DNA of 64,000 nt from Chloroflexota bacterium. GTDB taxonomy: Bacteria; Chloroflexota; Dehalococcoidia; JACVQG01; JAHKAY01. Position numbers and translations under genes: made by a program. The notes under the pieces are model-generated. The model was given only the letters and a program-made list of their open reading frames with translations. It was not told the DNA's origin and ran no database searches. Shown piece after piece: positions 1-64,000 of this stretch; positions within the stretch are counted from its first letter, which is position 1; each line of letters begins with the position of its first letter. The DNA is taken from assembly GCA_018825785.1 (NCBI GenBank), contig JAHKAY010000038.1, positions 1 to 64,000 of the forward strand, given 5' to 3'.

Positions 1-68
1 CGAGGTACCAGTTCGTCAGGCGTCAGGGAACTCAGCATTGTCACCTGTCTCTCTACTTTGCCGCGCAT
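1..68 (-). CDS. Transposase N-terminal fragment (partial, runs off the left edge)
   Basis: Reading leftward from an ATG at 68-66, 22 residues are visible before the window ends. They begin MRGKVERQ and include the stretch LTPDELVPR. A short basic start followed by an L-x-x-L-x-P-x-x-x-V/I-P motif is typical of the N-terminal domain of IS5 and IS1182-like DDE transposases. No catalytic residue lies inside the window, so whether the gene is intact cannot be judged. The terminal repeat at 135-154 sits 67 bp upstream of the start, a normal distance for such elements. Confidence 0.5.
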   Translation of the reverse strand, partial: MRGKVERQVTMLSSLTPDELVP

Positions 69-134
69 TCTGGCCTCCAAGAAATCAGATGCCCTGACTC
101 TACCACAATCTGCTTGCCATGTCAGTCAACTCAA

Positions 135-154
135 GGGAGTTCTTCAGCAGCCTG
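135..154 (-). repeat. Terminal inverted repeat of the left-edge IS element
   Basis: Read on the minus strand, these 20 bases are CAGGCTGCTGAAGAACTCCC. They match the left end of the 100-bp element at 24703 at 16 of 20 positions and have the CAGG-TG--TGAA-AA look of many IS ends. Confidence 0.55.
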
Positions 155-177
155 CTAAACAACCTCCTCCTGAGCGG

Positions 178-206
178 TTGACAGGAATCCAGACATGGTC
201 TAGGCT
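178..206 (+). promoter_or_regulatory. Weak candidate promoter for the sensor kinase
   Basis: A perfect TTGACA lies at 178-183. Seventeen bases later stands TAGGCT, a poor -10. It is the only -35-like match in the gap between the IS end and the kinase. I see no gene in 155-289. Confidence 0.25.
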
Positions 207-289
207 TATTCTAATAGAACTTTGGGATTAGCTCGGGTAGCACGGCCCTTTTCTCACCCGACTGATTCCATAGCCTAGTTTGGTGAAAC

Positions 290-1540
290 ATGCAAGATTC
301 AAAAGGCGAAGCTGACAAAGGGTATCGCAACCTTCTCGCTCTGAGCCGCGTCTCTGCCGCCGTTAGCGGTTTGGGAGACCTGGATGCCATCCTAGAAGTC
401 GCTCTAGATAATGTCCTGAATATCATGAGCGGCTCCATCGGAGGCATCCTGCTCCTGGATGAACAAACTCAGACCCTGTCCTACCGTATCTACCGTGGCC
501 TGTCCGCGAAATATGTGGGGGAGATGCGTCTCAAGCTGGGTGAGGGCATTGCTGGCAGGGTAGCTCAAAACGGCAAGTCTGTCCTGTTGGAGGACATCTC
601 CGTAGACCCCCGGGTGGCCAATCCTGATCTGGTACGTACCGAAGGCCTAAGGGCATTCATCAGCGTTCCCCTCCGGGCAAGGGAGGCAGTTCTAGGCGTG
701 ATCAACGTGGCCAGCCATTTGCCGCATCGGTTCACTGAAGACGATATGCACCTCCTCCATTCCATTGGCGACATTGTGGGGGTCGCCATCGAGCAGGCGA
801 AGCTGCAACAAAGGCTAAGGCAGGGAAGGGAAAGATATCGAAAGCTAGCCCGACTGATTCTGATTACCCAGGAGGAGGAGCGAAGGCAAATTGCCCGAGA
901 ACTGCACGATGAAACGAGCCAGACGCTTTCGGGCCTGGCGCTGAACTTGCAGGCCTTAGTAGAAATGGCCGACATGTCCGGCCTCCAAAACGAGGAGTTT
1001 AAAGCGAAGCTGAAGAAAAGCCACAGCCTGGCGATTCAGATAGCCACCGAGGTAGGCAGGCTGATAAGAAGGCTTCGGCCCACTCTCCTCGATACGCTTG
1101 GGCTAGTCCCCGCCATTCGCCAATATGCTGAGAGCAATCTTGGCCCGCTGGGTGTCAAGGTAACCCTAAACGCCAAAGGGAGCATAGACTCTTTGCCTTT
1201 GGAGGTGGAGATAGGCATCTTCCGTGTTGCCCAGGAGGCCATCAACAACATCGCCAAGCACTCCCGGGCCCGGAATGTTATTGTATCCCTGGAATGCAAA
1301 GCCGACGAACTGTTACTGACCATCAGCGACGATGGACAAGGGTTCGACGTCTCCCAAATCACGGGAATAGAGGAGAGCGGCCGTGGCAGAGGGCTTTTCA
1401 GTATAAAGGAAAGATCAGAGCTCCTCGGCGGTACGGGTTCGGTCAAGTCTCAACCTGGTCAAGGGACTACCCTTACCGCAACGATTCCCCTAGTCCGTAG
1501 TGAGGCCAATGGAAAAGATAAGAGTGTTGGTAGCAGATGA
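290..1540 (+). CDS. GAF-domain sensor histidine kinase, NarL/DegS type
   Basis: This is a soluble sensor kinase of 416 residues. A GAF domain covers roughly residues 25-172. A HisKA_3 dimerisation region follows, with the phospho-accepting His206 in RELHDETSQ, and then a HATPase domain (about 300-405) with N, G1 (DDGQGFD) and G2 (GRGRGL) boxes. No membrane segment is present, so the stimulus is probably cytoplasmic, such as a small molecule or redox state bound by GAF. The ATG at 290 gives the natural GAF start. The gene overlaps the next one, a LuxR-type regulator, by 32 nt, which marks the two as a cognate pair. Placement just upstream of the metVF operon makes control of that operon a reasonable guess, but nothing in the sequence proves it. 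Confidence 0.85.
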   Translation: MQDSKGEADKGYRNLLALSRVSAAVSGLGDLDAILEVALDNVLNIMSGSIGGILLLDEQTQTLSYRIYRGLSAKYVGEMRLKLGEGIAGRVAQNGKSVLLEDISVDPRVANPDLVRTEGLRAFISVPLRAREAVLGVINVASHLPHRFTEDDMHLLHSIGDIVGVAIEQAKLQQRLRQGRERYRKLARLILITQEEERRQIARELHDETSQTLSGLALNLQALVEMADMSGLQNEEFKAKLKKSHSLAIQIATEVGRLIRRLRPTLLDTLGLVPAIRQYAESNLGPLGVKVTLNAKGSIDSLPLEVEIGIFRVAQEAINNIAKHSRARNVIVSLECKADELLLTISDDGQGFDVSQITGIEESGRGRGLFSIKERSELLGGTGSVKSQPGQGTTLTATIPLVRSEANGKDKSVGSR

Positions 1541-2162
1541 CCATACCCTCATAAGAGACGGGGTCTGTGCGCTGTTGGCCTTTGCCGGGGACATGGAGGT
1601 GGTGGGGGTGGCAGCGAACGGCAAGGAAGCCCTAGAAAAGGTTAAGGAGCTGGCCCCAGATGTGGTGCTTATGGATATAGTTATGCCTATCATGGGAGGA
1701 GTGGAAGCGACTCGGCGGATACGCAAGGAATCTCCCGGGACTAAGGTGCTAGCTCTAACTCAATACGATATTGGTGAGTATGTATTCCCAGTTATCGCAG
1801 CCGGTGCCGCCGGTGCTGTTAGCAAGACAACCGCCTCCTCAGAACTTATCTCCGGTATTCGCTCTGTTCACCGGGGAGATTCCTTCCTATCACCCTCAGT
1901 AGCCAGACTCCTGATTGAGGATTATCAGCGGGTGGCTGGAACAAGGAGGAATCACGACCCCTACGAACAGTTGACCGACCGCGAAAGGGAGATACTCAAG
2001 CTGCTGGCAGAAGGCCATTCTACTCAAGAAATAGCACGAATGTTGGTAATTAGCCCCAAAACGGTGGACGGTCATAAGACTAGTATTATGGCTAAGCTGG
2101 ACCTCCATAATCGCGCTGACTTGGTCAGGTATGCACTGCGTAAAGGCATTATCACTGTTTGA
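1509..2162 (+). CDS. Response regulator, receiver plus LuxR-type helix-turn-helix
   Basis: This is a 217-residue NarL-family regulator. The receiver domain has the acidic pair D10-D11 and the phospho-acceptor Asp56 in VLMDIVMP. A linker leads to a LuxR/GerE DNA-binding domain at about residues 150-215, with the usual LTDREREILKLLAEG and SPKTVDGH stretches. I prefer the ATG at 1509 (MEKIRVLVADDH) over an upstream GTG at 1500, because it starts at the first receiver strand. It overlaps the end of the upstream kinase, its likely phosphodonor. The allowed-position Thr/Lys of the receiver (ALTQYD, SKTTASS) also look normal, so this should be an active regulator. Confidence 0.88.
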   Translation: MEKIRVLVADDHTLIRDGVCALLAFAGDMEVVGVAANGKEALEKVKELAPDVVLMDIVMPIMGGVEATRRIRKESPGTKVLALTQYDIGEYVFPVIAAGAAGAVSKTTASSELISGIRSVHRGDSFLSPSVARLLIEDYQRVAGTRRNHDPYEQLTDREREILKLLAEGHSTQEIARMLVISPKTVDGHKTSIMAKLDLHNRADLVRYALRKGIITV

Positions 2163-2387
2163 AATTAGCGCCTTACCGCTCACTGAGTGATATCCTTCTT
2201 CCGTCATTATCTCCTGTGAGAAAGGCTTGCACCACTCTGGAATAGGGCGTTTGGTCAGGAAAATCAGGGTAATATTCCCGCCTGCTCCGAGGTGAACAGC
2301 TCTATGCTCTTTATCAAGTATGGCTTACCATTCAACTAGCTAGCTGGGAGAAGTAGTGGAGAATTGGCAGCCAGCAAGGGGGGGGAA

Positions 2388-3209
2388 ATGGAAAAGCGAG
2401 GCAAAATCCTGGTTATAGATGATGAGCGCGAATTTATTGCTGAACTGCAAGCAGCTTTGGAAGCCAAGGATTATAAAGTGGTTGCTGCCAGCGATAGCGG
2501 GCAAGCCCGGGAAAAGTTGCGCCATGAAAGACCGGACTTGATTGTTTTGGGCACAATAGTGCCTCGGGGAGATGCTTTCCTGCTACACGAGTGGCTGAAG
2601 GAGAGGTCAAGCTTCAGTGACTTGCCCCTCATAGTGGTCGATGCCCCTTCAGAAAAGCGGTCCATTAAGGGATGGCGCATGGATGAGGGATTAAGGCTCA
2701 AGGCCGAGGATTACATAAGTAAGCCCCTCGTGCCAGCTTCCCTAGCCGCTCGAATTGAGCAAATGCTGGATAAGGCCTTCAAGAAGATCAAAGTGCTGGT
2801 GGTAGATGACCATGCCGTGGTCAGGGAAGGGATTCGCGCCTTGCTGAGCCTGCAAAAAGACATAGAAGTGGTGGGCGAAGCGGTTGACGGGCAAGATGCC
2901 ATTGAGAAGGTGCAGCAGCTTCTGCCCGAGGTGGCAGTCATGGATATAGTCATGCCTGTGATGAGCGGATTGGAAGCAACAAAACGGATAAGCAAGGAAT
3001 ACCCTCAGACGAAGATCCTAATTTTGACCCAATATGACGAGGAAGAGAATATGTTTGTGGCGAAGCAAGTGGGGGCATATGGCTTTATCCCCAAGAGCGC
3101 CGCCAGCTCTGATCTTTTGACGGGCATAAGGACTGTAGGCGCAGGGAGATACTTCCCCAAGTCTTTTGCCTATGTGACTGCCAACTGGCCAGAAGGGACG
3201 ACTCGGTGA
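2388..3209 (+). CDS. Tandem double-receiver protein without output domain
   Basis: This 273-residue protein has two receiver domains joined head to tail and nothing else. In the first (residues 6-128) the acidic pair and the Lys of SKPL are kept. The phospho-acceptor position reads PDLIVLGTIVP, so Gly55 replaces the Asp and the domain cannot be phosphorylated normally. The second (about 134-255) is of NarL type with Asp186 in VMDIVMP and is closely similar to the receiver of the regulator at 1509, but the LuxR DNA-binding domain is missing. I chose the ATG at 2388 because it is preceded by a G-rich Shine-Dalgarno. It lies 18 nt before the molybdopterin-protein gene and is likely its first co-transcribed neighbour. 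It may act by protein contacts or as a phosphate sink. Confidence 0.8.
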   Translation: MEKRGKILVIDDEREFIAELQAALEAKDYKVVAASDSGQAREKLRHERPDLIVLGTIVPRGDAFLLHEWLKERSSFSDLPLIVVDAPSEKRSIKGWRMDEGLRLKAEDYISKPLVPASLAARIEQMLDKAFKKIKVLVVDDHAVVREGIRALLSLQKDIEVVGEAVDGQDAIEKVQQLLPEVAVMDIVMPVMSGLEATKRISKEYPQTKILILTQYDEEENMFVAKQVGAYGFIPKSAASSDLLTGIRTVGAGRYFPKSFAYVTANWPEGTTR

Positions 3210-3227
3210 GCTTGCTAAGGTGCTGAT

Positions 3228-5921
3228 TTGCAGCCGATAACCATCACCCTTAATGGCCGGGAAGTAAGCGGTCATCCCGGAATGACCATACTGGCACTGG
3301 CCCGGGAATCCGGCGTAGATATACCAACCCTATGTTATGACCCTCACCTGGCCCCCTATGGTGCCTGCCGCGTCTGCCTGGTGGAAGATGAACGCACCGG
3401 CGCCCTCCTAGCCTCTTGTGTCACCCCCATAGCCCCCGGGATGGCCATCAACACCGCCTCCCCTCGGGTGCTGCAGCGCCGCAAGGCCATCCTTAAACTC
3501 ATGCTGTCGAGCCATCCCGATTCCTGCCTGGTATGCGACAAGGGCAACCGCTGTGAACTACGCCACATCGCTTCAGATATGGGTATCGGGCTGGTAGACT
3601 TCCAGAGAATTCCCTTGCAGGCCACAATCGAAGAGGTCAACCCTTTCATCGAAAGGGATCTAAGCAAGTGTATCCTGTGCGCCAAGTGTATACGAGCGGA
3701 CCACGAGCTGGTCGTTGAGGGTGCCATCGACTACTTTCGCCGCGGATTTGCCTGTAAGCCCGCGACGCTGAACGACATGCCGCTGGAAAGTTCCGAGTGT
3801 ACCTTCTGTGGCACCTGTGTGGCCGTCTGTCCCACCGGTGCGCTAAAGGAAAAGGAGAGCCCATACCGGGGGACCACGGCCACGGCGGTCTCCACCATCT
3901 GCCCCTTTTGTGGCTGTGGATGCAGTATCTCTCTGGAAGTCAAGGACAATCATATAGTTCGGGCCAGGCCAGGCAAAGAGAGCGCGGTGGGCCGGGGCAC
4001 GCTTTGTGTAAGGGGTAGCTACGGCTACGATTTCGTGCACAGCCCGGAAAGACTGACCAGTCCCCTGGCCCGGGCAGATGGCGCCTTGCAGAAAATATCC
4101 TGGGACAAGGCTCTGGAATTGGTGGCGGCTGCCCTGAAGCGAATAAGGGAAGCTCACGGTCCGGGCAGCCTGGCTGTCCTGGGCTCTTCCAAGCTCACCA
4201 ACGAGGAAAACTACCTATTGCAGAGATTCGCTCGGGGGCTTCTGGGGACCAACAACATCGACAACGGCAGCCGCTTATACAATTCGTCCAGCCAGGTGGG
4301 CCTGGGATGGTCCCTGGGCTCGCCCGGGACCATAGGCTCTCTCGACGACCTCGAAAGGTCTGAGGTGATATTGGTTATCGGGGCCAACCCCATCTCTTCA
4401 GCCCCCATCGTCGGATATGCCATAAAGCGGGCCGTCAAATACAGCGGGGCCAGGCTCGTGCTGATAGACCCTCAACAGACTAAGCTTTCATCTTTTGCCC
4501 ACCTCTGGTTTAGGCCCAAAGTAGGCACCGATGTCTCTCTCCTCAATGGCCTAGCCGGAGTGATAGTGGCTGAGGGCCTTTTCGATGGGGAGTTTGTCAC
4601 CAGGAGAGCCGACAACTTTGAGGCATTGCGCCAGAATTTGCAGGCCTGCACCCTGGAGCGGGTAGAGGAGACAACCGGGGTTTCCGGTGAAGATGTGCGC
4701 CGTGCCGCTAGGCTCCTCGCCGGGGCGAGCCGGGCCTCCTTCGTCTATGGCAATGGCATCGCCCAGCAGGTCACCGGAACGGACAGCGTCAGGGCGCTGG
4801 CGAATCTGGCAATGCTGACCGGAAACGTCGGGCGTAAGGGGAGTGGCATCTATGCTCTGCAAAGGGATAGCAACGCACAGGGTGCCTGTGATATGGGGGC
4901 CTTGCCCGATTTCCTCCCCGGATACCAGGGCGTAGAAGATGCCCAGGCGAGGAGGAAATTCGAGAGCCGCTGGGGATCCCCCCTGCCAACCCATGCCGGC
5001 CTGACCGCGCTGGAGATGATAGAGCACACCAGAGAGAAGAAGATCAAGGGCATGTACATCGTGGGGGAGAATCCGGCCCTCAGCTTTCCTCACCCTGCCT
5101 TTGTCAGAGAGGCCCTGGCCTCCCTCGACTTCCTGGTGGTCCAGGATATGTTCCTCACCGAGACGGCGAAGCTGGCAACAGTGGTTCTCCCCGCCGCCAG
5201 CTTCGCGGAAAAGGAAGGCACCTTCACCAATTTCGAAGGAAGGACGCAGCGGGTGCGTCAAGTCCTCAAACCCCTCGGCGAAAGCTTGCCAGACGGGGAG
5301 ATCGTCCTCAGGCTGGCAGACCGGATGGGCTGCCCGATGCGGTATTCGTCTTTGCAGGAGGTCATGGACGAGATTGAGGAGTTAGTGCCCTTGTACCAGG
5401 GCATAGGCTATGCAGATTCCGAGACGAAGGGCCAGTACCAGGAGGAGCCGGATAGCGCCTACCCGGTGCCCCGACGCCTCTATAAAGGTCAGTTCCCCAG
5501 CGGATTCGGCCGCTTTTCCCCTGTCCAATACACCCCGCGGGAGGAGATGTCCAAAGATGGGTATCCGCTCACCCTGTTGGCAGGAACCATCCTCTACCAG
5601 TTCGGCAGCGGCTCCAGAAGCTCCAGGTCCTCGCGGCTGAAGAGATTCCTGCCCGAAGCCTATGTTGAGATCAGCAAAGCTGATGCCCGGCGTCTGGGCA
5701 TTACCCCTGGCGATGGGGTCAAGATAGTCTCCCCCGTAGGCCAAATTACCGCCAAGGCCAGAGTTACAGACACGCTCCCTGAAGGGATGCTTTTCATGCC
5801 GGCAGGGTTCCCGGCCAGCCCTACTAGCGAGCTATTTGGCCTCGCGCTAGACCCCCGGTCAAAGACACCCTCCCTCAAAGCCTGTGCGGTCAGGCTGGAA
5901 AGGATTGGCTCCGATGGATGA
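3228..5921 (+). CDS. NuoG/FdhA-like iron-sulfur molybdopterin subunit with a degenerate active site
   Basis: This 897-residue protein has the build of a soluble NAD-linked formate dehydrogenase alpha subunit. In order it shows a [2Fe-2S] domain (C36, C47, C50, C64), a His/Cys cluster (H96, C100, C103, C109), a two-cluster ferredoxin part (C148-C154 and C191-C201), a molybdopterin-type [4Fe-4S] site (C225, C228, C232, C260), the Mo-pterin domains and a C-terminal MopB lid. The catalytic loop that reads R-V/L-U/C-H in formate dehydrogenases reads SRLYNSSS here: Tyr351 and Asn352 replace Sec/Cys and His. The Lys after the last cluster Cys is Arg262, and one ferredoxin Cys is Asp158. I infer an electron-transfer subunit, not a formate dehydrogenase. 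It starts with TTG at 3228, and downstream nuoE overlaps its stop. Confidence 0.8.
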   Translation: MQPITITLNGREVSGHPGMTILALARESGVDIPTLCYDPHLAPYGACRVCLVEDERTGALLASCVTPIAPGMAINTASPRVLQRRKAILKLMLSSHPDSCLVCDKGNRCELRHIASDMGIGLVDFQRIPLQATIEEVNPFIERDLSKCILCAKCIRADHELVVEGAIDYFRRGFACKPATLNDMPLESSECTFCGTCVAVCPTGALKEKESPYRGTTATAVSTICPFCGCGCSISLEVKDNHIVRARPGKESAVGRGTLCVRGSYGYDFVHSPERLTSPLARADGALQKISWDKALELVAAALKRIREAHGPGSLAVLGSSKLTNEENYLLQRFARGLLGTNNIDNGSRLYNSSSQVGLGWSLGSPGTIGSLDDLERSEVILVIGANPISSAPIVGYAIKRAVKYSGARLVLIDPQQTKLSSFAHLWFRPKVGTDVSLLNGLAGVIVAEGLFDGEFVTRRADNFEALRQNLQACTLERVEETTGVSGEDVRRAARLLAGASRASFVYGNGIAQQVTGTDSVRALANLAMLTGNVGRKGSGIYALQRDSNAQGACDMGALPDFLPGYQGVEDAQARRKFESRWGSPLPTHAGLTALEMIEHTREKKIKGMYIVGENPALSFPHPAFVREALASLDFLVVQDMFLTETAKLATVVLPAASFAEKEGTFTNFEGRTQRVRQVLKPLGESLPDGEIVLRLADRMGCPMRYSSLQEVMDEIEELVPLYQGIGYADSETKGQYQEEPDSAYPVPRRLYKGQFPSGFGRFSPVQYTPREEMSKDGYPLTLLAGTILYQFGSGSRSSRSSRLKRFLPEAYVEISKADARRLGITPGDGVKIVSPVGQITAKARVTDTLPEGMLFMPAGFPASPTSELFGLALDPRSKTPSLKACAVRLERIGSDG

Positions 5922-6399
5922 AAGGAAGGCTCCTACGCCGGACATGGGGCGGGTAGACCAGATTATGTCTCGCTATCAAGACCAGGCCTGGCCCCTGATT
6001 CCGATTCTCCAGAAGATTCAAGAGGAGTTCGGCTATATCCCTCAGCAGGCAGTCCCATCCCTGGCCCGACATCTGGGTTTGTCCCCTGCCCAGGTGCAGG
6101 GGGTCATCACCTTCTATACGCAGCTCTACACCAGCCCTCGAGGGAAAAGGGTAGTTCGAGTGTGTCGCGGGACTGCCTGCCATGTGCGGGGGGGAAAGAC
6201 CATCCTGAAACTGGTGAAGGAGCATCTCGGCATCGAGGAGGGCCAAACGACCCCGGACTATGAATACACGCTGGAGACCGTGGCCTGCATAGGCGTTTGT
6301 GCCCTGGCGCCGAACCTAGTCGTGGGGGACAAAACCTACGGGCACATGAATCCCAAGAAAGTAGCCCAAGTCTTTGGCGGCAAGAAGGGTGAACGATAG
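5914..6399 (+). CDS. NuoE-like thioredoxin-fold [2Fe-2S] subunit
   Basis: This 161-residue protein belongs to the 24-kDa (NuoE/HydC) family, partner of NuoF in NADH-oxidising modules. An N-terminal helical bundle (about 1-70) precedes a thioredoxin-fold domain. The four cluster ligands are C84 and C89 (VCRGTACH) and C125 and C129 (CIGVC). The ATG at 5914 overlaps the stop of the upstream Mo-protein gene, and this gene is followed one base later by the NuoF-GltD fusion, so the three should form one complex. An upstream in-frame start at 5884 would lie deep inside the neighbour and is less likely. Electrons from NADH would pass between the NuoF FMN and the iron-sulfur chain of the large subunit. 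Confidence 0.9.
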   Translation: MDERKAPTPDMGRVDQIMSRYQDQAWPLIPILQKIQEEFGYIPQQAVPSLARHLGLSPAQVQGVITFYTQLYTSPRGKRVVRVCRGTACHVRGGKTILKLVKEHLGIEEGQTTPDYEYTLETVACIGVCALAPNLVVGDKTYGHMNPKKVAQVFGGKKGER

Positions 6400-6400
6400 C

Positions 6401-9400
6401 ATGGGGAACCACCGCACCATTTACGTCTGTCAGGGTACCGGGTGCGTCTCGGGCAGGTCTGATGCGGTCTTCGAGGCCCTCAAGATGGAGGTGGCGCGTC
6501 AGGGGCTTAGGGACACCCGGGTAGATTTCACTGGCTGCCACGGTTTTTGCGAGCAGGGCCCCAATGTAGTGATCGAACCCGATGGCATCTTCTATACCCA
6601 TGTGGAGGAGGGGGATGCCGCCGGGATCGTAGCCTCCCACCTTAGAGAAGGCAAGCCAGTAGAGCGCCTCTTCTACCATGACCCGGTGACGGGGGAAGCC
6701 ATTCCGCACTATGCCCACATTAACTTCTACAAGAGACAGCAGCGCCTCATCCTGCGCCATTGCGGCCACATCAACCCGGAGAAGATCGACGACTACATTG
6801 CCAGTGGCGGCTACCGGGCCCTCAGGAAGGCCCTTCTGGAGATGACATCCCAGGAGGTCATTGATGAGGTCACCAAGTCTGGGCTCCGGGGTCGGGGAGG
6901 CGCAGGCTTCCCCACCGGGCGTAAGTGGCAGTTCTGCCGCAGTGCCCCTGGCTCCCCAAAACACGTCATTTGCAACGCCGACGAAGGCGACCCTGGAGCC
7001 TTTATGGACCGCTCTATCCTGGAGGCTGACCCCCACGCGGTAATAGAAGGGCTAATCATCGCCGGTTACGCCGTTGGGGCTAATACAGGCTACGTGTATG
7101 TCCGCGCGGAGTATCCCCTGGCCGTGAAGCGATTCCGTATCGCTTTGGAGCAAGCACGGGAGAGGGGATTCTTGGGGCAGAATATCCTTGGCTCCGACTT
7201 TCACTTCATGGTTCACATCCGGGAGGGAGCCGGGGCCTTTGTCTGTGGCGAGGAGACGGCCTTAATTGCGTCTATCGAAAGCCGGCGGGGGATGCCCCGC
7301 CCCCGTCCCCCCTTCCCCGCCCAGTCGGGTTTGGACGGGAAGCCCACCATCATCAATAACGTGAAGACACTAGCCTCTGTCCCCATTGTCATCGACCGGG
7401 GCGCGGACTGGTTCGCCAGCATAGGCACCGAGAAGAGCAAGGGGACGGCCGTATTCGCTCTGACGGGAAAGATTGCCAACAGCGGCCTGGTGGAAGTGCC
7501 TATGGGCACTTCCTTGGCCACTATTGTCTTCGATCTCGGAGGTGGCATCCCGCGCGGCAAGCAGTTCAAAGCAGTGCAGACCGGCGGCCCTTCCGGCGGA
7601 TGCATTCCCGTCCAGTTTCTGGATGTCCCCGTGGAATATGAGTCCCTGGCTAAGCTGGGGTCCATCATGGGCTCTGGAGGCATGGTGATCCTGGATGAAA
7701 GCACCTGCATGGTGGAGATAGCTCGATATTTCCTGAGCTTCACCCAGGCGGAGTCTTGCGGGAAATGTGCGCCTTGCCGCCTTGGAACTAGGCAGATGCT
7801 GGATATCCTGACCCGAATCACCAAGGGGAAAGGGCGGGATGAGGACCTGGATACCTTGCGCACCATAGCTACCGTGGTCAAGGAGTGTTCACTGTGCGGA
7901 CTGGGACAGACCTGCCCCAACCCGGTGCTCTCCACCCTCAACTATTTCCGAGAAGAGTACGAGGCTCATATCAAAGAAAAAAGATGCCCGGCGGCGGTCT
8001 GCGATGCTCTGATGATTTCCCCCTGTCAGCATACTTGTCCTGTAGGGATCAACGTCCCCAAGTATGTGGCCCACATCGCTGCTGGCGAATACCTTGAGGC
8101 TATCGAGACCATCAGAGAGCGTAATCCCTTCCCCGCCGTTTGCGGCCGTATCTGTCATCACCCCTGTGAGCGCCGGTGCCGGCGCGGGGAACTGGATGAC
8201 CCCGTAGCCATCAGGTCGCTCAAGCGCTTTGCCGCTGATTGGTATTTTGACCACGTGGCCGAATTGCCCGACCCCAAACCTTTTCCTCGAACGAAGGGTC
8301 AGAAAGTGGCCGTGGTTGGGGCCGGGCCTACCGGGCTCGCCGGCGCCTACTACCTGGCGCAGATGGGCTACGCGGTTACCGCGTTCGAGGCCCTCCCCGT
8401 GGGTGGGGGGATGCTTTCGGTAGCCATACCCGAGTTCCGCCTGCCCCGAGATGTAATTCAAAAGGAGATCGATCATATCGCCAAGCGGGGGGTGGAGATC
8501 AGGTACAACACGCCCATCAACGTGAATTTCACCGTGGATGACCTTAAGAAACAGGGCTTTGAAGCTGTCTTTATAGCCTGTGGGGCGCAGAGGAGCCAGC
8601 GCATAGGTATCCCGGGCGAACTGGAGGATATCAGAGGCTTCTACTACGGGCTGAGGTTCCTGAGAGATGTGAGGATCGGCAAAGAGGTGCCAGTGGGGCG
8701 CCGGGTGGGCGTCATCGGCGGTGGCAATGTGGCCCTGGACGCTGCGCGCACCAGCCTCCGCATTGGTGCCGAAGAAGTGAACATATACTACCGGCGGTCG
8801 CGGAACGAGATGCCGGTGACGGAGGTCGAGTATGATGAGGCTGTGGCAGAGGGCATCCGAGTCAATTTCCTGGTGAGCCCTACCCGCATAGTCAGTGACA
8901 ACTGGAAGGCCACCGGGCTGCAGTGTATCCGCATGAGGTTGGGCGAACCGGATGAGCGCGGGCGGCGGCGGCCCATACCGATTCCCGGTTCCGAGTCCTT
9001 CGTTGAGGCCGACACAGTCATCGCCGCAGTAGGCCAGGCCCCTGACCTTTCCTTTCTCCCTCCCGAGAGCGCCCTGGAACGCACCCGGCTGGAGACCCTG
9101 GTCATTAGCAGCAATACTCTGGCGACGAATCTCCCCGGGATCTTCGCTGGAGGAGACTTCGCTACCGGGCCGGGGATGGTCATAGATGCTATTGCTGCCG
9201 GCAGAAGAGCGGCTATCGCCATAGACAAATACCTTAAGAGCGACGCCTCCCGGGTCGAGATGTATGACCTGAGGGCTGGGGGCGCGGGAGAAGTGACGCC
9301 CGGAGTAGAAGAGGAGACCTGGGAAGCAAAGCCCAGGCTGGAAATGCCGCTGCTTCCGGCTCCGGAGAGGAAGACTAGCTTCAAAGAGATAGAGATGGGC

Positions 9401-9463
9401 TTTTCGGAAGAGCAGGCAAGGCAAGAGGCTCAGCGATGTTTGCGATGTGACCTGGAAACATGA
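6401..9463 (+). CDS. Fusion of thioredoxin-like ferredoxin, NuoF and GltD/NfnB-like flavoprotein
   Basis: One 1020-residue chain holds three modules. Residues 1-100 are a thioredoxin-like [2Fe-2S] domain (C10, C15 and TGCHGFC). Residues about 130-530 are NuoF, with the FMN/NADH motifs GLRGRGGAGFPTGRKW, NADEGDPGAFMD and GAGAFVCGEETAL and the [4Fe-4S] motif SCGKCAPCRLG. Residues from about 540 to the end are GltD/NfnB-like, with an N-terminal Cys-rich cluster region (SPCQHTCPVG, CGRICHHPCERRC), an FAD site VAVVGAGPTGLAGA and a second nucleotide site VGVIGGGNVALDAAR. Such combinations occur in electron-bifurcating NAD(P)H enzymes. I start at ATG 6401, right after the nuoE stop. It probably receives or delivers electrons for the MetVF reaction encoded next; the flow direction is inference. 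Confidence 0.88.
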   Translation: MGNHRTIYVCQGTGCVSGRSDAVFEALKMEVARQGLRDTRVDFTGCHGFCEQGPNVVIEPDGIFYTHVEEGDAAGIVASHLREGKPVERLFYHDPVTGEAIPHYAHINFYKRQQRLILRHCGHINPEKIDDYIASGGYRALRKALLEMTSQEVIDEVTKSGLRGRGGAGFPTGRKWQFCRSAPGSPKHVICNADEGDPGAFMDRSILEADPHAVIEGLIIAGYAVGANTGYVYVRAEYPLAVKRFRIALEQARERGFLGQNILGSDFHFMVHIREGAGAFVCGEETALIASIESRRGMPRPRPPFPAQSGLDGKPTIINNVKTLASVPIVIDRGADWFASIGTEKSKGTAVFALTGKIANSGLVEVPMGTSLATIVFDLGGGIPRGKQFKAVQTGGPSGGCIPVQFLDVPVEYESLAKLGSIMGSGGMVILDESTCMVEIARYFLSFTQAESCGKCAPCRLGTRQMLDILTRITKGKGRDEDLDTLRTIATVVKECSLCGLGQTCPNPVLSTLNYFREEYEAHIKEKRCPAAVCDALMISPCQHTCPVGINVPKYVAHIAAGEYLEAIETIRERNPFPAVCGRICHHPCERRCRRGELDDPVAIRSLKRFAADWYFDHVAELPDPKPFPRTKGQKVAVVGAGPTGLAGAYYLAQMGYAVTAFEALPVGGGMLSVAIPEFRLPRDVIQKEIDHIAKRGVEIRYNTPINVNFTVDDLKKQGFEAVFIACGAQRSQRIGIPGELEDIRGFYYGLRFLRDVRIGKEVPVGRRVGVIGGGNVALDAARTSLRIGAEEVNIYYRRSRNEMPVTEVEYDEAVAEGIRVNFLVSPTRIVSDNWKATGLQCIRMRLGEPDERGRRRPIPIPGSESFVEADTVIAAVGQAPDLSFLPPESALERTRLETLVISSNTLATNLPGIFAGGDFATGPGMVIDAIAAGRRAAIAIDKYLKSDASRVEMYDLRAGGAGEVTPGVEEETWEAKPRLEMPLLPAPERKTSFKEIEMGFSEEQARQEAQRCLRCDLET

Positions 9464-9476
9464 CGGGAGGGAGACC

Positions 9477-10121
9477 ATGAAGTCTATTACCAGGCAAAAG
9501 CCTTTTGAAGAGATCGGACAGCAACTGGAGGGTTTCCCCAGAGCTTTCCTCGTGGGCTGCGGCACCTGCACCACCATGACCAAGACTGGGGGAAGAGAAG
9601 AGGTGCTGGCTATGAAAGACCGCCTGCAAGGCGCGGGCAAAACGGTCACCGGCTGGACGATTATCCCCACAGCTTGCGACGAGATGACGGAGGTGGCCCT
9701 AAAGGAAAACGATACCTCTGTTCAGCCGGCGAACTGCATCCTGGTGATGGCCTGCGCTTTGGGAGTCCACCGGGTTTGTCTGTATGTCAACAAGCCGGTC
9801 CTTCCGGCGCTAGACACCCTATTCATAGGCATGGAAGACACGCCGGGCAGTTTTCGTGAGGTTTGCGCCCAGTGCGGCTGCTGCGTCTTGGGCGAGACCG
9901 CCGGCATCTGTCCTATTACCGCATGCCACAAGCACCTGCTAAACGGGCCCTGTGGTGGCACAAACAACGGTATGTGTGAAGTTGACAAAGAAAAGGATTG
10001 TGCTTGGACTCTCATCTATCAGCGCTTGAAAGAGCAGGGACGGCTGGATTTGATGCGGAAGTACCATCCCACCAAGAATTACCAGGTGGTGCCTAGGCCA
10101 CGAATGGCCAGGGTCCAGTGA
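9477..10121 (+). CDS. metV: MetV, zinc-finger partner of methylenetetrahydrofolate reductase
   Basis: This 214-residue protein has the MetV signature: an N-terminal CGTCTTM and a C-terminal Cys-rich stretch with QCGCCVL, GICPITAC, LNGPCGG and GMCEVD. MetV accompanies MetF in acetogens, where it carries iron-sulfur clusters or zinc and links MetF to an electron donor. Start is the ATG at 9477, behind a GGGAGG ribosome site. It overlaps nothing, follows the NuoF-GltD fusion by 13 nt and precedes metF by 15 nt, so all are in one operon. This placement is the main reason to treat the upstream flavoprotein/Mo-protein set as a redox partner of MetF. Confidence 0.88.
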   Translation: MKSITRQKPFEEIGQQLEGFPRAFLVGCGTCTTMTKTGGREEVLAMKDRLQGAGKTVTGWTIIPTACDEMTEVALKENDTSVQPANCILVMACALGVHRVCLYVNKPVLPALDTLFIGMEDTPGSFREVCAQCGCCVLGETAGICPITACHKHLLNGPCGGTNNGMCEVDKEKDCAWTLIYQRLKEQGRLDLMRKYHPTKNYQVVPRPRMARVQ

Positions 10122-10136
10122 ACAAGGAGAAAGAAC

Positions 10137-11045
10137 ATGCCGCAGAGCTTTAAGGAAGCAATCAGATCAGACAAATTCGTGGTGACCAGCGAGGTCGCCC
10201 CGCCAAAAGGGACGAATATCGAGAAGATGTGTCACCATATCGACCTCCTCAAGGATAAGGTGGATGCCATCAACGTCACCGATCACCAGAGCTCGGTAAT
10301 GCGCTTTCCGTCCCTTGGCGGCTGCCTTTGCGTAAAGGAGAGGGATGGCGAACCCATACTCCAGATGACCTGCCGCGACCGCAACCAACTGGCCCTTCAA
10401 GCCGACCTTCTCCTGGCCTATGTCCGCGGTATTAGGAATGTCCTCTGCCTTACCGGCGATTCCATCGTGGTGGGCGACCACAAGCAGGCCGCTGACGTCT
10501 TCGCCCTGGATTCGGTGCAACTGTTGCACGCCATCCGGCAACTGGAGTCGGGAAAAGACCTGGGGGGAAACGACCTGGATGGGACGGTGCAGTTCTGCGT
10601 CGGAGCCATAGTAACCCCTGAGGCACGGCCCATCGAACCCCAGCTTATCAAGTTTGAAAAGAAGGTTGAGGCTGGCGCTGAATTCTTCCAGACGCAGGCG
10701 GTCTACGACTTGGACAATTTCCGCCGGTTCATGGAGTATGCCCGCAAATTCCCGGTGAAGGTGCTGGCGGGGATAGTCTTGCTTTCCTCGGCCAGGATGG
10801 CGAAGTACATGACCGAGAATGTCCCCGGCATTTTCGTCCCCCAACGCTTGATCGACGAACTAGCCAGCGCCCCCAAAGGCCAGGCCCTCAATAAAGGAAT
10901 CGAGATCGCCGGCCGGATGATCGCTACCCTGAAGAAGGAGACGATCTGCGACGGAGTCCACATCATGGCTATAGGCCGGGAGGAAGTAGTCCCGGATATC
11001 CTGGCCGCCGCTGGGCTATCTCCCCAGACGATAACTCCGTCTTGA
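10137..11045 (+). CDS. metF: Methylenetetrahydrofolate reductase
   Basis: This 302-residue TIM-barrel flavoprotein reduces 5,10-methylene-THF to 5-methyl-THF, the last THF-bound step of the Wood-Ljungdahl methyl branch. Visible family features are the N-terminal VTSEVAPPKG (catalytic Glu), INVTDHQSS, the FMN/FAD-binding RGIRNVLCLTGD and the FFQTQAVYD stretch. There is no NADH-specific extension, so it fits the short acetogen type that gets electrons from MetV and partner proteins. It has an AAGGAG-like ribosome site before ATG 10137. It is the last gene of the operon; about 340 bp without a gene follow. Confidence 0.92.
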   Translation: MPQSFKEAIRSDKFVVTSEVAPPKGTNIEKMCHHIDLLKDKVDAINVTDHQSSVMRFPSLGGCLCVKERDGEPILQMTCRDRNQLALQADLLLAYVRGIRNVLCLTGDSIVVGDHKQAADVFALDSVQLLHAIRQLESGKDLGGNDLDGTVQFCVGAIVTPEARPIEPQLIKFEKKVEAGAEFFQTQAVYDLDNFRRFMEYARKFPVKVLAGIVLLSSARMAKYMTENVPGIFVPQRLIDELASAPKGQALNKGIEIAGRMIATLKKETICDGVHIMAIGREEVVPDILAAAGLSPQTITPS

Positions 11046-11250
11046 ATCTAATCATACTCTATTATGAATATGGACTTGGTCGTCGATCTCACTCAGCCGA
11101 GAACCAGCAACGCCCTACCTCTACTAGAACTCCGCTACCGCCGGCTATCAGAAGCTTCATTTGGCTCCAGGTCGCAGGGCCGATGGCTGAAACATTAGCG
11201 AGTTGTTGCCCGGTACGTCGGCTAAACAACAGTCAGTTTCGTTCTGTTCT

Positions 11251-11339
11251 CGTTGACCCCCACACGCGTGGGGACGATTGGGGGAATTCCCCGACACACA
11301 AGAATATATGGTGTCCACCCCACACGCGTGGAATTGTGA
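11251..11339. CRISPR. Two-unit relic resembling a type I-E CRISPR array
   Basis: The core CCCCACACGCGTGG occurs twice, at 11259-11272 and 11319-11332, 60 bp apart. In the first unit the core is a near-perfect palindrome flanked like type I-E repeats (29-bp repeats, 32-33 bp spacers, period about 61). The second unit loses the last G run. No cas gene is in the window and no third unit is visible. It may be a decayed array end or a chance palindromic pair. Confidence 0.35.
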
Positions 11340-11344
11340 TATCA

Positions 11345-11378
11345 TAAGCGCAGCCAAGCCGATTTGGAGAGGGCGAAG
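11345..11378 (+). repeat. 34-bp direct repeat, copy 1, upstream of the cold-shock gene
   Basis: This segment begins TAAGCGCAGCCAAGC and ends GGGCGAAG. It matches 11611-11644 at 30 of 34 positions. It ends inside the AAGGAGGTG ribosome site of the cold-shock gene. Confidence 0.7.
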
Positions 11379-11388
11379 GAGGTGTCAT

Positions 11389-11607
11389 ACGGCTAAGGGC
11401 ACAATCAGACGGCTAGTGGCAGACCGCGGCTTTGGGTTTATCAAGCCAGAAGTGGGACAAGACCTCTTCTTCCACCGCAGCCAGCTTGAAGGGGTGGACT
11501 TTGGTTCCCTCAGAGAAGAGCAAGAGGTAGAATTTGAGGTTGGAAAGGACCCTAATGATCGTCCCCGGGCGCTGAGGGTGAGGCTGGCTCCACCGAAGGG
11601 GGAATAG
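11389..11607 (+). CDS. Cold-shock-domain protein with an ACG start codon
   Basis: This is a single cold-shock domain of 72 residues that binds single-stranded RNA or DNA. RNP1 reads RGFGFI and RNP2 LFFHRS; the fold runs from AKGTIRRL to RALRVRLAPP. A perfect AAGGAGGTG stands at 11376-11384. The codon at the right distance (11389), followed by GCT AAG GGC, is ACG where relatives have ATG-GCT-AAG. The nearest in-frame ATG is at 11308, upstream of the ribosome site and in an unconserved region. So the true start is either the ACG (non-canonical, weakly used) or an ATG lost by mutation or base-call error. The gene is flanked by two copies of a 34-bp repeat. Confidence 0.75.
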   Translation, partial: TAKGTIRRLVADRGFGFIKPEVGQDLFFHRSQLEGVDFGSLREEQEVEFEVGKDPNDRPRALRVRLAPPKGE

Positions 11608-11610
11608 CGC

Positions 11611-11644
11611 TAAGCCCAGCCAAGCGGATTTGGAGACGGCAAAG
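11611..11644 (+). repeat. 34-bp direct repeat, copy 2, downstream of the cold-shock gene
   Basis: It starts 3 bp after the cold-shock stop codon and matches copy 1 at 30 of 34 positions. It reads TAAGCCCAGCCAAGC at its start. No ribosome site follows this copy. Confidence 0.7.
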
Positions 11645-11901
11645 AATAGCCTCAGGGGTCAATCGGTTGTATGGGCCTGGTAGTATCGTCATGTGACAGA
11701 GTGGCTGGATGGCATACAGCCAAGAGTCCGAATCCCTGCTATCCGCTTCAACTCTGCCGCTGTTTCCAGAGCGGGCCGGTAACTGAAGCCTATGCCGGCA
11801 TGGTATTCATGGACCCCAAGTCGGTAGCCAGTCTCACCCCTTGCTCTGGCACTTCAAAGGTTAGGCAACGGCGCATACGCAGGTGTTCTCTGCAAAGGGC
11901 T
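11645..11901. other. Stretch without recognisable gene
   Basis: I see no gene, RNA or repeat here. A plus-strand frame (from 11671) stays open but has no family resemblance, no good ribosome site and runs antisense into the lipoprotein genes. The stretch may include decayed sequence downstream of the short lipoprotein gene. Confidence 0.5.
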
Positions 11902-12099
11902 CTATACTATGTTCGGCCCACTGCTGTGATAAAAAAGGGATTCCATACGGAGGTCTTCTCCCTCAACACGCACCCTCTGCCCCACGGACAGGAAGAACTC
12001 ATCGTCCAGACGGACGCCGACCTCGCTCTGGCCGGGGCTGCAGGAGGCGAGCCAAGCCATCATCAGCAGGACGGGCGTTACAGCCACCCACAACTTCAT
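11902..12099 (-). CDS. Short lipoprotein, probably truncated
   Basis: These 65 residues begin with a signal peptide, MKLWVAVTPVLLMMAWLASC, whose lipobox is LASC, followed by a small domain fragment with EFFLSVGQRVRVEGEDLRM. That fragment resembles the first strands of a beta-rich lipoprotein domain of unknown function that usually continues for another 60-80 residues. Here the frame stops after SSGPNIV, so I suspect a truncated gene. It lies just after the Hint lipoprotein on the same strand and may be co-transcribed with it. The ATG at 12099 starts the signal peptide; an upstream GTG at 12144 would add a non-signal extension. Confidence 0.45.
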   Translation of the reverse strand: MKLWVAVTPVLLMMAWLASCSPGQSEVGVRLDDEFFLSVGQRVRVEGEDLRMESLFYHSSGPNIV

Positions 12100-12143
12100 A
12101 GCTGCTCTTATCCAGGCAGGGCCCTTGACCCATTCCCCCGGCA

Positions 12144-13151
12144 CTAGTTGCCTGCCAGGGTGCTTCTGAGCAGGACCCCGTTCGCCCAGTAGAGACCGGT
12201 GGAACCGGAGGGCAAGAGGTCGTAGGTCTCAACCCAGTCGTAAGGCACATACTCCATCGCCACCACCAGCGCCCTATCCAGCATGTCACCCACCTGGAAA
12301 TCGCCCAGGGTCCGTCCCTCAGCCGTGGGGTGGCCCGGCGAGGCCGTCAGTGTGCGGCCGTCGTTCAGCCTCAACCTCACTACGCGGAAGGACCCGGGCA
12401 CCGGGGTCACCCCGGTCTCGAGCACCACCGCCGGGGTCCGCTCCATTGCCCCGTCACGCGTCCACACAGACATCCCCGGCCGCAACTGCTCCACCGGCAC
12501 CGGACCGCTGGGCGTATCTATAAGAGTACCCCTTGCCAGGCAAATGGGATAGGTGTTAAAGCTGGGTTCTCTTCTAATTACGGTTATCTGGCCCGAGGGC
12601 GTGGTGGTTCCCTCGATACGCCACCCCTGCCCCTCTCCGATCCTGAGGGTGAAGCTGTATACGCCTCCCGAAGCGGTCATCTGCACCCCTAAGCTGAGTT
12701 TCTTGTGCTCGCGGTAGATACGGACCTTCTCCTCAAGAGTGTACTCAGCCTTGCTGGGCAGGCCAAGGCGTTGCAGAATCGCCTCAAATTCGGCGCTATC
12801 TGCCCTGATGGTAGAAGACTGTTCCTGGGCACTTCTCTCTTCTTGCCCCTCTCGTGGCACCGGCCAGAAGTCGGGGTCCACATAGAATACCTCTCCAAAG
12901 TTGTCGATGAGGCGGTATTTCAGCTCGGGCACCGAGTATGTGACTTGGGGGGTTGGAGCAGACGTAGGAGCAGGAGTAGCAGTGGGTGTCCCTGTCCCCA
13001 CCGGAGTTGTAGTGGGGGCAGGCGTTCCAGTGGGTGTTGGAGTCCAGGTTGGGATGGGAGTAGCAACGGGCGTCGGCGCTGGCTGGGTGCATCCCAATGG
13101 AATGAGGACAAGAACTGCGAGCAGCATCAACCATTTCACCGCCCCTTTCAT
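12144..13151 (-). CDS. Lipoprotein with a Thr/Pro-rich stalk and a C-terminal Hint domain
   Basis: This 335-residue exported protein starts with a lipoprotein signal peptide (lipobox LGC, Cys at about 21). About 45 residues made almost only of T, P, A, G and V act as a wall-like stalk. A middle region of unknown fold follows (about 75-205). The C-terminal 125 residues are a Hint (hedgehog/intein) domain: CLARGTLIDTPSGPVPVEQL, a TASPGHP block B with the usual Thr-x-x-His, and a final VETYDL strand. There is no C-terminal HN splice junction, so splicing is unlikely; self-cleavage before the Cys is possible. Chosen start: ATG 13151, with GGAGG just upstream. It is divergent from the ABC transporter operon. 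Confidence 0.75.
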   Translation of the reverse strand: MKGAVKWLMLLAVLVLIPLGCTQPAPTPVATPIPTWTPTPTGTPAPTTTPVGTGTPTATPAPTSAPTPQVTYSVPELKYRLIDNFGEVFYVDPDFWPVPREGQEERSAQEQSSTIRADSAEFEAILQRLGLPSKAEYTLEEKVRIYREHKKLSLGVQMTASGGVYSFTLRIGEGQGWRIEGTTTPSGQITVIRREPSFNTYPICLARGTLIDTPSGPVPVEQLRPGMSVWTRDGAMERTPAVVLETGVTPVPGSFRVVRLRLNDGRTLTASPGHPTAEGRTLGDFQVGDMLDRALVVAMEYVPYDWVETYDLLPSGSTGLYWANGVLLRSTLAGN

Positions 13152-13450
13152 CACCTCCACCTCGTGTCGGTTCATTTTACCGTTTCGCGCGTGACCACCG
13201 CAACATCGTGCCGGACGGCACAATTCTGTAATCGGGATGCCGTGCCCTATGGCAATCTCCCGTATGGCAGCCCTTCACCAGCACACAGTCTTGAAGCGCC
13301 GGGTGACTTGGGGCGGTTGTCCTGGCTTTGGGCTGGTCAGAACTCCAGCCCTTGGGGCCCACTCCAAGGCGTGCGTCCGTAGCCGCTCAAGAGAGAGTCG
13401 AACTGTCCCTGAATACATATCTGGAGGTGTGGGTGGTTCAGAGCTGGCTC

Positions 13451-13479
13451 TTGACAGCGAATAGGGGACTCACTATGAT
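13451..13479 (+). promoter_or_regulatory. Promoter of the LolD/FtsX operon
   Basis: TTGACA (13451-13456), a 17-bp spacer and TATGAT (13474-13479) form a near-consensus sigma-70-type promoter. The ABC ATPase start lies 32 bp downstream with a GGGAGGGAAGG ribosome site. Confidence 0.7.
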
Positions 13480-13511
13480 GCCAGCGAATGCTGGGCCGGG
13501 AGGGAAGGTTT

Positions 13512-14210
13512 ATGGAAGAGCCTATTATCAAAGCGACTGGCGTTCAAAAGGTCTACGACACCGGCAAAGTGAAGGTGCATGCCCTCCGTGGTGTGGACCT
13601 GAGCGTCCAGCGGGGCGAGATGGTGGCAGTAATGGGGGCTTCGGGGTGTGGCAAGACAACGCTACTCAATGTGTTGTCAGGGCTAGATGACCTCAGCGAA
13701 GGCACGGTGGTCATTGATGGCCCTCCCATTCACCAGATGTCTGATGCCAGGCGCACCCGCTATCGGGCCGAGAAGATGGGCTTTGTGTTCCAGGCCTTCA
13801 ACCTGTTGCCGGTCCTCAGCGCGGTTGAAAACGTGGAACTCCCTCTGCTTGTGGCTGGGGTGAAGGCGGGAGAGGCCCGGCGGCGTGCCCAGGAGGCCCT
13901 GGCAATGGTGGGCCTGGCCGGGCAGTCCAGCCAGCGCCCTGCGGAGCTGTCAGGAGGCCAGCAGCAGCGGGTGACCATTGCGCGTGCCCTGGTGAATGAG
14001 CCGGCCATCGTATGGGCCGACGAGCCCACGGGGAACCTGGACAGCGAGACCTCTTATGAGGTGATGAACCTGCTGTGCCGGCTCAACAAGGAGAAGTCCC
14101 AGACCTTCATTGTTGTCACCCATGACCTGGCCGTCGGCCGCAGGGCGGACCGGATCCTCCGGATGGCCGATGGGATGATAGTGGAGGAGCTTTTCCCAGG
14201 TGGCGGGTAG
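13512..14210 (+). CDS. ABC transporter ATPase, LolD/MacB type
   Basis: This 232-residue nucleotide-binding subunit has Walker [10 protein letters not shown], the signature LSGGQQQR, Walker B with [10 protein letters not shown] and the switch His in VVTHD. The GNLDS motif and the partner FtsX-type permease two genes downstream place it in the LolD/MacB family, which couples ATP hydrolysis to movements of a membrane-bound extracytoplasmic domain. It works in lipoprotein release, peptide or drug export, or cell-wall signalling. I use the ATG at 13512 ([10 protein letters not shown]) over the in-frame ATG at 13488, because of the ribosome site between them and the promoter at 13451. Confidence 0.9.
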
Positions 14211-14255
14211 TACCCTTCCCTATCCGGAAGAAACAAGCAACTATGGAGGCGAGAT

Positions 14256-14573
14256 ATGTTTGCAAGGGTGACGCAGTTCGAGATCGACACGATGAGAATC
14301 AGCCTTGACAGCGCACTGGAGCGCTTCAGGCAACTGGTGATTCCAGCGGCGAAAAGGCAGGAGGGGTACGAGGGCCTGTACGTACTCCGCACGCCCGAAG
14401 GCAAGGGCCTCATCATGAGCCTGTGGGCGAGCGAGGAGGCGGCGAAGGTTGGCCTGGAGAGCGGATACTACGACGAGCAGGTCGCCAAGTTTATCTCGTT
14501 CTTTCGCGCACCGCCCGGGCGCGGCCACTACGAGGTTGTCTTCGCCGAGGCCCCTAGTACTGGAAGGGTGTAG
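14256..14573 (+). CDS. Dimeric alpha-beta barrel protein, antibiotic-biosynthesis-monooxygenase-like
   Basis: This 105-residue single-domain protein looks like the ABM / dimeric ferredoxin-like barrel superfamily. It opens with a strand (MFARVTQFEI), a helix with ERFRQLVIPAAKRQEGYEG, then LYVLRTPEGKGLIMSLWASEEAAK. That is the usual order of strand, helix, hairpin and the W-x-S/T-x-E-x-A motif. It has no signal peptide. Members range from small monooxygenases to stress proteins without known activity, so no reaction is assigned. It sits between the ATPase and permease genes of an ABC exporter and is probably co-transcribed with them. Confidence 0.65.
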   Translation: MFARVTQFEIDTMRISLDSALERFRQLVIPAAKRQEGYEGLYVLRTPEGKGLIMSLWASEEAAKVGLESGYYDEQVAKFISFFRAPPGRGHYEVVFAEAPSTGRV

Positions 14574-14645
14574 TCTTCGGCTCTTGGACCACTCGTTCAA
14601 CCTGACGATACAACACAGGCGGGCTGGAAGCCGCAGGAGGCGATA

Positions 14646-17612
14646 GTGGAGAAGCTGTTTGGCATACCTATAGGCCAGCTCACGGTCATCCTCTTGGCTA
14701 TCTTCGGGGTGGGCGTTGCAGTGACCGGCCTGGTCGCCATGCGCAACCGGGTCGTCTTCAAAATGGCGGTGCGCAATATCCCACGGCGCCGGGCGCAAAC
14801 GGCCCTCATCGTGCTGGGCCTGATGCTGGCCACCCTTCTCTTTTCCGCCTCCTTCGCCACCGGCGATACCCTGACCCACTCCATCCGATCTCAGGCTGTG
14901 AGCCGTCTGGGAGAAGTGGACGTGGTAGTGAGAGCAGAGGCGGCGGATGCGTCCGGCCGCCCTGTATACTTCGAGGAGGCCTACTTTCAGCAGGTGCGGG
15001 AGCGCCTTGCCGGTGTGGCGAATGTGGAGGGTGTAGCACCTTTGCTCCAGGAGCGTGCACCCGTGGTGGCGCCGGGCAGCCGGCTGAGCGAGGCCCAGGT
15101 CGACATCCTGGGCGTGGCCGGGGAGTGGATGACGAGCTTTGACCGCCTCGTGAATACTACGGGAGAGCCTCTTTCCTTGGATGCCCTGAGCGGCAGTCAG
15201 GCATACATGAGCAGCGAGCTTTCCCGGAAGCTAGACGTTGGCCAGGGGGACACAGTTCAGGTGTTCCTGGGACGACAGCCGACCAGTCTGGAGGTGGCCG
15301 CAGTCTACGAGAAGGGAGCCAATCCGGCTGGGGAGCTTTCCATGGTGATGCCCCTTGCAGGGCTCCAAGAACTGACGGGGAACGCAGGCAGGGTGAACTC
15401 CGTTCTTGTCACGAACCGGGGAGGCTCCATCGGGGGTGCTGAGCACACCGACGCGGTCATATCCGGCCTTGAGCCTGCGCTGGACGGGACAGGGCTTGAG
15501 GCCGTACCGGTGAAGAGAGACGCCCTGGAGCAGGCCGACGAGCTGGGGAGCATATTCTCCAGCATCTTCCTGTTGTTCGGGCAGTTCTCCATTGCGGCGG
15601 GCATCTTGCTCATCTTCCTCATCTTCGTAATGCTGGCCGCGGAGCGGAAGCGGGAGCTTGGCATTGCGCGGGCCGTGGGGATGCAGCGCGGCCACGTCAT
15701 ACGCATGTTTGCCTTTGAGGGAGCCGTCTACGCGCTCATGGCTGCCGCTGTGGGCAGTCTCCTCGGCGTGGTGGTCGGGTGGGGGATGGTTCGTATCATG
15801 ACCGTCGCCTTTGGCCAGGTGGACTTGGAGCTGACCTACGCCTTCAGTTGGCGCAGCGTGGTCATGGCCTATACCCTTGGGATGGCCTTCACCTTTGCCG
15901 TGGTCTTGGTCTCCTCCTGGCGAATCAGCCGACTGAACATCGTGAGGGCCATCCGGGACATCCCCGAACCTCGTACAAGTCGCAAGACTATCAGGGGACT
16001 GGTTCTGACTGCCTTGCTTCCTATCATAGGACTTCTCTTGACATTCTCTGGCCTCCAGAGCGAGCAGGCGTTTGCCTGGATGCTCGGGACATCCTTCGTC
16101 ATTATTGGTTTGCCCCTGCTGGCCCGGCGCTTCGGGTTGCCGGACAGGGCCGCTTTCACCGTGGCAGGGTTGGGCCTGGTGGTCTGGTGGCTTCTTCCAT
16201 CAAGTGTTTTCGAGGGAATCCTGCCGCAGATGCAAATGGGCATTGAGATGTTCTTCCTCAGCGGAATCATGATTGTGCTGGGAGCGGTGTGGGCCGTCAT
16301 CTACAACTCGGACGTACTGCTGACAGCCGTGGTGCTCCTCTTCGGACGCATCAGGAGCCTGCCGCCGATACTGAAGACTGCAGTCTCCTACCCTATGCAT
16401 AGCCGGTTCCGGACGGGAGTGACCCTGGCAATGTTCTCTCTGGTGGTGTTCACCCTGGTTGTGATGTCTTTCATACTCCACGCAACGGCAGCTGTGTTTG
16501 AAGACACGGAGGGGCTGTCAGGCGGGTTCCAGATACGGGCCACCACCAGCTACGCCAACCCCATCCAAGACATCCAGGGCGACCTTGGCAGGACCGACGG
16601 TGTGAGCGCGAATGACATCCAGACCATTGGCAGCTTCACCGGCGCCATGGTAGAGGTGAAGCAGGAGGGGACTGGCCAGGAGCCCGAGGATCTTCTCATC
16701 CAGGGAGTTGACGCAGGCTACACAGACAACGTTACCTACGGGTTTGCGATGACCGCTCAGGGGTATGACTCGCCGCGAAAGGTGTGGCAGGCTCTCCAGG
16801 ACGAGCCTGGGACGGCCGTCATCCCTTCCTATCTGGTGCCGTCCAGAACCAGCTACAACGTGGGGGGGGCCGCACCGCCCCTCCGCCTGGAGGGTTTCTG
16901 GCTGGAGGACAAAGTGCTCCCTGACGTCTACATTAAGGCGCTCGACATCCGTACAGGCACGGAGCAGAGGCTACGAGTCATCGGGGTGCTGGAACAGACC
17001 GCCATCTATGCACCGGGAGTGCTCACATCCCAGCAGACGGTGAACACCTTGCTCGGCCAGAGCGTGCCGCCCCAGGCCTACATGTTCCGGCTCACGGAGG
17101 GCGCGGACGCTGGGGCCGTCGCGAAGGCGCTGGAGGCCACATTCCTGGAGCACGGTGTGCAGGCGGAGGTGATGGCAGAGGAGATACGGAAGAATGCCAG
17201 CACAAACCTGATGATTAACAACCTGCTCCAGGGCTTCATGGGTCTGGGCCTGGTGGTGGGCATTGCCGCCCTGGGGGTCATCGCTGCTCGCTCCGTGGTG
17301 GAGCGGCGGCAGCAGATCGGCATACTACGAGCACTGGGTTTCCAGAAGGGAATGGTACAGCTTTCTTTCCTGCTGGAATCCTCCTTCGTAGCGCTGCTTG
17401 GCATCCTTCTAGGCGTTGCTCTGGGCATTGGCGTGTCGGCTCAGGTCATCGACGGGATGGCAGAGAGCTTCGCCGGTCTCAGATATGAGGTCCCGTGGTT
17501 CAACATCATCACAGTGGTCATTGTCGCCTATGGCGCTTCACTTCTGACAACCTATCTGCCGGCTCGGCAGGCATCCCGGGTATATCCTGCTGAGGCGCTG
17601 AGGTTTGAATAG
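14646..17612 (+). CDS. FtsX/MacB-type ABC permease with two FtsX units
   Basis: This 988-residue permease begins with a membrane segment (about 12-32). The first extracytoplasmic domain (about 75-300) is followed by an FtsX core with three helices (about 310-425). Several further membrane segments lie at about 450-600, then a second extracytoplasmic domain (about 620-850) and a second three-helix FtsX core (about 870-985). The cytoplasmic loops RKRELGIARAVGM and RRQQIGILRALGF are the classic coupling sites to a LolD ATPase, present here at 13512. The GTG start at 14646 follows GGAGGCGATA. A two-core single-chain permease would function with two ATPase copies. The cargo is unknown. Confidence 0.85.
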   Translation: MEKLFGIPIGQLTVILLAIFGVGVAVTGLVAMRNRVVFKMAVRNIPRRRAQTALIVLGLMLATLLFSASFATGDTLTHSIRSQAVSRLGEVDVVVRAEAADASGRPVYFEEAYFQQVRERLAGVANVEGVAPLLQERAPVVAPGSRLSEAQVDILGVAGEWMTSFDRLVNTTGEPLSLDALSGSQAYMSSELSRKLDVGQGDTVQVFLGRQPTSLEVAAVYEKGANPAGELSMVMPLAGLQELTGNAGRVNSVLVTNRGGSIGGAEHTDAVISGLEPALDGTGLEAVPVKRDALEQADELGSIFSSIFLLFGQFSIAAGILLIFLIFVMLAAERKRELGIARAVGMQRGHVIRMFAFEGAVYALMAAAVGSLLGVVVGWGMVRIMTVAFGQVDLELTYAFSWRSVVMAYTLGMAFTFAVVLVSSWRISRLNIVRAIRDIPEPRTSRKTIRGLVLTALLPIIGLLLTFSGLQSEQAFAWMLGTSFVIIGLPLLARRFGLPDRAAFTVAGLGLVVWWLLPSSVFEGILPQMQMGIEMFFLSGIMIVLGAVWAVIYNSDVLLTAVVLLFGRIRSLPPILKTAVSYPMHSRFRTGVTLAMFSLVVFTLVVMSFILHATAAVFEDTEGLSGGFQIRATTSYANPIQDIQGDLGRTDGVSANDIQTIGSFTGAMVEVKQEGTGQEPEDLLIQGVDAGYTDNVTYGFAMTAQGYDSPRKVWQALQDEPGTAVIPSYLVPSRTSYNVGGAAPPLRLEGFWLEDKVLPDVYIKALDIRTGTEQRLRVIGVLEQTAIYAPGVLTSQQTVNTLLGQSVPPQAYMFRLTEGADAGAVAKALEATFLEHGVQAEVMAEEIRKNASTNLMINNLLQGFMGLGLVVGIAALGVIAARSVVERRQQIGILRALGFQKGMVQLSFLLESSFVALLGILLGVALGIGVSAQVIDGMAESFAGLRYEVPWFNIITVVIVAYGASLLTTYLPARQASRVYPAEALRFE

Positions 17613-17649
17613 ACGCCGCTGCCATCCAGCCCGCGGGAGCGCGGTGGGT

Positions 17650-17670
17650 CAGCAATGGCGTCCATTGCTG
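17650..17670 (+). terminator. Perfect hairpin downstream of the FtsX gene
   Basis: CAGCAATGG and CCATTGCTG form a 9-bp stem around a 3-base loop, 38 bp after the permease stop. The U-tract is poor (T-rich only some 20 bases later), so it is a candidate terminator or mRNA-end stabiliser. Confidence 0.45.
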
Positions 17671-17769
17671 CAGGTCAATGACTCTCGTCTCCTTTTCGTG
17701 TGACAATAGGCATCTTGGCCGTGCCCCACTGGGCGATAGCGTTGTATAATGGCGGTGGCGGGATGGCGG

Positions 17770-17917
17770 AACGTCGGCTACGACTTTGGCGATAGAGGTC
17801 ATCTGGGACCCCGCCAATGAAGAATACGAGGAAATCACCGAATGGCTCGGCGGAGAATTCGACCCAGAACGATTTAACGTCGCACACATCAATGAAGCGT
17901 CGAAAACCATAAAGTGA
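17770..17917 (+). pseudogene. Frameshifted relic of a pRiA4b ORF-3-like protein
   Basis: Two pieces in different frames match the C-terminal part of the plasmid pRiA4b ORF-3 family, which is often carried by insertion elements. The first is NVGYDFGDRGH (from 17770), echoing the family's YDFGDxWxH. The second, from 17792, contains DPANEEYEEITEWLGGEFDP and ends at a stop at 17915-17917. The N-terminal two thirds are missing. This is clear decay of a mobile passenger gene. Confidence 0.6.
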
Positions 17918-18015
17918 AAACTGGCTGAGCAGTCCGGGCAAAGAATGGTTGAGACTTCAACTCGGGAGGCCGCCGCACAGGGATCGCGCAACCGTTCGTC
18001 AGATTGTGGTTAGCG

Positions 18016-18044
18016 TTGACACTACACATGTGGAGTAGCATAAT
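18016..18044 (+). promoter_or_regulatory. Promoter of the DUF2207 gene with a palindromic spacer
   Basis: TTGACA (18016-18021), 17 bp and CATAAT (18039-18044). The spacer contains the perfect palindrome CACATGTG within a longer imperfect dyad CTACACATGTGGAGTAG, a plausible repressor site. The DUF2207 start lies 35 bp downstream. Confidence 0.6.
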
Positions 18045-18079
18045 CTGGCACTGAAGAGTAGTCCCATGGAGGAAGACTG

Positions 18080-19906
18080 ATGGCTCATAGGAGGCGATTG
18101 CCTATAGCCATTCTGGTTATGGCTCCTCTGCTGCTGTCCATATCGTATCATGTGGTGCAGGCTGACCAGACAGAGTATTCCTACGATGCCATCATCGTTG
18201 ACATCGATATTCTACCCAATTCAGAAATGGAGATTACGGAGACACAGCGCTTGAACTACGCGTCAGGTACCTACCATTACGCCTACCGCTGGATACCGCT
18301 GGATAGGGTCGAGAGCATAGACGATGTTCAAGTCTGGGAAGAGGGGCATCAGTATCCGGCCAACCCGGCAGTGAGGGAATGGATAGAGGAGCGAAGAGAG
18401 ACCGGCGGTGCCCCGGGTGGCGACGCCCGTGCTTTCTCTACCTGGGTTGAGAGCAATAGACTTCATGTTGGCTGGTGGTTCCCTGAAACCGTGAACATGA
18501 TTCGGACCTTCTACGTCAAGTATACGGTACGCGGTGGGCTTCGCTTTGATGAAAGGGGTGACCAGCTTTACTGGAAAGCCGTCTTTGGGGACCGGGATGT
18601 GCCGGTTGGCCAGGCCACGGTAGAGGTTCACTTCCCCGGACCATTGCCTCGTGAGCAGGTCCAACTCATCAGCTACGGAGCCCCCGCACGAAGTCGTTTT
18701 GTTGATGCAAGTAATGTCGAGTTTGCAGCGGCAAACCTGGCCCCGAAAGAGGAACTGGAAATAAGAATCCTCTTCCCTCACGGGATAGTTAGCGGCACAC
18801 CGCCTGCGTGGCAGGCCGGTGTGGAACGGCTCGAAGCTTATGACCTCGATGTCAAGCCGTGGGTGAATCTCGGCTTACTCGTGCTCGCCCTGGCAGTAAT
18901 CCCCTTTGTCGGATTTCTCTGGCTGCGGCGGAGACTAGCTACATCCGGTGCCAAGCCTGACCTCGCTACTACCCCTCATATTTTGCTTTCTCCTCCCAGC
19001 GAACTGCCACCCGCCCTTGTCGCCCTGCTTGTGTCCCGGCACACTAGCCCTGCGGCATTGCCGGCGACCATTTTTGACCTGGCCAGAAGGGGCACCATCG
19101 AGATTGAAGAGATGAAAGAGAAACACCGTTTCGGCACCAGGGAAGACCTTATCATCAGAAAGCTGAAGGACGATGAGAGGTTTTCTTTTGAGCGTCTTGT
19201 CTCCCAGGCCGTCAGCAGCCCTGAAGGAGAACGGCTATCCAGCAGAAGAAGCTCCCTATCTTCCCTGCCCAAGGACTTCAACAGGAGCGCCGAAGAGGAA
19301 GCCGTCAGACAGGGATTCTTCGCCGAAGAGCCTTCCAGGTCAATGAAGCGCCTGTATGTCCCCGGAATAGTGCTGGTCTCTGGCGCTGTGGTGATAGGGC
19401 TGGCGGTGAGCCTGCTCGCATACCGGTTCGCTGAGTTCATCTTTGCGCCCTTTCTTGCGCTGTCTGTCCTGGGTCTTGTGGCTATATGTCTGGCTCCAAG
19501 ATTGCCCCAGATGACCGAGCATGGAGCCAGGGAAGCCGCCCCCTGGACAGCTTTCCGCAAATACCTCCAGAATGTGGCCAAAGACCGAAAACTGGCGGCA
19601 ACAACCATCGCTGTCTGGGATAGCTATCTCCCGTATGCGGTATTGTTTGGACTGGGTCATCGGTGGGTGAAGCAATTCAGCGAACTCGATGCTTCAGCCC
19701 CCACCTGGTTCTATGCGTGGTCACCCTCCGGGCAGCAGATTTCAGCGGCATCCGGTCATCCCTCCCTTGGTTCTATAGCTGACGCGTTCAGCAGCATGAC
19801 CAGCACCATCCATAGCACTTTCACCGGCGGCGGTTCAGGTGCGGGTGGAGGCGGCGGCGGTGGTGGAGGCGGGGGAGGTGGGGGCGGGGGGGGCGGTTCA
19901 GGCTAG
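18080..19906 (+). CDS. DUF2207 membrane protein with polyglycine tail
   Basis: This 608-residue protein has a signal peptide (about 1-28), an extracytoplasmic beta-rich DUF2207 domain with AYRWIPLDRVESIDDVQV, a membrane segment at about 262-283, and a cytoplasmic part with a helical domain. A second membrane pair lies at about 428-470, and the tail is almost only glycine (last 27 residues, G with a few A and S). This layout, including the Gly-rich end, is normal for the DUF2207 family, which has no established function. The ATG at 18080 starts the signal peptide. The glycosyltransferase gene begins 15 bp after its stop. Confidence 0.82.
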   Translation: MAHRRRLPIAILVMAPLLLSISYHVVQADQTEYSYDAIIVDIDILPNSEMEITETQRLNYASGTYHYAYRWIPLDRVESIDDVQVWEEGHQYPANPAVREWIEERRETGGAPGGDARAFSTWVESNRLHVGWWFPETVNMIRTFYVKYTVRGGLRFDERGDQLYWKAVFGDRDVPVGQATVEVHFPGPLPREQVQLISYGAPARSRFVDASNVEFAAANLAPKEELEIRILFPHGIVSGTPPAWQAGVERLEAYDLDVKPWVNLGLLVLALAVIPFVGFLWLRRRLATSGAKPDLATTPHILLSPPSELPPALVALLVSRHTSPAALPATIFDLARRGTIEIEEMKEKHRFGTREDLIIRKLKDDERFSFERLVSQAVSSPEGERLSSRRSSLSSLPKDFNRSAEEEAVRQGFFAEEPSRSMKRLYVPGIVLVSGAVVIGLAVSLLAYRFAEFIFAPFLALSVLGLVAICLAPRLPQMTEHGAREAAPWTAFRKYLQNVAKDRKLAATTIAVWDSYLPYAVLFGLGHRWVKQFSELDASAPTWFYAWSPSGQQISAASGHPSLGSIADAFSSMTSTIHSTFTGGGSGAGGGGGGGGGGGGGGGGGGSG

Positions 19907-19920
19907 AGACGCAGAGGGCT

Positions 19921-21417
19921 ATGTCACGGGAGTCTAGGCCAGTTCTGGCTCTACTCGCGATAATACTCTTGGGAAATCTCCTCAGGATTTTCGACTTGGG
20001 TAGCGAAAGCCTGTGGCTGGATGAAGCCACCAGTGTAGTCTGGTCTCAGGCCAGCCTGGTATCGGTGGCGGAATCATCCGGGACACTCCACAATCAACCG
20101 CCCTTGTATTTCGCCCTTCTTCATTTTTGGATGCTTCTTTTTGGAACGGGTGAAATAGCAGCGAGGTCTCTATCGGCAATCTTCGGCATCATTTCCGTAT
20201 TCCTCATATATCAAGTAGGGTGTCGGCTCTTCAACAGGAGAGTGGGCCTCATAAGCAGTTTCCTATCCGCCATATCCTACTACTACATCTATTACTCTCA
20301 AGAAGCCAGGGCTTACAGTCTGCTCCTGCTGCTTACACTGCTATCATTCTTCTTTTTCATAACAATACTGAAAGCGGAGAACACAAGAAAATGGCATTTC
20401 CCTTGCTACTTCCTGTGCAACCTCTTTTTGGCTTACACCCATGTCTACGCCCTCTTCGTGATAGCTTCGCAAGTGTTTTATTTCCTCCTGTTCTGGGGCA
20501 AGTACAGGCGCTTGAGGTCGCGGTTCCTGGGGGTGCAGATAGCTACAGCCGCGTTCTTTTCGCCCTGGATACCTACTTTTCTTGGGCGAGTTTCGGCGAT
20601 ATCAAAGGGCTTTTGGATATCAGAACCTTCCTCAGCGAGTCTGGCTGACACCATCGCAACGTACATTGGGTCTGGCTGGGGGCGGCTTCTTCTTGTACTG
20701 GTTTTCTCTTGCCTGTGCCTGATGGGGCTCTTTGCTATTGAGAGGCTCAGTGGCAAATGGGCTTTGAGCAGACCCATACAGAGTCTCAAGGGGCTGAGTT
20801 GGAACATCTCGCTTGGACCTGCTGAAGAAATCCTGCTGCTGCTCGTATGGTTTGCCTTCCCCATCGTGATACCTTTCTTTATATCCCAGGTTTCCACCCC
20901 CATCTATTTCACGAAATATACAATTGGCGCGTCGCCTGCCTTGTACCTGTTGGCGGCACGAGGTATGAGCGCCTTCAACAAGAAAGCCGTGTATGCCTTG
21001 CTTATGCTTGTTGCCGCACTGTCCCTGCCTGGATTGAGGGACTACTATGCGCATGACGTGAAGGAACAATGGAGAGAGGTAGCAGCCTTTATTGAGAATG
21101 ACTCTCAAGCAGATGATGTTATAGTCATCTGCGCCTCCTATTGTCAGATTCCCTTCGACTACTACTATAGGGGGGACTTGGAACGGTTTGGCATAGACCC
21201 GGACGTGACGGACAACGAAAAGATAGCTGGCCTCGTAGACAAGGCCGTCGCTGGGAAACGAAGAATGTGGCTGGTCTTGTCTCACCAGGGAGAAGCTTCA
21301 GTCAAGGACTATCTGATAGAGACGTACGGAAGGAGTTCTTTGCTACTGGAAAACAGATTTGTTGAAATCTCGGTTTGTCTTTTCGACTTGCGCGTCGAGG
21401 GGACGGCCAGGCCGTAG
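19921..21417 (+). CDS. Membrane glycosyltransferase of the PMT/ArnT (GT39/83-like) family
   Basis: This 498-residue polytopic protein has about ten membrane helices. The N-terminus carries the catalytic acidic pair context SLWLDEA after the first helix (Asp38-Glu39) and the QEARAYSL stretch after the third, both typical of dolichyl- or polyprenyl-phosphate-sugar-dependent transferases of the PMT_2 group. The C-terminal soluble domain includes EQWREVAAFIENDSQADDVIVI, as in many bacterial ArnT-like proteins. Substrate and acceptor cannot be read from sequence. It follows the DUF2207 gene and probably shares its promoter. Confidence 0.82.
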   Translation: MSRESRPVLALLAIILLGNLLRIFDLGSESLWLDEATSVVWSQASLVSVAESSGTLHNQPPLYFALLHFWMLLFGTGEIAARSLSAIFGIISVFLIYQVGCRLFNRRVGLISSFLSAISYYYIYYSQEARAYSLLLLLTLLSFFFFITILKAENTRKWHFPCYFLCNLFLAYTHVYALFVIASQVFYFLLFWGKYRRLRSRFLGVQIATAAFFSPWIPTFLGRVSAISKGFWISEPSSASLADTIATYIGSGWGRLLLVLVFSCLCLMGLFAIERLSGKWALSRPIQSLKGLSWNISLGPAEEILLLLVWFAFPIVIPFFISQVSTPIYFTKYTIGASPALYLLAARGMSAFNKKAVYALLMLVAALSLPGLRDYYAHDVKEQWREVAAFIENDSQADDVIVICASYCQIPFDYYYRGDLERFGIDPDVTDNEKIAGLVDKAVAGKRRMWLVLSHQGEASVKDYLIETYGRSSLLLENRFVEISVCLFDLRVEGTARP

Positions 21418-21467
21418 AGGCGTTTCCTGACCCTTGCTTCAGCCGCCTTCAATTCCTTGTCCAACTC

Positions 21468-21498
21468 TTGGCTCCAAATTGCGTGGAGACGGTATAAT
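21468..21498 (+). promoter_or_regulatory. Promoter of mutS2
   Basis: TTGGCT (21468-21473), a 19-bp spacer and a perfect TATAAT (21493-21498), 37 bp upstream of the mutS2 ATG. Confidence 0.55.
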
Positions 21499-21535
21499 GT
21501 ATTGGATATACTCGCGCAAATGAAGCAGGTTTGCC

Positions 21536-23923
21536 ATGGATGACAAGAGTCTGGAGATTCTCGAGTTCGACCGCGTAAGGGAGATACTCGCTGGCTTCAC
21601 TTCATTCCCGGCCAGCCGCGAACTTACCATGGCTATTCACCCGCTTTCTGATTGTGAGGGGATTTCCTTGCTGCTCAGGCAGTCGGCGGAAGCACGTCAG
21701 CTTCTTTCACTGAAGCCGGACTTTTATCTCGGTGAGGTGGGCGACATTCGCCAGGCGGTGACAATGGCGGCTCGGGGCAAGGTTCTCCAACCACAGACCA
21801 TCCTAGAAATTCGAAAAGCCCTGGCTGCTGTCCGTCAGGTTCGCAGCGACCTGGAAGAATTATCAAAGAAAGTGCCCCTGCTCTGGGGCATCGCCAGTGG
21901 CATCGTTCCGCTGCCTCATCTCGAGAAGGCTATCGCCAGGTGCCTGCAGCCAAGTGGCGAAGTGCTTGATAGCGCCTCTCGCAAGCTGGCCACCGTCAGG
22001 CAGCGATTGGTGCAAGTGCGCAAGCAGGTCTTGGGACGTCTCGAAGCCATCATGAAGACGCCTCAGGGAATCAAGATAGTCCAGGTACCTATGGTCACGG
22101 AGCGAGAGGGAAGATATGTCATTCCCATCAAAATGGAGTTTCGAAAGGCACTGAAGGGCATCGTTCATGATGTTTCCAACACAGGAGCTACAGCATTCGT
22201 TGAACCATGGGGGATTATGGAGCTGGGTAATGAGCTTAGAGAGCTCGTTACGGAAGAAAGGGATGAGATAGAGAGGATTCTTGCTGACCTGAGCGCTGAG
22301 GTTGGTGACAACGAAGCGCAAATTCTTCGGAATGTGGCCCTTGTTGCTGAGCTTGACGTGTCTCTGGCCAAAGCAAGGTATGCCAGGAAGTCGCAGGCCA
22401 CAGAGCCCAAGCTGACCGTCTTTGAGGAAGGCGGAAAGGGTTGCGTGCTCAAGCTTGTTGAGGCCAGACACCCATTGCTCCCAGAGAAAGCGGTGCCACT
22501 TACTATAGAGATTGGACGGGACTTCTCCTGCCTTGTAATCACCGGCCCCAATACGGGTGGTAAGACGGTGGCGCTGAAGACAATCGGCCTGCTCAGCCTC
22601 ATGGCGCAGTCCGGCATACCGATACCGGCGTCGGGCGAAAGTAGCCTTCCGGTCTTTGATGGTGTATTCGCCGACATAGGCGACGAGCAAAGCATCGAGC
22701 AGACACTTTCCACCTTCGGCTGGCACATGGGCAATGTCGTAAGAATCGTCACGAGTGCTACGGAAAAGAGCCTTGTACTTCTTGACGAATTGGGTACCAG
22801 CACTGACCCGGCTGAAGGGGGTGCCCTGGCCCGCTCGATTTTGCTCCATTTTCTGGCGCGGAGAACGATGACCGTGGCTACCACGCACTACGGGGAGTTG
22901 AAGGTGTTTGCGCATGTGACTCCGGGGACGCAAAATGCTTCCTTTGACTTTGACCCAGCTACGCTGAAGCCCACATTTCATCTGACAGTGGGTGTTCCGG
23001 GCGGCAGCAATGCGCTGGCCACCGCTTCACGCCTGGGTCTACCCCCCGAAATCGTAAGCGTCGCCAGAGAGATGCTGCCCAAGGGTACCCAGGAGTTGGA
23101 GGCCCTGCTAGCTGATTTGGCCAGTGAAAAGCGAGGAGTTGAAGCCCTGCGTCATGACTTGGAGACGGAGAAAGCAGATGTAGAACGGCGGAAGATTGAA
23201 CTGGCGAATGAACTTCAACAGTCTAGAGCTGAGGAACGGCAAGTCATTGAAGAGGTCCGCGACAGGGTACTCCGCGAGGCTGCTGAGCTGCAAAAGGAAA
23301 TACGTCAGGCTGAATCAGAGCTACGCAAAGAGAAGGCCAGAGAAGGAATCGAGCGGGCCAGAAAGGCGCTGGCCGCCATGCGCGAGCAGATGAAAAGCCA
23401 GGTTTGGCAGCCCCGGGCGGACAAGGCGACGGATGAACATGTGGCAGACAAGGACGCCATCACCGTAGGCGATAGCGTCTTGCTTAAAGAAACCGGCTTG
23501 CAGGCAACTGTACTATCAGTATCGGACAAGACGCAGCAGGTCGAGGTGCAGGCCGGGCAGACGAGGCTCAAGCTAAGTCTTGGTAGCCTGGAGAAGGTCG
23601 GCCCTTCTTCTGCGGGGGCAACGCCGGTATTCACCCCGGCAACAAAGGTGTCGAGAAGACAGCCGGTTTCACTCGAACTGGACCTTCGGGGCAAGCGTGC
23701 GGATGAAGTAGAGCTGCTGCTCGATAACTATCTCAACAACGCCTTCCTGGCCAATTTGAGCAAGGTACGTATTGTTCATGGTGTCGGCACCGGCGCAGTA
23801 CGTAAGACTGCCAGAGATTGTTTGGCTTCTCACCCCTTGGTCGAGTCCTCCCGCCCTGCCGAGCGGAGAGAAGGTGGTGAGGGAGCAACCAACGTTATCC
23901 TCAAGGCGTCAGGTACCCAATGA
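21536..23923 (+). CDS. mutS2: MutS2 ATPase with C-terminal Smr nuclease domain
   Basis: This 795-residue MutS2 lacks the mismatch-recognition domains. It has the core lever region (about 1-310), the ATPase with Walker A TGPNTGGKT (about 338), Walker B LVLLDELGTSTDPAEG and a signature near ATTHYGELK. A long coiled coil (about 520-620) and a KOW-like segment lead to an Smr domain (about 715-795) with LDLRGKRADE and HGVGTGAVRKT. Smr carries the usual HGxGTG core. In Bacillus subtilis MutS2 (RqcU) binds collided ribosomes and splits them; an older view is suppression of recombination. Its stop overlaps the next start (ATGA), which encodes a release-factor-like protein, supporting the ribosome role here. 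Confidence 0.93.
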   Translation: MDDKSLEILEFDRVREILAGFTSFPASRELTMAIHPLSDCEGISLLLRQSAEARQLLSLKPDFYLGEVGDIRQAVTMAARGKVLQPQTILEIRKALAAVRQVRSDLEELSKKVPLLWGIASGIVPLPHLEKAIARCLQPSGEVLDSASRKLATVRQRLVQVRKQVLGRLEAIMKTPQGIKIVQVPMVTEREGRYVIPIKMEFRKALKGIVHDVSNTGATAFVEPWGIMELGNELRELVTEERDEIERILADLSAEVGDNEAQILRNVALVAELDVSLAKARYARKSQATEPKLTVFEEGGKGCVLKLVEARHPLLPEKAVPLTIEIGRDFSCLVITGPNTGGKTVALKTIGLLSLMAQSGIPIPASGESSLPVFDGVFADIGDEQSIEQTLSTFGWHMGNVVRIVTSATEKSLVLLDELGTSTDPAEGGALARSILLHFLARRTMTVATTHYGELKVFAHVTPGTQNASFDFDPATLKPTFHLTVGVPGGSNALATASRLGLPPEIVSVAREMLPKGTQELEALLADLASEKRGVEALRHDLETEKADVERRKIELANELQQSRAEERQVIEEVRDRVLREAAELQKEIRQAESELRKEKAREGIERARKALAAMREQMKSQVWQPRADKATDEHVADKDAITVGDSVLLKETGLQATVLSVSDKTQQVEVQAGQTRLKLSLGSLEKVGPSSAGATPVFTPATKVSRRQPVSLELDLRGKRADEVELLLDNYLNNAFLANLSKVRIVHGVGTGAVRKTARDCLASHPLVESSRPAERREGGEGATNVILKASGTQ

Positions 23924-24702
23924 GTGAGAACAGCGTTATCCAGATGATGGCGGCAAGGCGTTTTCGTCTTGGCAAGCAGAGAATGCTTGACTTTCTTGAT
24001 GAGCTGAGAGAGGCCAGTGGTGAAGGTGTCTCACTGTATCTGCCGCCCGGCTTAGAACCTGGTGAAGTGAACAAGTCTCTTGGAGAAACGCTTGGCTTGC
24101 AGGGTATACCTCCAGAGCTGAGTGAGTTTGCCGTTGCTTCGAAACAGGGAGTTATCATTTTCTGGGGACCGTCGCGAAAGTGCCTTGTTACGCCGCCATT
24201 CCCAGTCGAGGAGAAGGGCTTCTATCAGAACTACGATATTGAGGGGCTGCGTTCCATGCTGACGCACGACTACAAGGTTGCCCTCATTCTAATACGTCTT
24301 GGCGCATATGCTATCGGTGTCTATCAGGGTCAAAAGCTAGTCGGAAGCAAGGTGGGAACCGGTCTTGTCCATGCAAGGCACAAGCAGGGTGGTTCTTCGC
24401 AGGCCCGTTTCGCCCGGCACCGGGAAAAGCAGATAGAGTATTTTTTGAATCGCGTCTGCGGCCATGTGCGGGACCAGATTGAGCCTCACCTTCAGACACT
24501 GGACTGGGTTACCTATGGAGGCGCCAGAACCACAATACTCTTGCTTCGTAAACAGTGCCATTTCCTGGGACAGTTTGACGGCCGTACTTTGCCGCCCCTG
24601 CTGGATATACCTGAACCGCGCAAGGCTGTGCTAGAAACGGCAATAGACCGAGTCTGGGCAAGTAGCCTCATGGAATGGCGTGACAATGAAATCTTGACCT
24701 AG
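23920..24702 (+). CDS. Vms1/ANKZF1-like (VLRF1) peptidyl-tRNA release factor homologue
   Basis: This 260-residue protein looks like the bacterial branch of the VLRF1/eRF1-like family. The clearest sign is the loop HKQGGSSQARFARHREKQ (Gln161), which lines up with the GGSQ catalytic loop of eukaryotic Vms1. Vms1 cuts nascent chains from peptidyl-tRNA on split 60S subunits. The surrounding strands (VALILIRLGAYAIGVYQGQK, TILLLRKQCHF) fit an eRF1 domain-2-like fold. No zinc finger or ankyrin repeats are present. Its ATG overlaps the mutS2 stop by 4 nt, so the two are translationally coupled. MutS2 would split stalled ribosomes and this protein would then free the peptide. The family call is by motif and is not database-tested. 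Confidence 0.72.
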   Translation: MSENSVIQMMAARRFRLGKQRMLDFLDELREASGEGVSLYLPPGLEPGEVNKSLGETLGLQGIPPELSEFAVASKQGVIIFWGPSRKCLVTPPFPVEEKGFYQNYDIEGLRSMLTHDYKVALILIRLGAYAIGVYQGQKLVGSKVGTGLVHARHKQGGSSQARFARHREKQIEYFLNRVCGHVRDQIEPHLQTLDWVTYGGARTTILLLRKQCHFLGQFDGRTLPPLLDIPEPRKAVLETAIDRVWASSLMEWRDNEILT

Positions 24703-24802
24703 CAGGGTGATGAAAAAGTCCCGTAGAACGAGACCTTAGCTTTGGATCTGTCGGATATTTCGTATCTGCGTTTGGTTGGGCACCCCCTTTTTCGGCACCC
24801 TG
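24703..24802. mobile_element. 100-bp MITE-like element with IS5-type inverted ends
   Basis: The left end CAGGGTGATGAAAAAG and the inverted right end CAGGGTGCCGAAAAAG match at 14 of 16 positions. The left 20 bp match the IS end at 135-154 at 16 of 20. No gene is inside. The flanks are CTAG (24699-24702) and TTAG (24803-24806), consistent with a YTAR target duplication. The stop codon of the VLRF1 gene lies in the left copy. A 12-bp perfect palindrome TTAGGGCCCTAA (24803-24814) abuts the right end. Confidence 0.65.
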
Positions 24803-24814
24803 TTAGGGCCCTAA

Positions 24815-25230
24815 TAACGGCATGTGTGAACGCTTGTGAACGCTAGGGGCTAGGCTGGCAGGAGGGCGAGCTGGCGGGCGGGAGCTGGAGGCGGGGCAGG
24901 CAGGACCAGGGCAACTCGGAGCTTCTTGGCCCTGGCGTGGGCCTGGCCGTGGTGGTGGGCGCACAGCGCCATCAGGTTCTCGGGCCGGTTGAGCTTGGAG
25001 CAGGCCCGGGGCTGGCCGTTCAGGGGCGCTTACGCTGGTCCTCACCGTGCCTGAGGCCGAGCTCGTACTGAACTCTTTTGCCCGCGCGATAAGGGAAGCG
25101 AAACAGGGGTCTCGACCACCGTCTGTGCAGTCCTCAACCAGGCCAAAGAAGCTAGGGCATCGTCAGTCACCAGAACGTTCATAGGACCTGCTAGTCAGAA
25201 GATGTCACGCAGGAGTCCTGAAACAGATAG
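24815..25230. other. Gene-poor junction with decayed coding pieces
   Basis: Apart from the HNH relic (24850-25029), I find no intact gene. A minus-strand frame starting MNVLVTDDALASLAWL (ATG near 25182) runs 47 codons, and a neighbouring frame reads YRAGKRVQYEL, vaguely like the start of a Holliday-junction-resolvase-type nuclease. Neither is convincing. Base composition changes across this stretch from moderate to high GC. Confidence 0.4.
24850..25029 (-). pseudogene. C-terminal relic of an HNH endonuclease
   Basis: On the minus strand the open stretch after an in-frame stop (25032-25030) includes LNRPENLMALCAHHHGQAH and ends in a Pro/Ala-rich tail at a TAG (24852-24850). The N-(L)-x-x-L-C-x-x-H-H-x-x-x-H pattern is the end of an HNH nuclease core. 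The N-terminal CxxC and DH parts are absent or out of frame, so this is a phage- or mobile-element-derived remnant. Confidence 0.45.
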
Positions 25231-25304
25231 CGCGGCTGGTGAGATTCGAACTCACGACCACTGGTTCCGAAGACCAGTGCTCTGGTCCGCTGAGCTACAG
25301 CCGC
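25231..25304 (-). tRNA. tRNA-Arg (anticodon TCG)
   Basis: The complete cloverleaf has a 7-bp acceptor stem GCGGCTG/CAGCCGC (25304-25298 with 25238-25232), a D-arm with GCTC/GAGC, anticodon stem CTGGT/ACCAG around the loop CTTCGGA, a 5-base variable loop, and T-arm GTGAG-TTCGAAT-CTCAC. Discriminator G is at 25231. The 3' CCA is not encoded. It lies 3 bp after tRNA-His on the same strand. Confidence 0.93.
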
Positions 25305-25307
25305 TGG

Positions 25308-25381
25308 GGTGAGCGGAGGGATTCGAACCCTCGATCTCCAGGGCCACAACCTGGCGCCTTGAACCGCTCGGCTACGCTCAC
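25308..25381 (-). tRNA. tRNA-His (anticodon GTG)
   Basis: Acceptor stem GTGAGCG/CGCTCAC, anticodon stem CCAGG/CCTGG with loop TTGTGGC, T-arm GAGGG-TTCGAAT-CCCTC, and the histidine-specific C73 discriminator at 25308. The base before position 1 (25382) is G on the minus strand, as needed for G-1. CCA is not encoded. Confidence 0.93.
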
Positions 25382-25403
25382 CACAAAGACCATTCTATCC
25401 CCT

Positions 25404-26325
25404 CTAGATGCCTTCTTGCAAGCTGGGAAGATCCTGAAAGAGCCGGACAAGCCCCGGGTCAAACTGTTTTCCCGATTCCTGGGCGATAATGCGGCGGGCC
25501 CTCTCCGGGGTGAAGGCGGGGCGGTAGGGCCGGGGGGAGGCGAGGGCGGAAAAGGCATCGGCCAGGGCCATTATCCGGGCAAGAAGGGGTATCTCCTCTC
25601 CCTTCAACCCGTCGGGGTAGCCCCCGCCGTCCCAGCGCTCGTGGTGATAGCGGACCGCCTCCCCCACCCCCTTCCCCAGGGGCCGGGCAATGCGCCATCC
25701 CAGCGCCGGGTGGGCCTTCACCTCCCGCCACTCCTCGGGGGAAAGGCTCCCCCCCCTTCAAGAGGATGGCCCGGTCCAGGCCTACCTTGCCTGCATCATG
25801 GAGGATGGCCCCCAGCCGCAGCTCACGGAGGTCTTCGGCAGAGAGGCCGGACCTCTCCCCCAGGGCCAGGGCGGCGGCCATGGCTTTTCTGGTGTGGCCC
25901 CGGGCATAGGGGTCCTGGGCCTCCACCGCCTCGGCCAGGGCCAGCAGCACCTTCTCCCCCTCCACCAGCCCCTCATAGAGCCGCCTGAGCCGGACAAGGG
26001 CCCTGGCCCGGGAGGCCAGCTCCCGCCGGCGGAGGGGGCGGAGGAGGACCTCATCGGCCCCCACCTCCCATCCCCGGAGCCTCCCCTCCTCCCCTTCAGC
26101 CACCATCAGCACCGGCACCAGCCCATCCCGCTCCTTTATCCCGGAGCATAGGGAAAAGGGGTCAGTCCCGGAAAGGCAGGAGCCCAGCACCACCAGGTCG
26201 GGCGGGTGTCCTTGCTCCCCGGCTTCGGCCTGGACCTGGACATCAAAGCCCTCCACGGAGAGGACGGCTTCCAGTAGGCGGCGGCGGGCGGGGGATGCCT
26301 CCACCACCAGGGCCCTGGGCTTCAC
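25404..26325 (-). pseudogene. HD-GYP phosphodiesterase with degenerate receiver, frameshifted at a G8 run
   Basis: The gene would encode about 306 residues: a receiver-like domain (1-115) and an HD-GYP domain that hydrolyses cyclic di-GMP or a related dinucleotide. The receiver is degenerate: acidic pair lost (VVEAS), PDLVVLG with Gly for the phospho-Asp, and Arg for the Lys. HD-GYP motifs are GHTRKAMA, LHDAGKVG and RYHHERWDGGGYPDGL. The frame breaks after AILLKGG at a run of eight G (8 C at 25749-25756, plus strand). Removing one G restores SLSPEEWREVKAHPALG and joins the second half. This is a real frameshift, a slippage site or a base-call error. A GTG start at 26325 overlaps the stop of the upstream GH57 gene (GTGA). 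Confidence 0.75.
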
Positions 26326-28379
26326 CTCTCCTGTGTCCTGGCCTGCCAGCGGAGGAGCACCCCCCACCCCCGGCCGGGCCTGAGCTCTACGGGATATAAG
26401 ACAGCCAGGCAGGTCCCCTGATAGACCCTCTCCACGCCCTGCTCCGAGTTGGAGAAGGCCTCCACGGGAAAAAGCCAGAGCCGGGCGGGCTGAGACAGAG
26501 CCAGCTTCAGCTCCACCCCCAGGTGGCGGTTCCCCAGGACAATCGCTTCTGCCTTAAGCTCTGCCCTGCTGTCCAGGAGGCCGGCAGCCTCCCCTGCCCG
26601 GAAGTAGGCCTGGGGGTTATGCCCCCCACCCAGGAGGTTCAGGTTCCACTCGGAGAGGAAGACGCCCCTCCAGGAAGAGCCCCCCCGGTATTCCAGCCGG
26701 TATTCCACCTCAAAACCCTCGTCCAGCACCCTGAAGGCCTTTTCCAAAAGGAGGGGCTGGCCCCCCACCCTGCCCTCCCGCCTCAGGACAAGGCACCGAC
26801 CCGCAACATCGGTCTCAAAGGCACCCCCGGCGAAGTCCCCGGCATCGGCATATTCCCCGTGGCCGAAATCCTCCAGGCCCACCCCTTCCTCCAGGAAATG
26901 CTCCAGGGCGGAGGTCCGGGGAAAGGGGTCATAGCTGGGAGTGAGCACTTCCTTCTCTTTGATGCGGACGAGGTCGTGGATGCTCTTCAGTCCCCCCTCC
27001 TCCCCCCCCCGCTCCAGGAGGGCCCGGTGGTAGGCCTCCGGGCGGCGGGCCAGGGTGGACAGCAGGTTAGAGGCAGGGAGGTAGAGGTCCCACTCCCCCA
27101 GGGCCCCCCCCTCCCCCGGCCTGAAGAAGAGGCCCTGGTCTCTGCCCTCGTAGACCACCTCCTCCCTGCCATCCAGGTCCACATCCTCCCTCTCCCAGCC
27201 TGAAGGCCCCAGGACGCCCCAGGCCTGTCTCTCGGCCCGGAGGAGGTGATGGTAGGCTACTGCTCTGAGGTCGGCCAGGTAGAGGCCGCCGAAGATGCCG
27301 TGCCAGTAGGCGCAACAGGACTGGGCCCGCCACAGGTCATCCCGTCCGTCCACCCCCTTCTCCAGGGCGCGGTAGACCAGGCGGTGAGTCCGGAGCATCC
27401 TCTTGTGGAGCCAGTTGGCCTCGGGATATTTCACCAGGAAGTGCCTCCAGAAGCCGCCATGCAGGAAGTCCAGCACCTCCGGCCGGGCCTGGAACTCCCG
27501 CTTCAGGGCCTCCAGGGCCTCGGTCTTCTGGGTGGGAAGGGCCCACTCCAGCATCTCATCGTAGGAGGCACAGGGTAGGTAGATATTTCCCAGGGGAGCA
27601 AAGCTGGTGGCATATTCCCCCAGGGGGATTGGGGTAAGCCAGGAGGCGCTCCCCTCTATGGCGGAGAGGAACTCCTCCACCCAGCCCTCCTCCCAGCAGC
27701 GTTCATAGGTCCCCGGCCAGACCCCGAACTTCTCCCCATCATCCGCCATGACCACGATATGCCCCGGCCCCCCTTCGGCCAGGGAGCGGAGGTAGTCCAT
27801 GACCTGAGGCACCGTCTTAAAGGGTATGGAGTAGCGCAGGGCCTTGAGGGAGGAGAAGACCTTGAGTGGGTGCCCCTCTTCCTCGGTGAGGCGGTAGCCG
27901 AGGAGGTCCCCTCCCTCCAGTCCCACCATCTTGAAATGGATATCGTCCACCACTGTCCACTCCGCCCCTGCCTGGTGGAGGGGGCGGGGGAGGGAGGGCT
28001 CCCACACCCTTTCCGTCAGCCACAGACCGGTGGGACGGACGCTGAAGAACCCCTCCAGAGCCCGGGAGAGCTTCTCTATCTGTCCCACCTTGTCCCGGTC
28101 GGGGATGGCGGGCAGGATGGGCTCAAAATAGCCCCCCGACATCGCCTCCACCTGTCCCCGCCGGACCAGGGCCCCCAGGCGCCGGAGGTACTCCGGCCGT
28201 TGCTCCTGGAACCAGTCTATCAGAGGTCCCGAGTTGTGCAGGGAAAGCCTTATCAGGGGGTGCCTCTCCAGGGCCTCCAGCATAGGCAGGTAGGCCTTCT
28301 GGTAGGCCTCCTCTATCACCCAGGGGAAGTTCCCCACCGGCTGGTGGTTGTGGATGGCCAAGCCCAGGTAGAACGTCAA
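26322..28379 (-). CDS. GH57 4-alpha-glucanotransferase/alpha-amylase with C-terminal DUF1925/1926 domains
   Basis: This 685-residue enzyme of glycoside hydrolase family 57 cleaves and transfers alpha-1,4-glucan chains in the cytoplasm. The catalytic nucleophile is Glu123 in LWLTERVWEP and the acid/base Asp214 in MADDGEKFGVW, the same numbers as in the Thermococcus litoralis 4-alpha-glucanotransferase. The N-terminus LAIHNHQPVGNF is the family's first conserved region. The C-terminal half carries the beta-sandwich domains typical of that group. It has no signal peptide. It overlaps the next upstream gene (28376) by 4 nt and the downstream HD-GYP gene, forming an operon with a ROK kinase and a second GH57 enzyme. 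Likely role: breakdown or remodelling of glycogen made by the glgC-GH57-glgA genes at 34.8-39.1 kb. Confidence 0.9.
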   Translation of the reverse strand: MTFYLGLAIHNHQPVGNFPWVIEEAYQKAYLPMLEALERHPLIRLSLHNSGPLIDWFQEQRPEYLRRLGALVRRGQVEAMSGGYFEPILPAIPDRDKVGQIEKLSRALEGFFSVRPTGLWLTERVWEPSLPRPLHQAGAEWTVVDDIHFKMVGLEGGDLLGYRLTEEEGHPLKVFSSLKALRYSIPFKTVPQVMDYLRSLAEGGPGHIVVMADDGEKFGVWPGTYERCWEEGWVEEFLSAIEGSASWLTPIPLGEYATSFAPLGNIYLPCASYDEMLEWALPTQKTEALEALKREFQARPEVLDFLHGGFWRHFLVKYPEANWLHKRMLRTHRLVYRALEKGVDGRDDLWRAQSCCAYWHGIFGGLYLADLRAVAYHHLLRAERQAWGVLGPSGWEREDVDLDGREEVVYEGRDQGLFFRPGEGGALGEWDLYLPASNLLSTLARRPEAYHRALLERGGEEGGLKSIHDLVRIKEKEVLTPSYDPFPRTSALEHFLEEGVGLEDFGHGEYADAGDFAGGAFETDVAGRCLVLRREGRVGGQPLLLEKAFRVLDEGFEVEYRLEYRGGSSWRGVFLSEWNLNLLGGGHNPQAYFRAGEAAGLLDSRAELKAEAIVLGNRHLGVELKLALSQPARLWLFPVEAFSNSEQGVERVYQGTCLAVLYPVELRPGRGWGVLLRWQARTQER

Positions 28380-29668
28380 GCCGAACCCGCCAGGATCCGG
28401 TCCACTATCTTCACCGCCAGGTCCCTGGAGGCCACCAGCTTGTAATAGGCCTCCCGCTTCTCGGGCTCAGGGCATCCGGAGAGCTGGATGGACCGGTAGG
28501 CGTTGAGGATGACCTCCTGCTGCTCCATGAGCCCCCGGTGGATCATGTTGATGTCCCACCAGGGCTTGCAGGAGGCCCACCAGAACTGGCAGCTGTGCAT
28601 GGCGGGGTCCAGGAGCCCCCGGGCGATGTCGGCGTAGCGGCAGCTATCGGCGTTGTCGGCCAGCTTGAGGGTCTTCTTCACCAGGGCTATGGCCAGGCCC
28701 AGGTGTTCCCACTGCTTGTGGTGGATAGGGTTATCTTTGGCATTCCACAGAGGATATATGTTCTCCGCCTTCATGTCCTCCAGGCTGGTGGACCAGGAGC
28801 CGGCGCGGGGCTCCACCGCCGCGCCCGGGGGGAAGCGCTTCAGGAGCTCGCTTATGGTGACTATGGTTATTTCCGCCGGGGCATAGTTAAAGAGGTCCCG
28901 GGCCTGCTGGTCAAGGGCCCGCCTCTGCTTCAAGGGGGCTTCCGGGGAGTGGGGGACGATGGCATCATAGACCTCGTGCAGGAAGAGCTTCTCCCAGTTC
29001 AGGATGTGGTGCCCGAAGGTCTCGGCATCCATGGCCGTGATTACATAGATATCCCCCTTGTCACTGCGCAGGCCCCGGAGATGCTGGATGAAACCCGGGC
29101 CGTCAATCCCCTGAAAGCTGATCTTGTTACTCAGGATATCGTCCCGGAAGAACAGCGCCAGGCGCTCCCCGTCCACCTCAGTCTGGTAGATGATGTCCAT
29201 GGGCCATGCGGCGGGGCAGGCCACCCCGGCCAGGAGCAGCCACTCGTGGCGGGACTCCATCACCGGCTCCAGGACCTCCCGGCTCCAGGCCATCTCCGGG
29301 GGAAAGAAGCCACGGGGTTGATATAGGTCACCAAGGAAGTGGCGGTTGGTGAGCTGGTTGCGCCTTATCTGGTGCTTCATCTCTTCTACAGGGATGAGGG
29401 GGAGGATGGGGTGATATTTGGCCGAGCCGGTAAACTCCACCTGGCCCCGCTCCGCCAGCTCGTTCAGGCCCTCCAGCACCCCCTTCTCCCCCCTCTCCCA
29501 GAGCATCTCGCTCAGCACCCCCTGGATGTTCACCGTCGCTTTGGCATGGGGATGGTCCCGGAAGACCTGGAGGAGGGGGTAATAGGCCTCATCGCAGACC
29601 TTCTTGAGCACGCTGTACATCTGGGTTGGGGGCTGATAGAAATGGAAGAAGGGTGCCCAGTATATCAC
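28376..29668 (-). CDS. GH57 glycoside hydrolase, alpha-amylase-like
   Basis: This 430-residue second GH57 enzyme lies in the same operon. Conserved regions are FFHFYQPP near the start, FFPPEMAWS with probable nucleophile Glu125, and TAMDAETFGHH with probable acid/base Asp214. It ends with a helical bundle (QFWWASCKPWWDINMIHRG) and lacks the long C-terminal domains of its neighbour. This short type is annotated variously as alpha-amylase or as uncharacterised GH57; the substrate is likely an alpha-glucan but is not certain. It overlaps both neighbours by 4 nt (ATGA), so the operon order ROK kinase, short GH57, long GH57, HD-GYP is firm. Confidence 0.85.
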   Translation of the reverse strand: MIYWAPFFHFYQPPTQMYSVLKKVCDEAYYPLLQVFRDHPHAKATVNIQGVLSEMLWERGEKGVLEGLNELAERGQVEFTGSAKYHPILPLIPVEEMKHQIRRNQLTNRHFLGDLYQPRGFFPPEMAWSREVLEPVMESRHEWLLLAGVACPAAWPMDIIYQTEVDGERLALFFRDDILSNKISFQGIDGPGFIQHLRGLRSDKGDIYVITAMDAETFGHHILNWEKLFLHEVYDAIVPHSPEAPLKQRRALDQQARDLFNYAPAEITIVTISELLKRFPPGAAVEPRAGSWSTSLEDMKAENIYPLWNAKDNPIHHKQWEHLGLAIALVKKTLKLADNADSCRYADIARGLLDPAMHSCQFWWASCKPWWDINMIHRGLMEQQEVILNAYRSIQLSGCPEPEKREAYYKLVASRDLAVKIVDRILAGSA

Positions 29669-30585
29669 CTGCTCCCTCCTTGCCTGAAGAACCAGGCGGC
29701 TACCCCCAGGAGGCCAGGGTCATCTCCCAGGGCTGGGGGGACCATCTTTACAATTCCCGCCGGAAGGGCAAAGGCCCTCTGGCGCAGGGCCCTCTCCGCC
29801 GGCCCCAGGAGTAGCTCCCCCATGTTGGCCACCCCGCCCCCCAGGATGAGGAGCTCCGGGTTGAAGATGTTCACCAGGTTGGCCAGGCCGATGCCCAGAT
29901 ATTCCCCCGCCCGCTCAATTACCTCCCGGGCCAGGGGATCCCCCTCCCGGGCCGCTCTATGGACCATCTCCGCCGTCATCCGCTTCTTGAGCCTCCGCCT
30001 GGCCTCCCGGGCGATAGCCCAGCCGGAGGCCAGGGCCTCCAGGCAGCCCCGGCTGCCGCAGTGGCAGCGGGGCCCTTTGGCCTCAATTACCTGATGACCC
30101 ACCTCCCCGGCCGCGCCCTGGGCTCCCAGGTAGAGCCGGTCATCGGCTATGATGCCGCCGCCAATGCCGGTGCTGATAGTGAGGTAGAGGAGGTGATGGA
30201 AACCCCTGCCGGCCCCAAAGGTGTGCTCCCCCAGGGCGGCGGCGCTGGCATCGTTCAGGAGAAGAGTAGGGAGGCCAAACCTCTCCTCCACCCTCTCCCT
30301 TATGGGCAAGTCCTGGAACTCCGGGATATTGGGAGAGATAGTGACCACCCCCCTCCCCATATCTATTATCCCCGCAGAGGCCAGGCCGATTCCCTCCACC
30401 CTGGCATTTCCTGCCCCGACAAGGACTTCTTCAATGGCCATAGAGAGCTGGCCCAGCACCATCCCCACCCCCCCGCCGGCACGGGTGGGCTGCCTGGCCC
30501 GGAGGAGGACCTCTCCCATCTCATTGACCAGGGCCGAGCGGACATTGGTCCCCCCCACATCCACCCCCACGACCAGCCTTTCCAT
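29665..30585 (-). CDS. ROK-family sugar kinase, probably glucokinase
   Basis: This 306-residue ROK kinase has an N-terminal ATP phosphate loop VGVDVGGTNVRSA, sugar-binding LNDASAAALGEH and STGIGGGI, the EVGHQ catalytic region and the zinc motif CHCGSRGCLEALAS. There is no helix-turn-helix, so it is an enzyme and not a repressor. As the first gene of the GH57 operon it would phosphorylate glucose released from alpha-glucans. A TAGAAT box lies 13 bp upstream with ATGACA 17 bp before it, so the transcript has a very short leader. Confidence 0.88.
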   Translation of the reverse strand: MERLVVGVDVGGTNVRSALVNEMGEVLLRARQPTRAGGGVGMVLGQLSMAIEEVLVGAGNARVEGIGLASAGIIDMGRGVVTISPNIPEFQDLPIRERVEERFGLPTLLLNDASAAALGEHTFGAGRGFHHLLYLTISTGIGGGIIADDRLYLGAQGAAGEVGHQVIEAKGPRCHCGSRGCLEALASGWAIAREARRRLKKRMTAEMVHRAAREGDPLAREVIERAGEYLGIGLANLVNIFNPELLILGGGVANMGELLLGPAERALRQRAFALPAGIVKMVPPALGDDPGLLGVAAWFFRQGGSR

Positions 30586-30598
30586 ATCTTAGCTTTCT

Positions 30599-30627
30599 AT
30601 TCTAGCGCCTGTCCCCTGCCCTGTCAT
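30599..30627 (-). promoter_or_regulatory. Promoter of the ROK/GH57 operon
   Basis: On the minus strand ATGACA (30627-30622), 17 bp and TAGAAT (30604-30599). The ATG is 13 bp downstream. The same ATGACA-17-TAGAAT pair precedes the gene at 32047. Confidence 0.6.
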
Positions 30628-30671
30628 CCCCCTGGCTGGTCCAGATACAACTGACAAAAGGGGTAGCAATG

Positions 30672-30721
30672 AACGGTTGCCTCATGTTGCCGTTTTCCTG
30701 CTCTCGGCTAAGGCATATAAT
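30672..30721 (+). promoter_or_regulatory. -10 box and dyad upstream of the metal transporter gene
   Basis: TATAAT at 30716-30721 is followed 30 bp later by the GTG start. An inverted repeat AACGG/CCGTT with a 13-bp centre lies at 30672-30694, a possible operator. No good -35 is visible. Confidence 0.4.
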
Positions 30722-30751
30722 GATGTGGCAATTCGTTCACAGGGGTGAGAA

Positions 30752-31444
30752 GTGTTCAACCCAGCATATGTTGGCGTGGTGATGATAGGGCTTCTGCACG
30801 GCTTTGAGCCCGGGCACGGTTGGCCAGTGGCCGTGCTGTACTCCATGAAGAGAAGAAACGCCGTTGCCAGCGCAACTCTCAGCTCATTCATTATCGGCAT
30901 TGGGCATCTTGTGTCATCCATAGCCGTTGTTGTCGCCTATGTTCTACTCCAAAACTGGCTGGATTTTGAAGCCCCATGGATGAAGTATGTTGCCGCGGCT
31001 TTGCTGCTGGTCCTGGCTTTCAGGTTGTTCAGAGAAAAGGTGGACGACCTGGAAAGGCAACATGGTCATCGTCATCCCGGCGGTCCAGAAACGGAGCACA
31101 ATCACGGGCATGAACACCCAGGGCAAGGCGAACACACCCATGAGCATGAGCACAGGGCAGCAGTTGTGCTGGGCCTCCTGGGACTGGCTTCATTTGCTTT
31201 CATCCTGGGTTTTGCCCACGAGGAGGAAATCGCCCTGCTCGCTCTGGCAGCCGGCGGTCTCAATGCCTGGACCCTTATGATGGCGTACGGCGTTTCGGTC
31301 CTGCTGGGGCTCATCACGGCAACCATCATCGGCGTCAAACTCTACGAACAGCTCCAGCCCAAACTCGCCCGGTACGAAAAACACATCCCAAAGATGGGCA
31401 GTGTTCTTCTTGCGGCAATGGCTATCATAATCGCCATCGGGTGA
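30752..31444 (+). CDS. NicO/RcnA-like nickel-cobalt transporter
   Basis: This 230-residue membrane protein has about six helices. The first carries GLLHGFEPGHGWPVA, the His-x-x-x-x-H/D metal motif of the NicO/HoxN-type transporters. A loop at about 105-135 is packed with His, Asp and Glu (HGHRHPGG, HNHGHEHPG, HTHEHEH) and should bind metal. FAHEEEIALLAL is the second conserved motif. The GTG start at 30752 has an AGGGGTGAGA ribosome site. Direction (uptake or export) cannot be told; the His-rich loop is common in exporters of the RcnA kind. Its base composition is less GC-rich than that of the flanking genes. Confidence 0.8.
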   Translation: MFNPAYVGVVMIGLLHGFEPGHGWPVAVLYSMKRRNAVASATLSSFIIGIGHLVSSIAVVVAYVLLQNWLDFEAPWMKYVAAALLLVLAFRLFREKVDDLERQHGHRHPGGPETEHNHGHEHPGQGEHTHEHEHRAAVVLGLLGLASFAFILGFAHEEEIALLALAAGGLNAWTLMMAYGVSVLLGLITATIIGVKLYEQLQPKLARYEKHIPKMGSVLLAAMAIIIAIG

Positions 31445-31453
31445 CGGTCTGGC

Positions 31454-32047
31454 CTAATGTCTGGTCGGACCAACCGCCCTTCGTCGGCGGGCGATATTCC
31501 GTATCGTTTCTACCCTGGGGATGAACATGGGCACCCTCTTCTTGTATTCCAGATATTCCTGCCCGAATTTCTTCTCCATCTCTTTCTCCTCAACAGCTTT
31601 GACATAGAAGCCATAGAGAACAATAAGAAGGGGTGCAAAGATAAAGGTGAGAGACATGGAGCCAAGCAGGACCCCCAGCCCCAGGAGGAAAAGGAACCCG
31701 CCAAGGAACATGGGGTTTCTGACATAGGCATAGAGCCCTGTAGTGAGCAGACTTGGGGGTGGATTGAAGGGGACCGGGGTGCCCCCGGCCCGGAAAAAGG
31801 CCACAACCGGCCAGCCACCGAGGAGCCAGCCCAGAAGCAAGAGAGGGATAGATAGCCCGAGGCTCCACCACGAGGAGCTGAAACGGGGAAAGGAGAGCCA
31901 TCTGTCCACCCAAAGGGAGGCGAAGACGGAAAGCACCACGAAACCATAGAATAGTAACGCGGCCGACGGGGTGAGGATAATTCTAAGCCCCCTTTTTCCC
32001 GTAGCCACCCGATAGACGAACTCGGCGTATCTATCCCAGATGCTCAT
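31454..32047 (-). CDS. Isoprenylcysteine carboxyl methyltransferase-like membrane protein
   Basis: This 197-residue protein has four to five membrane helices and the C-terminal signature of the ICMT/PEMT (NnrU-like) group: GLYAYVRNPMFLGGFL, then EEKEMEKKFGQEYLEYKKRVPMFIP. This part binds S-adenosylmethionine in the family. The bacterial substrate is unknown. It is divergent from the flavoprotein gene at 32136. A TAGAAT box with ATGACA 17 bp upstream lies 17 bp before the ATG. Confidence 0.8.
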   Translation of the reverse strand: MSIWDRYAEFVYRVATGKRGLRIILTPSAALLFYGFVVLSVFASLWVDRWLSFPRFSSSWWSLGLSIPLLLLGWLLGGWPVVAFFRAGGTPVPFNPPPSLLTTGLYAYVRNPMFLGGFLFLLGLGVLLGSMSLTFIFAPLLIVLYGFYVKAVEEKEMEKKFGQEYLEYKKRVPMFIPRVETIRNIARRRRAVGPTRH

Positions 32048-32064
32048 CCTGCCTATCGGGCCAT

Positions 32065-32093
32065 ATTCTATCCTCTATCTCCGGCCCTGTCAT
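32065..32093 (-). promoter_or_regulatory. Promoter of the ICMT-like gene
   Basis: Minus strand ATGACA (32093-32088), 17 bp, TAGAAT (32070-32065), and ATG 17 bp further on. The block CCCTGTCATCCC around the -35 is identical to that of the ROK operon promoter. Confidence 0.6.
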
Positions 32094-32116
32094 CCCTTTA
32101 GCCAGGCGGGCATGTC

Positions 32117-32125
32117 TGATAGAAT
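32117..32125 (+). promoter_or_regulatory. Extended -10 box of the flavoprotein gene
   Basis: TGATAGAAT, an extended -10, lies 10 bp before the ATG at 32136, so the mRNA would start almost at the start codon. The box lies downstream of the in-frame ATG at 32112, which argues for the later start. Confidence 0.5.
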
Positions 32126-32135
32126 GCTCCCTGCA

Positions 32136-33317
32136 ATGTATGACCTGCTGATAGTGGGTGGGGGGGTGGTGGGGAGCTACCTGGCCGGGGAGATGGCCGG
32201 CCTGGGCCTGAGGGTGTTGGTCCTGGAGGAGCACCAGGCCCCCGGGGAGGACATCACCTGCACCGGTATCGTGGGCAGGGAATGCCTGGACCTGCTGAAT
32301 CTCCCCCCCGGCCTGGTCCTGCGGGAGGTGAAGGGGGCAACAGTCTTTTCCCCCTCCGGCCTGGAAGTGGCCCTGGAAAGGGAGGAGCCCCAGGCCTTTG
32401 TCCTGGACCGGCCTGCCCTGGACCGCCACCTGGCAGAGAGGGCCCAGGCCCGGGGGGCGCAGTATGCCTGGGGTGCCAGGGCCAGAGGGCTGGCCACGGA
32501 AGGGGGGAAGGTGGTGGCGCTGGGGGAAGGGGACTCCACCTGGCAGGGGGAGGCCCTGGTCCTGGCCTGCGGCTTCGGCCCCACCCTGCCCTCCCATGCG
32601 GGACTGGGGGAAATCCGGGAGTCCACCACAGGCATCCAGGCGGAGGTGGCCTCCCCGGTGGAGGGGGTGGAGATATACCTGGGGAACAGCTTTTCCCGGG
32701 GCTTCTTCGGCTGGCTGGTGCCCACCCGGCCCGGCCGGGCCCTGGTGGGCCTCATGGGCAACAGGCCCTATCCCGGATTCCAGGCCCTCCTGGAGCACCT
32801 GAAGGGAAGGGGCAGGATAGACTCCATTCCCCCCCGCCCCGCCTCAGCCCCCATCCCCCTCCGCCCCCTGCCCCGGACCTACGGGGAAAGGCTCCTGGCG
32901 GTGGGGGAGGCGGCGGGGCAGGTCAAGCCCACCACGGGAGGCGGCATCTACTACGGCCTCCTGGGGGCAAGGGCGGCGGTGGCCACCCTGAAGCGGGCCT
33001 TCTCCTCCGGGGACCTCTCCGCCCGGGGCCTGGCCCCCTACCAGAAGGAATGGCAGAGGGTATTGGGGAAAGAGCTGAGGGTAGGGCGCTGGGCCAGGGG
33101 CATCTTCTCCCGCCTCTCCGACCGCCAGATGGATGAGCTGGTCCGGTTCTTCAAGGACTCGGGGCTGGCCGAGGAAATGGTGGGGGGCTTCTCCTTTGAC
33201 TGGCACTCCCGCCTCATCACCCGGGCCCTGGGCCACGGGGGCCTCAAGACCTTCCTGCGCCTGATAGGAGTAGGGCTTTCAAGAGGTCCGGCGCAGGCTG
33301 AGCCCCGCCAGAAATAG
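32136..33317 (+). CDS. Geranylgeranyl-reductase-like FAD flavoprotein
   Basis: This 393-residue protein is an FAD-dependent oxidoreductase of the geranylgeranyl reductase group. It has an N-terminal dinucleotide site (MYDLLIVGGGVVGSYLAG), CTGIVG near residue 45 (the family's cluster or active-site Cys region), VLDRPALDRHL, and the second FAD contact LLAVGEAAGQVKPTTGGGIYYG. Archaeal and bacterial relatives saturate isoprenoid chains of lipids or quinones. The start at 32136 is chosen for the FAD motif and the -10 box just upstream. Its last 39 nt overlap the end of the convergent ABC permease gene. Confidence 0.82.
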   Translation: MYDLLIVGGGVVGSYLAGEMAGLGLRVLVLEEHQAPGEDITCTGIVGRECLDLLNLPPGLVLREVKGATVFSPSGLEVALEREEPQAFVLDRPALDRHLAERAQARGAQYAWGARARGLATEGGKVVALGEGDSTWQGEALVLACGFGPTLPSHAGLGEIRESTTGIQAEVASPVEGVEIYLGNSFSRGFFGWLVPTRPGRALVGLMGNRPYPGFQALLEHLKGRGRIDSIPPRPASAPIPLRPLPRTYGERLLAVGEAAGQVKPTTGGGIYYGLLGARAAVATLKRAFSSGDLSARGLAPYQKEWQRVLGKELRVGRWARGIFSRLSDRQMDELVRFFKDSGLAEEMVGGFSFDWHSRLITRALGHGGLKTFLRLIGVGLSRGPAQAEPRQK

Positions 33318-34019
33318 CATCACCAGGGCAAAGCCCCCCAGAAACCCCAGCTGGGGCAAGACCCCGGAGAAGCCGTTCCCCTCCAGCATAATCCCCCGCA
33401 GGCCCTCGATGGCATACCTCAGGGGCATTATCCTGGAGAGGTCCTGGAGATACCAGGGCATCTGCTCCACCGGCCAGAGGAGGCCCCCCAGCAAGAACTG
33501 GGGCAGGATGAAGAGGGGGATGAACTGCACCACCTGGAACTCGTTCCTGGCCCAGGTGGAGGCCAGGATGCCCAGGTTCAGGGAGCCGAGGGCCACAAGC
33601 AGTTGAAATGCCAGCACCTCCCCCAGGCTCCCCCGGTATTTCATCCCCAGCACCCAGATGGTGAACAATAGCAACACCACCAACTGGAGGGCGGCGAAGA
33701 GGAAGAAGCCCAGGAGGTAGCCCACCACCAGGTCGGCCCGGGTGGCCGGGGAGGCCATAAGGCGCTCCAGGGTGCCCTGGAGGCGCTCCCGGAGGAAGCT
33801 CACCCCGGTGAGGATAAAGACAAAGAACAATACCACCACCGCCAGGCCAGCCGGGGCCAGGTAGTCAAAGAGCCCTGGCTGGTCCGGCACGCTGAGATAG
33901 ATAAGCGTCATCAGAAACAGGGGAACAAAGAACATCATCCCCAGGGTCCTGGGGTCGTGGCGCATCTGGCTCACAATCCTGCCGGCAATAGCCAGGGCCC
34001 GGTCAAGGGACACGTTCAC
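33279..34019 (-). CDS. ABC-2 type exporter permease
   Basis: This 246-residue permease has six membrane helices. The first is MMFFVPLFLMTLIYL, a short loop with ERLQGTLERLMASPATRADLVVGY is the typical ABC-2 coupling region, and the conserved C-terminal part contains MPLRYAIEGLRGIML. Its start overlaps the ATPase gene upstream by 17 nt. ABC-2 systems of this kind export drugs, lipids or polysaccharide precursors; the substrate is not readable. The 3' end overlaps the flavoprotein gene on the other strand. Confidence 0.88.
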   Translation of the reverse strand: MNVSLDRALAIAGRIVSQMRHDPRTLGMMFFVPLFLMTLIYLSVPDQPGLFDYLAPAGLAVVVLFFVFILTGVSFLRERLQGTLERLMASPATRADLVVGYLLGFFLFAALQLVVLLLFTIWVLGMKYRGSLGEVLAFQLLVALGSLNLGILASTWARNEFQVVQFIPLFILPQFLLGGLLWPVEQMPWYLQDLSRIMPLRYAIEGLRGIMLEGNGFSGVLPQLGFLGGFALVMLFLAGLSLRRTS

Positions 34020-34758
34020 CTCCCTTACGGATGAAGTGGAGGAAGGCCTCCTCCAGGGTAGCGCCCTCTTTTCCCGTGGCTGCCTTCAGCTCCTGCGGGC
34101 CACCTTCCGCCACCACCCTTCCCTGGCGGAGGAAGGCCAGGCGCTGGCAGTGGGCGGCGTCGTCCATAGTGTGGCTGGATATAACCAGGGTCTTCCCCTC
34201 CTTCACCAGAGCCTGGAAGTGCTCCCAGAAAGCCACCCTCAGCTCCGGGTCCAGCCCCACCGTTGGCTCATCCAGAAGGAGGAGCCGGGGGCGGTGGACC
34301 AGGGCGCAGGCCAGGCTCAGCCGCTGCCTCATGCCACCGCTGAACCGGTGCACCGGGTCCTGCCGGCGCTCCCAGAGGCCTACAAGGCGCAGGGCCTCCT
34401 CCACCCTCTCCTTCCTCTCCCCCCTCCTGGCCAGGCCATAGAGCCGGGCAAAGAAGCCCACATTCTCCCGGGCGGTAAGCTCCAGGTAGAGGGCGCTGAG
34501 CTGGGGCATATAGCCGATTTCCTGGGCCACACCCCGCCCGGGAAGACGGCCCAGCACCCTTACCTTCCCCTTTTGGGACCGGAGGAGGCCCACCAGCACC
34601 CTGATGAGGGTGGACTTCCCCGCCCCGTTGGGCCCCAGGAGTCCATAGGTCATCCCCTGTTCTACTCTGAGGGTGAGACCATCCAGGGCCTTAGTCTCCC
34701 CATAGCTGTAGCTTAGCCCCTCCACCTCCACCGCCGGGGACTGCGCCAGAAGATTCAC
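34003..34758 (-). CDS. ABC-2 exporter ATPase
   Basis: This 251-residue ATPase has Walker A GPNGAGKST, signature FSGGMRQRL, Walker B LLLLDEPTVGLDP and the H-loop SSHTMDDA. It starts with GTG at 34758 directly after the glgA stop, so it is probably translated from the glycogen-operon mRNA. It forms one exporter with the permease downstream. Linkage to glycogen synthesis is positional only. Confidence 0.9.
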   Translation of the reverse strand: MNLLAQSPAVEVEGLSYSYGETKALDGLTLRVEQGMTYGLLGPNGAGKSTLIRVLVGLLRSQKGKVRVLGRLPGRGVAQEIGYMPQLSALYLELTARENVGFFARLYGLARRGERKERVEEALRLVGLWERRQDPVHRFSGGMRQRLSLACALVHRPRLLLLDEPTVGLDPELRVAFWEHFQALVKEGKTLVISSHTMDDAAHCQRLAFLRQGRVVAEGGPQELKAATGKEGATLEEAFLHFIRKGGERVP

Positions 34759-36171
34759 CTATCCCCTCCGGCCCTTGAGCGCCAGGGCCTTCTGGTAGAG
34801 GGCCAGGTATTTCCGGGCCGAGGCCCCCCAGGAGAAGTCCAGGCCCATGAGCCTTTTCTGGAGATTCCTCCAGGCCTCCCTCTGCTGGTAGGACTTTACC
34901 CCCCGGACTAGGGCCCCGGCAAGGGCAGCAGGCTCATAGGCATCAAAGACGAAGCCCCGGCCTTTGGCCAGGGCGGGGCTGAGGTCGGCGACGGTATCCG
35001 CCAGGCCCCCGGTGCGGCGGACTATAGGGACGGTGCCGTAGCGCATGGCTATCATCTGCCCCAGCCCGCAGGGCTCAAAGCGGGAGGGCATAAGGAAAAG
35101 GGCCGAGCCCGCGTAGATGAGGTGGGCCAGGGCATCGTCAAAGGCCACCTGGACGGCTAGCTGCCGGGGCCGGCGTTGAGCCAGCCCCTTCACCATCTCC
35201 TCATACTGCGGCCGGCCCCTCCCCAGGATGGCCAGCTGGAAGTCGGCCCGCGAAAAGGCCAGCTCCAGGGCCTCCTCAAGTATATCCAGCCCCTTCTGCT
35301 CATCCAGCCTGGAGACCATGCCGATAAGGGGTATATCGGGGCTAGCCGGCAGGTCCATGCGCCGCTGGAGGGCCTCCTTGGCCTCCCCCTTCCCCGCCAG
35401 GTCCGAGGCGCTGTAGGGCCGGGGGAGGTAGGGGTCTTTCTGCGGGTCAAACGCATCGTAGTCAATGCCGTTGAGGATGCCGAAGAGCCTTTCCTTCCGG
35501 CTCTCCAGGAGCCCCTCCAGCCCCTCCCCATATTCCGGGGTGAGGATTTCCCGGGAGTAGGTCTCGCTCACAGTGTTGACCACATCGGCATGGAGGATGC
35601 CCACGGCCATAAAGCTCAACGCCCTGGGGTGGTGGGGAGGGATGAAATCTTCTTTCAATCTTGAACGGGCCATAAAGTCCTGGTCAAAGGGGCCCTGATA
35701 GGCCAAATTGTTGATGGTGAAAACCGTCGCCCGCTCGCCGGCCCAGAGGGGGAGGAGGCCGGTATGCCAGTCATGGCAGTGGAGGACTTCGGGGGAAAAG
35801 GGTGGGTCCTTGAGAACCTCCAGCACCGCCCGGGAGAAAAAGAAATAGCGGTCCCGGTCATCGGGCTCCCCGTAGTAGATGGCGGGGCGGGCAAAATAGG
35901 TGGGGTTCTCAAAGAGCCACAGGCCCACCCCCGGGGCGAGCAAGCCCACCTTCAAGCCCACCGCCTCCTCCCGGCCCAGGGCCTCCACCTTAAAGCGGGC
36001 CACCTCCCTGGCCCCAAAGCGCTGGGGGTCAATCATTCCGTAGAGGGGGAGGGCAACTGCCACCTCAACCCCCAGCCCGGCCAGGGCCTTGGGCAGGGAC
36101 CCCACCACATCGGCCAGCCCCCCCACCTTGGCCGCCGGTGCCGCCTCAGCAGCAACGAAGAGGACCTTCAT
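34759..36171 (-). CDS. glgA: Glycogen synthase (GT5)
   Basis: This 470-residue GT5 enzyme elongates alpha-1,4-glucan from ADP-glucose. N-terminal KVGGLADVVGSLPKAL is the variant KxGGL nucleotide-sugar motif. HCHDWHTGLLPLW, the starch-synthase stretch ILNGIDYDAFDP and the C-terminal SRFEPCGLGQMIAMRYGTVPIVRRTGGLADTV region are all present. Length is normal. ATG 36171 overlaps the stop of the branching-enzyme gene (ATGA). With glgC at 37.9-39.1 kb it supplies a full ADP-glucose pathway. Confidence 0.95.
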   Translation of the reverse strand: MKVLFVAAEAAPAAKVGGLADVVGSLPKALAGLGVEVAVALPLYGMIDPQRFGAREVARFKVEALGREEAVGLKVGLLAPGVGLWLFENPTYFARPAIYYGEPDDRDRYFFFSRAVLEVLKDPPFSPEVLHCHDWHTGLLPLWAGERATVFTINNLAYQGPFDQDFMARSRLKEDFIPPHHPRALSFMAVGILHADVVNTVSETYSREILTPEYGEGLEGLLESRKERLFGILNGIDYDAFDPQKDPYLPRPYSASDLAGKGEAKEALQRRMDLPASPDIPLIGMVSRLDEQKGLDILEEALELAFSRADFQLAILGRGRPQYEEMVKGLAQRRPRQLAVQVAFDDALAHLIYAGSALFLMPSRFEPCGLGQMIAMRYGTVPIVRRTGGLADTVADLSPALAKGRGFVFDAYEPAALAGALVRGVKSYQQREAWRNLQKRLMGLDFSWGASARKYLALYQKALALKGRRG

Positions 36172-37841
36172 CGCCCCTCCCTCTCCTCAAAATAGTGATA
36201 GTCCAGGTAGGGAAAGACCCTGTCCCGCTCCCAGAGCTCCCGGCAGAGCTGGAGGTCGGGCCCCGTTATCTCCCCGGCATCGGCCACCCGGGCCAGGGAA
36301 TTGAAGCGCTGGAGATGCTCCTGGAAACGGAGGGTGGCATACTCCCGGGCCTGCCCTGTGGTGATGAGGAAGGGCCAGTCGGAGCTCTGGAGGAGGAGGA
36401 CTTCCCTTCCCGCCTGAGAGAGGACCTCCAGGAGGGGCCCCTGGGCCTGGGGATGGCGGGCCGCAAGGCCCTCCATCCGCCTTTCCGCCTCATGGATGAG
36501 GGGCCAGACCCATCGGGTCTCCCCGTTGTCCCAGGTGAAGTGCCCCCCCGCCTGCCCCCAGGAGCCCTCGGGGAGGGCCAGGGCATCCTCTGGGGGGTGG
36601 GCCTCCAGGTAGCTTGAAGCCGTCGCCATCTCCACCCCGGTGCTCGAGGATAGCTTCTCCAGCACCTGGCTGAGCCATTCTACCCCCTCAAACCACCAGT
36701 GGCCGAAGAGCTCGGTATCATAGGCGGCCAGGATAATGCCATAGTGGCCCGTCTCCCGGTGGAAGGAGGCCAGAAGCTCCTCCACCAGGCGGGAGTAGTG
36801 CTCGCTGTGCTCCGCCACCACCTGGCGGGCCTCCTCGGGACTATAGAGGTCCTTATAGGCCAGGTCCAGGCAGGAGCCGGTGACCTTCCAGTATTGAAGG
36901 CCAGAGACCCCGTCCTTCTTATGGAACTCCCGGTAGCGGAAGTCGCCGGGGTAGCCCCAGTCGGCGGACCAGACCTGCATCCCGGTGCGGTTGTTCCTGC
37001 CGATGGCGGCCACCGGGGCCCCCGATACCCAGTAGGGAAGATAAGTGCTCTTCAGGGTCGGCTCCCGGTAGGCGGGGAAGGGCACCAGGAAGCGTCGGGG
37101 GATGTCGCCATAGGGCCCCAGCACCCCACCCATGGCCTTCCCCACCGGCTCCCCCCCCTCAATCAGGTGGGTCTCCACAAAGAAGAGCCCTATCCCCAGC
37201 TTCTCCAGGAAGGCCTCCAGCCCGGGCCTGATATACGATTTTCCCCCTTTGCCGGTAAAGAATCCCGGCCGGTAGCCGCACTCCGGAAGCCATAGGGACC
37301 GGGGTTCCCGGCGGAAGTGGTGCCGGTAGCCCTCCACCCCCGTGCGGAGCTGGGCAAAGATGGAGGAGTCCCTCTCCAGGAGGGGCAGATAGGCATGGGT
37401 GGCGGCGCTGGCCACCACCTCAATATAGCCCTCCTCCTGGAGGCGGCGGAAACCCCCCACCAGGTCCCCCCCCAGAGAGTAGAAGCCCTCCAGAAGTCCC
37501 TGGTATCTGTCCCGGTAAAAGCGGGCCAGGCGGGCGCGGTGCTCCTCCTTCTCCAGGCGCTTTATATCCTCCTCTGCCCGGCGGACTTTGTCCTTCAGGA
37601 ATTCCTCCAGGTGCTCCCGGATTAGGGGGTCGGCCAGCTGCTCCAGGAGGACAGGGGTCATGGTGATGGTGAGGCGGAAGGGGATGCCCCTCTCCCAGAG
37701 GGAAAGGAGGGCCAGGAGGAGTGGGAGATAGGTCTCCGAGGCGGCCTCGTGGAGCCATTCCTCCCCATGGGGCCAGCGCCCCGCCTGACGGCAGTAAGGG
37801 ATGTGGCTGTGGAGGAGGAAGGTGAAGGCCCCCAGCTTCAT
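36168..37841 (-). CDS. GH57 1,4-alpha-glucan branching enzyme
   Basis: This 557-residue enzyme of the GH57/DUF1957 branching-enzyme type is known from Thermococcus and some thermophilic bacteria. Probable nucleophile is Glu187 in LWLPECGYRPG and acid/base Asp375 in LAAYDTELFGHWW. HSHIPYCRQAGRWPHGEEW opens the protein and WSADWGYPGDFRYREFHKK is another hallmark. It sits between glgC and glgA and replaces the more usual GH13 GlgB. The 4-nt overlap with glgA and the 13-nt gap from glgC show one operon. Confidence 0.92.
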   Translation of the reverse strand: MKLGAFTFLLHSHIPYCRQAGRWPHGEEWLHEAASETYLPLLLALLSLWERGIPFRLTITMTPVLLEQLADPLIREHLEEFLKDKVRRAEEDIKRLEKEEHRARLARFYRDRYQGLLEGFYSLGGDLVGGFRRLQEEGYIEVVASAATHAYLPLLERDSSIFAQLRTGVEGYRHHFRREPRSLWLPECGYRPGFFTGKGGKSYIRPGLEAFLEKLGIGLFFVETHLIEGGEPVGKAMGGVLGPYGDIPRRFLVPFPAYREPTLKSTYLPYWVSGAPVAAIGRNNRTGMQVWSADWGYPGDFRYREFHKKDGVSGLQYWKVTGSCLDLAYKDLYSPEEARQVVAEHSEHYSRLVEELLASFHRETGHYGIILAAYDTELFGHWWFEGVEWLSQVLEKLSSSTGVEMATASSYLEAHPPEDALALPEGSWGQAGGHFTWDNGETRWVWPLIHEAERRMEGLAARHPQAQGPLLEVLSQAGREVLLLQSSDWPFLITTGQAREYATLRFQEHLQRFNSLARVADAGEITGPDLQLCRELWERDRVFPYLDYHYFEEREGR

Positions 37842-37854
37842 AGAGGGGATGGTT

Positions 37855-39132
37855 TCATACCCGGTGGCGGCCGGGGGACTTCTTTTCCACCGATTCCCCG
37901 CTGGGGATGAAGTCCGAGGGGAAGTCCTCCTGCTCCGCCCAGCAGATTATCTTGACATTGCGGCCCACCTTAATCCCCGGGGGGATGTGGGCCCCCTTGC
38001 CCACGATGGTGATGCCGGTATTGAGGTGCTCCGGCTTATCCCGGTTGGGGGTATTATCTTCCCCAAAGCCCAGGGTGGAGCCGGCGCCTATCTTCACCTC
38101 TTTGTCCACAATACAGCGGTGGACCACCACCCCCCGCTCCACCTCCACATCATCAAAGAGCACCGAGTCCACCACCGTTGCCCCCTCCTCCACATAGACC
38201 CCCGGGGAGAGGATGGAGTTCAGCACCGTCCCATTGATGATACAGCCGTGGGAGACCAGGCTGCGGGAGATGCGGGCGTTGGGCCCGGTCTTGCTGGGGG
38301 GCAGGTCCCGGACCTTGCTGTGGATGGACATCTCCTCATCATAGAGGTTGAAGGGGGGGAGGTCCTGGATGAGGTCCATGCTTGCCTGCCAGTAGGCCTC
38401 CACCGTGCCCACATCCCTCCAGTAGCCCCGGAACCGGTAGGCAAAGACCCGGTACTTGTCCAGGATGGCAGGCAGGACGTCCCGGCCAAAGTCGTAGCGG
38501 CCGCCCGCGATGGCCTGCTCCAGGATCTTGAAGAGGGCCTCCCGGTTGAAGACATAGATGCCCATGGAGCCCAGGTTGCTCGCTGGATGGGCAGGCTTCT
38601 CCTGCCATTCTATAATCCTGTCCTGGGGGCTGAGGGTGACGAGGCCAAAGCGGTGGGCCTCCTCCAGAGGGACCTCCACCACCCCCACAGTGACATCGGC
38701 CCGGCGCTGGCGGTGGGAGCTTATCATATGGTCGTAACGCATGGTATAGATATGGTCCCCGGCCAGGACGAGGACGTCTTCCACCTTGTGGTCCTGGACA
38801 AAGTAGAGGTTCTGATGGATGGCATCGGCCGTGCCCCGGTTCCACTCCCCCTTCCCCAGCCCCAGATAGGGCTGGAGGATGGTGACCCCTCCGTTGGAGC
38901 GGTCCAGGTCCCAGGGCTTGCCAATGCCGATATGCGCCGACAGGGAACGGGGGTTATACTGGGTGAGGATGGCTACCTTGAAGATGCCGGAGTTGACACA
39001 GTTGGAGAGGACAAAATCAATAATCCGGTACCGGCCGGCAAAGGGTACCGCCGGCTTGGCCCTCTCTGCTGAAAGGATAGAGAGCCTCTCCCCGGCCCCC
39101 CCGGCCAGGACCATAGCTAAAACCCGCTGCAT
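37855..39132 (-). CDS. glgC: Glucose-1-phosphate adenylyltransferase
   Basis: This 425-residue enzyme makes ADP-glucose. It has the nucleotide motif [20 protein letters not shown] (slightly unusual: the common LxPLT is replaced by LSILS), the catalytic [13 protein letters not shown], substrate sites IIEWQEKP and the YWRDVGT stretch, and a left-handed beta-helix C-terminus. I start at ATG 39132; a GTG one codon earlier is possible. A TAGAAT box 8 bp upstream implies a nearly leaderless mRNA. First gene of the glgC-GH57-glgA operon. Confidence 0.93.
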
Positions 39133-39140
39133 CACCAGAA

Positions 39141-39169
39141 ATTCTAGACCAGCCCCCCCAGGAAATCAA
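39141..39169 (-). promoter_or_regulatory. Promoter of the glycogen operon
   Basis: Minus strand TTGATT (39169-39164), 17 bp, TAGAAT (39146-39141). The glgC ATG follows 8 bp later. Confidence 0.6.
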
Positions 39170-39177
39170 CAGAAGTC

Positions 39178-39244
39178 TTGACCCAGCCCCACCTTGCTGT
39201 TAGACTTCGCCGGAATTGACCTGACTCCTTTTCTTTGTTAGACT
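39178..39244 (+). promoter_or_regulatory. Two tandem identical promoters TTGACC-17-TAGACT
   Basis: Copy 1 has TTGACC at 39178-39183 and TAGACT at 39201-39206. Copy 2 has TTGACC at 39216-39221 and TAGACT at 39239-39244. Both spacers are 17 bp and unrelated in sequence; the units are 38 bp apart. The GTG start of the next gene lies 12 bp after copy 2, without a ribosome site. Confidence 0.6.
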
Positions 39245-39256
39245 TACCCAGCTTTA

Positions 39257-39769
39257 GTGAACTTGGAAGAATTTTTTGGAGTGCTCCTCATTGCCGCCTC
39301 ACCAGTGGTGGAACTACGGGGAGCAATACCGCTGGCTATTTACACCTACGATTTCCCCTGGTATTCTGCTCTTGCCATTTCTCTGATAGGTAACCTTCTA
39401 CCAGTGCCTCTCCTTCTCGTCCTCTGGGATAAACTGTCAAGGCTCCTCAGCAAGATTGGGGTTTGCGAGCGAGTCCTGCGCTGGGTTTATGCCCGCACGA
39501 GGAGGCAAGGGAGACTAATTAAGAAATATGAAAGGGTTGGGCTTATGCTGTTTGTAGCCGTGCCCCTCCCTGGCACTGGAGCCTGGACCGGTTCCATCGC
39601 TGCCTTTCTCTTCGGTATGGAGTTTAAAAAGGCCCTCCTTTCCATTGTCGCAGGGGTAATTATTGCCGGAGTGATTGTTACCTGCCTGAGCCTTCTCGGT
39701 TGGGTAGGGGCGCTCCTTGCTGGCATAGGGCTTATAACCTTGGCCATCCTCGGTCAATGGAAGATTTAG
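39257..39769 (+). CDS. COG2426-type small membrane protein (annotated as small multidrug export protein)
   Basis: This 170-residue protein has four to five membrane helices. SPVVELRGAIPLAIY and VAVPLPGTGAWTGSIAAFLFGM are the two half-conserved motifs of the DedA-like small multidrug export / COG2426 family; each has the re-entrant look of that superfamily. True function is not established. GTG start at 39257. There is no Shine-Dalgarno, and the -10 box ends only 12 bp upstream, so translation is probably leaderless. Its composition is less GC-rich than that of the glycogen genes. Confidence 0.78.
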   Translation: MNLEEFFGVLLIAASPVVELRGAIPLAIYTYDFPWYSALAISLIGNLLPVPLLLVLWDKLSRLLSKIGVCERVLRWVYARTRRQGRLIKKYERVGLMLFVAVPLPGTGAWTGSIAAFLFGMEFKKALLSIVAGVIIAGVIVTCLSLLGWVGALLAGIGLITLAILGQWKI

Positions 39770-39770
39770 G

Positions 39771-39860
39771 ATGTTGAAATCCTTCCTCCTGGGGGCCCTG
39801 GCCCTCATCGCCTGGTGGTTCCTCCACCACCTGCGGGGTCTATCCCAAAAAGGGACTTGA
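39771..39860 (+). CDS. Possible 29-residue membrane microprotein
   Basis: An ATG one base after the previous stop opens a 29-codon frame: MLKSFLLGALALIAWWFLHH, then LRGLSQKGT. It is one hydrophobic helix with a basic C-terminus, a credible small membrane protein. Its stop codon lies inside the -35 box of the rpoB promoter. There is no strong ribosome site, but coupling to the upstream gene is possible. Unproven. Confidence 0.4.
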   Translation: MLKSFLLGALALIAWWFLHHLRGLSQKGT

Positions 39861-39885
39861 CAAAACAAAAGAGGGGTGGCATAAT
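39857..39885 (+). promoter_or_regulatory. Promoter of rpoB-rpoC
   Basis: TTGACA (39857-39862), 17 bp, CATAAT (39880-39885). The rpoB ATG lies 132 bp downstream, leaving a substantial leader. Confidence 0.7.
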
Positions 39886-40017
39886 ACTGTTTTGCGACGC
39901 TCAAACTATGCCTCTTTTTCCGAACGGCAAACCCTAGGGCCAGGCTTTTTGCTTTTTTGCCCCCGTTTACCCCATCGGGGCATAGGGGCCTAGTATTCTG
40001 CCCAAAGGAGCCAAGAG
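39886..40017 (+). promoter_or_regulatory. rpoB leader with hairpin
   Basis: The 5' leader of rpoB holds a T-rich stretch (39944-39958) followed by a TGCCCC/GGGGCA hairpin (39958-39982) and the AAAGGAG ribosome site at about 40004. It could be a regulatory leader; I do not recognise a known RNA class or a ribosomal-protein binding site. Confidence 0.35.
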
Positions 40018-43798
<3,781 letters not shown>

Positions 43799-43806
<8 letters not shown>

Positions 43807-46800
43807 GGTAAACGATTTCAACGCTGTCCGCATTTCTCTGGCTTCCCCCGAGCAAATAAGGGGCTGGTCCTACGGGGAGGTCCTGGTTCCCGAGACCCTG
43901 AACTACCGGACCCTCAAGCCAGAGAAGGACGGCCTCTTTTCCGAGAGGATATTCGGCCCCACCAAGGACTTTGAGTGCTACTGCGGCAAATACAAGAAGA
44001 TCCGCTATAAAGGGGTCATCTGCGATAAGTGCGGGGTGGAGGTGGCCCGGGCCAAGGTCCGCCGCGAGCGTATGGGCCACATTGAACTGGCTGCCCCCGT
44101 GGCCCATATCTGGTTCTCCCGCGGCACCCCCAGCCGCCTGGGCCTTCTCCTGGACCTCTCCCCCCGTGCCCTGGAAAGGGTCCTCTATTTTGCCCAGTAT
44201 ATCGTTACCTCTGTTCACGATGACAAGCGCAAGAAAGCTATCCATGACCTGAAGGGGGAGACCCCGAAGAAGATTGCCGAGCTGGAGGAGAAGACCAAAG
44301 AAGAGGTCTCCCTCGTCCGGCAGAACCTGGGCAAGCTCAAGGCCGAGGAAAAGCAACAGGCCGTTCAGGCCATAGAAAGCCTGGAGCGCCGGCTGGAGGA
44401 CGAAAAGGAGCAACTGGAGAGGGAAACTGAGGTCCGGATAGAGGAGATAGAGGACCTCAGCCTCATGACCCCTCTTCCCGAAAGCAAGTACCGGGAGCTC
44501 AAGGAGAAATACGACTTCTTTGAGGCCCAAATGGGCGCAGAGGCCATCCTGGACATCCTGAAGAAGTGGGACCTGGACGAGCTCAGGAGCCAGCTCCTGG
44601 GGGAGATCCAGTCCTCATCGGGCCAGAGGCGCAAGAAGGCGGCCAAGCGTCTGAGAGTGGTGGAGGCCTTCCGCCGCAGTGGCAACAAGCCGGAGTGGAT
44701 GGTCCTTACCGTGTTACCGGTGTTGCCCCCGGACCTTAGGCCCATGGTCCAGTTGGATGGGGGCCGCTTTGCCACCTCCGACCTCAACGACCTCTACCGC
44801 CGGGTTATCAACCGCAACAACCGGCTCAAGAGGCTCTTGGAGCTGGGGGCCCCGGAGGTCATCATCCGCAATGAAAAGCGGATGCTCCAGGAGGCAGTGG
44901 ATGCTCTGGTTGACAACAGCCGGCGCAACCAGCCCATGGCTGGAGGGGCGCGCCACCGGCTGAAGTCCCTCTCCGATATGCTCCGGGGCAAGCAGGGACG
45001 CTTCCGCCAGAACCTCCTGGGCAAGCGGGTGGACTACTCGGGCCGCTCGGTTATTGTAGTAGGCCCCGAGCTCCAGCTCTACCAGTGTGGCCTGCCCCGG
45101 AGGATGGCCCTGGAGCTCTTCAAGCCCTTTGTCATGCGCCGGCTCATTGAGGGGGGTCTGGCCCACAACATCAAGAGCGCCCGCCGGCTGGTGGAAAGGG
45201 CCAGGCCCGAGGTGTGGGACATCCTGGAGGAGGTGGTCAAGGAGAGGCCCGTCCTGCTCAACCGGGCCCCCACCCTCCACCGCCTGGGCATCCAGGCCTT
45301 TGAGCCCGCGCTCATTGATGGCAGTGCCATCCAGCTCCACCCCCTGGTCTGCGCCGCATTCAACGCTGACTTTGACGGCGACCAGATGGCGGTCCATGTC
45401 CCCCTCTCCCGCAAGGCAGTAGAAGAGGCCAGAAAGATCATGCTCAGCATCAATAACATGCTCCTTCCCAGCTCCGGTGAGCCGGTAGTGGCCCCTACCC
45501 TGGATATCGTTCTGGGTTGCTATTACCTTACCCAGGAAAAAAAAGGTGCCCGGGGCGAGGGCAGCACCTTTACCGGCTTTGATGAGGCCCTTATGGCCCA
45601 CGAGCTGGGAGAGGTAGCGGTGGGGGCCAGGATAAAGGTGCGGGACAGGGAGGGCCAGATACTGGACACCACCATCGGTCAGGTCCTCTTCAACAGCGTC
45701 CTGCCCCCCCAGATAGGCTTCATCAACAGGCAGGTGGACAAGCCCTTCCTCAAGGGGCTGGTGGCCCGGTGCTACCAGCTCCTGGGCAATGAGGCTACCG
45801 CCCACATGCTGGACAACCTAAAGCACCTGGGCTTCCACTATGCCACCCAGTCGGGCATCACCATCGCCATGGACGATATCAAGGTACCCCTAGAGAAGCC
45901 CCATATCCTGGCAAAGGGTGATGAGCGCATCTCCCAGATTGAACGGCAGTACCAGATGGGCCTCATCACCGAGGAGGAGCGCTACACAAAAGTGGTAGAT
46001 ACCTGGACTGAGATTACCGAGGGCTTCAAGGACCTCATCCAGCAGGGCCTGGACCGCTATGGTGGCGTCTATATGATGGCCACCTCGGGGGCCAAGGGCA
46101 ACATCTCCCAGATAATGCAGATGGCGGGGATGAGGGGACTGATGACCGACCCCTCAGGGAGGATAATTGACTTCCCCATCCGCTCCAGCTTCCGTGAGGG
46201 GCTCACAGTGCTGGAGTACTTCATCTCTACCCATGGTGCCCGCAAGGGCCTGGCAGATACCGCCCTCAGGACCTCGGACAGCGGCTACCTCACCCGCCGC
46301 CTGGTGGATGTAGCCCAGGATGTTATCATCACCGGAAAGGACTGCGGCACCACCCAGGGCATCTGGATATCGGAGCCGGAGGAAAAGGGCCTCCTCCAGC
46401 CCCTGGCCCGCCGCATCGTGGGCCGGATGGCAGCCGCTCCGGTGGAAGACCCCCGCACCCACCAGGTAATCGTGGAGCGCAACGAGGAGATAACCGAGGA
46501 GAAGGCCAGCGCCATTGAAGAGGCAGGGGTCACCCGGGTCTATGTACGCTCCCCCCTGGCCTGCCCCTCCCGTAAGGGGGCCTGCCAGATGTGCTACGGC
46601 CGGGACCTGGCCCGGGGCCGGCTGGTGGATATCGGCACCGCTGTGGGCATCATCGCCGCCCAGAGCATTGGGGAGCCCGGTACCCAGCTTACCATGCGCA
46701 CCTTCCACACCGGTGGGGTGGTGGGCCTGGACATCACCAGCGGCCTGCCCCGGGTAGAGGAGCTCTTTGAGGCCCGGGCCCCCAAAGGCCAGGCCATAAT

Positions 46801-47668
46801 CTCAGAGATAGACGGGGTGGTGGAGGTGCTTGAGGGGCCGGAGGGGAGAAGGATAAAAGTCACCAGCACTGAACTCCACCGGGACGAATACCCCCTGCCC
46901 ACGGGGGCGGAGCTCCTGGTCTCCCAGGGCCAGAAGGTAGAAGCGGGCACCCCCCTGGCCCTGCCCTCCCCGAAGGAAAAGGGGGAAAACCACCTCCTGG
47001 CCCGGCGCTCGGGGGAGATAGCCATAGAAAAGGACGAGCTCTTTATCTACTATGAGGAGAACGATGTCCGGGACTACCTGGTCCCGGGCAATGCCCGTAT
47101 CCGTCTCACCTCCGGCCAGCCGGTCCGGGCTGGCCAACAGCTTACCGATGGCCCCACCAACCCCCAGGACATGCTGCGCATCATGGGCAAGGAGGCTGTC
47201 CAGCGCTATCTGGTGAATGAGGTGCAGAAGGTCTATTGCTCCCAGGGGGTGGACATCAACGACAAGCATATTGAGACCATCTCCCGCCAGATGCTGACCA
47301 AGGTGAAGGTGGAAACCTCGGGGGACACGGATCTCCTCCCCGGGGAGCTGGTGGACCGCTTTGCCTACGAGGACACCAATGCCAAGATCCTGGCCGAGGG
47401 GGGAGAACCGGCCACCGCCCAGCCCGTGCTCCTGGGCATTACCCGGGCCTCCCTCAATACCGAAAGCTGGCTGGCCGCCGCCTCCTTCCAAGAGACCACC
47501 CGGGTCCTTACCGAGGCCGCCATCTGGGGCAAGGTGGACCGCCTGGTGGGCCTGAAGGAGAATGTCATCATCGGCAAGCTCATCCCCGCCCAGACCCTGG
47601 TAAAAGAGGCGGAGACAAGCCCCACCCTGGCCGCCGAGAAGGCCCTGAAAGAGGGGGAGGAAACCTAG
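43799..47668 (+). CDS. rpoC: RNA polymerase beta' subunit
   Basis: This 1289-residue beta' subunit has an N-terminal zinc finger [20 protein letters not shown], the catalytic NADFDGDQM that holds the Mg ion, the bridge helix region (SGARGN-type replaced by [19 protein letters not shown]), the second zinc site (C[12 protein letters not shown]) and the trigger-loop area [21 protein letters not shown] coiled-coil insertion of about 100 residues lies near 140-240, as in other Chloroflexota. Its stop is directly followed by the TTG of a membrane regulator gene, so that gene shares the operon. Confidence 0.97.
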
Positions 47669-49042
47669 TTGCCAAACCACATCCTCGCAACAGAACTAGA
47701 TACCAGGAAATTCCGCCTCCTGGCCCTGACCCTGGCCGCTGCGGGCTTATATCTGCGTGCCGGGGCCATACCCATCTGGCCGGCCGTGGCCCTTATCCTG
47801 GGCTATTTCCTCTACGTCATGCTCCTGGGCTCCGTCATCCTGCCCCGGGTGAAAAGCCCCCATTTTGTCTATGCCATGATGGTGATAGACGCCGGGACCC
47901 TGGGGGCGGGACTGTATCTTACCGGGGTGCAGAGCACCCTCTTCATCCTCCTGCCCCTCTTCATCATCTACTACGCCATTTTCCAGGGCTACCGCACCAG
48001 CATCTTTGCCGCCATCGCCTTCTCCCTGATGTATACCGCCGTCACCTACGACCGTGAGGCCCTCACGGCGGGCAACATCATCTCCCTCCAGGTCCCCCTC
48101 TTCTTCCTGGTAGCCCTCATCAGTGGCTATCTGGCCCAGCGACGCCTGGAGGAGAGACGGGAAAAGGAGGAGCTCCAGGAGCTCATCCGGATGGAGAACC
48201 GGGCCCGCTCCCTCCTGGAGATGGCCCAGAGCCTGGGCCAGGCCTGGGAGCCCGAGGCCGTTCTCAAGGAGATGGCGGCCAGTCTGCCCCGGCTGGCTGG
48301 CCTGCCCGGCTGGGTGGTGTGTCTCGTGGAAGACGGAAAGTTCATTGTAAGGGACAGCAGCCTGGCCAAGGAGAAACTGGCCTCATGGGCCGGGGGGGAC
48401 GGGCTATCCCTCAAGGCCCTCAGTTCCGGCGCTCCCCTGGCCCTGCCACAGCTACAGACAGGGGACGACCCGCCCCCATGGGCAAGGGAGGCGGGGGTGC
48501 GCTCCCTCCTCATCCTCCCCCTTCAGGCCCGGGGGGACACGCTGGGGCTGGTCTATCTCTTTTCCACCCTGGAGGAGAAGGAGTTCTCCCCCAACCTTCT
48601 CGGCCTGGTCACGTCCTACGGAGAGATGGCCGCCAACGCCCTGGCCAGCACCCGCGTCCAGCATGGCACCGAGGCCAGGATAAGACAGCTCACCGGCGAA
48701 CTGGGGGAGGCCGTGAGCCACCTGGAGCGCCTGCGGGAGGCCCGCCGCCGCCCCGAGATTGTGGCCGGGGAGCTGCGCATTGACGGCCTCAAGGAAAAGG
48801 CCTTCCTTGGGGGGAAACCCCTCAGCCTCTCCCCCATTGAATTTGAGCTACTCTACACCCTGGCGGAAAATATCGGCCAGCCCGTAAACCAGGAGACGCT
48901 CCTCCGAAGGGTCTGGGGCAGTGACTTCACCGGGGGCAGCAATGTGGTGGATGTCTCCATCCACCGACTGAGGAAGAAGCTGGGGGAGGACGAGCGCATC
49001 CTCACCGTCCGCGGCCGCGGCTATATGCTGGTAGCTAAATAA
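47669..49042 (+). CDS. Membrane-bound GAF and winged-helix transcription regulator
   Basis: This 457-residue protein has about six membrane helices (15-160), a short coiled linker, a GAF domain (about 175-330), a second linker and a C-terminal OmpR-type winged helix (about 365-457; LSPIEFELLYTLAEN, VNQETLLRRVWG, VVDVSIHRLRKKLGED, VRGRGYMLV). There is no receiver and no kinase. It is therefore a one-component regulator tethered to the membrane, with topology opposite to ToxR: DNA-binding domain at the C-terminal end. It starts with TTG at 47669, right after the rpoC stop, behind a GGGGGAGGAAA site. Signal and target genes are unknown. Confidence 0.8.
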   Translation: MPNHILATELDTRKFRLLALTLAAAGLYLRAGAIPIWPAVALILGYFLYVMLLGSVILPRVKSPHFVYAMMVIDAGTLGAGLYLTGVQSTLFILLPLFIIYYAIFQGYRTSIFAAIAFSLMYTAVTYDREALTAGNIISLQVPLFFLVALISGYLAQRRLEERREKEELQELIRMENRARSLLEMAQSLGQAWEPEAVLKEMAASLPRLAGLPGWVVCLVEDGKFIVRDSSLAKEKLASWAGGDGLSLKALSSGAPLALPQLQTGDDPPPWAREAGVRSLLILPLQARGDTLGLVYLFSTLEEKEFSPNLLGLVTSYGEMAANALASTRVQHGTEARIRQLTGELGEAVSHLERLREARRRPEIVAGELRIDGLKEKAFLGGKPLSLSPIEFELLYTLAENIGQPVNQETLLRRVWGSDFTGGSNVVDVSIHRLRKKLGEDERILTVRGRGYMLVAK

Positions 49043-49052
49043 GCCAGTTTCT

Positions 49053-49814
49053 TCAAGGGTAAGTAGCGCGTTTCCCCAGGTTAATCAGCCCGGCCAGGTA
49101 GCCGGCGCCGAAGCCGTTGTCTATGTTCACCACCGCCACTCCGGGGACACAGCTATTGAGCATGGCCAGGAGGGCCGCCAGCCCCTGGAAGCTGGCCCCG
49201 TAGCCGATGCTGGTGGGCACCGCCACCACGGGCGCCGCCACCAGCCCGCCGATAACGCTGGGTAGGGCCCCCTCCATCCCCGCCACCACTATCACCACCC
49301 GGGCCTGACGCAGCTTCGGGAGCTGGTCAAGAAGGCGGTGAAGGCCGGCCACCCCCACATCATAGGCCCGCTCCACGACGTTGCCCATGAGCTCGGCCGT
49401 GATAGCGGCCTCCTCCGCCACGGGCAGGTCTGAAGTCCCGGCGCTCACCACCATTACGCCCGGATGGGTGGGGGGCTCCCCCAGCCGGTCCAGCACCACC
49501 GCCCGGGCCTGAGAGTGATAGACCGCTTCAGAGAACTGCCCCTTTAGGACCTGGAAGAGGGCATCGTCCGCCCTGGTGATGAGGAGGCGGGGGGAGGCCT
49601 CCAGCAGCTTCCTGGCTATGCCCAGGACCTGGTCTGGGGTCTTCCCCTCCCCCAGGATGACTTCAGGGAAGCCCCGGCGGAGGGCCCGGTGGGTATCGGG
49701 CTTGGCGAAGCCCAGGTCCTCATAGGGGAGATGGGCCAGGCGTTCCAGGGCCTCCTCCACCCCCAGCTTCCCCTCCCTCACCCGGGTCAGCATTTCCTTC
49801 AGCCTCTCTTGCAC
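49053..49814 (-). CDS. larB: LarB, pyridinium-3,5-biscarboxylate synthase of the nickel-pincer cofactor
   Basis: This 253-residue enzyme has an N-terminal helical domain and a PurE-like C-terminal domain with GVMVVSAGTSDLPVAEEA, YDVGVAGLHRLL, VVIVVAGMEGALPSVIGGL, VPTSIGYGASF and the conserved Cys in MLNSCVPGVAVVNIDNGFGA. LarB carboxylates and hydrolyses nicotinic acid adenine dinucleotide on the way to the nickel-pincer nucleotide used by lactate racemase relatives. LarC, LarE and LarA are not in the window. I choose the GTG at 49814: a TATAAT box lies 6 bp upstream, so the start is probably leaderless, and it fits the family N-terminus (QERLKEMLTRVREGKL). The longer frame upstream is unconserved. 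Confidence 0.88.
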   Translation of the reverse strand: MQERLKEMLTRVREGKLGVEEALERLAHLPYEDLGFAKPDTHRALRRGFPEVILGEGKTPDQVLGIARKLLEASPRLLITRADDALFQVLKGQFSEAVYHSQARAVVLDRLGEPPTHPGVMVVSAGTSDLPVAEEAAITAELMGNVVERAYDVGVAGLHRLLDQLPKLRQARVVIVVAGMEGALPSVIGGLVAAPVVAVPTSIGYGASFQGLAALLAMLNSCVPGVAVVNIDNGFGAGYLAGLINLGKRATYP

Positions 49815-49820
49815 GGGGAG

Positions 49821-49826
49821 ATTATA
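49821..49826 (-). promoter_or_regulatory. -10 box of larB
   Basis: Perfect TATAAT on the minus strand, 6 bp before the GTG. It leaves no room for a leader. No clear -35. Confidence 0.5.
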
Positions 49827-49844
49827 GTCCTTTGCCTTACCCTG

Positions 49845-49853
49845 TGCTAGAAT
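49845..49853 (+). promoter_or_regulatory. Extended -10 box of the Trm112 gene
   Basis: TGCTAGAAT ends 7 bp before the ATG at 49861, again leaving no leader. It lies back to back with the larB -10 box. Confidence 0.5.
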
Positions 49854-49860
49854 TGGCCCG

Positions 49861-50031
49861 ATGAAAAAGGACCTGATGGAAATCCTCGCCTGCCCGGTTG
49901 ACAAGGGGGAACTGGAGCTAAAGGTGGAGGTGGAGGAGGGGGACGAAATAGTCCGGGGCACCCTGGTCTGCAAGAAATGCGGGGTGAGCTATCCTATCAA
50001 AGACACCATCCCCCACCTCCTCCCCCCTTAG
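49861..50031 (+). CDS. Trm112-family zinc-ribbon-like protein
   Basis: This 56-residue protein begins MKKDLMEILACPVDKGELEL and ends KKCGVSYPIKDTIPHLLPP, the standard bacterial Trm112 pattern: LACP near the start, C-x-x-C-G-x-x-YPI-x-x-x-IP-x-L-L. Only one Cys of the first pair is kept (ACPVD), as in many bacteria. In bacteria these small proteins are thought to activate or stabilise methyltransferases; the partner here is unknown. Divergent from larB, with an extended -10 7 bp before its ATG. Confidence 0.88.
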   Translation: MKKDLMEILACPVDKGELELKVEVEEGDEIVRGTLVCKKCGVSYPIKDTIPHLLPP

Positions 50032-50055
50032 CTTGCCTGAACCGCATCACAGAGG

Positions 50056-50110
50056 CGAGTAACTCAGCTCGGCAGAGCTCCTGGTTCGGGCCCAATAGGC
50101 CGATTTGCCA
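50056..50110 (+). pseudogene. Possible 5'-half relic of a tRNA
   Basis: The stretch GCGAGTAACTCAGCTCGGCA, then GAGCTCCTGG with loop TTCGGGC, resembles the acceptor, D-arm and anticodon 5' half of a tRNA (loop would give anticodon CGG, Pro). The anticodon 3' stem is mismatched and there is no T-arm. Confidence 0.3.
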
Positions 50111-50181
50111 ACGGCTGAAAACACCCCTGACCGTGCCCCGGGCCCTGTGGCGCATCCCCGAGGGGGTCTGATTGTTATATC

Positions 50182-50232
50182 TGCGGGGGGTGGGATTTGG
50201 ACCCGCAGGGGGTGTTACACCAGCGGATTTTT
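50182..50232 (-). pseudogene. 3'-half relic of a class II tRNA, tRNA-Leu-like
   Basis: On the minus strand one can read TCCGC (anticodon 3' stem), a long variable arm with the hairpin TGGTGTAACACC, then a T-arm-like GCGGGTCCAAATCCCAC and an acceptor 3' strand CCCCGCA. The 5' half is missing or scrambled. Such 3' tRNA pieces are often left by integrase-mediated insertion. Confidence 0.45.
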
Positions 50233-50269
50233 GGGGCCTCCCCCAACTGTCCCCCCACCTAAGGCAAAC

Positions 50270-50299
50270 TTGACAGCGAGAGAGCGGGCGGGCTACAAT
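50270..50299 (+). promoter_or_regulatory. Promoter of the FmdB-type gene
   Basis: TTGACA (50270-50275), 18 bp, TACAAT (50294-50299); the GTG start follows 33 bp later with GAGGTGATA. Confidence 0.65.
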
Positions 50300-50332
50300 T
50301 CCTTGTCGGACATCTTGAGACGAGGTGATAGT

Positions 50333-50653
50333 GTGCCCATCTACGAATACAAGTGCGCGAAATGCAGCCACACTTTTGAGAGAAGACAGCACTTCAATGA
50401 TGAGCCGGTGGACGTCTGTCCCAGCTGCGGGGGCAAGTGCCGCCGGGTTATACATGCCAGCGCGGTGATATTCAAGGGCGGCGACTTCTATTCAAGCTCC
50501 AGCCGCAACCGAGGCCAGGAAGCGGAGGGCGAGTACTACAAAAGCGGCGAGGACTTCTTTGACCGCTCCGGCGTCAGCAGGGAAGAGACCATCGAGACAA
50601 TGAAGACTGATGCCATCACGCGGAAAATGGTAGAAGACGCGGGCGTCGGCTAA
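50333..50653 (+). CDS. FmdB-family zinc-ribbon regulatory protein
   Basis: This 106-residue protein starts VPIYEYKCAKCSHTFERRQ and has CPSCGG at about 35, the FmdB/CxxC zinc ribbon (YEYxCxxCxxxF). The tail has Ser/Arg-rich FYSSSSRNRG and a helix. FmdB proteins were named from a possible regulator of amide transport in Methylophilus; their role elsewhere is unknown. GTG 50333 with the GAGGTGAT ribosome site and a good promoter upstream. The 170 bp after it, before queD ends, show nothing. Confidence 0.85.
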   Translation: MPIYEYKCAKCSHTFERRQHFNDEPVDVCPSCGGKCRRVIHASAVIFKGGDFYSSSSRNRGQEAEGEYYKSGEDFFDRSGVSREETIETMKTDAITRKMVEDAGVG

Positions 50654-50826
50654 CCGGAGCTGACAGAACCGGCAGACAAGACACCTCATTCCCGAAACCG
50701 CACCACGCCACCGATTCCTTCCGACCGCCAGCCCGGATGTTGGCCCTCAAAGAAATACCGCCCCCATTACCCGCGCCATGCCCACGCCATCCCTATGCCA
50801 GGCCCAGGGAGTTCACCCCCCCGGCC

Positions 50827-51189
50827 TCAGGGGATAAAGCGGGCCCGGCTCTCAGGGGACTCCCAGACATCCACATAGGCCAGCTCCACCCCTTCAAGCT
50901 TGGGAGCGAGCTCCTGGTAGATGAAACGGGCCAGGTTCTCCGAGGTGGGGTTCTCCTCCTGGAAAGCGGGCAGGTCATTGAGCAGAGTGTGGTCCAGTTG
51001 GGAAACGACCGAGTGGAGCTTGAGCCGTAGCTCCACGAAGTCGTAGACGATACCGATATTGTTGGTTTTCTCCGCCCTGATGCCCACGACGGTGCGGAAA
51101 CGGTGGCCGTGGAGGGCCTCGCACTTCCCGCCATAGCCCCGCAGAAAATGTGCGGCGTCAAAATGCCCTTCTACCGAGATTTCATACAT
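50827..51189 (-). CDS. queD: QueD/PTPS-family 6-carboxytetrahydropterin synthase, possible PTPS-I/III type
   Basis: This 120-residue enzyme belongs to the pyruvoyltetrahydropterin synthase fold. Zinc ligands are the His of FDAAHFL and the two in LHGH. The catalytic stretch reads CEALHGH, that is C-E-x-x-H-G-H, with both the queuosine-type Cys and the Glu of the folate-type PTPS-III. LDHTLLND and NPTSENLARFIY are the other hallmarks. It makes 6-carboxytetrahydropterin for queuosine; dual-motif members have been reported to also make 6-hydroxymethyl-dihydropterin, replacing FolB. The gene overlaps folK upstream, and no folB is nearby, which supports the folate role. Confidence 0.85.
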   Translation of the reverse strand: MYEISVEGHFDAAHFLRGYGGKCEALHGHRFRTVVGIRAEKTNNIGIVYDFVELRLKLHSVVSQLDHTLLNDLPAFQEENPTSENLARFIYQELAPKLEGVELAYVDVWESPESRARFIP

Positions 51190-51682
51190 GTCTCCGCCCT
51201 TTCATAGCCTTTTCGGGGGCCCAGCGCCTTACCCCCTCCCGGCCTACCCTGGCCAGGAGCTGGGACACCCTCTCCCCCCTCCCCGGGACCACCAGCTCCG
51301 GGGCCAGCTCCGCCAGGGGGACCAGGACAAAGGCCCTCTCCAGCAGGCGGGGGTGGGGAATGGTGAGGCTCTCGCTTTTCATGGCCAGCTCCCCGTAAAC
51401 CAGGATATCTATATCTATGGGGCGGGGGAAGAAGGCCGGCTTTCGCCCCAAGCGGGCCTCAATCCCCTTTATGAAGGAAAGGAGCTCATGCGGCCCCAGT
51501 TCGGTCTGATAGAGGCCAACAGCGTTGAGGAAGAGGGGGCCTGTCAGCCCCACCGGGTCGGTCTCATAAAGGGGGGAGATGGCCACTACCCTTCCCCCCT
51601 CCCCCAGCAGTTCCAGGGCCTGAGCGATGTTCTTCTCCCTGTCCCCCAGGTTTGAGCCCAGGCCCAGATAGACCTCTACCAC
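51182..51682 (-). CDS. folK: 6-hydroxymethyl-7,8-dihydropterin pyrophosphokinase
   Basis: This 166-residue FolK opens VEVYLGLGSNLGDREKNI and has SPLYETDPVG, FLNAVG and the catalytic RPIDIDILVYG with IPHPRLLERAFVLVPLAEL. All are standard. It starts with GTG at 51682, overlapping folP by 7 nt, and overlaps queD by 8 nt. It transfers pyrophosphate to the pterin that queD-type chemistry may supply and feeds FolP. The folates serve the MetF branch at the left end of the window. Confidence 0.94.
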   Translation of the reverse strand: MVEVYLGLGSNLGDREKNIAQALELLGEGGRVVAISPLYETDPVGLTGPLFLNAVGLYQTELGPHELLSFIKGIEARLGRKPAFFPRPIDIDILVYGELAMKSESLTIPHPRLLERAFVLVPLAELAPELVVPGRGERVSQLLARVGREGVRRWAPEKAMKGRRHV

Positions 51683-52503
51683 TTCTCCCTCACCACGGCA
51701 TCGCTCATCCGGCAGAGGCGCGCCATGGGCCCGACATCGTGGACCCTGACGATGTCGGCCCCCCGGGCGATGCCGATGGCCACGGTGGCCGCCGTCCCCT
51801 CCAGCCTCTCCTCGGGGGGCAGGTCCAGCACCGCCCCGATGAAGGACTTGCGGGAGGTCCCCAGGAGGAGGGGAAAGCCCAGGGCCTTCAGCTCCTGGAG
51901 CCGCCCCACCAGGGTCAGGTTCTGCTCCACCGTCTTGCCAAAGCCGATGCCCGGGTCCAGAATGATATTCTCCCGGAGCACCCCTGCCTTGAGGGCCAGC
52001 TCTATGACCCTTTCCAGGTCAGCCCTGACCTCGGCCACTATATCCCCTTTTGCCGGGGCATCCCTCTGGTTGGCGGTGATGACCACGGGGACGCTATTCT
52101 CCGCCACCACCCGGACCAGGCCCGGGTCCCGCTTCAGGCCCCAGACGTCGTTTATCATATGTGCCCCCGCCTCCAGGCAGCGGCGGGCCGTGGTGGCCCT
52201 GTAGGTATCAATGCTGACAGGCACCTTCAGCCTCCCCGCCAGCCGCTCAAGGACCGGCAGGACCCGGCCCAGCTCCTCATCCGCATCCACCTGGGAGGCC
52301 TGGGGACGGGTGGACTCGCCCCCCAGGTCAATGATATCTGCCCCCTGGGCCTCCATCTCCAGGGCCCGGCTCACAGCCTCCTCGGGCCTGCCCGCCAGGC
52401 CATCGGAGGAAAAGGAATCGGGGGTGAGGTTGATGATGCCCATGATATAGGTCCTCTCCCCCCAGCGGAACTCCCTACCCCCGATAAGAGTCCTGCTGCT
52501 CAT
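51676..52503 (-). CDS. folP: Dihydropteroate synthase
   Basis: This 275-residue TIM-barrel DHPS has the first signature IMGIINLTPDSFSSDG, DLGGESTRP with the second, INDVWG and the Lys/Ser phosphate-binding LLLGTSRKSFIG region, VRVHDVG at the end. Length is normal. ATG 52503. A TAGAAT box lies 8 bp upstream, so the operon folP-folK-queD seems to start with a leaderless message. Confidence 0.95.
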   Translation of the reverse strand: MSSRTLIGGREFRWGERTYIMGIINLTPDSFSSDGLAGRPEEAVSRALEMEAQGADIIDLGGESTRPQASQVDADEELGRVLPVLERLAGRLKVPVSIDTYRATTARRCLEAGAHMINDVWGLKRDPGLVRVVAENSVPVVITANQRDAPAKGDIVAEVRADLERVIELALKAGVLRENIILDPGIGFGKTVEQNLTLVGRLQELKALGFPLLLGTSRKSFIGAVLDLPPEERLEGTAATVAIGIARGADIVRVHDVGPMARLCRMSDAVVREKW

Positions 52504-52511
52504 AGCTTTTC

Positions 52512-52517
52512 ATTCTA
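52512..52517 (-). promoter_or_regulatory. -10 box of the folP operon
   Basis: TGC followed by TAGAAT (minus strand, 52517-52512), an extended -10, ending 8 bp before the folP ATG. Confidence 0.5.
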
Positions 52518-52534
52518 GCACATACGAAAAAGGT

Positions 52535-52564
52535 TTGCCTTTTGGGGGCTTCCTCTGCTATGAT
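52535..52564 (+). promoter_or_regulatory. Promoter of the carboxyltransferase/TCA gene block
   Basis: TTGCCT (52535-52540), 18 bp, TATGAT (52559-52564). The start codon at 52591 has a strong AGGAGAGGGG site. It lies back to back with the folP promoter. Confidence 0.55.
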
Positions 52565-52590
52565 AGGAAAAAGTTTTCACAGGAGAGGGG

Positions 52591-54141
52591 ATGGGCATTC
52601 AGGACAGGATAGAGGCCCTGAATAAGCTGCGGGAGCAGGCCAGGCTGGGGGGAGGCGCCAAGCGGGTTGAGGCCCAGCACGATAAAGGAAAGCTCACCGC
52701 CAGGGAAAGGCTGGCCCTCCTCTTTGACGAGGGCACCTTTGAGGAGCTTGACCCCTTTGTCACCCACCGCGCCACAGACTTCGGCCTGGCCGAGCAGAAA
52801 TACCTGGGTGATGCCGTAGCAACGGGCCACGGCCTCATCAACGGCCGCCCGGCCTTCGCCTTTGCCCAGGACTTCACCGTCTTCGGCGGCTCCCTCTCCG
52901 AGGTCGTCTCCGAGAAGATATGCAAGGTCATGGACCTGGCTGTGAAGAACGGTGCCCCCATTGTCGGCCTCAACGACTCCGGGGGTGCCCGCATCCAGGA
53001 GGGGGTGGCCAGCCTCAAGGGATACGGGGATATTTTCCTCCGGAACACCCTGGCCTCGGGGGTTATCCCCCAGGTATCAGTCATCCTGGGGCCCTGTGCC
53101 GGGGGGGCGGTGTATTCCCCGGCCATCACCGATTTCATCTTCATGGTCCGGGGAACCGGGCAGATGTATATCACCGGGCCCGATGTCATCAAGGCCGTCA
53201 CCGGGGAGGAGGTGACCCACGAGGAGCTGGGAGGGGCAGTGGCCCAGGCCACCAAGTCCGGCGTGGCACACTTCATCCATGACAGCGAACAGGAGTGCCT
53301 CCAGGAGGTAAGGCGTCTTTTGAGCTTCTTTCCCCAGAACAATATGGAAGACCCCCCCTCCGTACCCCCCACAGATGACCCCGGCCGCCGGGAGGAGGCC
53401 CTCCTGCACACCGTCCCCGAGGACCCGGCCCAGGCCTATAACATGAAGGACATCATCCTCAAGGTGGTGGACAGCGGGAACTTCCTGGAGGTCCACCAGC
53501 GCTTTGCCGACAATATCATTGTGGGCTTTGCCCGGATGAACGGGAGGAGTGTTGGGATTGTGGCCCAGCAGCCCTCCCACGCCGCCGGCGTCCTTGATAT
53601 CAACGCCTCGGTGAAGGCCGCCCGGTTTGTCCGCTTCTGCGATGCCTTCAACATCCCCCTGGTCACCTTCGCCGATGTGCCGGGGTTCATGCCGGGGGTG
53701 GAGCAGGAGCACGGGGGTATCATCCGCCACGGGGCCAAGCTCATCTATGCCTATGCCGAGGCCACTGTGCCCAAGGTCTCCGTCATCACCCGCAAGGCCT
53801 ACGGGGGGGCATATATAGTTATGTCCAGCAAGCACCTGCGGGGGGACATCAACTACGTCTGGCCCACCGCTGAGATAGCCGTCATGGGGCCCGATGGGGC
53901 CGTGAACATCATCTTCCGGGACACCATCGCCAAAGCCGAAAACCCCGATAAGACCAGGAAGAAGCTGGTGGAGGAGTACCAGGCCAAGTTCGCCACCCCC
54001 TATGTGGCCGCCTCCCGGGGCTATGTGGACGATGTCATTGACCCCCGGGACACCCGCCCCAGGCTCATCCGGGCCCTGGAGATGCTCCAGAACAAGCGGG
54101 ACACAAACCCGCCCAAGAAGCACGGCAATATTCCGCTGTAA
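52591..54141 (+). CDS. Acyl-CoA carboxylase carboxyltransferase (methylmalonyl-CoA/propionyl-CoA type, 12S-like)
   Basis: This 516-residue protein of the PccB/MmdA family moves a carboxyl group between biotin and an acyl-CoA, with two crotonase-like halves. N-terminal [19 protein letters not shown], the oxyanion stretches [13 protein letters not shown] and [22 protein letters not shown], and [12 protein letters not shown] are typical. Gene order (this gene, a 56-residue protein, then a 5S-like biotin protein) resembles transcarboxylase or sodium-pump decarboxylase clusters. No biotin carboxylase is in the window. So it could be the 12S part of a methylmalonyl-CoA:pyruvate transcarboxylase, a methylmalonyl-CoA decarboxylase, or propionyl-CoA carboxylase with a distant AccC. 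Confidence 0.9.
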
Positions 54142-54312
54142 GTGAAGGACAGGAAGGCTCTCGCCGCCGCCATCGCCGCCGTTGGCCTTTATCTTGAAGC
54201 CGAGAGGGTGGCCAGGCCCAGCCCCTGGCGTATTTCGGGGAGGCGGGAACAGCACCACCGGGACCCCAGGGCACGCCGGGGAAGGGAGAGATATGAGCGT
54301 CCGAAGCCATAG
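54142..54312 (+). CDS. 56-residue small subunit of a biotin-dependent carboxyltransferase
   Basis: A GTG right after the previous stop opens a 56-codon frame: VKDRKALAAAIAAVGLYLEA, then a short acidic and basic linker, then SPWRISGRREQ and a basic tail. An Ala-rich helix followed by S-P/L-W-x-x-x-G-R is the pattern of the small cytosolic subunits (or gamma-tail) seen beside MmdA/OAD-type carboxyltransferases. It overlaps the start of the next gene by 20 nt, so all three genes are translated together. I read it as a linker subunit that holds the 12S- and 5S-like enzymes; that function is inferred. Confidence 0.65.
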   Translation: MKDRKALAAAIAAVGLYLEAERVARPSPWRISGRREQHHRDPRARRGRERYERPKP

Positions 54313-56170
54313 GAAAAACCATGTCGGCATCACGGATACCACCCTCCGCGACGCCCACCAGTCCACCCTGGCCACCAGGCTGAGGACCGATGACATGAAG
54401 CATCTGGCGGAGGGGATAGAGCAGGTGGGATTCCACTCCGTGGAGGTATGGGGAGGGGCCACCTTTGATGTGGCCACCCGTTTCCTGGGGGAGGACCCCT
54501 GGGACAGGATAAGAAAGCTCAAGGGCATCTTCAAGAAGACGCCCCTTCAGATGCTCCTCCGGGGCCAGAACCTGGTGGGATACCGCAACTACCCCGATGA
54601 CGTGGTGCGGGCATTCGTGGAGACCGCCGCCTCCTGCGGCATTGACATCTTCCGCATCTTTGACGCCCTCAACGACGAGAGGAACTTTGAAGTCCCCATG
54701 AAGACGGTCAAGGCAGTGGGCAAACACGCCCAGGCCGCCCTCTGCTATTCCACCACCGAGCGCCGCCTGGGCGGCCCCATCTACACCATTGACTATTATG
54801 TCAAGAAGGCCCTCACCCTCCAGGAGATGGGGGCCGATAGCCTCTGTATCAAGGACATGGCCGGCCTCATTGCCCCCCAAGATGCCTTTGAGCTGGTAAA
54901 GGCACTGAAAGGGACCCTGAAAATCCCGGTCCAGCTCCATACCCACTATACCTCGGGGATGGCCTCCATGAGCTACCTCAAGGCCATCGAGGCCGGGGTG
55001 GACGTAGTGGATACCGCCCTGGCCCCCCTGGCCCTGCGCTCCTCCCAGCCGGCGGTGGAGCCCCTGGTAGTGGCCCTGGAGGGCTCGGAGAGGGAGACGG
55101 GCCTGGACCTGGCCCTCCTTCTGGTGCTGGACCAGGAGCTTGAGGCCCTCCTCCCCAACTATAAGGAGTTCCTGGACACCACCCGGGTGGCGGTGATAGA
55201 TACCCAGGTCCTCGCCCACCAGATACCGGGGGGCATGATAAGCAACCTCGTATCCCAGCTCAGGGAGGCAGGGGCACTGGACCGGCTGGAGGAGGTCTAT
55301 GCCGAGCTCCCGAGGACGAGAAGGGAGTTGGGCTATCCCCCCCTGGTCACCCCCACCAGCCAGATTGTGGGCATCCAGGCGGTGCAGAATGTCCTCTTTG
55401 GCCGCTACAAGATGGTCTCCCAGGAGGTCAAGGACTACGTCTACGGCCTCTACGGCCACCCCCCCGCCCCCATAGACCCCCACGTTCAGAAGCTGGTCCT
55501 GAAGGGCTATCCCAGGGGGGAGACCCCTATCACCACCCGGGCCGCCGATTCCCTGGAACCGGAGATGGAGAAGGCCAGGGAGGCTGTGAAGCACCTCTCC
55601 ACCAAGCTGGAGGACGCCCTGACCTATGCCCTCTACCCCACCACTGGGATGAGGTTCCTGCGCTGGAAGTACGGCCTGGAGGAGATGCCTAAAGAGGTCA
55701 AGGCCATTGGCAGGGAAAAGCCCCCGGAGGCTCCCCCGGTCAAGGCGACGGAGAAGCCCCCGGCCAGGGCGCCCGGCCTGCGGCCCTTCCATGTCTATAT
55801 CGGCGATGAATACTTCCGGGTGGAGGTAGCTCCGGCCGGGAGCGCTTCCCCCACCCCGGCCCCGGCCACCCCTCCCCCAGTAAAGGCGGAGGCCCCTGCA
55901 GCAAGAGCGGAGGCCCCCGCGTCAAAGGAGGCCCCGGCGGTCGCCCAAAAGGATGTGGTCATTGTTGCCCCCATGCCCGGCATTGTCATCCACTACGAGG
56001 TGAAGGTGGGGGACAAGATAAAAGAAGGGGACGGGGTGGTGGTCTTTGAGGCCATGAAGATGCAGATTGTCCTCTCCACCCCCAGCTCCGGGGTGGTCAA
56101 AGCCGTCAACTGCAAGCCCGGGGACAAGAGCGCCAAGGGGGATATCCTGGCCGTTATTACGGGTGAATAG
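54293..56170 (+). CDS. Pyruvate/oxaloacetate carboxyltransferase subunit with C-terminal biotinyl domain (5S/PycB/OadA-like)
   Basis: This 625-residue protein has an HMGL-like TIM barrel (about 10-300): metal site ITDTTLRDAHQS and the His pair in LHTHYTSGMA, with the carboxylated Lys in SLCIKDMAGL. A PycA-type helical domain follows, then an Ala/Pro linker (about 525-550) and a biotinyl domain with VFEAMKMQI. It moves CO2 between carboxybiotin and pyruvate/oxaloacetate. With the methylmalonyl-CoA-type subunit upstream it would form a biotin-bridged transcarboxylase. I use ATG 54293, which has a GAAGGGAGAG site. No membrane beta subunit (OadB) follows, so a sodium pump is less likely from this locus alone. 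Confidence 0.9.
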   Translation: MSVRSHRKNHVGITDTTLRDAHQSTLATRLRTDDMKHLAEGIEQVGFHSVEVWGGATFDVATRFLGEDPWDRIRKLKGIFKKTPLQMLLRGQNLVGYRNYPDDVVRAFVETAASCGIDIFRIFDALNDERNFEVPMKTVKAVGKHAQAALCYSTTERRLGGPIYTIDYYVKKALTLQEMGADSLCIKDMAGLIAPQDAFELVKALKGTLKIPVQLHTHYTSGMASMSYLKAIEAGVDVVDTALAPLALRSSQPAVEPLVVALEGSERETGLDLALLLVLDQELEALLPNYKEFLDTTRVAVIDTQVLAHQIPGGMISNLVSQLREAGALDRLEEVYAELPRTRRELGYPPLVTPTSQIVGIQAVQNVLFGRYKMVSQEVKDYVYGLYGHPPAPIDPHVQKLVLKGYPRGETPITTRAADSLEPEMEKAREAVKHLSTKLEDALTYALYPTTGMRFLRWKYGLEEMPKEVKAIGREKPPEAPPVKATEKPPARAPGLRPFHVYIGDEYFRVEVAPAGSASPTPAPATPPPVKAEAPAARAEAPASKEAPAVAQKDVVIVAPMPGIVIHYEVKVGDKIKEGDGVVVFEAMKMQIVLSTPSSGVVKAVNCKPGDKSAKGDILAVITGE

Positions 56171-56173
56171 GCA

Positions 56174-57421
56174 ATGGGCATGACGCTGGCCGAGAAGATA
56201 CTGAGCGCCAGGGCCAAGGCCCCCTGTCGGGCTGGGGATATCATTATAAGCCCGGTGGACCTGGTCTTTGCCCAGGATACCACCGGCCCACTGACGGTGA
56301 GGCAGTTTGAGGCCCTGGGCCTGGGGAAGCTGGCCAGCCCCTCCCGGACGGTGTTCTTCCTGGACCACGCGGCCCCCTCCCCCTCCAAGGAGCTGGCCAA
56401 CGACCACCGCCTCCTCAGGGAGTTTGCCCGGAGGACCGGGGCGGTCATCTCGGAGGTGGGGGAGGGCATCTGCCACCAGCGGGTGGTGGAGGACTATGCC
56501 TCGCCGGGGGAGGTCATCGTGGGGGCTGACTCCCACACCGTAACGGCGGGGGGCCTGGGGGCCTTCGCCACCGGCATGGGCTCCTCCGATATAGCCGTGG
56601 CCATGGCCCTGGGCAGGACCTGGCTCCGGGTCCCCGAGGGCTTCCAGATTGCGCTGAATGGCTCCTTTTCCCGCGGCGTCTTCGCCAAGGACCTGATTCT
56701 CTATATCATCTCAAGGATTGGGGCCGATGGGGCCACCTACCAGTCCCTGGAGTTTATGGGGCAGGGGTTGAAGGGCCTTTCCATGGCCGACCGCTTTGCC
56801 GTGGCCAATATGGCGGTGGAGGCGGGGGCTAAGGTGGGCCTCTTCCCCTCCGATGAGACCACCCACAGCTACCTCCGGGCACGGGGGCGGGAGAAGGACT
56901 CCCACCCCCTTTCCCCCGACCCCGATGCCCATTATGTAAACAGCCTGGAGGTGGCCCTGTCCCGGCTGGAGCCTATGGTAGCCAGGCCACACCGGGTTGA
57001 TAATGCTGTGCCCGTGGAAGAAGTAAAGGGAACCCCCATTCACCAGGTCTTTATCGGCACCTGCACCAACGGCCGGCTGGAGGACCTGGAAATAGCCGCC
57101 AGGCTCCTGGCCGGGAAGAAGGCCCGCTCCCGCCTCATCGTGGCCCCCGCCTCCCGGGGGATATTCCTGGAGGCCATGAAACGGGGCTATCTCCAGGCCC
57201 TGGCCGAGGCCGGGGCCATGCTGGTCGCCCCCGGCTGCGGGCCCTGCCTGGGGGTGCACATGGGGGTGCTGGGGGACGGGGAAAACTGCCTTTCCACCGC
57301 CAACCGCAACTTCCAGGGACGGATGGGCAACCCCCAGGCCTTCATCTACCTGGCCAGCCCCGCTACCGCCGCCGCCACCGCCATTAAAGGGGAGATTTCC
57401 GACCCCAGGGAGTTCCTGTGA
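56174..57421 (+). CDS. Aconitase/isopropylmalate dehydratase family large subunit
   Basis: This 415-residue protein is the LeuC-type large subunit. The [4Fe-4S] cluster ligands sit in IGTCTNGRLEDL and GCGPCLGVHMG. DHAAPSP and GADSHTVTAGGLGAFATGMGSSD complete the active site. This short LeuC2 form serves in leucine biosynthesis, homocitrate or citrate isomerisation. Flanking isocitrate dehydrogenase, malate dehydrogenase and fumarase genes, and no leuA or leuB, make citrate/isocitrate isomerisation (aconitase role) most likely. It starts at ATG 56174 or, two codons on, 56180. Confidence 0.85.
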   Translation: MGMTLAEKILSARAKAPCRAGDIIISPVDLVFAQDTTGPLTVRQFEALGLGKLASPSRTVFFLDHAAPSPSKELANDHRLLREFARRTGAVISEVGEGICHQRVVEDYASPGEVIVGADSHTVTAGGLGAFATGMGSSDIAVAMALGRTWLRVPEGFQIALNGSFSRGVFAKDLILYIISRIGADGATYQSLEFMGQGLKGLSMADRFAVANMAVEAGAKVGLFPSDETTHSYLRARGREKDSHPLSPDPDAHYVNSLEVALSRLEPMVARPHRVDNAVPVEEVKGTPIHQVFIGTCTNGRLEDLEIAARLLAGKKARSRLIVAPASRGIFLEAMKRGYLQALAEAGAMLVAPGCGPCLGVHMGVLGDGENCLSTANRNFQGRMGNPQAFIYLASPATAAATAIKGEISDPREFL

Positions 57422-57918
57422 TGAGAAAAACTCTTAGAGTAGGCGACGATATCTCCACCGACCACATCATCCCCGGGCGCTTCGCCCACCTCCGCTCAAA
57501 TTTGCCGGAGCTGGCCAAACATGCCCTGGAGGACACCTATCCCTCCTTTGCCCAGAAGGTGAATCCGGGGGACTTCCTGGTAGCGGGCAAGAACTTCGGC
57601 CTGGGCTCCAGCCGGGAGCATGCCGCTATTGTCCTGAAGGTTGCCGGGATAAAGGCCGTCCTGGCCAAGTCCTGCGCCCGCATATTCTTCCGTAACGCCA
57701 TCAACGTGGGCCTGCCCGTCCTCATCACCAATACCGACGCCATTGACGAAGGGGACGAGCTAGAGGTAGACTGGGCAACCGGCCAGGTGAAAGACCTCGC
57801 CAAAGGCATTGAGTTGGGCTTTGGCAGGATTCCGCCGGTGATGCTGAAGATACTGGAAGAGGGAGGGCTGGTGCCCTTCATCCAGAAATATAAGAACCTG
57901 GAACTGCCTGGAGGCTAA
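57421..57918 (+). CDS. Aconitase/isopropylmalate dehydratase family small subunit
   Basis: This 165-residue swivel-domain subunit is LeuD-like: VGDDISTDHIIPGRF, GKNFGLGSSREHA with the substrate-contacting Ser/Arg, and KSCARIFFRNAINVGLPVL. The ATG at 57421 shares its A with the stop of the large-subunit gene (TGATG); a GTG one codon earlier is possible. It forms the active dehydratase with the preceding protein. The substrate is probably citrate, from the gene neighbourhood. Confidence 0.88.
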   Translation: MRKTLRVGDDISTDHIIPGRFAHLRSNLPELAKHALEDTYPSFAQKVNPGDFLVAGKNFGLGSSREHAAIVLKVAGIKAVLAKSCARIFFRNAINVGLPVLITNTDAIDEGDELEVDWATGQVKDLAKGIELGFGRIPPVMLKILEEGGLVPFIQKYKNLELPGG

Positions 57919-57921
57919 GAC

Positions 57922-59007
57922 ATGAGCCATCGCATTACCTTTATCCCCGGGGATGGAGTGGGGCCCGAGGTAACAGCCGCCGCCAGGAGGGTCCTGGAGG
58001 CCACCGGGGTCAAGTTTGACTGGGACACGGCGGTGGCCGGGGATGCCGCCCAGGACCTCTACGGCACACCCCTCCCCGACTACCTCCTGGAGTCCGTCCG
58101 GAGGAACCAGGTGGCCCTCAAGGGGCCTATCACCACCCCGGTGGGCTACGGCTTCCGTAGCGTAAATGTGGCCCTGAGGAAGTCCCTGGACCTCTATGCC
58201 TGCCTGCGCCCCTGCAAGCTCTATCCTGGCGTCCCCTCCCGCTATGAACAGGTGGACATTGTAGTGGTCCGGGAGAACACCGAGGACCTCTACATAGGCA
58301 TAGAGTTTGAAAGGGGCACCCCCGCCCAGGAGAGGCTCCTCGCCCTGGTGGCGGAGACCGCTGGACAGAAGCTGGGAGAGGACACAGGCGTTTCCCTCAA
58401 GGTTATCACGGAGAGGGGCACCCGCCGCATCATCCAGTTCGCCTTCGACTACGCCAGGAAGCACGGCCGGCGCAAGGTAACGGCCGTGCACAAGGCCAAT
58501 ATCCTGAAATACTCCGATGGTCTCTTCCTCTCGGTGGCCCGGGAGGTTGCCCGGGGATACACGGACATAGAGTTTGAGGATTTCATCGTGGACACCCTCT
58601 GCATGCAACTGGTGCGCCGCCCGGAGAGGTTTGATGTGCTGGTCCTCCCCAACCTCTACGGCGACTTCGTCTCGGAGCTCTGTGCCGGCCTCATCGGGGG
58701 GCTGGGGCTGGCCCCGGGGGCCAACATCGGGGACGGCTTTGCTGTTTTTGAGCCAACCCACGGCTCCGCCCCCAAGTACGCCGGGATGAACCGCATCAAC
58801 CCCATGGCCATGATGCTATCCGGGGTACTCATGCTCCGCCACCTGGGGGAAAAGAAGGCCGCGGACAGGCTGGAAGGGGCCATAGCCCGGGTCATCCAGG
58901 AGGGGAAGAAGGTGACCTACGACCTGAAGCGGGGACAGGGGGGCAACCCCGCATCCACCACCGAGGTGGCCGAAGCCGTGCTGGAGGCTCTCACCAGAGA
59001 GGTCTGA
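57922..59007 (+). CDS. icd: NAD-type isocitrate dehydrogenase
   Basis: This 361-residue beta-decarboxylating dehydrogenase has the phosphate-loop-like start FIPGDGVGPEV, substrate Arg residues in SVNVALRKSLDLYACLRPCK, VVVRENTEDLYIGIEFE (typical of the isocitrate/homoisocitrate branch, not of LeuB), the metal Asp residues in PNLYGDFVSELCAGLIGG, and EPTHGSAPKYAG. The adenine-contact region has no clear NADP Arg/Lys pair, so NAD is likely. It sits directly between the LeuCD-like aconitase and mdh. Confidence 0.88.
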   Translation: MSHRITFIPGDGVGPEVTAAARRVLEATGVKFDWDTAVAGDAAQDLYGTPLPDYLLESVRRNQVALKGPITTPVGYGFRSVNVALRKSLDLYACLRPCKLYPGVPSRYEQVDIVVVRENTEDLYIGIEFERGTPAQERLLALVAETAGQKLGEDTGVSLKVITERGTRRIIQFAFDYARKHGRRKVTAVHKANILKYSDGLFLSVAREVARGYTDIEFEDFIVDTLCMQLVRRPERFDVLVLPNLYGDFVSELCAGLIGGLGLAPGANIGDGFAVFEPTHGSAPKYAGMNRINPMAMMLSGVLMLRHLGEKKAADRLEGAIARVIQEGKKVTYDLKRGQGGNPASTTEVAEAVLEALTREV

Positions 59008-59009
59008 AG

Positions 59010-59951
59010 TTGCGCAGGAAGATTAGCGTCATCGGGGCGGGGAATGTGGGGGCCACCTGTGCCCAGAGGCTCGCCGAGAGGGGCTATGCCGATGTGGTGC
59101 TGGTGGACATCGTCCCCGGGGTGCCCCAGGGCAAGGCACTGGATATGCTCCAGTCCGGCCCCCTCCTCCCCTCCGATGCCCGCCTGGTGGGCTCCAACAG
59201 CTATGAGGAGACCAGGGGCTCGGACCTGGTGATAATAACCGCCGGTGCCCCCCGCCGGCCGGGGATGAGCCGGGATGACCTGGTCCTGACAAATATGGAG
59301 ATTGTCCGGGGGGCCGTCCAAGAAACAATGAAATACTCCCCCAGACCCATCATCATCGTGGTCAGCAACCCACTGGATGCCATGGCCTATCTGGCCCTGA
59401 AGCTCAGCGGCCTCCCCCGGGGGCGGGTGGTGGGGATGTCGGGCATCCTGGATACCGCCCGCTTCCGCACCTTCCTGGCCCAGGAGCTGGGGATGTCGGT
59501 AGAGGATGTCCAGGCCCTGGTCCTGGGGGGCCACGGGGACAGCATGGTCCCCCTCCCCCGCCTGGCCAGCGTTGGCGGCATCCCTGTAACCCAGCTCCTG
59601 CTCCCCGAGAAACTCAGCAGGATTGTGGAACGCACCGTAAAGGCGGGGGCGGAGATTGTGGACCTCCTCAAGACCAGCGCCTACTATGCCCCCGCTGCTG
59701 CGGTCCTCCAGATGGCCGAGGCCGTCCTGCTGGACAAGAAACGCCTCCTCCCCTGCTCCACCTATCTTGACGGGGAATACGGCATCAAAGATGTCTCCCT
59801 GGGCGTCCCGGTAAAGCTGGGCAAGGAGGGCATTGAGCAGATTGTGGAGATAGAGCTCACCCCCCAGGAACAATCTGCCCTGGAGCGCTCCGCAGCCCAG
59901 GTGAGGGAGCTGGTGGATGTCATGGTGAAAAGGGGGGGCCTCCCCAGGTAG
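59010..59951 (+). CDS. mdh: Malate dehydrogenase
   Basis: This 313-residue LDH-like malate dehydrogenase has the NAD site ISVIGAGNVGATCAQRLAE and Asp32-like LVDIVPG, then TAGAPRRPGMSRDDL with the malate-specific double Arg. Catalytic parts are VSNPLDAMAYLA with Asp and VLGGHGDSMVPL with His, and substrate Arg in SGILDTARFR. It starts with TTG at 59010, two bases after the icd stop. It interconverts malate and oxaloacetate, linking the PycB-like enzyme to fumarase. Confidence 0.93.
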   Translation: MRRKISVIGAGNVGATCAQRLAERGYADVVLVDIVPGVPQGKALDMLQSGPLLPSDARLVGSNSYEETRGSDLVIITAGAPRRPGMSRDDLVLTNMEIVRGAVQETMKYSPRPIIIVVSNPLDAMAYLALKLSGLPRGRVVGMSGILDTARFRTFLAQELGMSVEDVQALVLGGHGDSMVPLPRLASVGGIPVTQLLLPEKLSRIVERTVKAGAEIVDLLKTSAYYAPAAAVLQMAEAVLLDKKRLLPCSTYLDGEYGIKDVSLGVPVKLGKEGIEQIVEIELTPQEQSALERSAAQVRELVDVMVKRGGLPR

Positions 59952-59953
59952 CC

Positions 59954-60796
59954 ATGAGGGAGATAGACGCTTCCCTCATCTCAGAAACCATCGCCCGCCT
60001 GTGCCAGGAGGCAAACTACTTTCTGCCTGAGGACATGCTCCAGGCCCTGCGGCGGGCCAACAAGAATGAGCAGTCCCCCCTGGGGAAGGAGACGCTGGGC
60101 CAGCTCCTGGAGAACGCCGGGCTGGCCGCAAGCGATAAACTGCCCCTCTGTCAGGACTGCGGGACCGTCGTGGTCTTCATGGAAATCGGCCAGGACGTCC
60201 ATATAAAGGGGGACCTGGGCCGGGCGGTGGATGAGGGGGTGAGACAGGGCTACAAAGAGGGCTATCTGCGTTCCTCCATCGTCCAGAGGCCCTTCTCCGC
60301 CCGCCTCAACACCGGGGATAACACCCCTGCCATCCTCCATGTGGAACTGGTGCCCGGGGACAGGGTCAAGATATGGGTCCTGCCCAAGGGGGGCGGGGCG
60401 GAGAACATGAGCCGGCTGGCCATGCTGGAGCCGGGGGCGGGCCGGGAGGGGCTGATAGATTTTGTCCTCATGGCGGTGGAGGAGGCGGGCTCCAACCCCT
60501 GCCCCCCCGTCATCGTGGGGGTGGGAATAGGTGGCACCTCGGAGAAGGCCATGCTCCTGGCCAAGAAGGCACTCCTCCGCCCCGTGGGCCAGCCCAGCCC
60601 CGACCCCGAGGTGGCAGGGCTGGAGAAGGAGCTTCTAGAGAAGCTCAACGCCCTGGGCATCGGGCCCGAGGGCTTCGGCGGGACGGTTACCGCCCTGGCG
60701 GTACATGTGGAGACCTTCCCCACCCACATCACCCAGCTCCCCGTGGCCGTCAACCTCCAGTGCCACGCCAACCGCTGTAAGAAGGCGGAGCTCTAG
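59954..60796 (+). CDS. fumA: Fumarate hydratase class I, alpha subunit
   Basis: This 280-residue protein is the N-terminal half of a two-subunit [4Fe-4S] fumarase (or tartrate dehydratase family). Cluster Cys are in KLPLCQDCGT, KGGGAENMSRLAML (with a nearby conserved stretch) and the C-terminal NLQCHANR. VGVGIGGTSEKAMLLAKKALLR is the family hallmark. The beta subunit, normally next door, instead follows after the sdh genes (63920). Two-base spacing from mdh. Confidence 0.9.
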   Translation: MREIDASLISETIARLCQEANYFLPEDMLQALRRANKNEQSPLGKETLGQLLENAGLAASDKLPLCQDCGTVVVFMEIGQDVHIKGDLGRAVDEGVRQGYKEGYLRSSIVQRPFSARLNTGDNTPAILHVELVPGDRVKIWVLPKGGGAENMSRLAMLEPGAGREGLIDFVLMAVEEAGSNPCPPVIVGVGIGGTSEKAMLLAKKALLRPVGQPSPDPEVAGLEKELLEKLNALGIGPEGFGGTVTALAVHVETFPTHITQLPVAVNLQCHANRCKKAEL

Positions 60797-61186
60797 ATGT
60801 ACCAGCCCCGCTACCGCCCTGCCCTCTGGCCCGCCCGCTATGCGGTGGGGGCCTGGGCCTTCAGCCTGCACCGCATAGCCGGGGTCACCATCGCCACCTA
60901 CGGCCTGGCCCATATCATAGTTATCTCTTTTGCCAGCTGGGGAGGTCCCTTTGAGTCCATCATGAGGCTCTTCCAGAGCCCCCCCTTCCTCCTGGCGGAG
61001 CTCCTGCTGATGGCCGCCATCCTCTTCCACGCCCTCAACGGCTTCCGCATCATCCTCTTTGACCTGGGGATAGGTATTGAGCGGCAGAAGGGACTCTTCT
61101 GGGGCCTCATGGCCCTCGGGGTGGTCCTCTTTGCCTTCTTTGCCTCCGGGGTGACCCCCTATATCCTGGGGAGGCCCCTGGCATGA
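60797..61186 (+). CDS. sdhC: Succinate dehydrogenase/fumarate reductase membrane anchor, SdhC-like
   Basis: This 129-residue protein has three membrane helices (about 25-47, 65-88, 105-125). The haem/quinone hallmarks are FSLHRIAGVTIATYGLAHI and LLMAAILFHALNGFRIIL, each with a candidate haem His. It pairs with the next gene as the two-chain anchor of the complex II below. It starts directly after the fumA stop. Confidence 0.85.
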   Translation: MYQPRYRPALWPARYAVGAWAFSLHRIAGVTIATYGLAHIIVISFASWGGPFESIMRLFQSPPFLLAELLLMAAILFHALNGFRIILFDLGIGIERQKGLFWGLMALGVVLFAFFASGVTPYILGRPLA

Positions 61187-61527
61187 GGAGCGGTCCGGCA
61201 TGGGCCTGGGCGGGGCAGAGGATAACCGCCGTCCTGGTGGTGGGCTTCCTTTCCGCCCACCTCTGGTTCTCCCACCTTACCGTGGTGGGGCAGAGGATTA
61301 CCCTGGAGAGGGTGTCCCAGCGCCTGGGGGAGGGGGGCTTCTTCTTCCTCTACATCGTCCTGCTGGCGGCGGCCCTCTACCATGCCCTCTACGGCCTGAG
61401 GGGGATTGCCCTGGACTACGGGCCGGGGCCAGGGGCCCAAGCGGTGGTGACCTGGCTTGCCCTGATGATAGGGCTGGCCGGCTTTGCCTATGGCTCCAGC
61501 ACCCTCTTCTTTTTCCTCTTCGGATAG
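61183..61527 (+). CDS. sdhD: Succinate dehydrogenase/fumarate reductase membrane anchor, SdhD-like
   Basis: This 114-residue second anchor has three membrane helices (about 10-28, 50-72, 85-112). AHLWFSHLTVVG and YHALYGLRGIALDYG carry candidate haem His residues. The start overlaps sdhC by 4 nt (ATGA) and sdhA begins 3 nt after its stop. Two hydrophobic anchors with His pairs suggest a di- or mono-haem menaquinone-reactive complex. Confidence 0.82.
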   Translation: MRSGPAWAWAGQRITAVLVVGFLSAHLWFSHLTVVGQRITLERVSQRLGEGGFFFLYIVLLAAALYHALYGLRGIALDYGPGPGAQAVVTWLALMIGLAGFAYGSSTLFFFLFG

Positions 61528-61530
61528 AAG

Positions 61531-63228
61531 ATGCCCTATCATCCCGTCCTGGTAGTGGGGGGAGGCCTGGCCGGGCTGAGGGCCGCCCTGGAGGCCCGCT
61601 TCCAGGGGGTGGAGGCCGCTGTCCTTTCACTGGTCCACCCCCTCCGCTCCCACTCCGGGGCCGCCCAGGGGGGGGTCAACGCCCCCCTGGGCAATTCCGA
61701 GGAGGGGAAGGATGACACCCCGGAAAGGCACGCCTACGAGACCGTGGTGGGCAGCGATTTCCTGGCCGACCAGGATGCGGTGGAGGCCATGACCAGGGAG
61801 GCGACGGAGCGCATCTTTGAACTGGAGCACTGGGGTGCCCCCTTCTCCCGCACCCCCCAGGGGAAGATAGCCCAGCGCCCCTTTGGCGGGGGCGCCTTCC
61901 CCCGCACCTGCTACGCCGCCGACAGGACGGGCCATTACCTCCTCCATACCCTCTACCAGCAGGCCCTGAAATACCGGGTTCAGGTCTATATTGAGTGGAC
62001 AGCCCTCTCCCTGGTGGTGGCCCAGGGGCAGGTGCAGGGGGTGGTAGCCCTGCATCTCCCCAGCGGGGAGATAGAAACCTTCTCCGCCGGGGCGGTAGTC
62101 ATGGCCACGGGCGGGGCGGGGAGGCTCTATCGGAAGTCCACCAACGCCCTCATCAACACCGGCCATGGTCTGGCCCTGGCCTACACGGCGGGGGCACCCT
62201 TGAAGGACATGGAGTTCATCCAGTTCCACCCCACCAGCCTCTACGGCTCCAACATCCTCATCTCCGAGGCCGCCCGGGGGGAGAGGGGATACCTGCTCAA
62301 TAACCAGGGGGAGCGCTTCATGCAGAGGTATGCCCCCAGGTTCATGGAGCTGGCCCCCAGGGACATCGTCGCCCGCTCCGTCATCACCGAGCTAAAGGAG
62401 GGGAGGGGCTTTGACGGGGCCTATGTCCTCCTGGACCTGCGCCACCTGGGGGCGGAGAGGATTCTGGAGCGCCTCCCCGGCATCCGGGAGCTGGCCATCA
62501 GTTTCGCCGGGGTGGACCCCATTGAGGAGCCTATCCCCGTTGAGCCTGCCCAGCACTACACCATGGGCGGAATAGACTGCAATACCTGGGGGGAGAGCCG
62601 CCTCCCCGGCCTCCTGGCCTGCGGGGAGTGCGCCTGCGTCTCCGTTCACGGGGCCAACCGCCTGGGGGGCAACTCCCTACTGGAGACGGTGGTCTTCGGC
62701 CAGAGGGCAGGAAGGAGAGCCGCGGAGCTGGCCAGGGCCGGCGCCTCCACTTCCAGCGAGGAGCCACTCAAGAAGGCCCTGGAAGAGGCCCGGACCATGA
62801 TAGAGGGATTCAAGAGGAGCAACGGCAACGAGGACCCCGCCTCAATCCGGGAGGAGATGCGCCGGGCCATGTGGGAAGGAGTGGGCATCTTCCGGGAGAA
62901 GGAGGGGCTCGAGGGGGCCGTCGCCCGCCTCCAGGAGCTAGGGGAACGCGCCCGCCGCCTCCGCCCCGCCCACGGGGGGCAATTCTTCAACCAGGACCTC
63001 CTGCGCTGCTGGGAGCTCCCCGGCCAGCTCCTGGTGGCCGAGGCCATCGCCGGGGGTGCCCTCCGAAGGGAGGAGAGCCGGGGCTCCCATTTCCGCCTGG
63101 ACTTCCCCCAGAGGGACGACGCCCGCTTTCTCCACCACACCCTGGCCCACTTGACCCCCGAAGGCCCCCGCTTTGAGCCCAGAGATGTCGCCATCACCCG
63201 GTGGCCGCCCGAGGTGAGAAAATACTGA
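61531..63228 (+). CDS. sdhA: Succinate dehydrogenase/fumarate reductase flavoprotein
   Basis: This 565-residue flavoprotein has the FAD site VLVVGGGLAGLRAALEAR, the covalent-FAD His41 in RSHSGAAQGGVNA, substrate residues in EFIQFHPTSLYG and HYTMGGIDCN, and the catalytic Arg region GANRLGGNSLLETVVFG. Sequence alone does not tell oxidation of succinate from reduction of fumarate. The anaerobic setting and the nearby transcarboxylase favour fumarate reduction. It overlaps sdhB by 28 nt. Confidence 0.93.
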   Translation: MPYHPVLVVGGGLAGLRAALEARFQGVEAAVLSLVHPLRSHSGAAQGGVNAPLGNSEEGKDDTPERHAYETVVGSDFLADQDAVEAMTREATERIFELEHWGAPFSRTPQGKIAQRPFGGGAFPRTCYAADRTGHYLLHTLYQQALKYRVQVYIEWTALSLVVAQGQVQGVVALHLPSGEIETFSAGAVVMATGGAGRLYRKSTNALINTGHGLALAYTAGAPLKDMEFIQFHPTSLYGSNILISEAARGERGYLLNNQGERFMQRYAPRFMELAPRDIVARSVITELKEGRGFDGAYVLLDLRHLGAERILERLPGIRELAISFAGVDPIEEPIPVEPAQHYTMGGIDCNTWGESRLPGLLACGECACVSVHGANRLGGNSLLETVVFGQRAGRRAAELARAGASTSSEEPLKKALEEARTMIEGFKRSNGNEDPASIREEMRRAMWEGVGIFREKEGLEGAVARLQELGERARRLRPAHGGQFFNQDLLRCWELPGQLLVAEAIAGGALRREESRGSHFRLDFPQRDDARFLHHTLAHLTPEGPRFEPRDVAITRWPPEVRKY

Positions 63229-63926
63229 CCCTCAACGTCTTCCGCTTTGACCCCGAGGCGGGCAGGCCCCCCCGCTATGACCGCTTTCCGGTGGAGGCAA
63301 TGCCGGGGATGAGCCTGCTGGAGGCCCTGACGGAAATTGCCGAGCGCCAGGACCCCTCCCTGGCCTTCCGCTACTCCTGCCGGGGGGCGGTCTGCGGCTC
63401 CTGCGCCATGTCGGTCCAGGGACGGCCCCGCCTGGCCTGTCAGACCCAGCTGAAGGACCTCCGGGGTGAGGTCCTGGTGGCCCCCCTCCCCCACCTCCCG
63501 GTAATCAAGGACCTGGTGGTGGAGATGGGGCCCTTCTACCAGAGGTTTGAGGAAATCATGCCCTACCTCATCCGGAGGACGCCCCCGCCGGAAAGGGAGC
63601 TCCTCCAGGCCCCCCGGGAGCGCCGTCTTCTGGACGAGGTGGCCGACTGCGTCTGGTGCGGGGCCTGCTACGCCTCCTGCCCCACAGTCCGCCAGGGCCC
63701 CAGCTACCTGGGCCCCGCCGCCCTGCTCCAGGCCTACCGCTTCGCCGCCGACAGCCGGGACGAGGGCGGGAGGGAGGGCCTCAGGCTCGTTGACCGGGAG
63801 GAGGGGGTCTGGCGCTGTCATACAGTCTTTAACTGCGTGGAGGTCTGCCCCAAGAAGATAAACCCGGCCCGCGCCATCCAGGCCCTCAAACGCAAGGCCC
63901 TTCTCGGGAGGTTCAAGCTATGGTAG
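63201..63926 (+). CDS. sdhB: Succinate dehydrogenase/fumarate reductase iron-sulfur subunit
   Basis: This 241-residue subunit has three clusters: [2Fe-2S] in YSCRGAVCGSCAMSV with LACQT, [4Fe-4S] in CVWCGACYASCP, and [3Fe-4S]-type in CHTVFNCVEVCPKKI. GTG at 63201 lies inside sdhA and is the only start that keeps the first strands. It relays electrons from FAD to the membrane quinone site. The fumB start overlaps its stop (ATGGTAG). Confidence 0.92.
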   Translation: MAARGEKILTLNVFRFDPEAGRPPRYDRFPVEAMPGMSLLEALTEIAERQDPSLAFRYSCRGAVCGSCAMSVQGRPRLACQTQLKDLRGEVLVAPLPHLPVIKDLVVEMGPFYQRFEEIMPYLIRRTPPPERELLQAPRERRLLDEVADCVWCGACYASCPTVRQGPSYLGPAALLQAYRFAADSRDEGGREGLRLVDREEGVWRCHTVFNCVEVCPKKINPARAIQALKRKALLGRFKLW

Positions 63927-64000
63927 AGAAAGCTATATCCCTCAGCCTTCCCCTGAAGGAACAGGACATCGTCCGGCTGAAAGCCGGGGACCGGGTGCTG
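63920..64000 (+). CDS. fumB: Fumarate hydratase class I, beta subunit (partial, runs off the right edge)
   Basis: Only 27 codons are in the window: MVEKAISLSLPLKEQDIVRL, then KAGDRVL. The pattern of a hydrophobic start, L-P-L-x-E-x-D-I and L-K-A-G-D-R-V-L is the usual N-terminus of the beta subunit of two-part fumarases. ATG 63920 overlaps the sdhB stop. It is the partner of the alpha subunit at 59954, from which it is split by the four sdh genes. Confidence 0.8.
   Translation, partial: MVEKAISLSLPLKEQDIVRLKAGDRVL

What the first reader, a model, noticed from the sequence alone, without database searches (positions are those of the whole stretch)
21536..24702. MutS2 and a Vms1-like release factor as an overlapping gene pair
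Seen: ATGA overlap between mutS2 (with Smr) and a gene with the KQGGSSQ loop. Known: MutS2/RqcU splits collided ribosomes in B. subtilis, and eukaryotic Vms1 releases nascent chains from split large subunits. Inference: this pair is a two-step bacterial ribosome rescue module, an alternative to or partner of RqcH tailing.
Basis: partly seen in the sequence, partly recalled or inferred. Interest (0 to 1): 0.76.

Follow-up and report, generated by a model that had tools for sequence, protein, structure and literature searches.

The report
MutS2–acVLRF1 ribosome-rescue gene pair
In a group of environmental Chloroflexota bacteria that lack RqcH, the usual factor that tags chains stuck on a split ribosome, the gene for the ribosome-splitting protein MutS2 is followed by one for a protein built like peptide-release factors, so the two may form a split-and-release rescue system; this is untested.

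Summary
mutS2 (21536-23923) and a 260-aa acVLRF1 gene (23920-24702) overlap by ATGA. The pair is conserved: mutS2 lies directly upstream, same strand, in 37 of 52 named Chloroflexota loci and in 22 of 44 scorable genomes of the class (13 families). Linked copies form one clade of 57 plus one outlier, and no other gene is a conserved neighbour. RqcH is above cut-off in 0 of 177 class genomes, including this one, and in 0 of 43 further acVLRF1-bearing genomes. This genome has tmRNA and SmpB but no ArfB. A confident AlphaFold model matches eRF1/aRF1 and, more weakly, Vms1 on the 60S subunit.

Gln161 is not conserved: linked copies have Q 27, A 15, S 5, E 1, and the state changes 14 times on the tree of all 101 sequences. 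By contrast GG157-158, S160 and RF163-164 are invariant. The canonical GGQ glutamine aligns with Ser159.

Best reading: MutS2 splits stalled ribosomes and acVLRF1 frees the chain from the 50S subunit in place of RqcH tailing, through a loop whose essential part is GG rather than Gln (confidence 0.5). The main rival is a non-catalytic binder. The acVLRF1 family was already described. I found no report of the MutS2 link.

The parts
21536..23923 (+). mutS2 (RqcU-type MutS2, 795 aa)
22544..22567 (+). Walker A GPNTGGKT of the MutS2 ATPase (conserved wherever the segment is present)
23465..23587 (+). MSSS (SH3/KOW-like) domain of MutS2
23678..23905 (+). Smr domain, LDLRG form as in B. subtilis MutS2
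23920..23923 (+). ATGA stop/start overlap
23920..24702 (+). acVLRF1 gene (260 aa), Vms1-like/eRF1-like factor
23947..24243 (+). N-terminal part (about residues 10-108), aligns with the eRF1/aRF1 N-terminal region in shortened form
24274..24666 (+). VLRF1 / eRF1 domain-2 catalytic-type domain
24382..24411 (+). PTC loop KQGGSSQARF; GG (24388-24393), S160 and RF invariant, Gln161 (24400-24402) variable among relatives

Best explanation
The two genes encode a split-and-release ribosome rescue pair. MutS2 binds stalled or collided ribosomes and uses its ATPase to split them, leaving peptidyl-tRNA on the 50S subunit. acVLRF1 then enters the vacated A site of the 50S subunit, puts its GG loop into the peptidyl-transferase centre and frees the nascent chain, by hydrolysing the peptidyl-tRNA bond or cleaving the tRNA 3' end, without Ala-tailing by RqcH. 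Shown here: the gene pair and its conservation, the domain make-up, the fold, the invariant GG loop, and the lack of RqcH and ArfB. Inferred: both biochemical steps, their order, and that the two proteins work together.
For: mutS2 is the only conserved neighbour of these acVLRF1 genes (37/52 loci, always upstream on the same strand). Linkage: 22/44 scorable class genomes in 13 families; one clade of 57, SH-aLRT 99, plus one outlier. The pair stays in order even where a putative IS200-like transposase gene or a PIN/MazE-type toxin-antitoxin pair lies between the two. Pairwise distances of the two proteins match (r = 0.955, 41 loci). MutS2 aligns over its full length with ribosome-bound B. subtilis MutS2, and Walker A/B are conserved wherever present. 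acVLRF1 model: pLDDT 93; Foldseek matches aRF1/eRF1 (E 3e-12) and Vms1-60S (E 1.5e-5). GG157-158, S160 and R163 are invariant in all 93 scored sequences. In GGQ factors any glycine mutation abolishes release, the Gln side chain has a packing role (PMC5799190) and the Gln backbone amide is catalytic (PMC5378476). RqcH over cut-off: 0/177 class genomes and 0/43 acVLRF1 genomes, though 97% of RqcH genomes carry MutS2 and 87% of RqcH-less genomes lack it (PMC11633108). No ArfB in this genome; tmRNA and SmpB present. Bacteria have no known dedicated RQC termination factor (PMC11317155).
Against: Gln161 is only 56% conserved among linked copies and the canonical GGQ glutamine position is Ser, so 21/48 linked copies have no glutamine at either position. 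About two thirds of class genomes with a detected MutS2 have no acVLRF1 (70 of 108), so MutS2 does not need it, and half of the acVLRF1 genes are not linked. Actinobacteria carry acVLRF1 but have neither mutS2 nor rqcH (PMC11633108). Most class genomes lack both the pair and RqcH, so RqcH loss does not by itself require the pair. Shared phylogeny confounds the RqcH exclusion. Pth can release Ala-tailed chains in B. subtilis.
Confidence: 0.5

Rival explanations
1. acVLRF1 is a non-catalytic A-site/50S binder, like Dom34/Pelota. It marks or props open stalled ribosomes so that MutS2 can split them, or shields the split 50S subunit. Another enzyme (Pth) frees the chain.
For: The position-161 glutamine is lost or regained repeatedly (14 changes of state) while the mutS2 linkage persists, so the linked function does not depend on it. 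Foldseek also finds Pelota/Dom34. Loop-flanking arginines R153, R163 and R168 are invariant in linked copies, as expected for rRNA binding. In B. subtilis Pth can release RQC chains (PMC11317155).
Against: GG, S160 and RF are invariant in linked copies, whereas the inactive relatives have a degenerate catalytic loop (Dom34: PMC6514570; Balon lacks GGQ: PMC10901736). acVLRF1 has no C-terminal Pelota/eRF1 domain 3 to recruit a GTPase.
Confidence: 0.25
2. The genes share an operon without a shared pathway. MutS2 acts mainly in DNA recombination here, or the linkage is only co-regulation, and acVLRF1 is a separate translation factor.
For: Half of the acVLRF1 genes in the class are unlinked and 70 of 108 class genomes with detected MutS2 lack acVLRF1. 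Matching distances would also arise from plain vertical descent.
Against: The linkage survives across 13 families, and in three genomes the two genes stay in order with an insert between them, while no other neighbour is kept. MutS2 has the KOW and Smr domains needed for recruitment to collided ribosomes in B. subtilis (PMC10897456).
Confidence: 0.15
3. acVLRF1 is a ribosome hibernation factor of the Balon type.
For: Foldseek matches Balon on Psychrobacter and Mycobacterium ribosomes (8rdv, 8v9j; E about 1e-7).
Against: Balon has three domains, including the EF-Tu-binding C-terminal domain, lacks GGQ, and most often sits next to raiA or stress genes (PMC10901736). This protein has two domains and an invariant GG loop and sits next to mutS2, not raiA.
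Confidence: 0.07

Closest known systems
acVLRF-1 family (PF18859; NCBIfam NF041024 'acVLRF1 family peptidyl-tRNA hydrolase'; Burroughs and Aravind 2019, PMC6514570)
   Same: Same domain, short N-terminal part, GGxSQ loop; predicted active release-factor-like hydrolase of Actinobacteria and Chloroflexi.
   Different: That paper does not mention MutS2. Here one clade is tied to mutS2 and its GGxSQ glutamine is often A, S or E. The window protein is 4 bits under NCBI's model cut-off.
Vms1/ANKZF1 (eukaryotic RQC release factor)
   Same: Foldseek match over 186-194 columns including Vms1 on the 60S subunit; proposed substrate is peptidyl-tRNA on a split large subunit; Vms1 reads GSQ at the loop (PMC6344382).
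   Different: No zinc finger, ankyrin or VIM parts; no sequence-level match to Vms1; Gln not conserved in the clade; no RqcH/Rqc2 in the genome.
B. subtilis MutS2 (RqcU)
   Same: Same domains and full-length alignment; splits collided ribosomes without cutting mRNA (PMC10897456).
   Different: In B. subtilis it feeds RqcH Ala-tailing; here RqcH is absent and acVLRF1 is the neighbour.
aRF1/eRF1
   Same: Best sequence and fold match (3agk, 4af1).
   Different: No domain 3, shortened N-terminal part, canonical GGQ glutamine replaced by Ser.
Balon / Pelota
   Same: Same superfamily and fold.
   Different: These have three domains and lack the GG loop motif.

Membership tests
acVLRF-1 (PF18859) | Pfam model above gathering score | tested here: met
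   107 bits against 27.1
acVLRF-1 (PF18859) | No stop-codon-binding domain, short N-terminal extension, no Pelota domain | tested here: met
   About 108 residues precede the VLRF1 domain and nothing follows it. The N-terminal part still aligns with the eRF1 N-terminal region in shortened form
acVLRF-1 (PF18859) | GGxSQ motif | tested here: met
   Window GGSSQ; but only 27 of 48 mutS2-linked relatives keep Q
acVLRF-1 (PF18859) | NCBI exception-level model NF041024 | tested here: inconclusive
   121 bits, cut-off 125
acVLRF-1 (PF18859) | Peptidyl-tRNA hydrolase activity | not testable with these tools
   Needs biochemistry; no assay of any acVLRF1 was found in the papers searched
Vms1-type RQC release factor (works like) | Fold of Vms1 VLRF1 domain with its N-terminal part | tested here: met
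   5whg and 6r84 matched, rmsd about 5 A over 186-192 columns
Vms1-type RQC release factor (works like) | Invariant catalytic Gln | tested here: not met
   Present in the window protein, not conserved in its clade
MutS2/RqcU | MutS core ATPase, KOW/MSSS, C-terminal Smr; no mismatch-recognition domain | tested here: met
MutS2/RqcU | Splits collided ribosomes | not testable with these tools
   Shown for B. subtilis MutS2 only (PMC10897456)
Bacterial RQC (RqcH pathway) | RqcH present | tested here: not met
   No NFACT_N match in this genome; 0/177 class genomes over cut-off
Balon hibernation factor | Three domains with EF-Tu-binding C-terminal domain | tested here: not met
   260-aa two-part protein

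The most novel reading that the evidence does not exclude
A dedicated RqcH-independent split-and-release pathway exists in bacteria: MutS2 splits, and acVLRF1 releases the chain with a GG loop that does not need a glutamine side chain. Nature has repeatedly swapped the Vms1-type Gln for Ala, Ser or Glu while keeping the operon.
Probability: 0.3. Interest if true: 0.82.

Novelty: new variant of a known kind. Interest (0 to 1): 0.6.

Why it matters
How the nascent chain leaves the split 50S subunit is described as the least understood step of bacterial RQC, and no dedicated termination factor is known (PMC11317155). A whole class of bacteria that lacks RqcH while many members keep MutS2 breaks the usual co-occurrence of the two, and a conserved operon offers a concrete candidate for what acts after splitting. 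The natural Gln, Ala, Ser and Glu variants also give a ready-made test of whether the Gln side chain or the GG backbone does the chemistry in Vms1-like factors.

Tried and rejected
A conserved third gene was sought by clustering all ORFs of 80 loci. Besides mutS2, the frequent clusters in Chloroflexota were ORFs on the opposite strand overlapping the two genes, plus convergent DUF1015/PurL genes in 9 of 52 loci; actinobacterial clusters were ECH and unassigned ORFs, so this led nowhere. The 246-aa gene after mutS2 in G066 was tested as a diverged acVLRF1 and rejected (hhalign probability 0.1%). Weak acVLRF1 hits under about 60 bits (360-550 aa frames) were treated as other baeRF families, by length and score, and left out. 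Weak NFACT_N hits confined to profile positions of about 150-256 were not counted as RqcH. A sigma-70-like site at 21484-21512 is no better than chance (1 found, 1.4 expected). Balon and Pelota identity was considered and rejected on domain make-up.

Full report
OBSERVATION. The window is G000:C38 of a 1.59-Mb, 96.7% complete draft genome. ORFs 21536-23923 and 23920-24702 overlap by ATGA. The first is a full MutS2: MutS_V, MSSS and Smr domains, TIGR01069 at 804 bits, and an end-to-end alignment with ribosome-bound B. subtilis MutS2 8qpp. The second is acVLRF1 PF18859, 107 bits, with KQGGSSQARF at residues 155-164.

SURVEY. A scan of the GTDB species genomes gave 80 loci: 52 Chloroflexota and 28 Actinobacteria. 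mutS2 lies directly upstream on the same strand in 37 of 52 Chloroflexota loci and 0 of 28 actinobacterial loci. Clustering of all neighbouring ORFs shows no other neighbour conserved at that level. In an independent draw of 177 genomes of the class, 47 carry a strong acVLRF1 (65 bits or more). In 22 of the 44 with enough upstream sequence the gene follows mutS2; these belong to 13 families. Chance for a given gene to sit there is about 1 in 3600 per genome (assumes about 1800 genes). Gaps have median 34 nt and 27 of 37 are at most 60 nt. In two genomes a putative transposase gene lies between the two genes (Y1_Tnp-like in L063, below Pfam's cut-off; a similar ORF in L157), and in one a PIN/MazE-type toxin-antitoxin pair, yet the order is kept. 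Pairwise distances of the two proteins correlate at r = 0.955, consistent with long co-inheritance; vertical descent alone could also give this.

TREE. On a tree of 101 acVLRF1 proteins, with residues 159-161 left out, the linked copies fall into one clade of 57 (SH-aLRT 99) with few apparent losses of linkage, plus one outlier, L100. Linkage changes 5 times. The Gln/non-Gln state of position 161 changes 14 times over the whole tree. The tree is a quick one with some long branches, and direction (loss or gain) cannot be told from the counts.

THE LOOP. In 48 linked copies position 161 is Q 27, A 15, S 5, E 1, and position 159 is S in 47. G157, G158, S160, R163, F164 and R168 are invariant. All actinobacterial copies sampled have Q at 161 (GGWSQ or GGQSQ). 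In the profile alignment to archaeal aRF1 (GGQSQRR, GGQSAQRF) the canonical GGQ glutamine aligns with window Ser159, and Gln161 aligns with Q or A. Burroughs and Aravind treat the Q of GGxSQ as the VLRF-1 catalytic Gln (PMC6514570), and Vms1/ANKZF1 read GSQ/TAQ (PMC6344382). This does not by itself make those copies inactive: in GGQ factors the glycines are indispensable and the Gln side chain has a packing role (PMC5799190), while the Gln backbone amide is catalytic (PMC5378476). The GG pair is invariant in all 93 scored sequences, unlike in Balon, which lacks GGQ (PMC10901736), or Dom34, whose loop is poorly conserved.

STRUCTURE. AlphaFold2 on 45 sequences gives pLDDT 93.3 and pTM 0.88, lowest at the ends and in the loop block 151-160. 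Foldseek against the PDB: aRF1 4af1 (E 3e-12), human eRF1, Balon (E about 1e-7), Pelota, Vms1 on 60S 6r84 (E 1.5e-5, 5.3 A over 192 columns), and the Vms1 core 5whg. By sequence only aRF1/eRF1 are found. The N-terminal part aligns with the eRF1 N-terminal region in shortened form, and there is no domain 3.

RESCUE FACTORS. RqcH (NFACT_N): none in this genome, none over cut-off in 177 class genomes, none over cut-off in 43 genomes holding the named acVLRF1 loci. In 251 Chloroflexota, 115 have RqcH over cut-off but 0 of the 12 strong acVLRF1 genomes do (Fisher p 6e-4; confounded by phylogeny). This genome has tmRNA and SmpB. Its two RF-1-domain proteins, in frames of 380 and 351 aa, have RF1/RF2 length, and there is no ArfB-sized one. 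MutS2 (MSSS match) is found in 108 of 177 class genomes and co-occurs with acVLRF1 (odds ratio 3.6, p 0.0015), though 70 genomes with MutS2 lack acVLRF1. Across bacteria 97% of RqcH genomes have MutS2 and 87% of RqcH-less genomes lack it (PMC11633108), so this class is an exception. Actinobacteriota have neither (0 of 3213), so in the two lineages where I found acVLRF1 it sits in RqcH-less genomes.

MECHANISM. I favour split-and-release: MutS2 makes 50S-peptidyl-tRNA, and acVLRF1 frees the chain by GG-loop chemistry or tRNA cleavage. Shown: genes, linkage, fold, loop conservation, absence of RqcH. Inferred: every biochemical step. The strongest counter-evidence is the variable Gln. The strongest rival is a non-catalytic A-site/50S binder that helps MutS2.

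NOVELTY. acVLRF1 and MutS2 are each described, and NCBI already names acVLRF1 a peptidyl-tRNA hydrolase family. A text search of PMC for VLRF1, release factor and MutS2 gave no paper joining VLRF1 with MutS2, and acVLRF1 as a word was found in none. Subscription papers are not covered by that search.

Noticed in passing
class-wide (177 genomes): No genome of the class has RqcH over the Pfam cut-off although 108 have a detectable MutS2 MSSS domain; most of these MutS2 genomes also lack acVLRF1, so what acts after MutS2 there is unknown.
   Followed up: partly
L063 4428-4991; L157; L088 760-1426: Inserts between mutS2 and acVLRF1: an IS200-like transposase ORF (Y1_Tnp, below cut-off) in L063, a similar ORF in L157, and a PIN/MazE-type toxin-antitoxin pair in L088.
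   Followed up: partly
L039 4756-5541 (second acVLRF1 of G162); also G277 and G379: A separate, unlinked acVLRF1 subfamily with a GGRSE loop; G162 holds both this and a mutS2-linked GGSSQ copy.
   Followed up: no
L031 and L032 (G231, G045): Two Chloroflexota genomes carry actinobacterial-type acVLRF1 (GGWSQ) that falls inside the actinobacterial clade: lateral transfer or bin contamination.
   Followed up: no
24703-28000: Right after acVLRF1 the G+C rises from about 55% to 61-67% and the coding strand flips; a tRNA-Arg/tRNA-His pair sits at 25230-25381 on the minus strand, followed by response-regulator/HD and GH57 genes.
   Followed up: partly
18080-19906: DUF2207 membrane protein ending in a long poly-glycine tail.
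   Followed up: no
   Followed up: no
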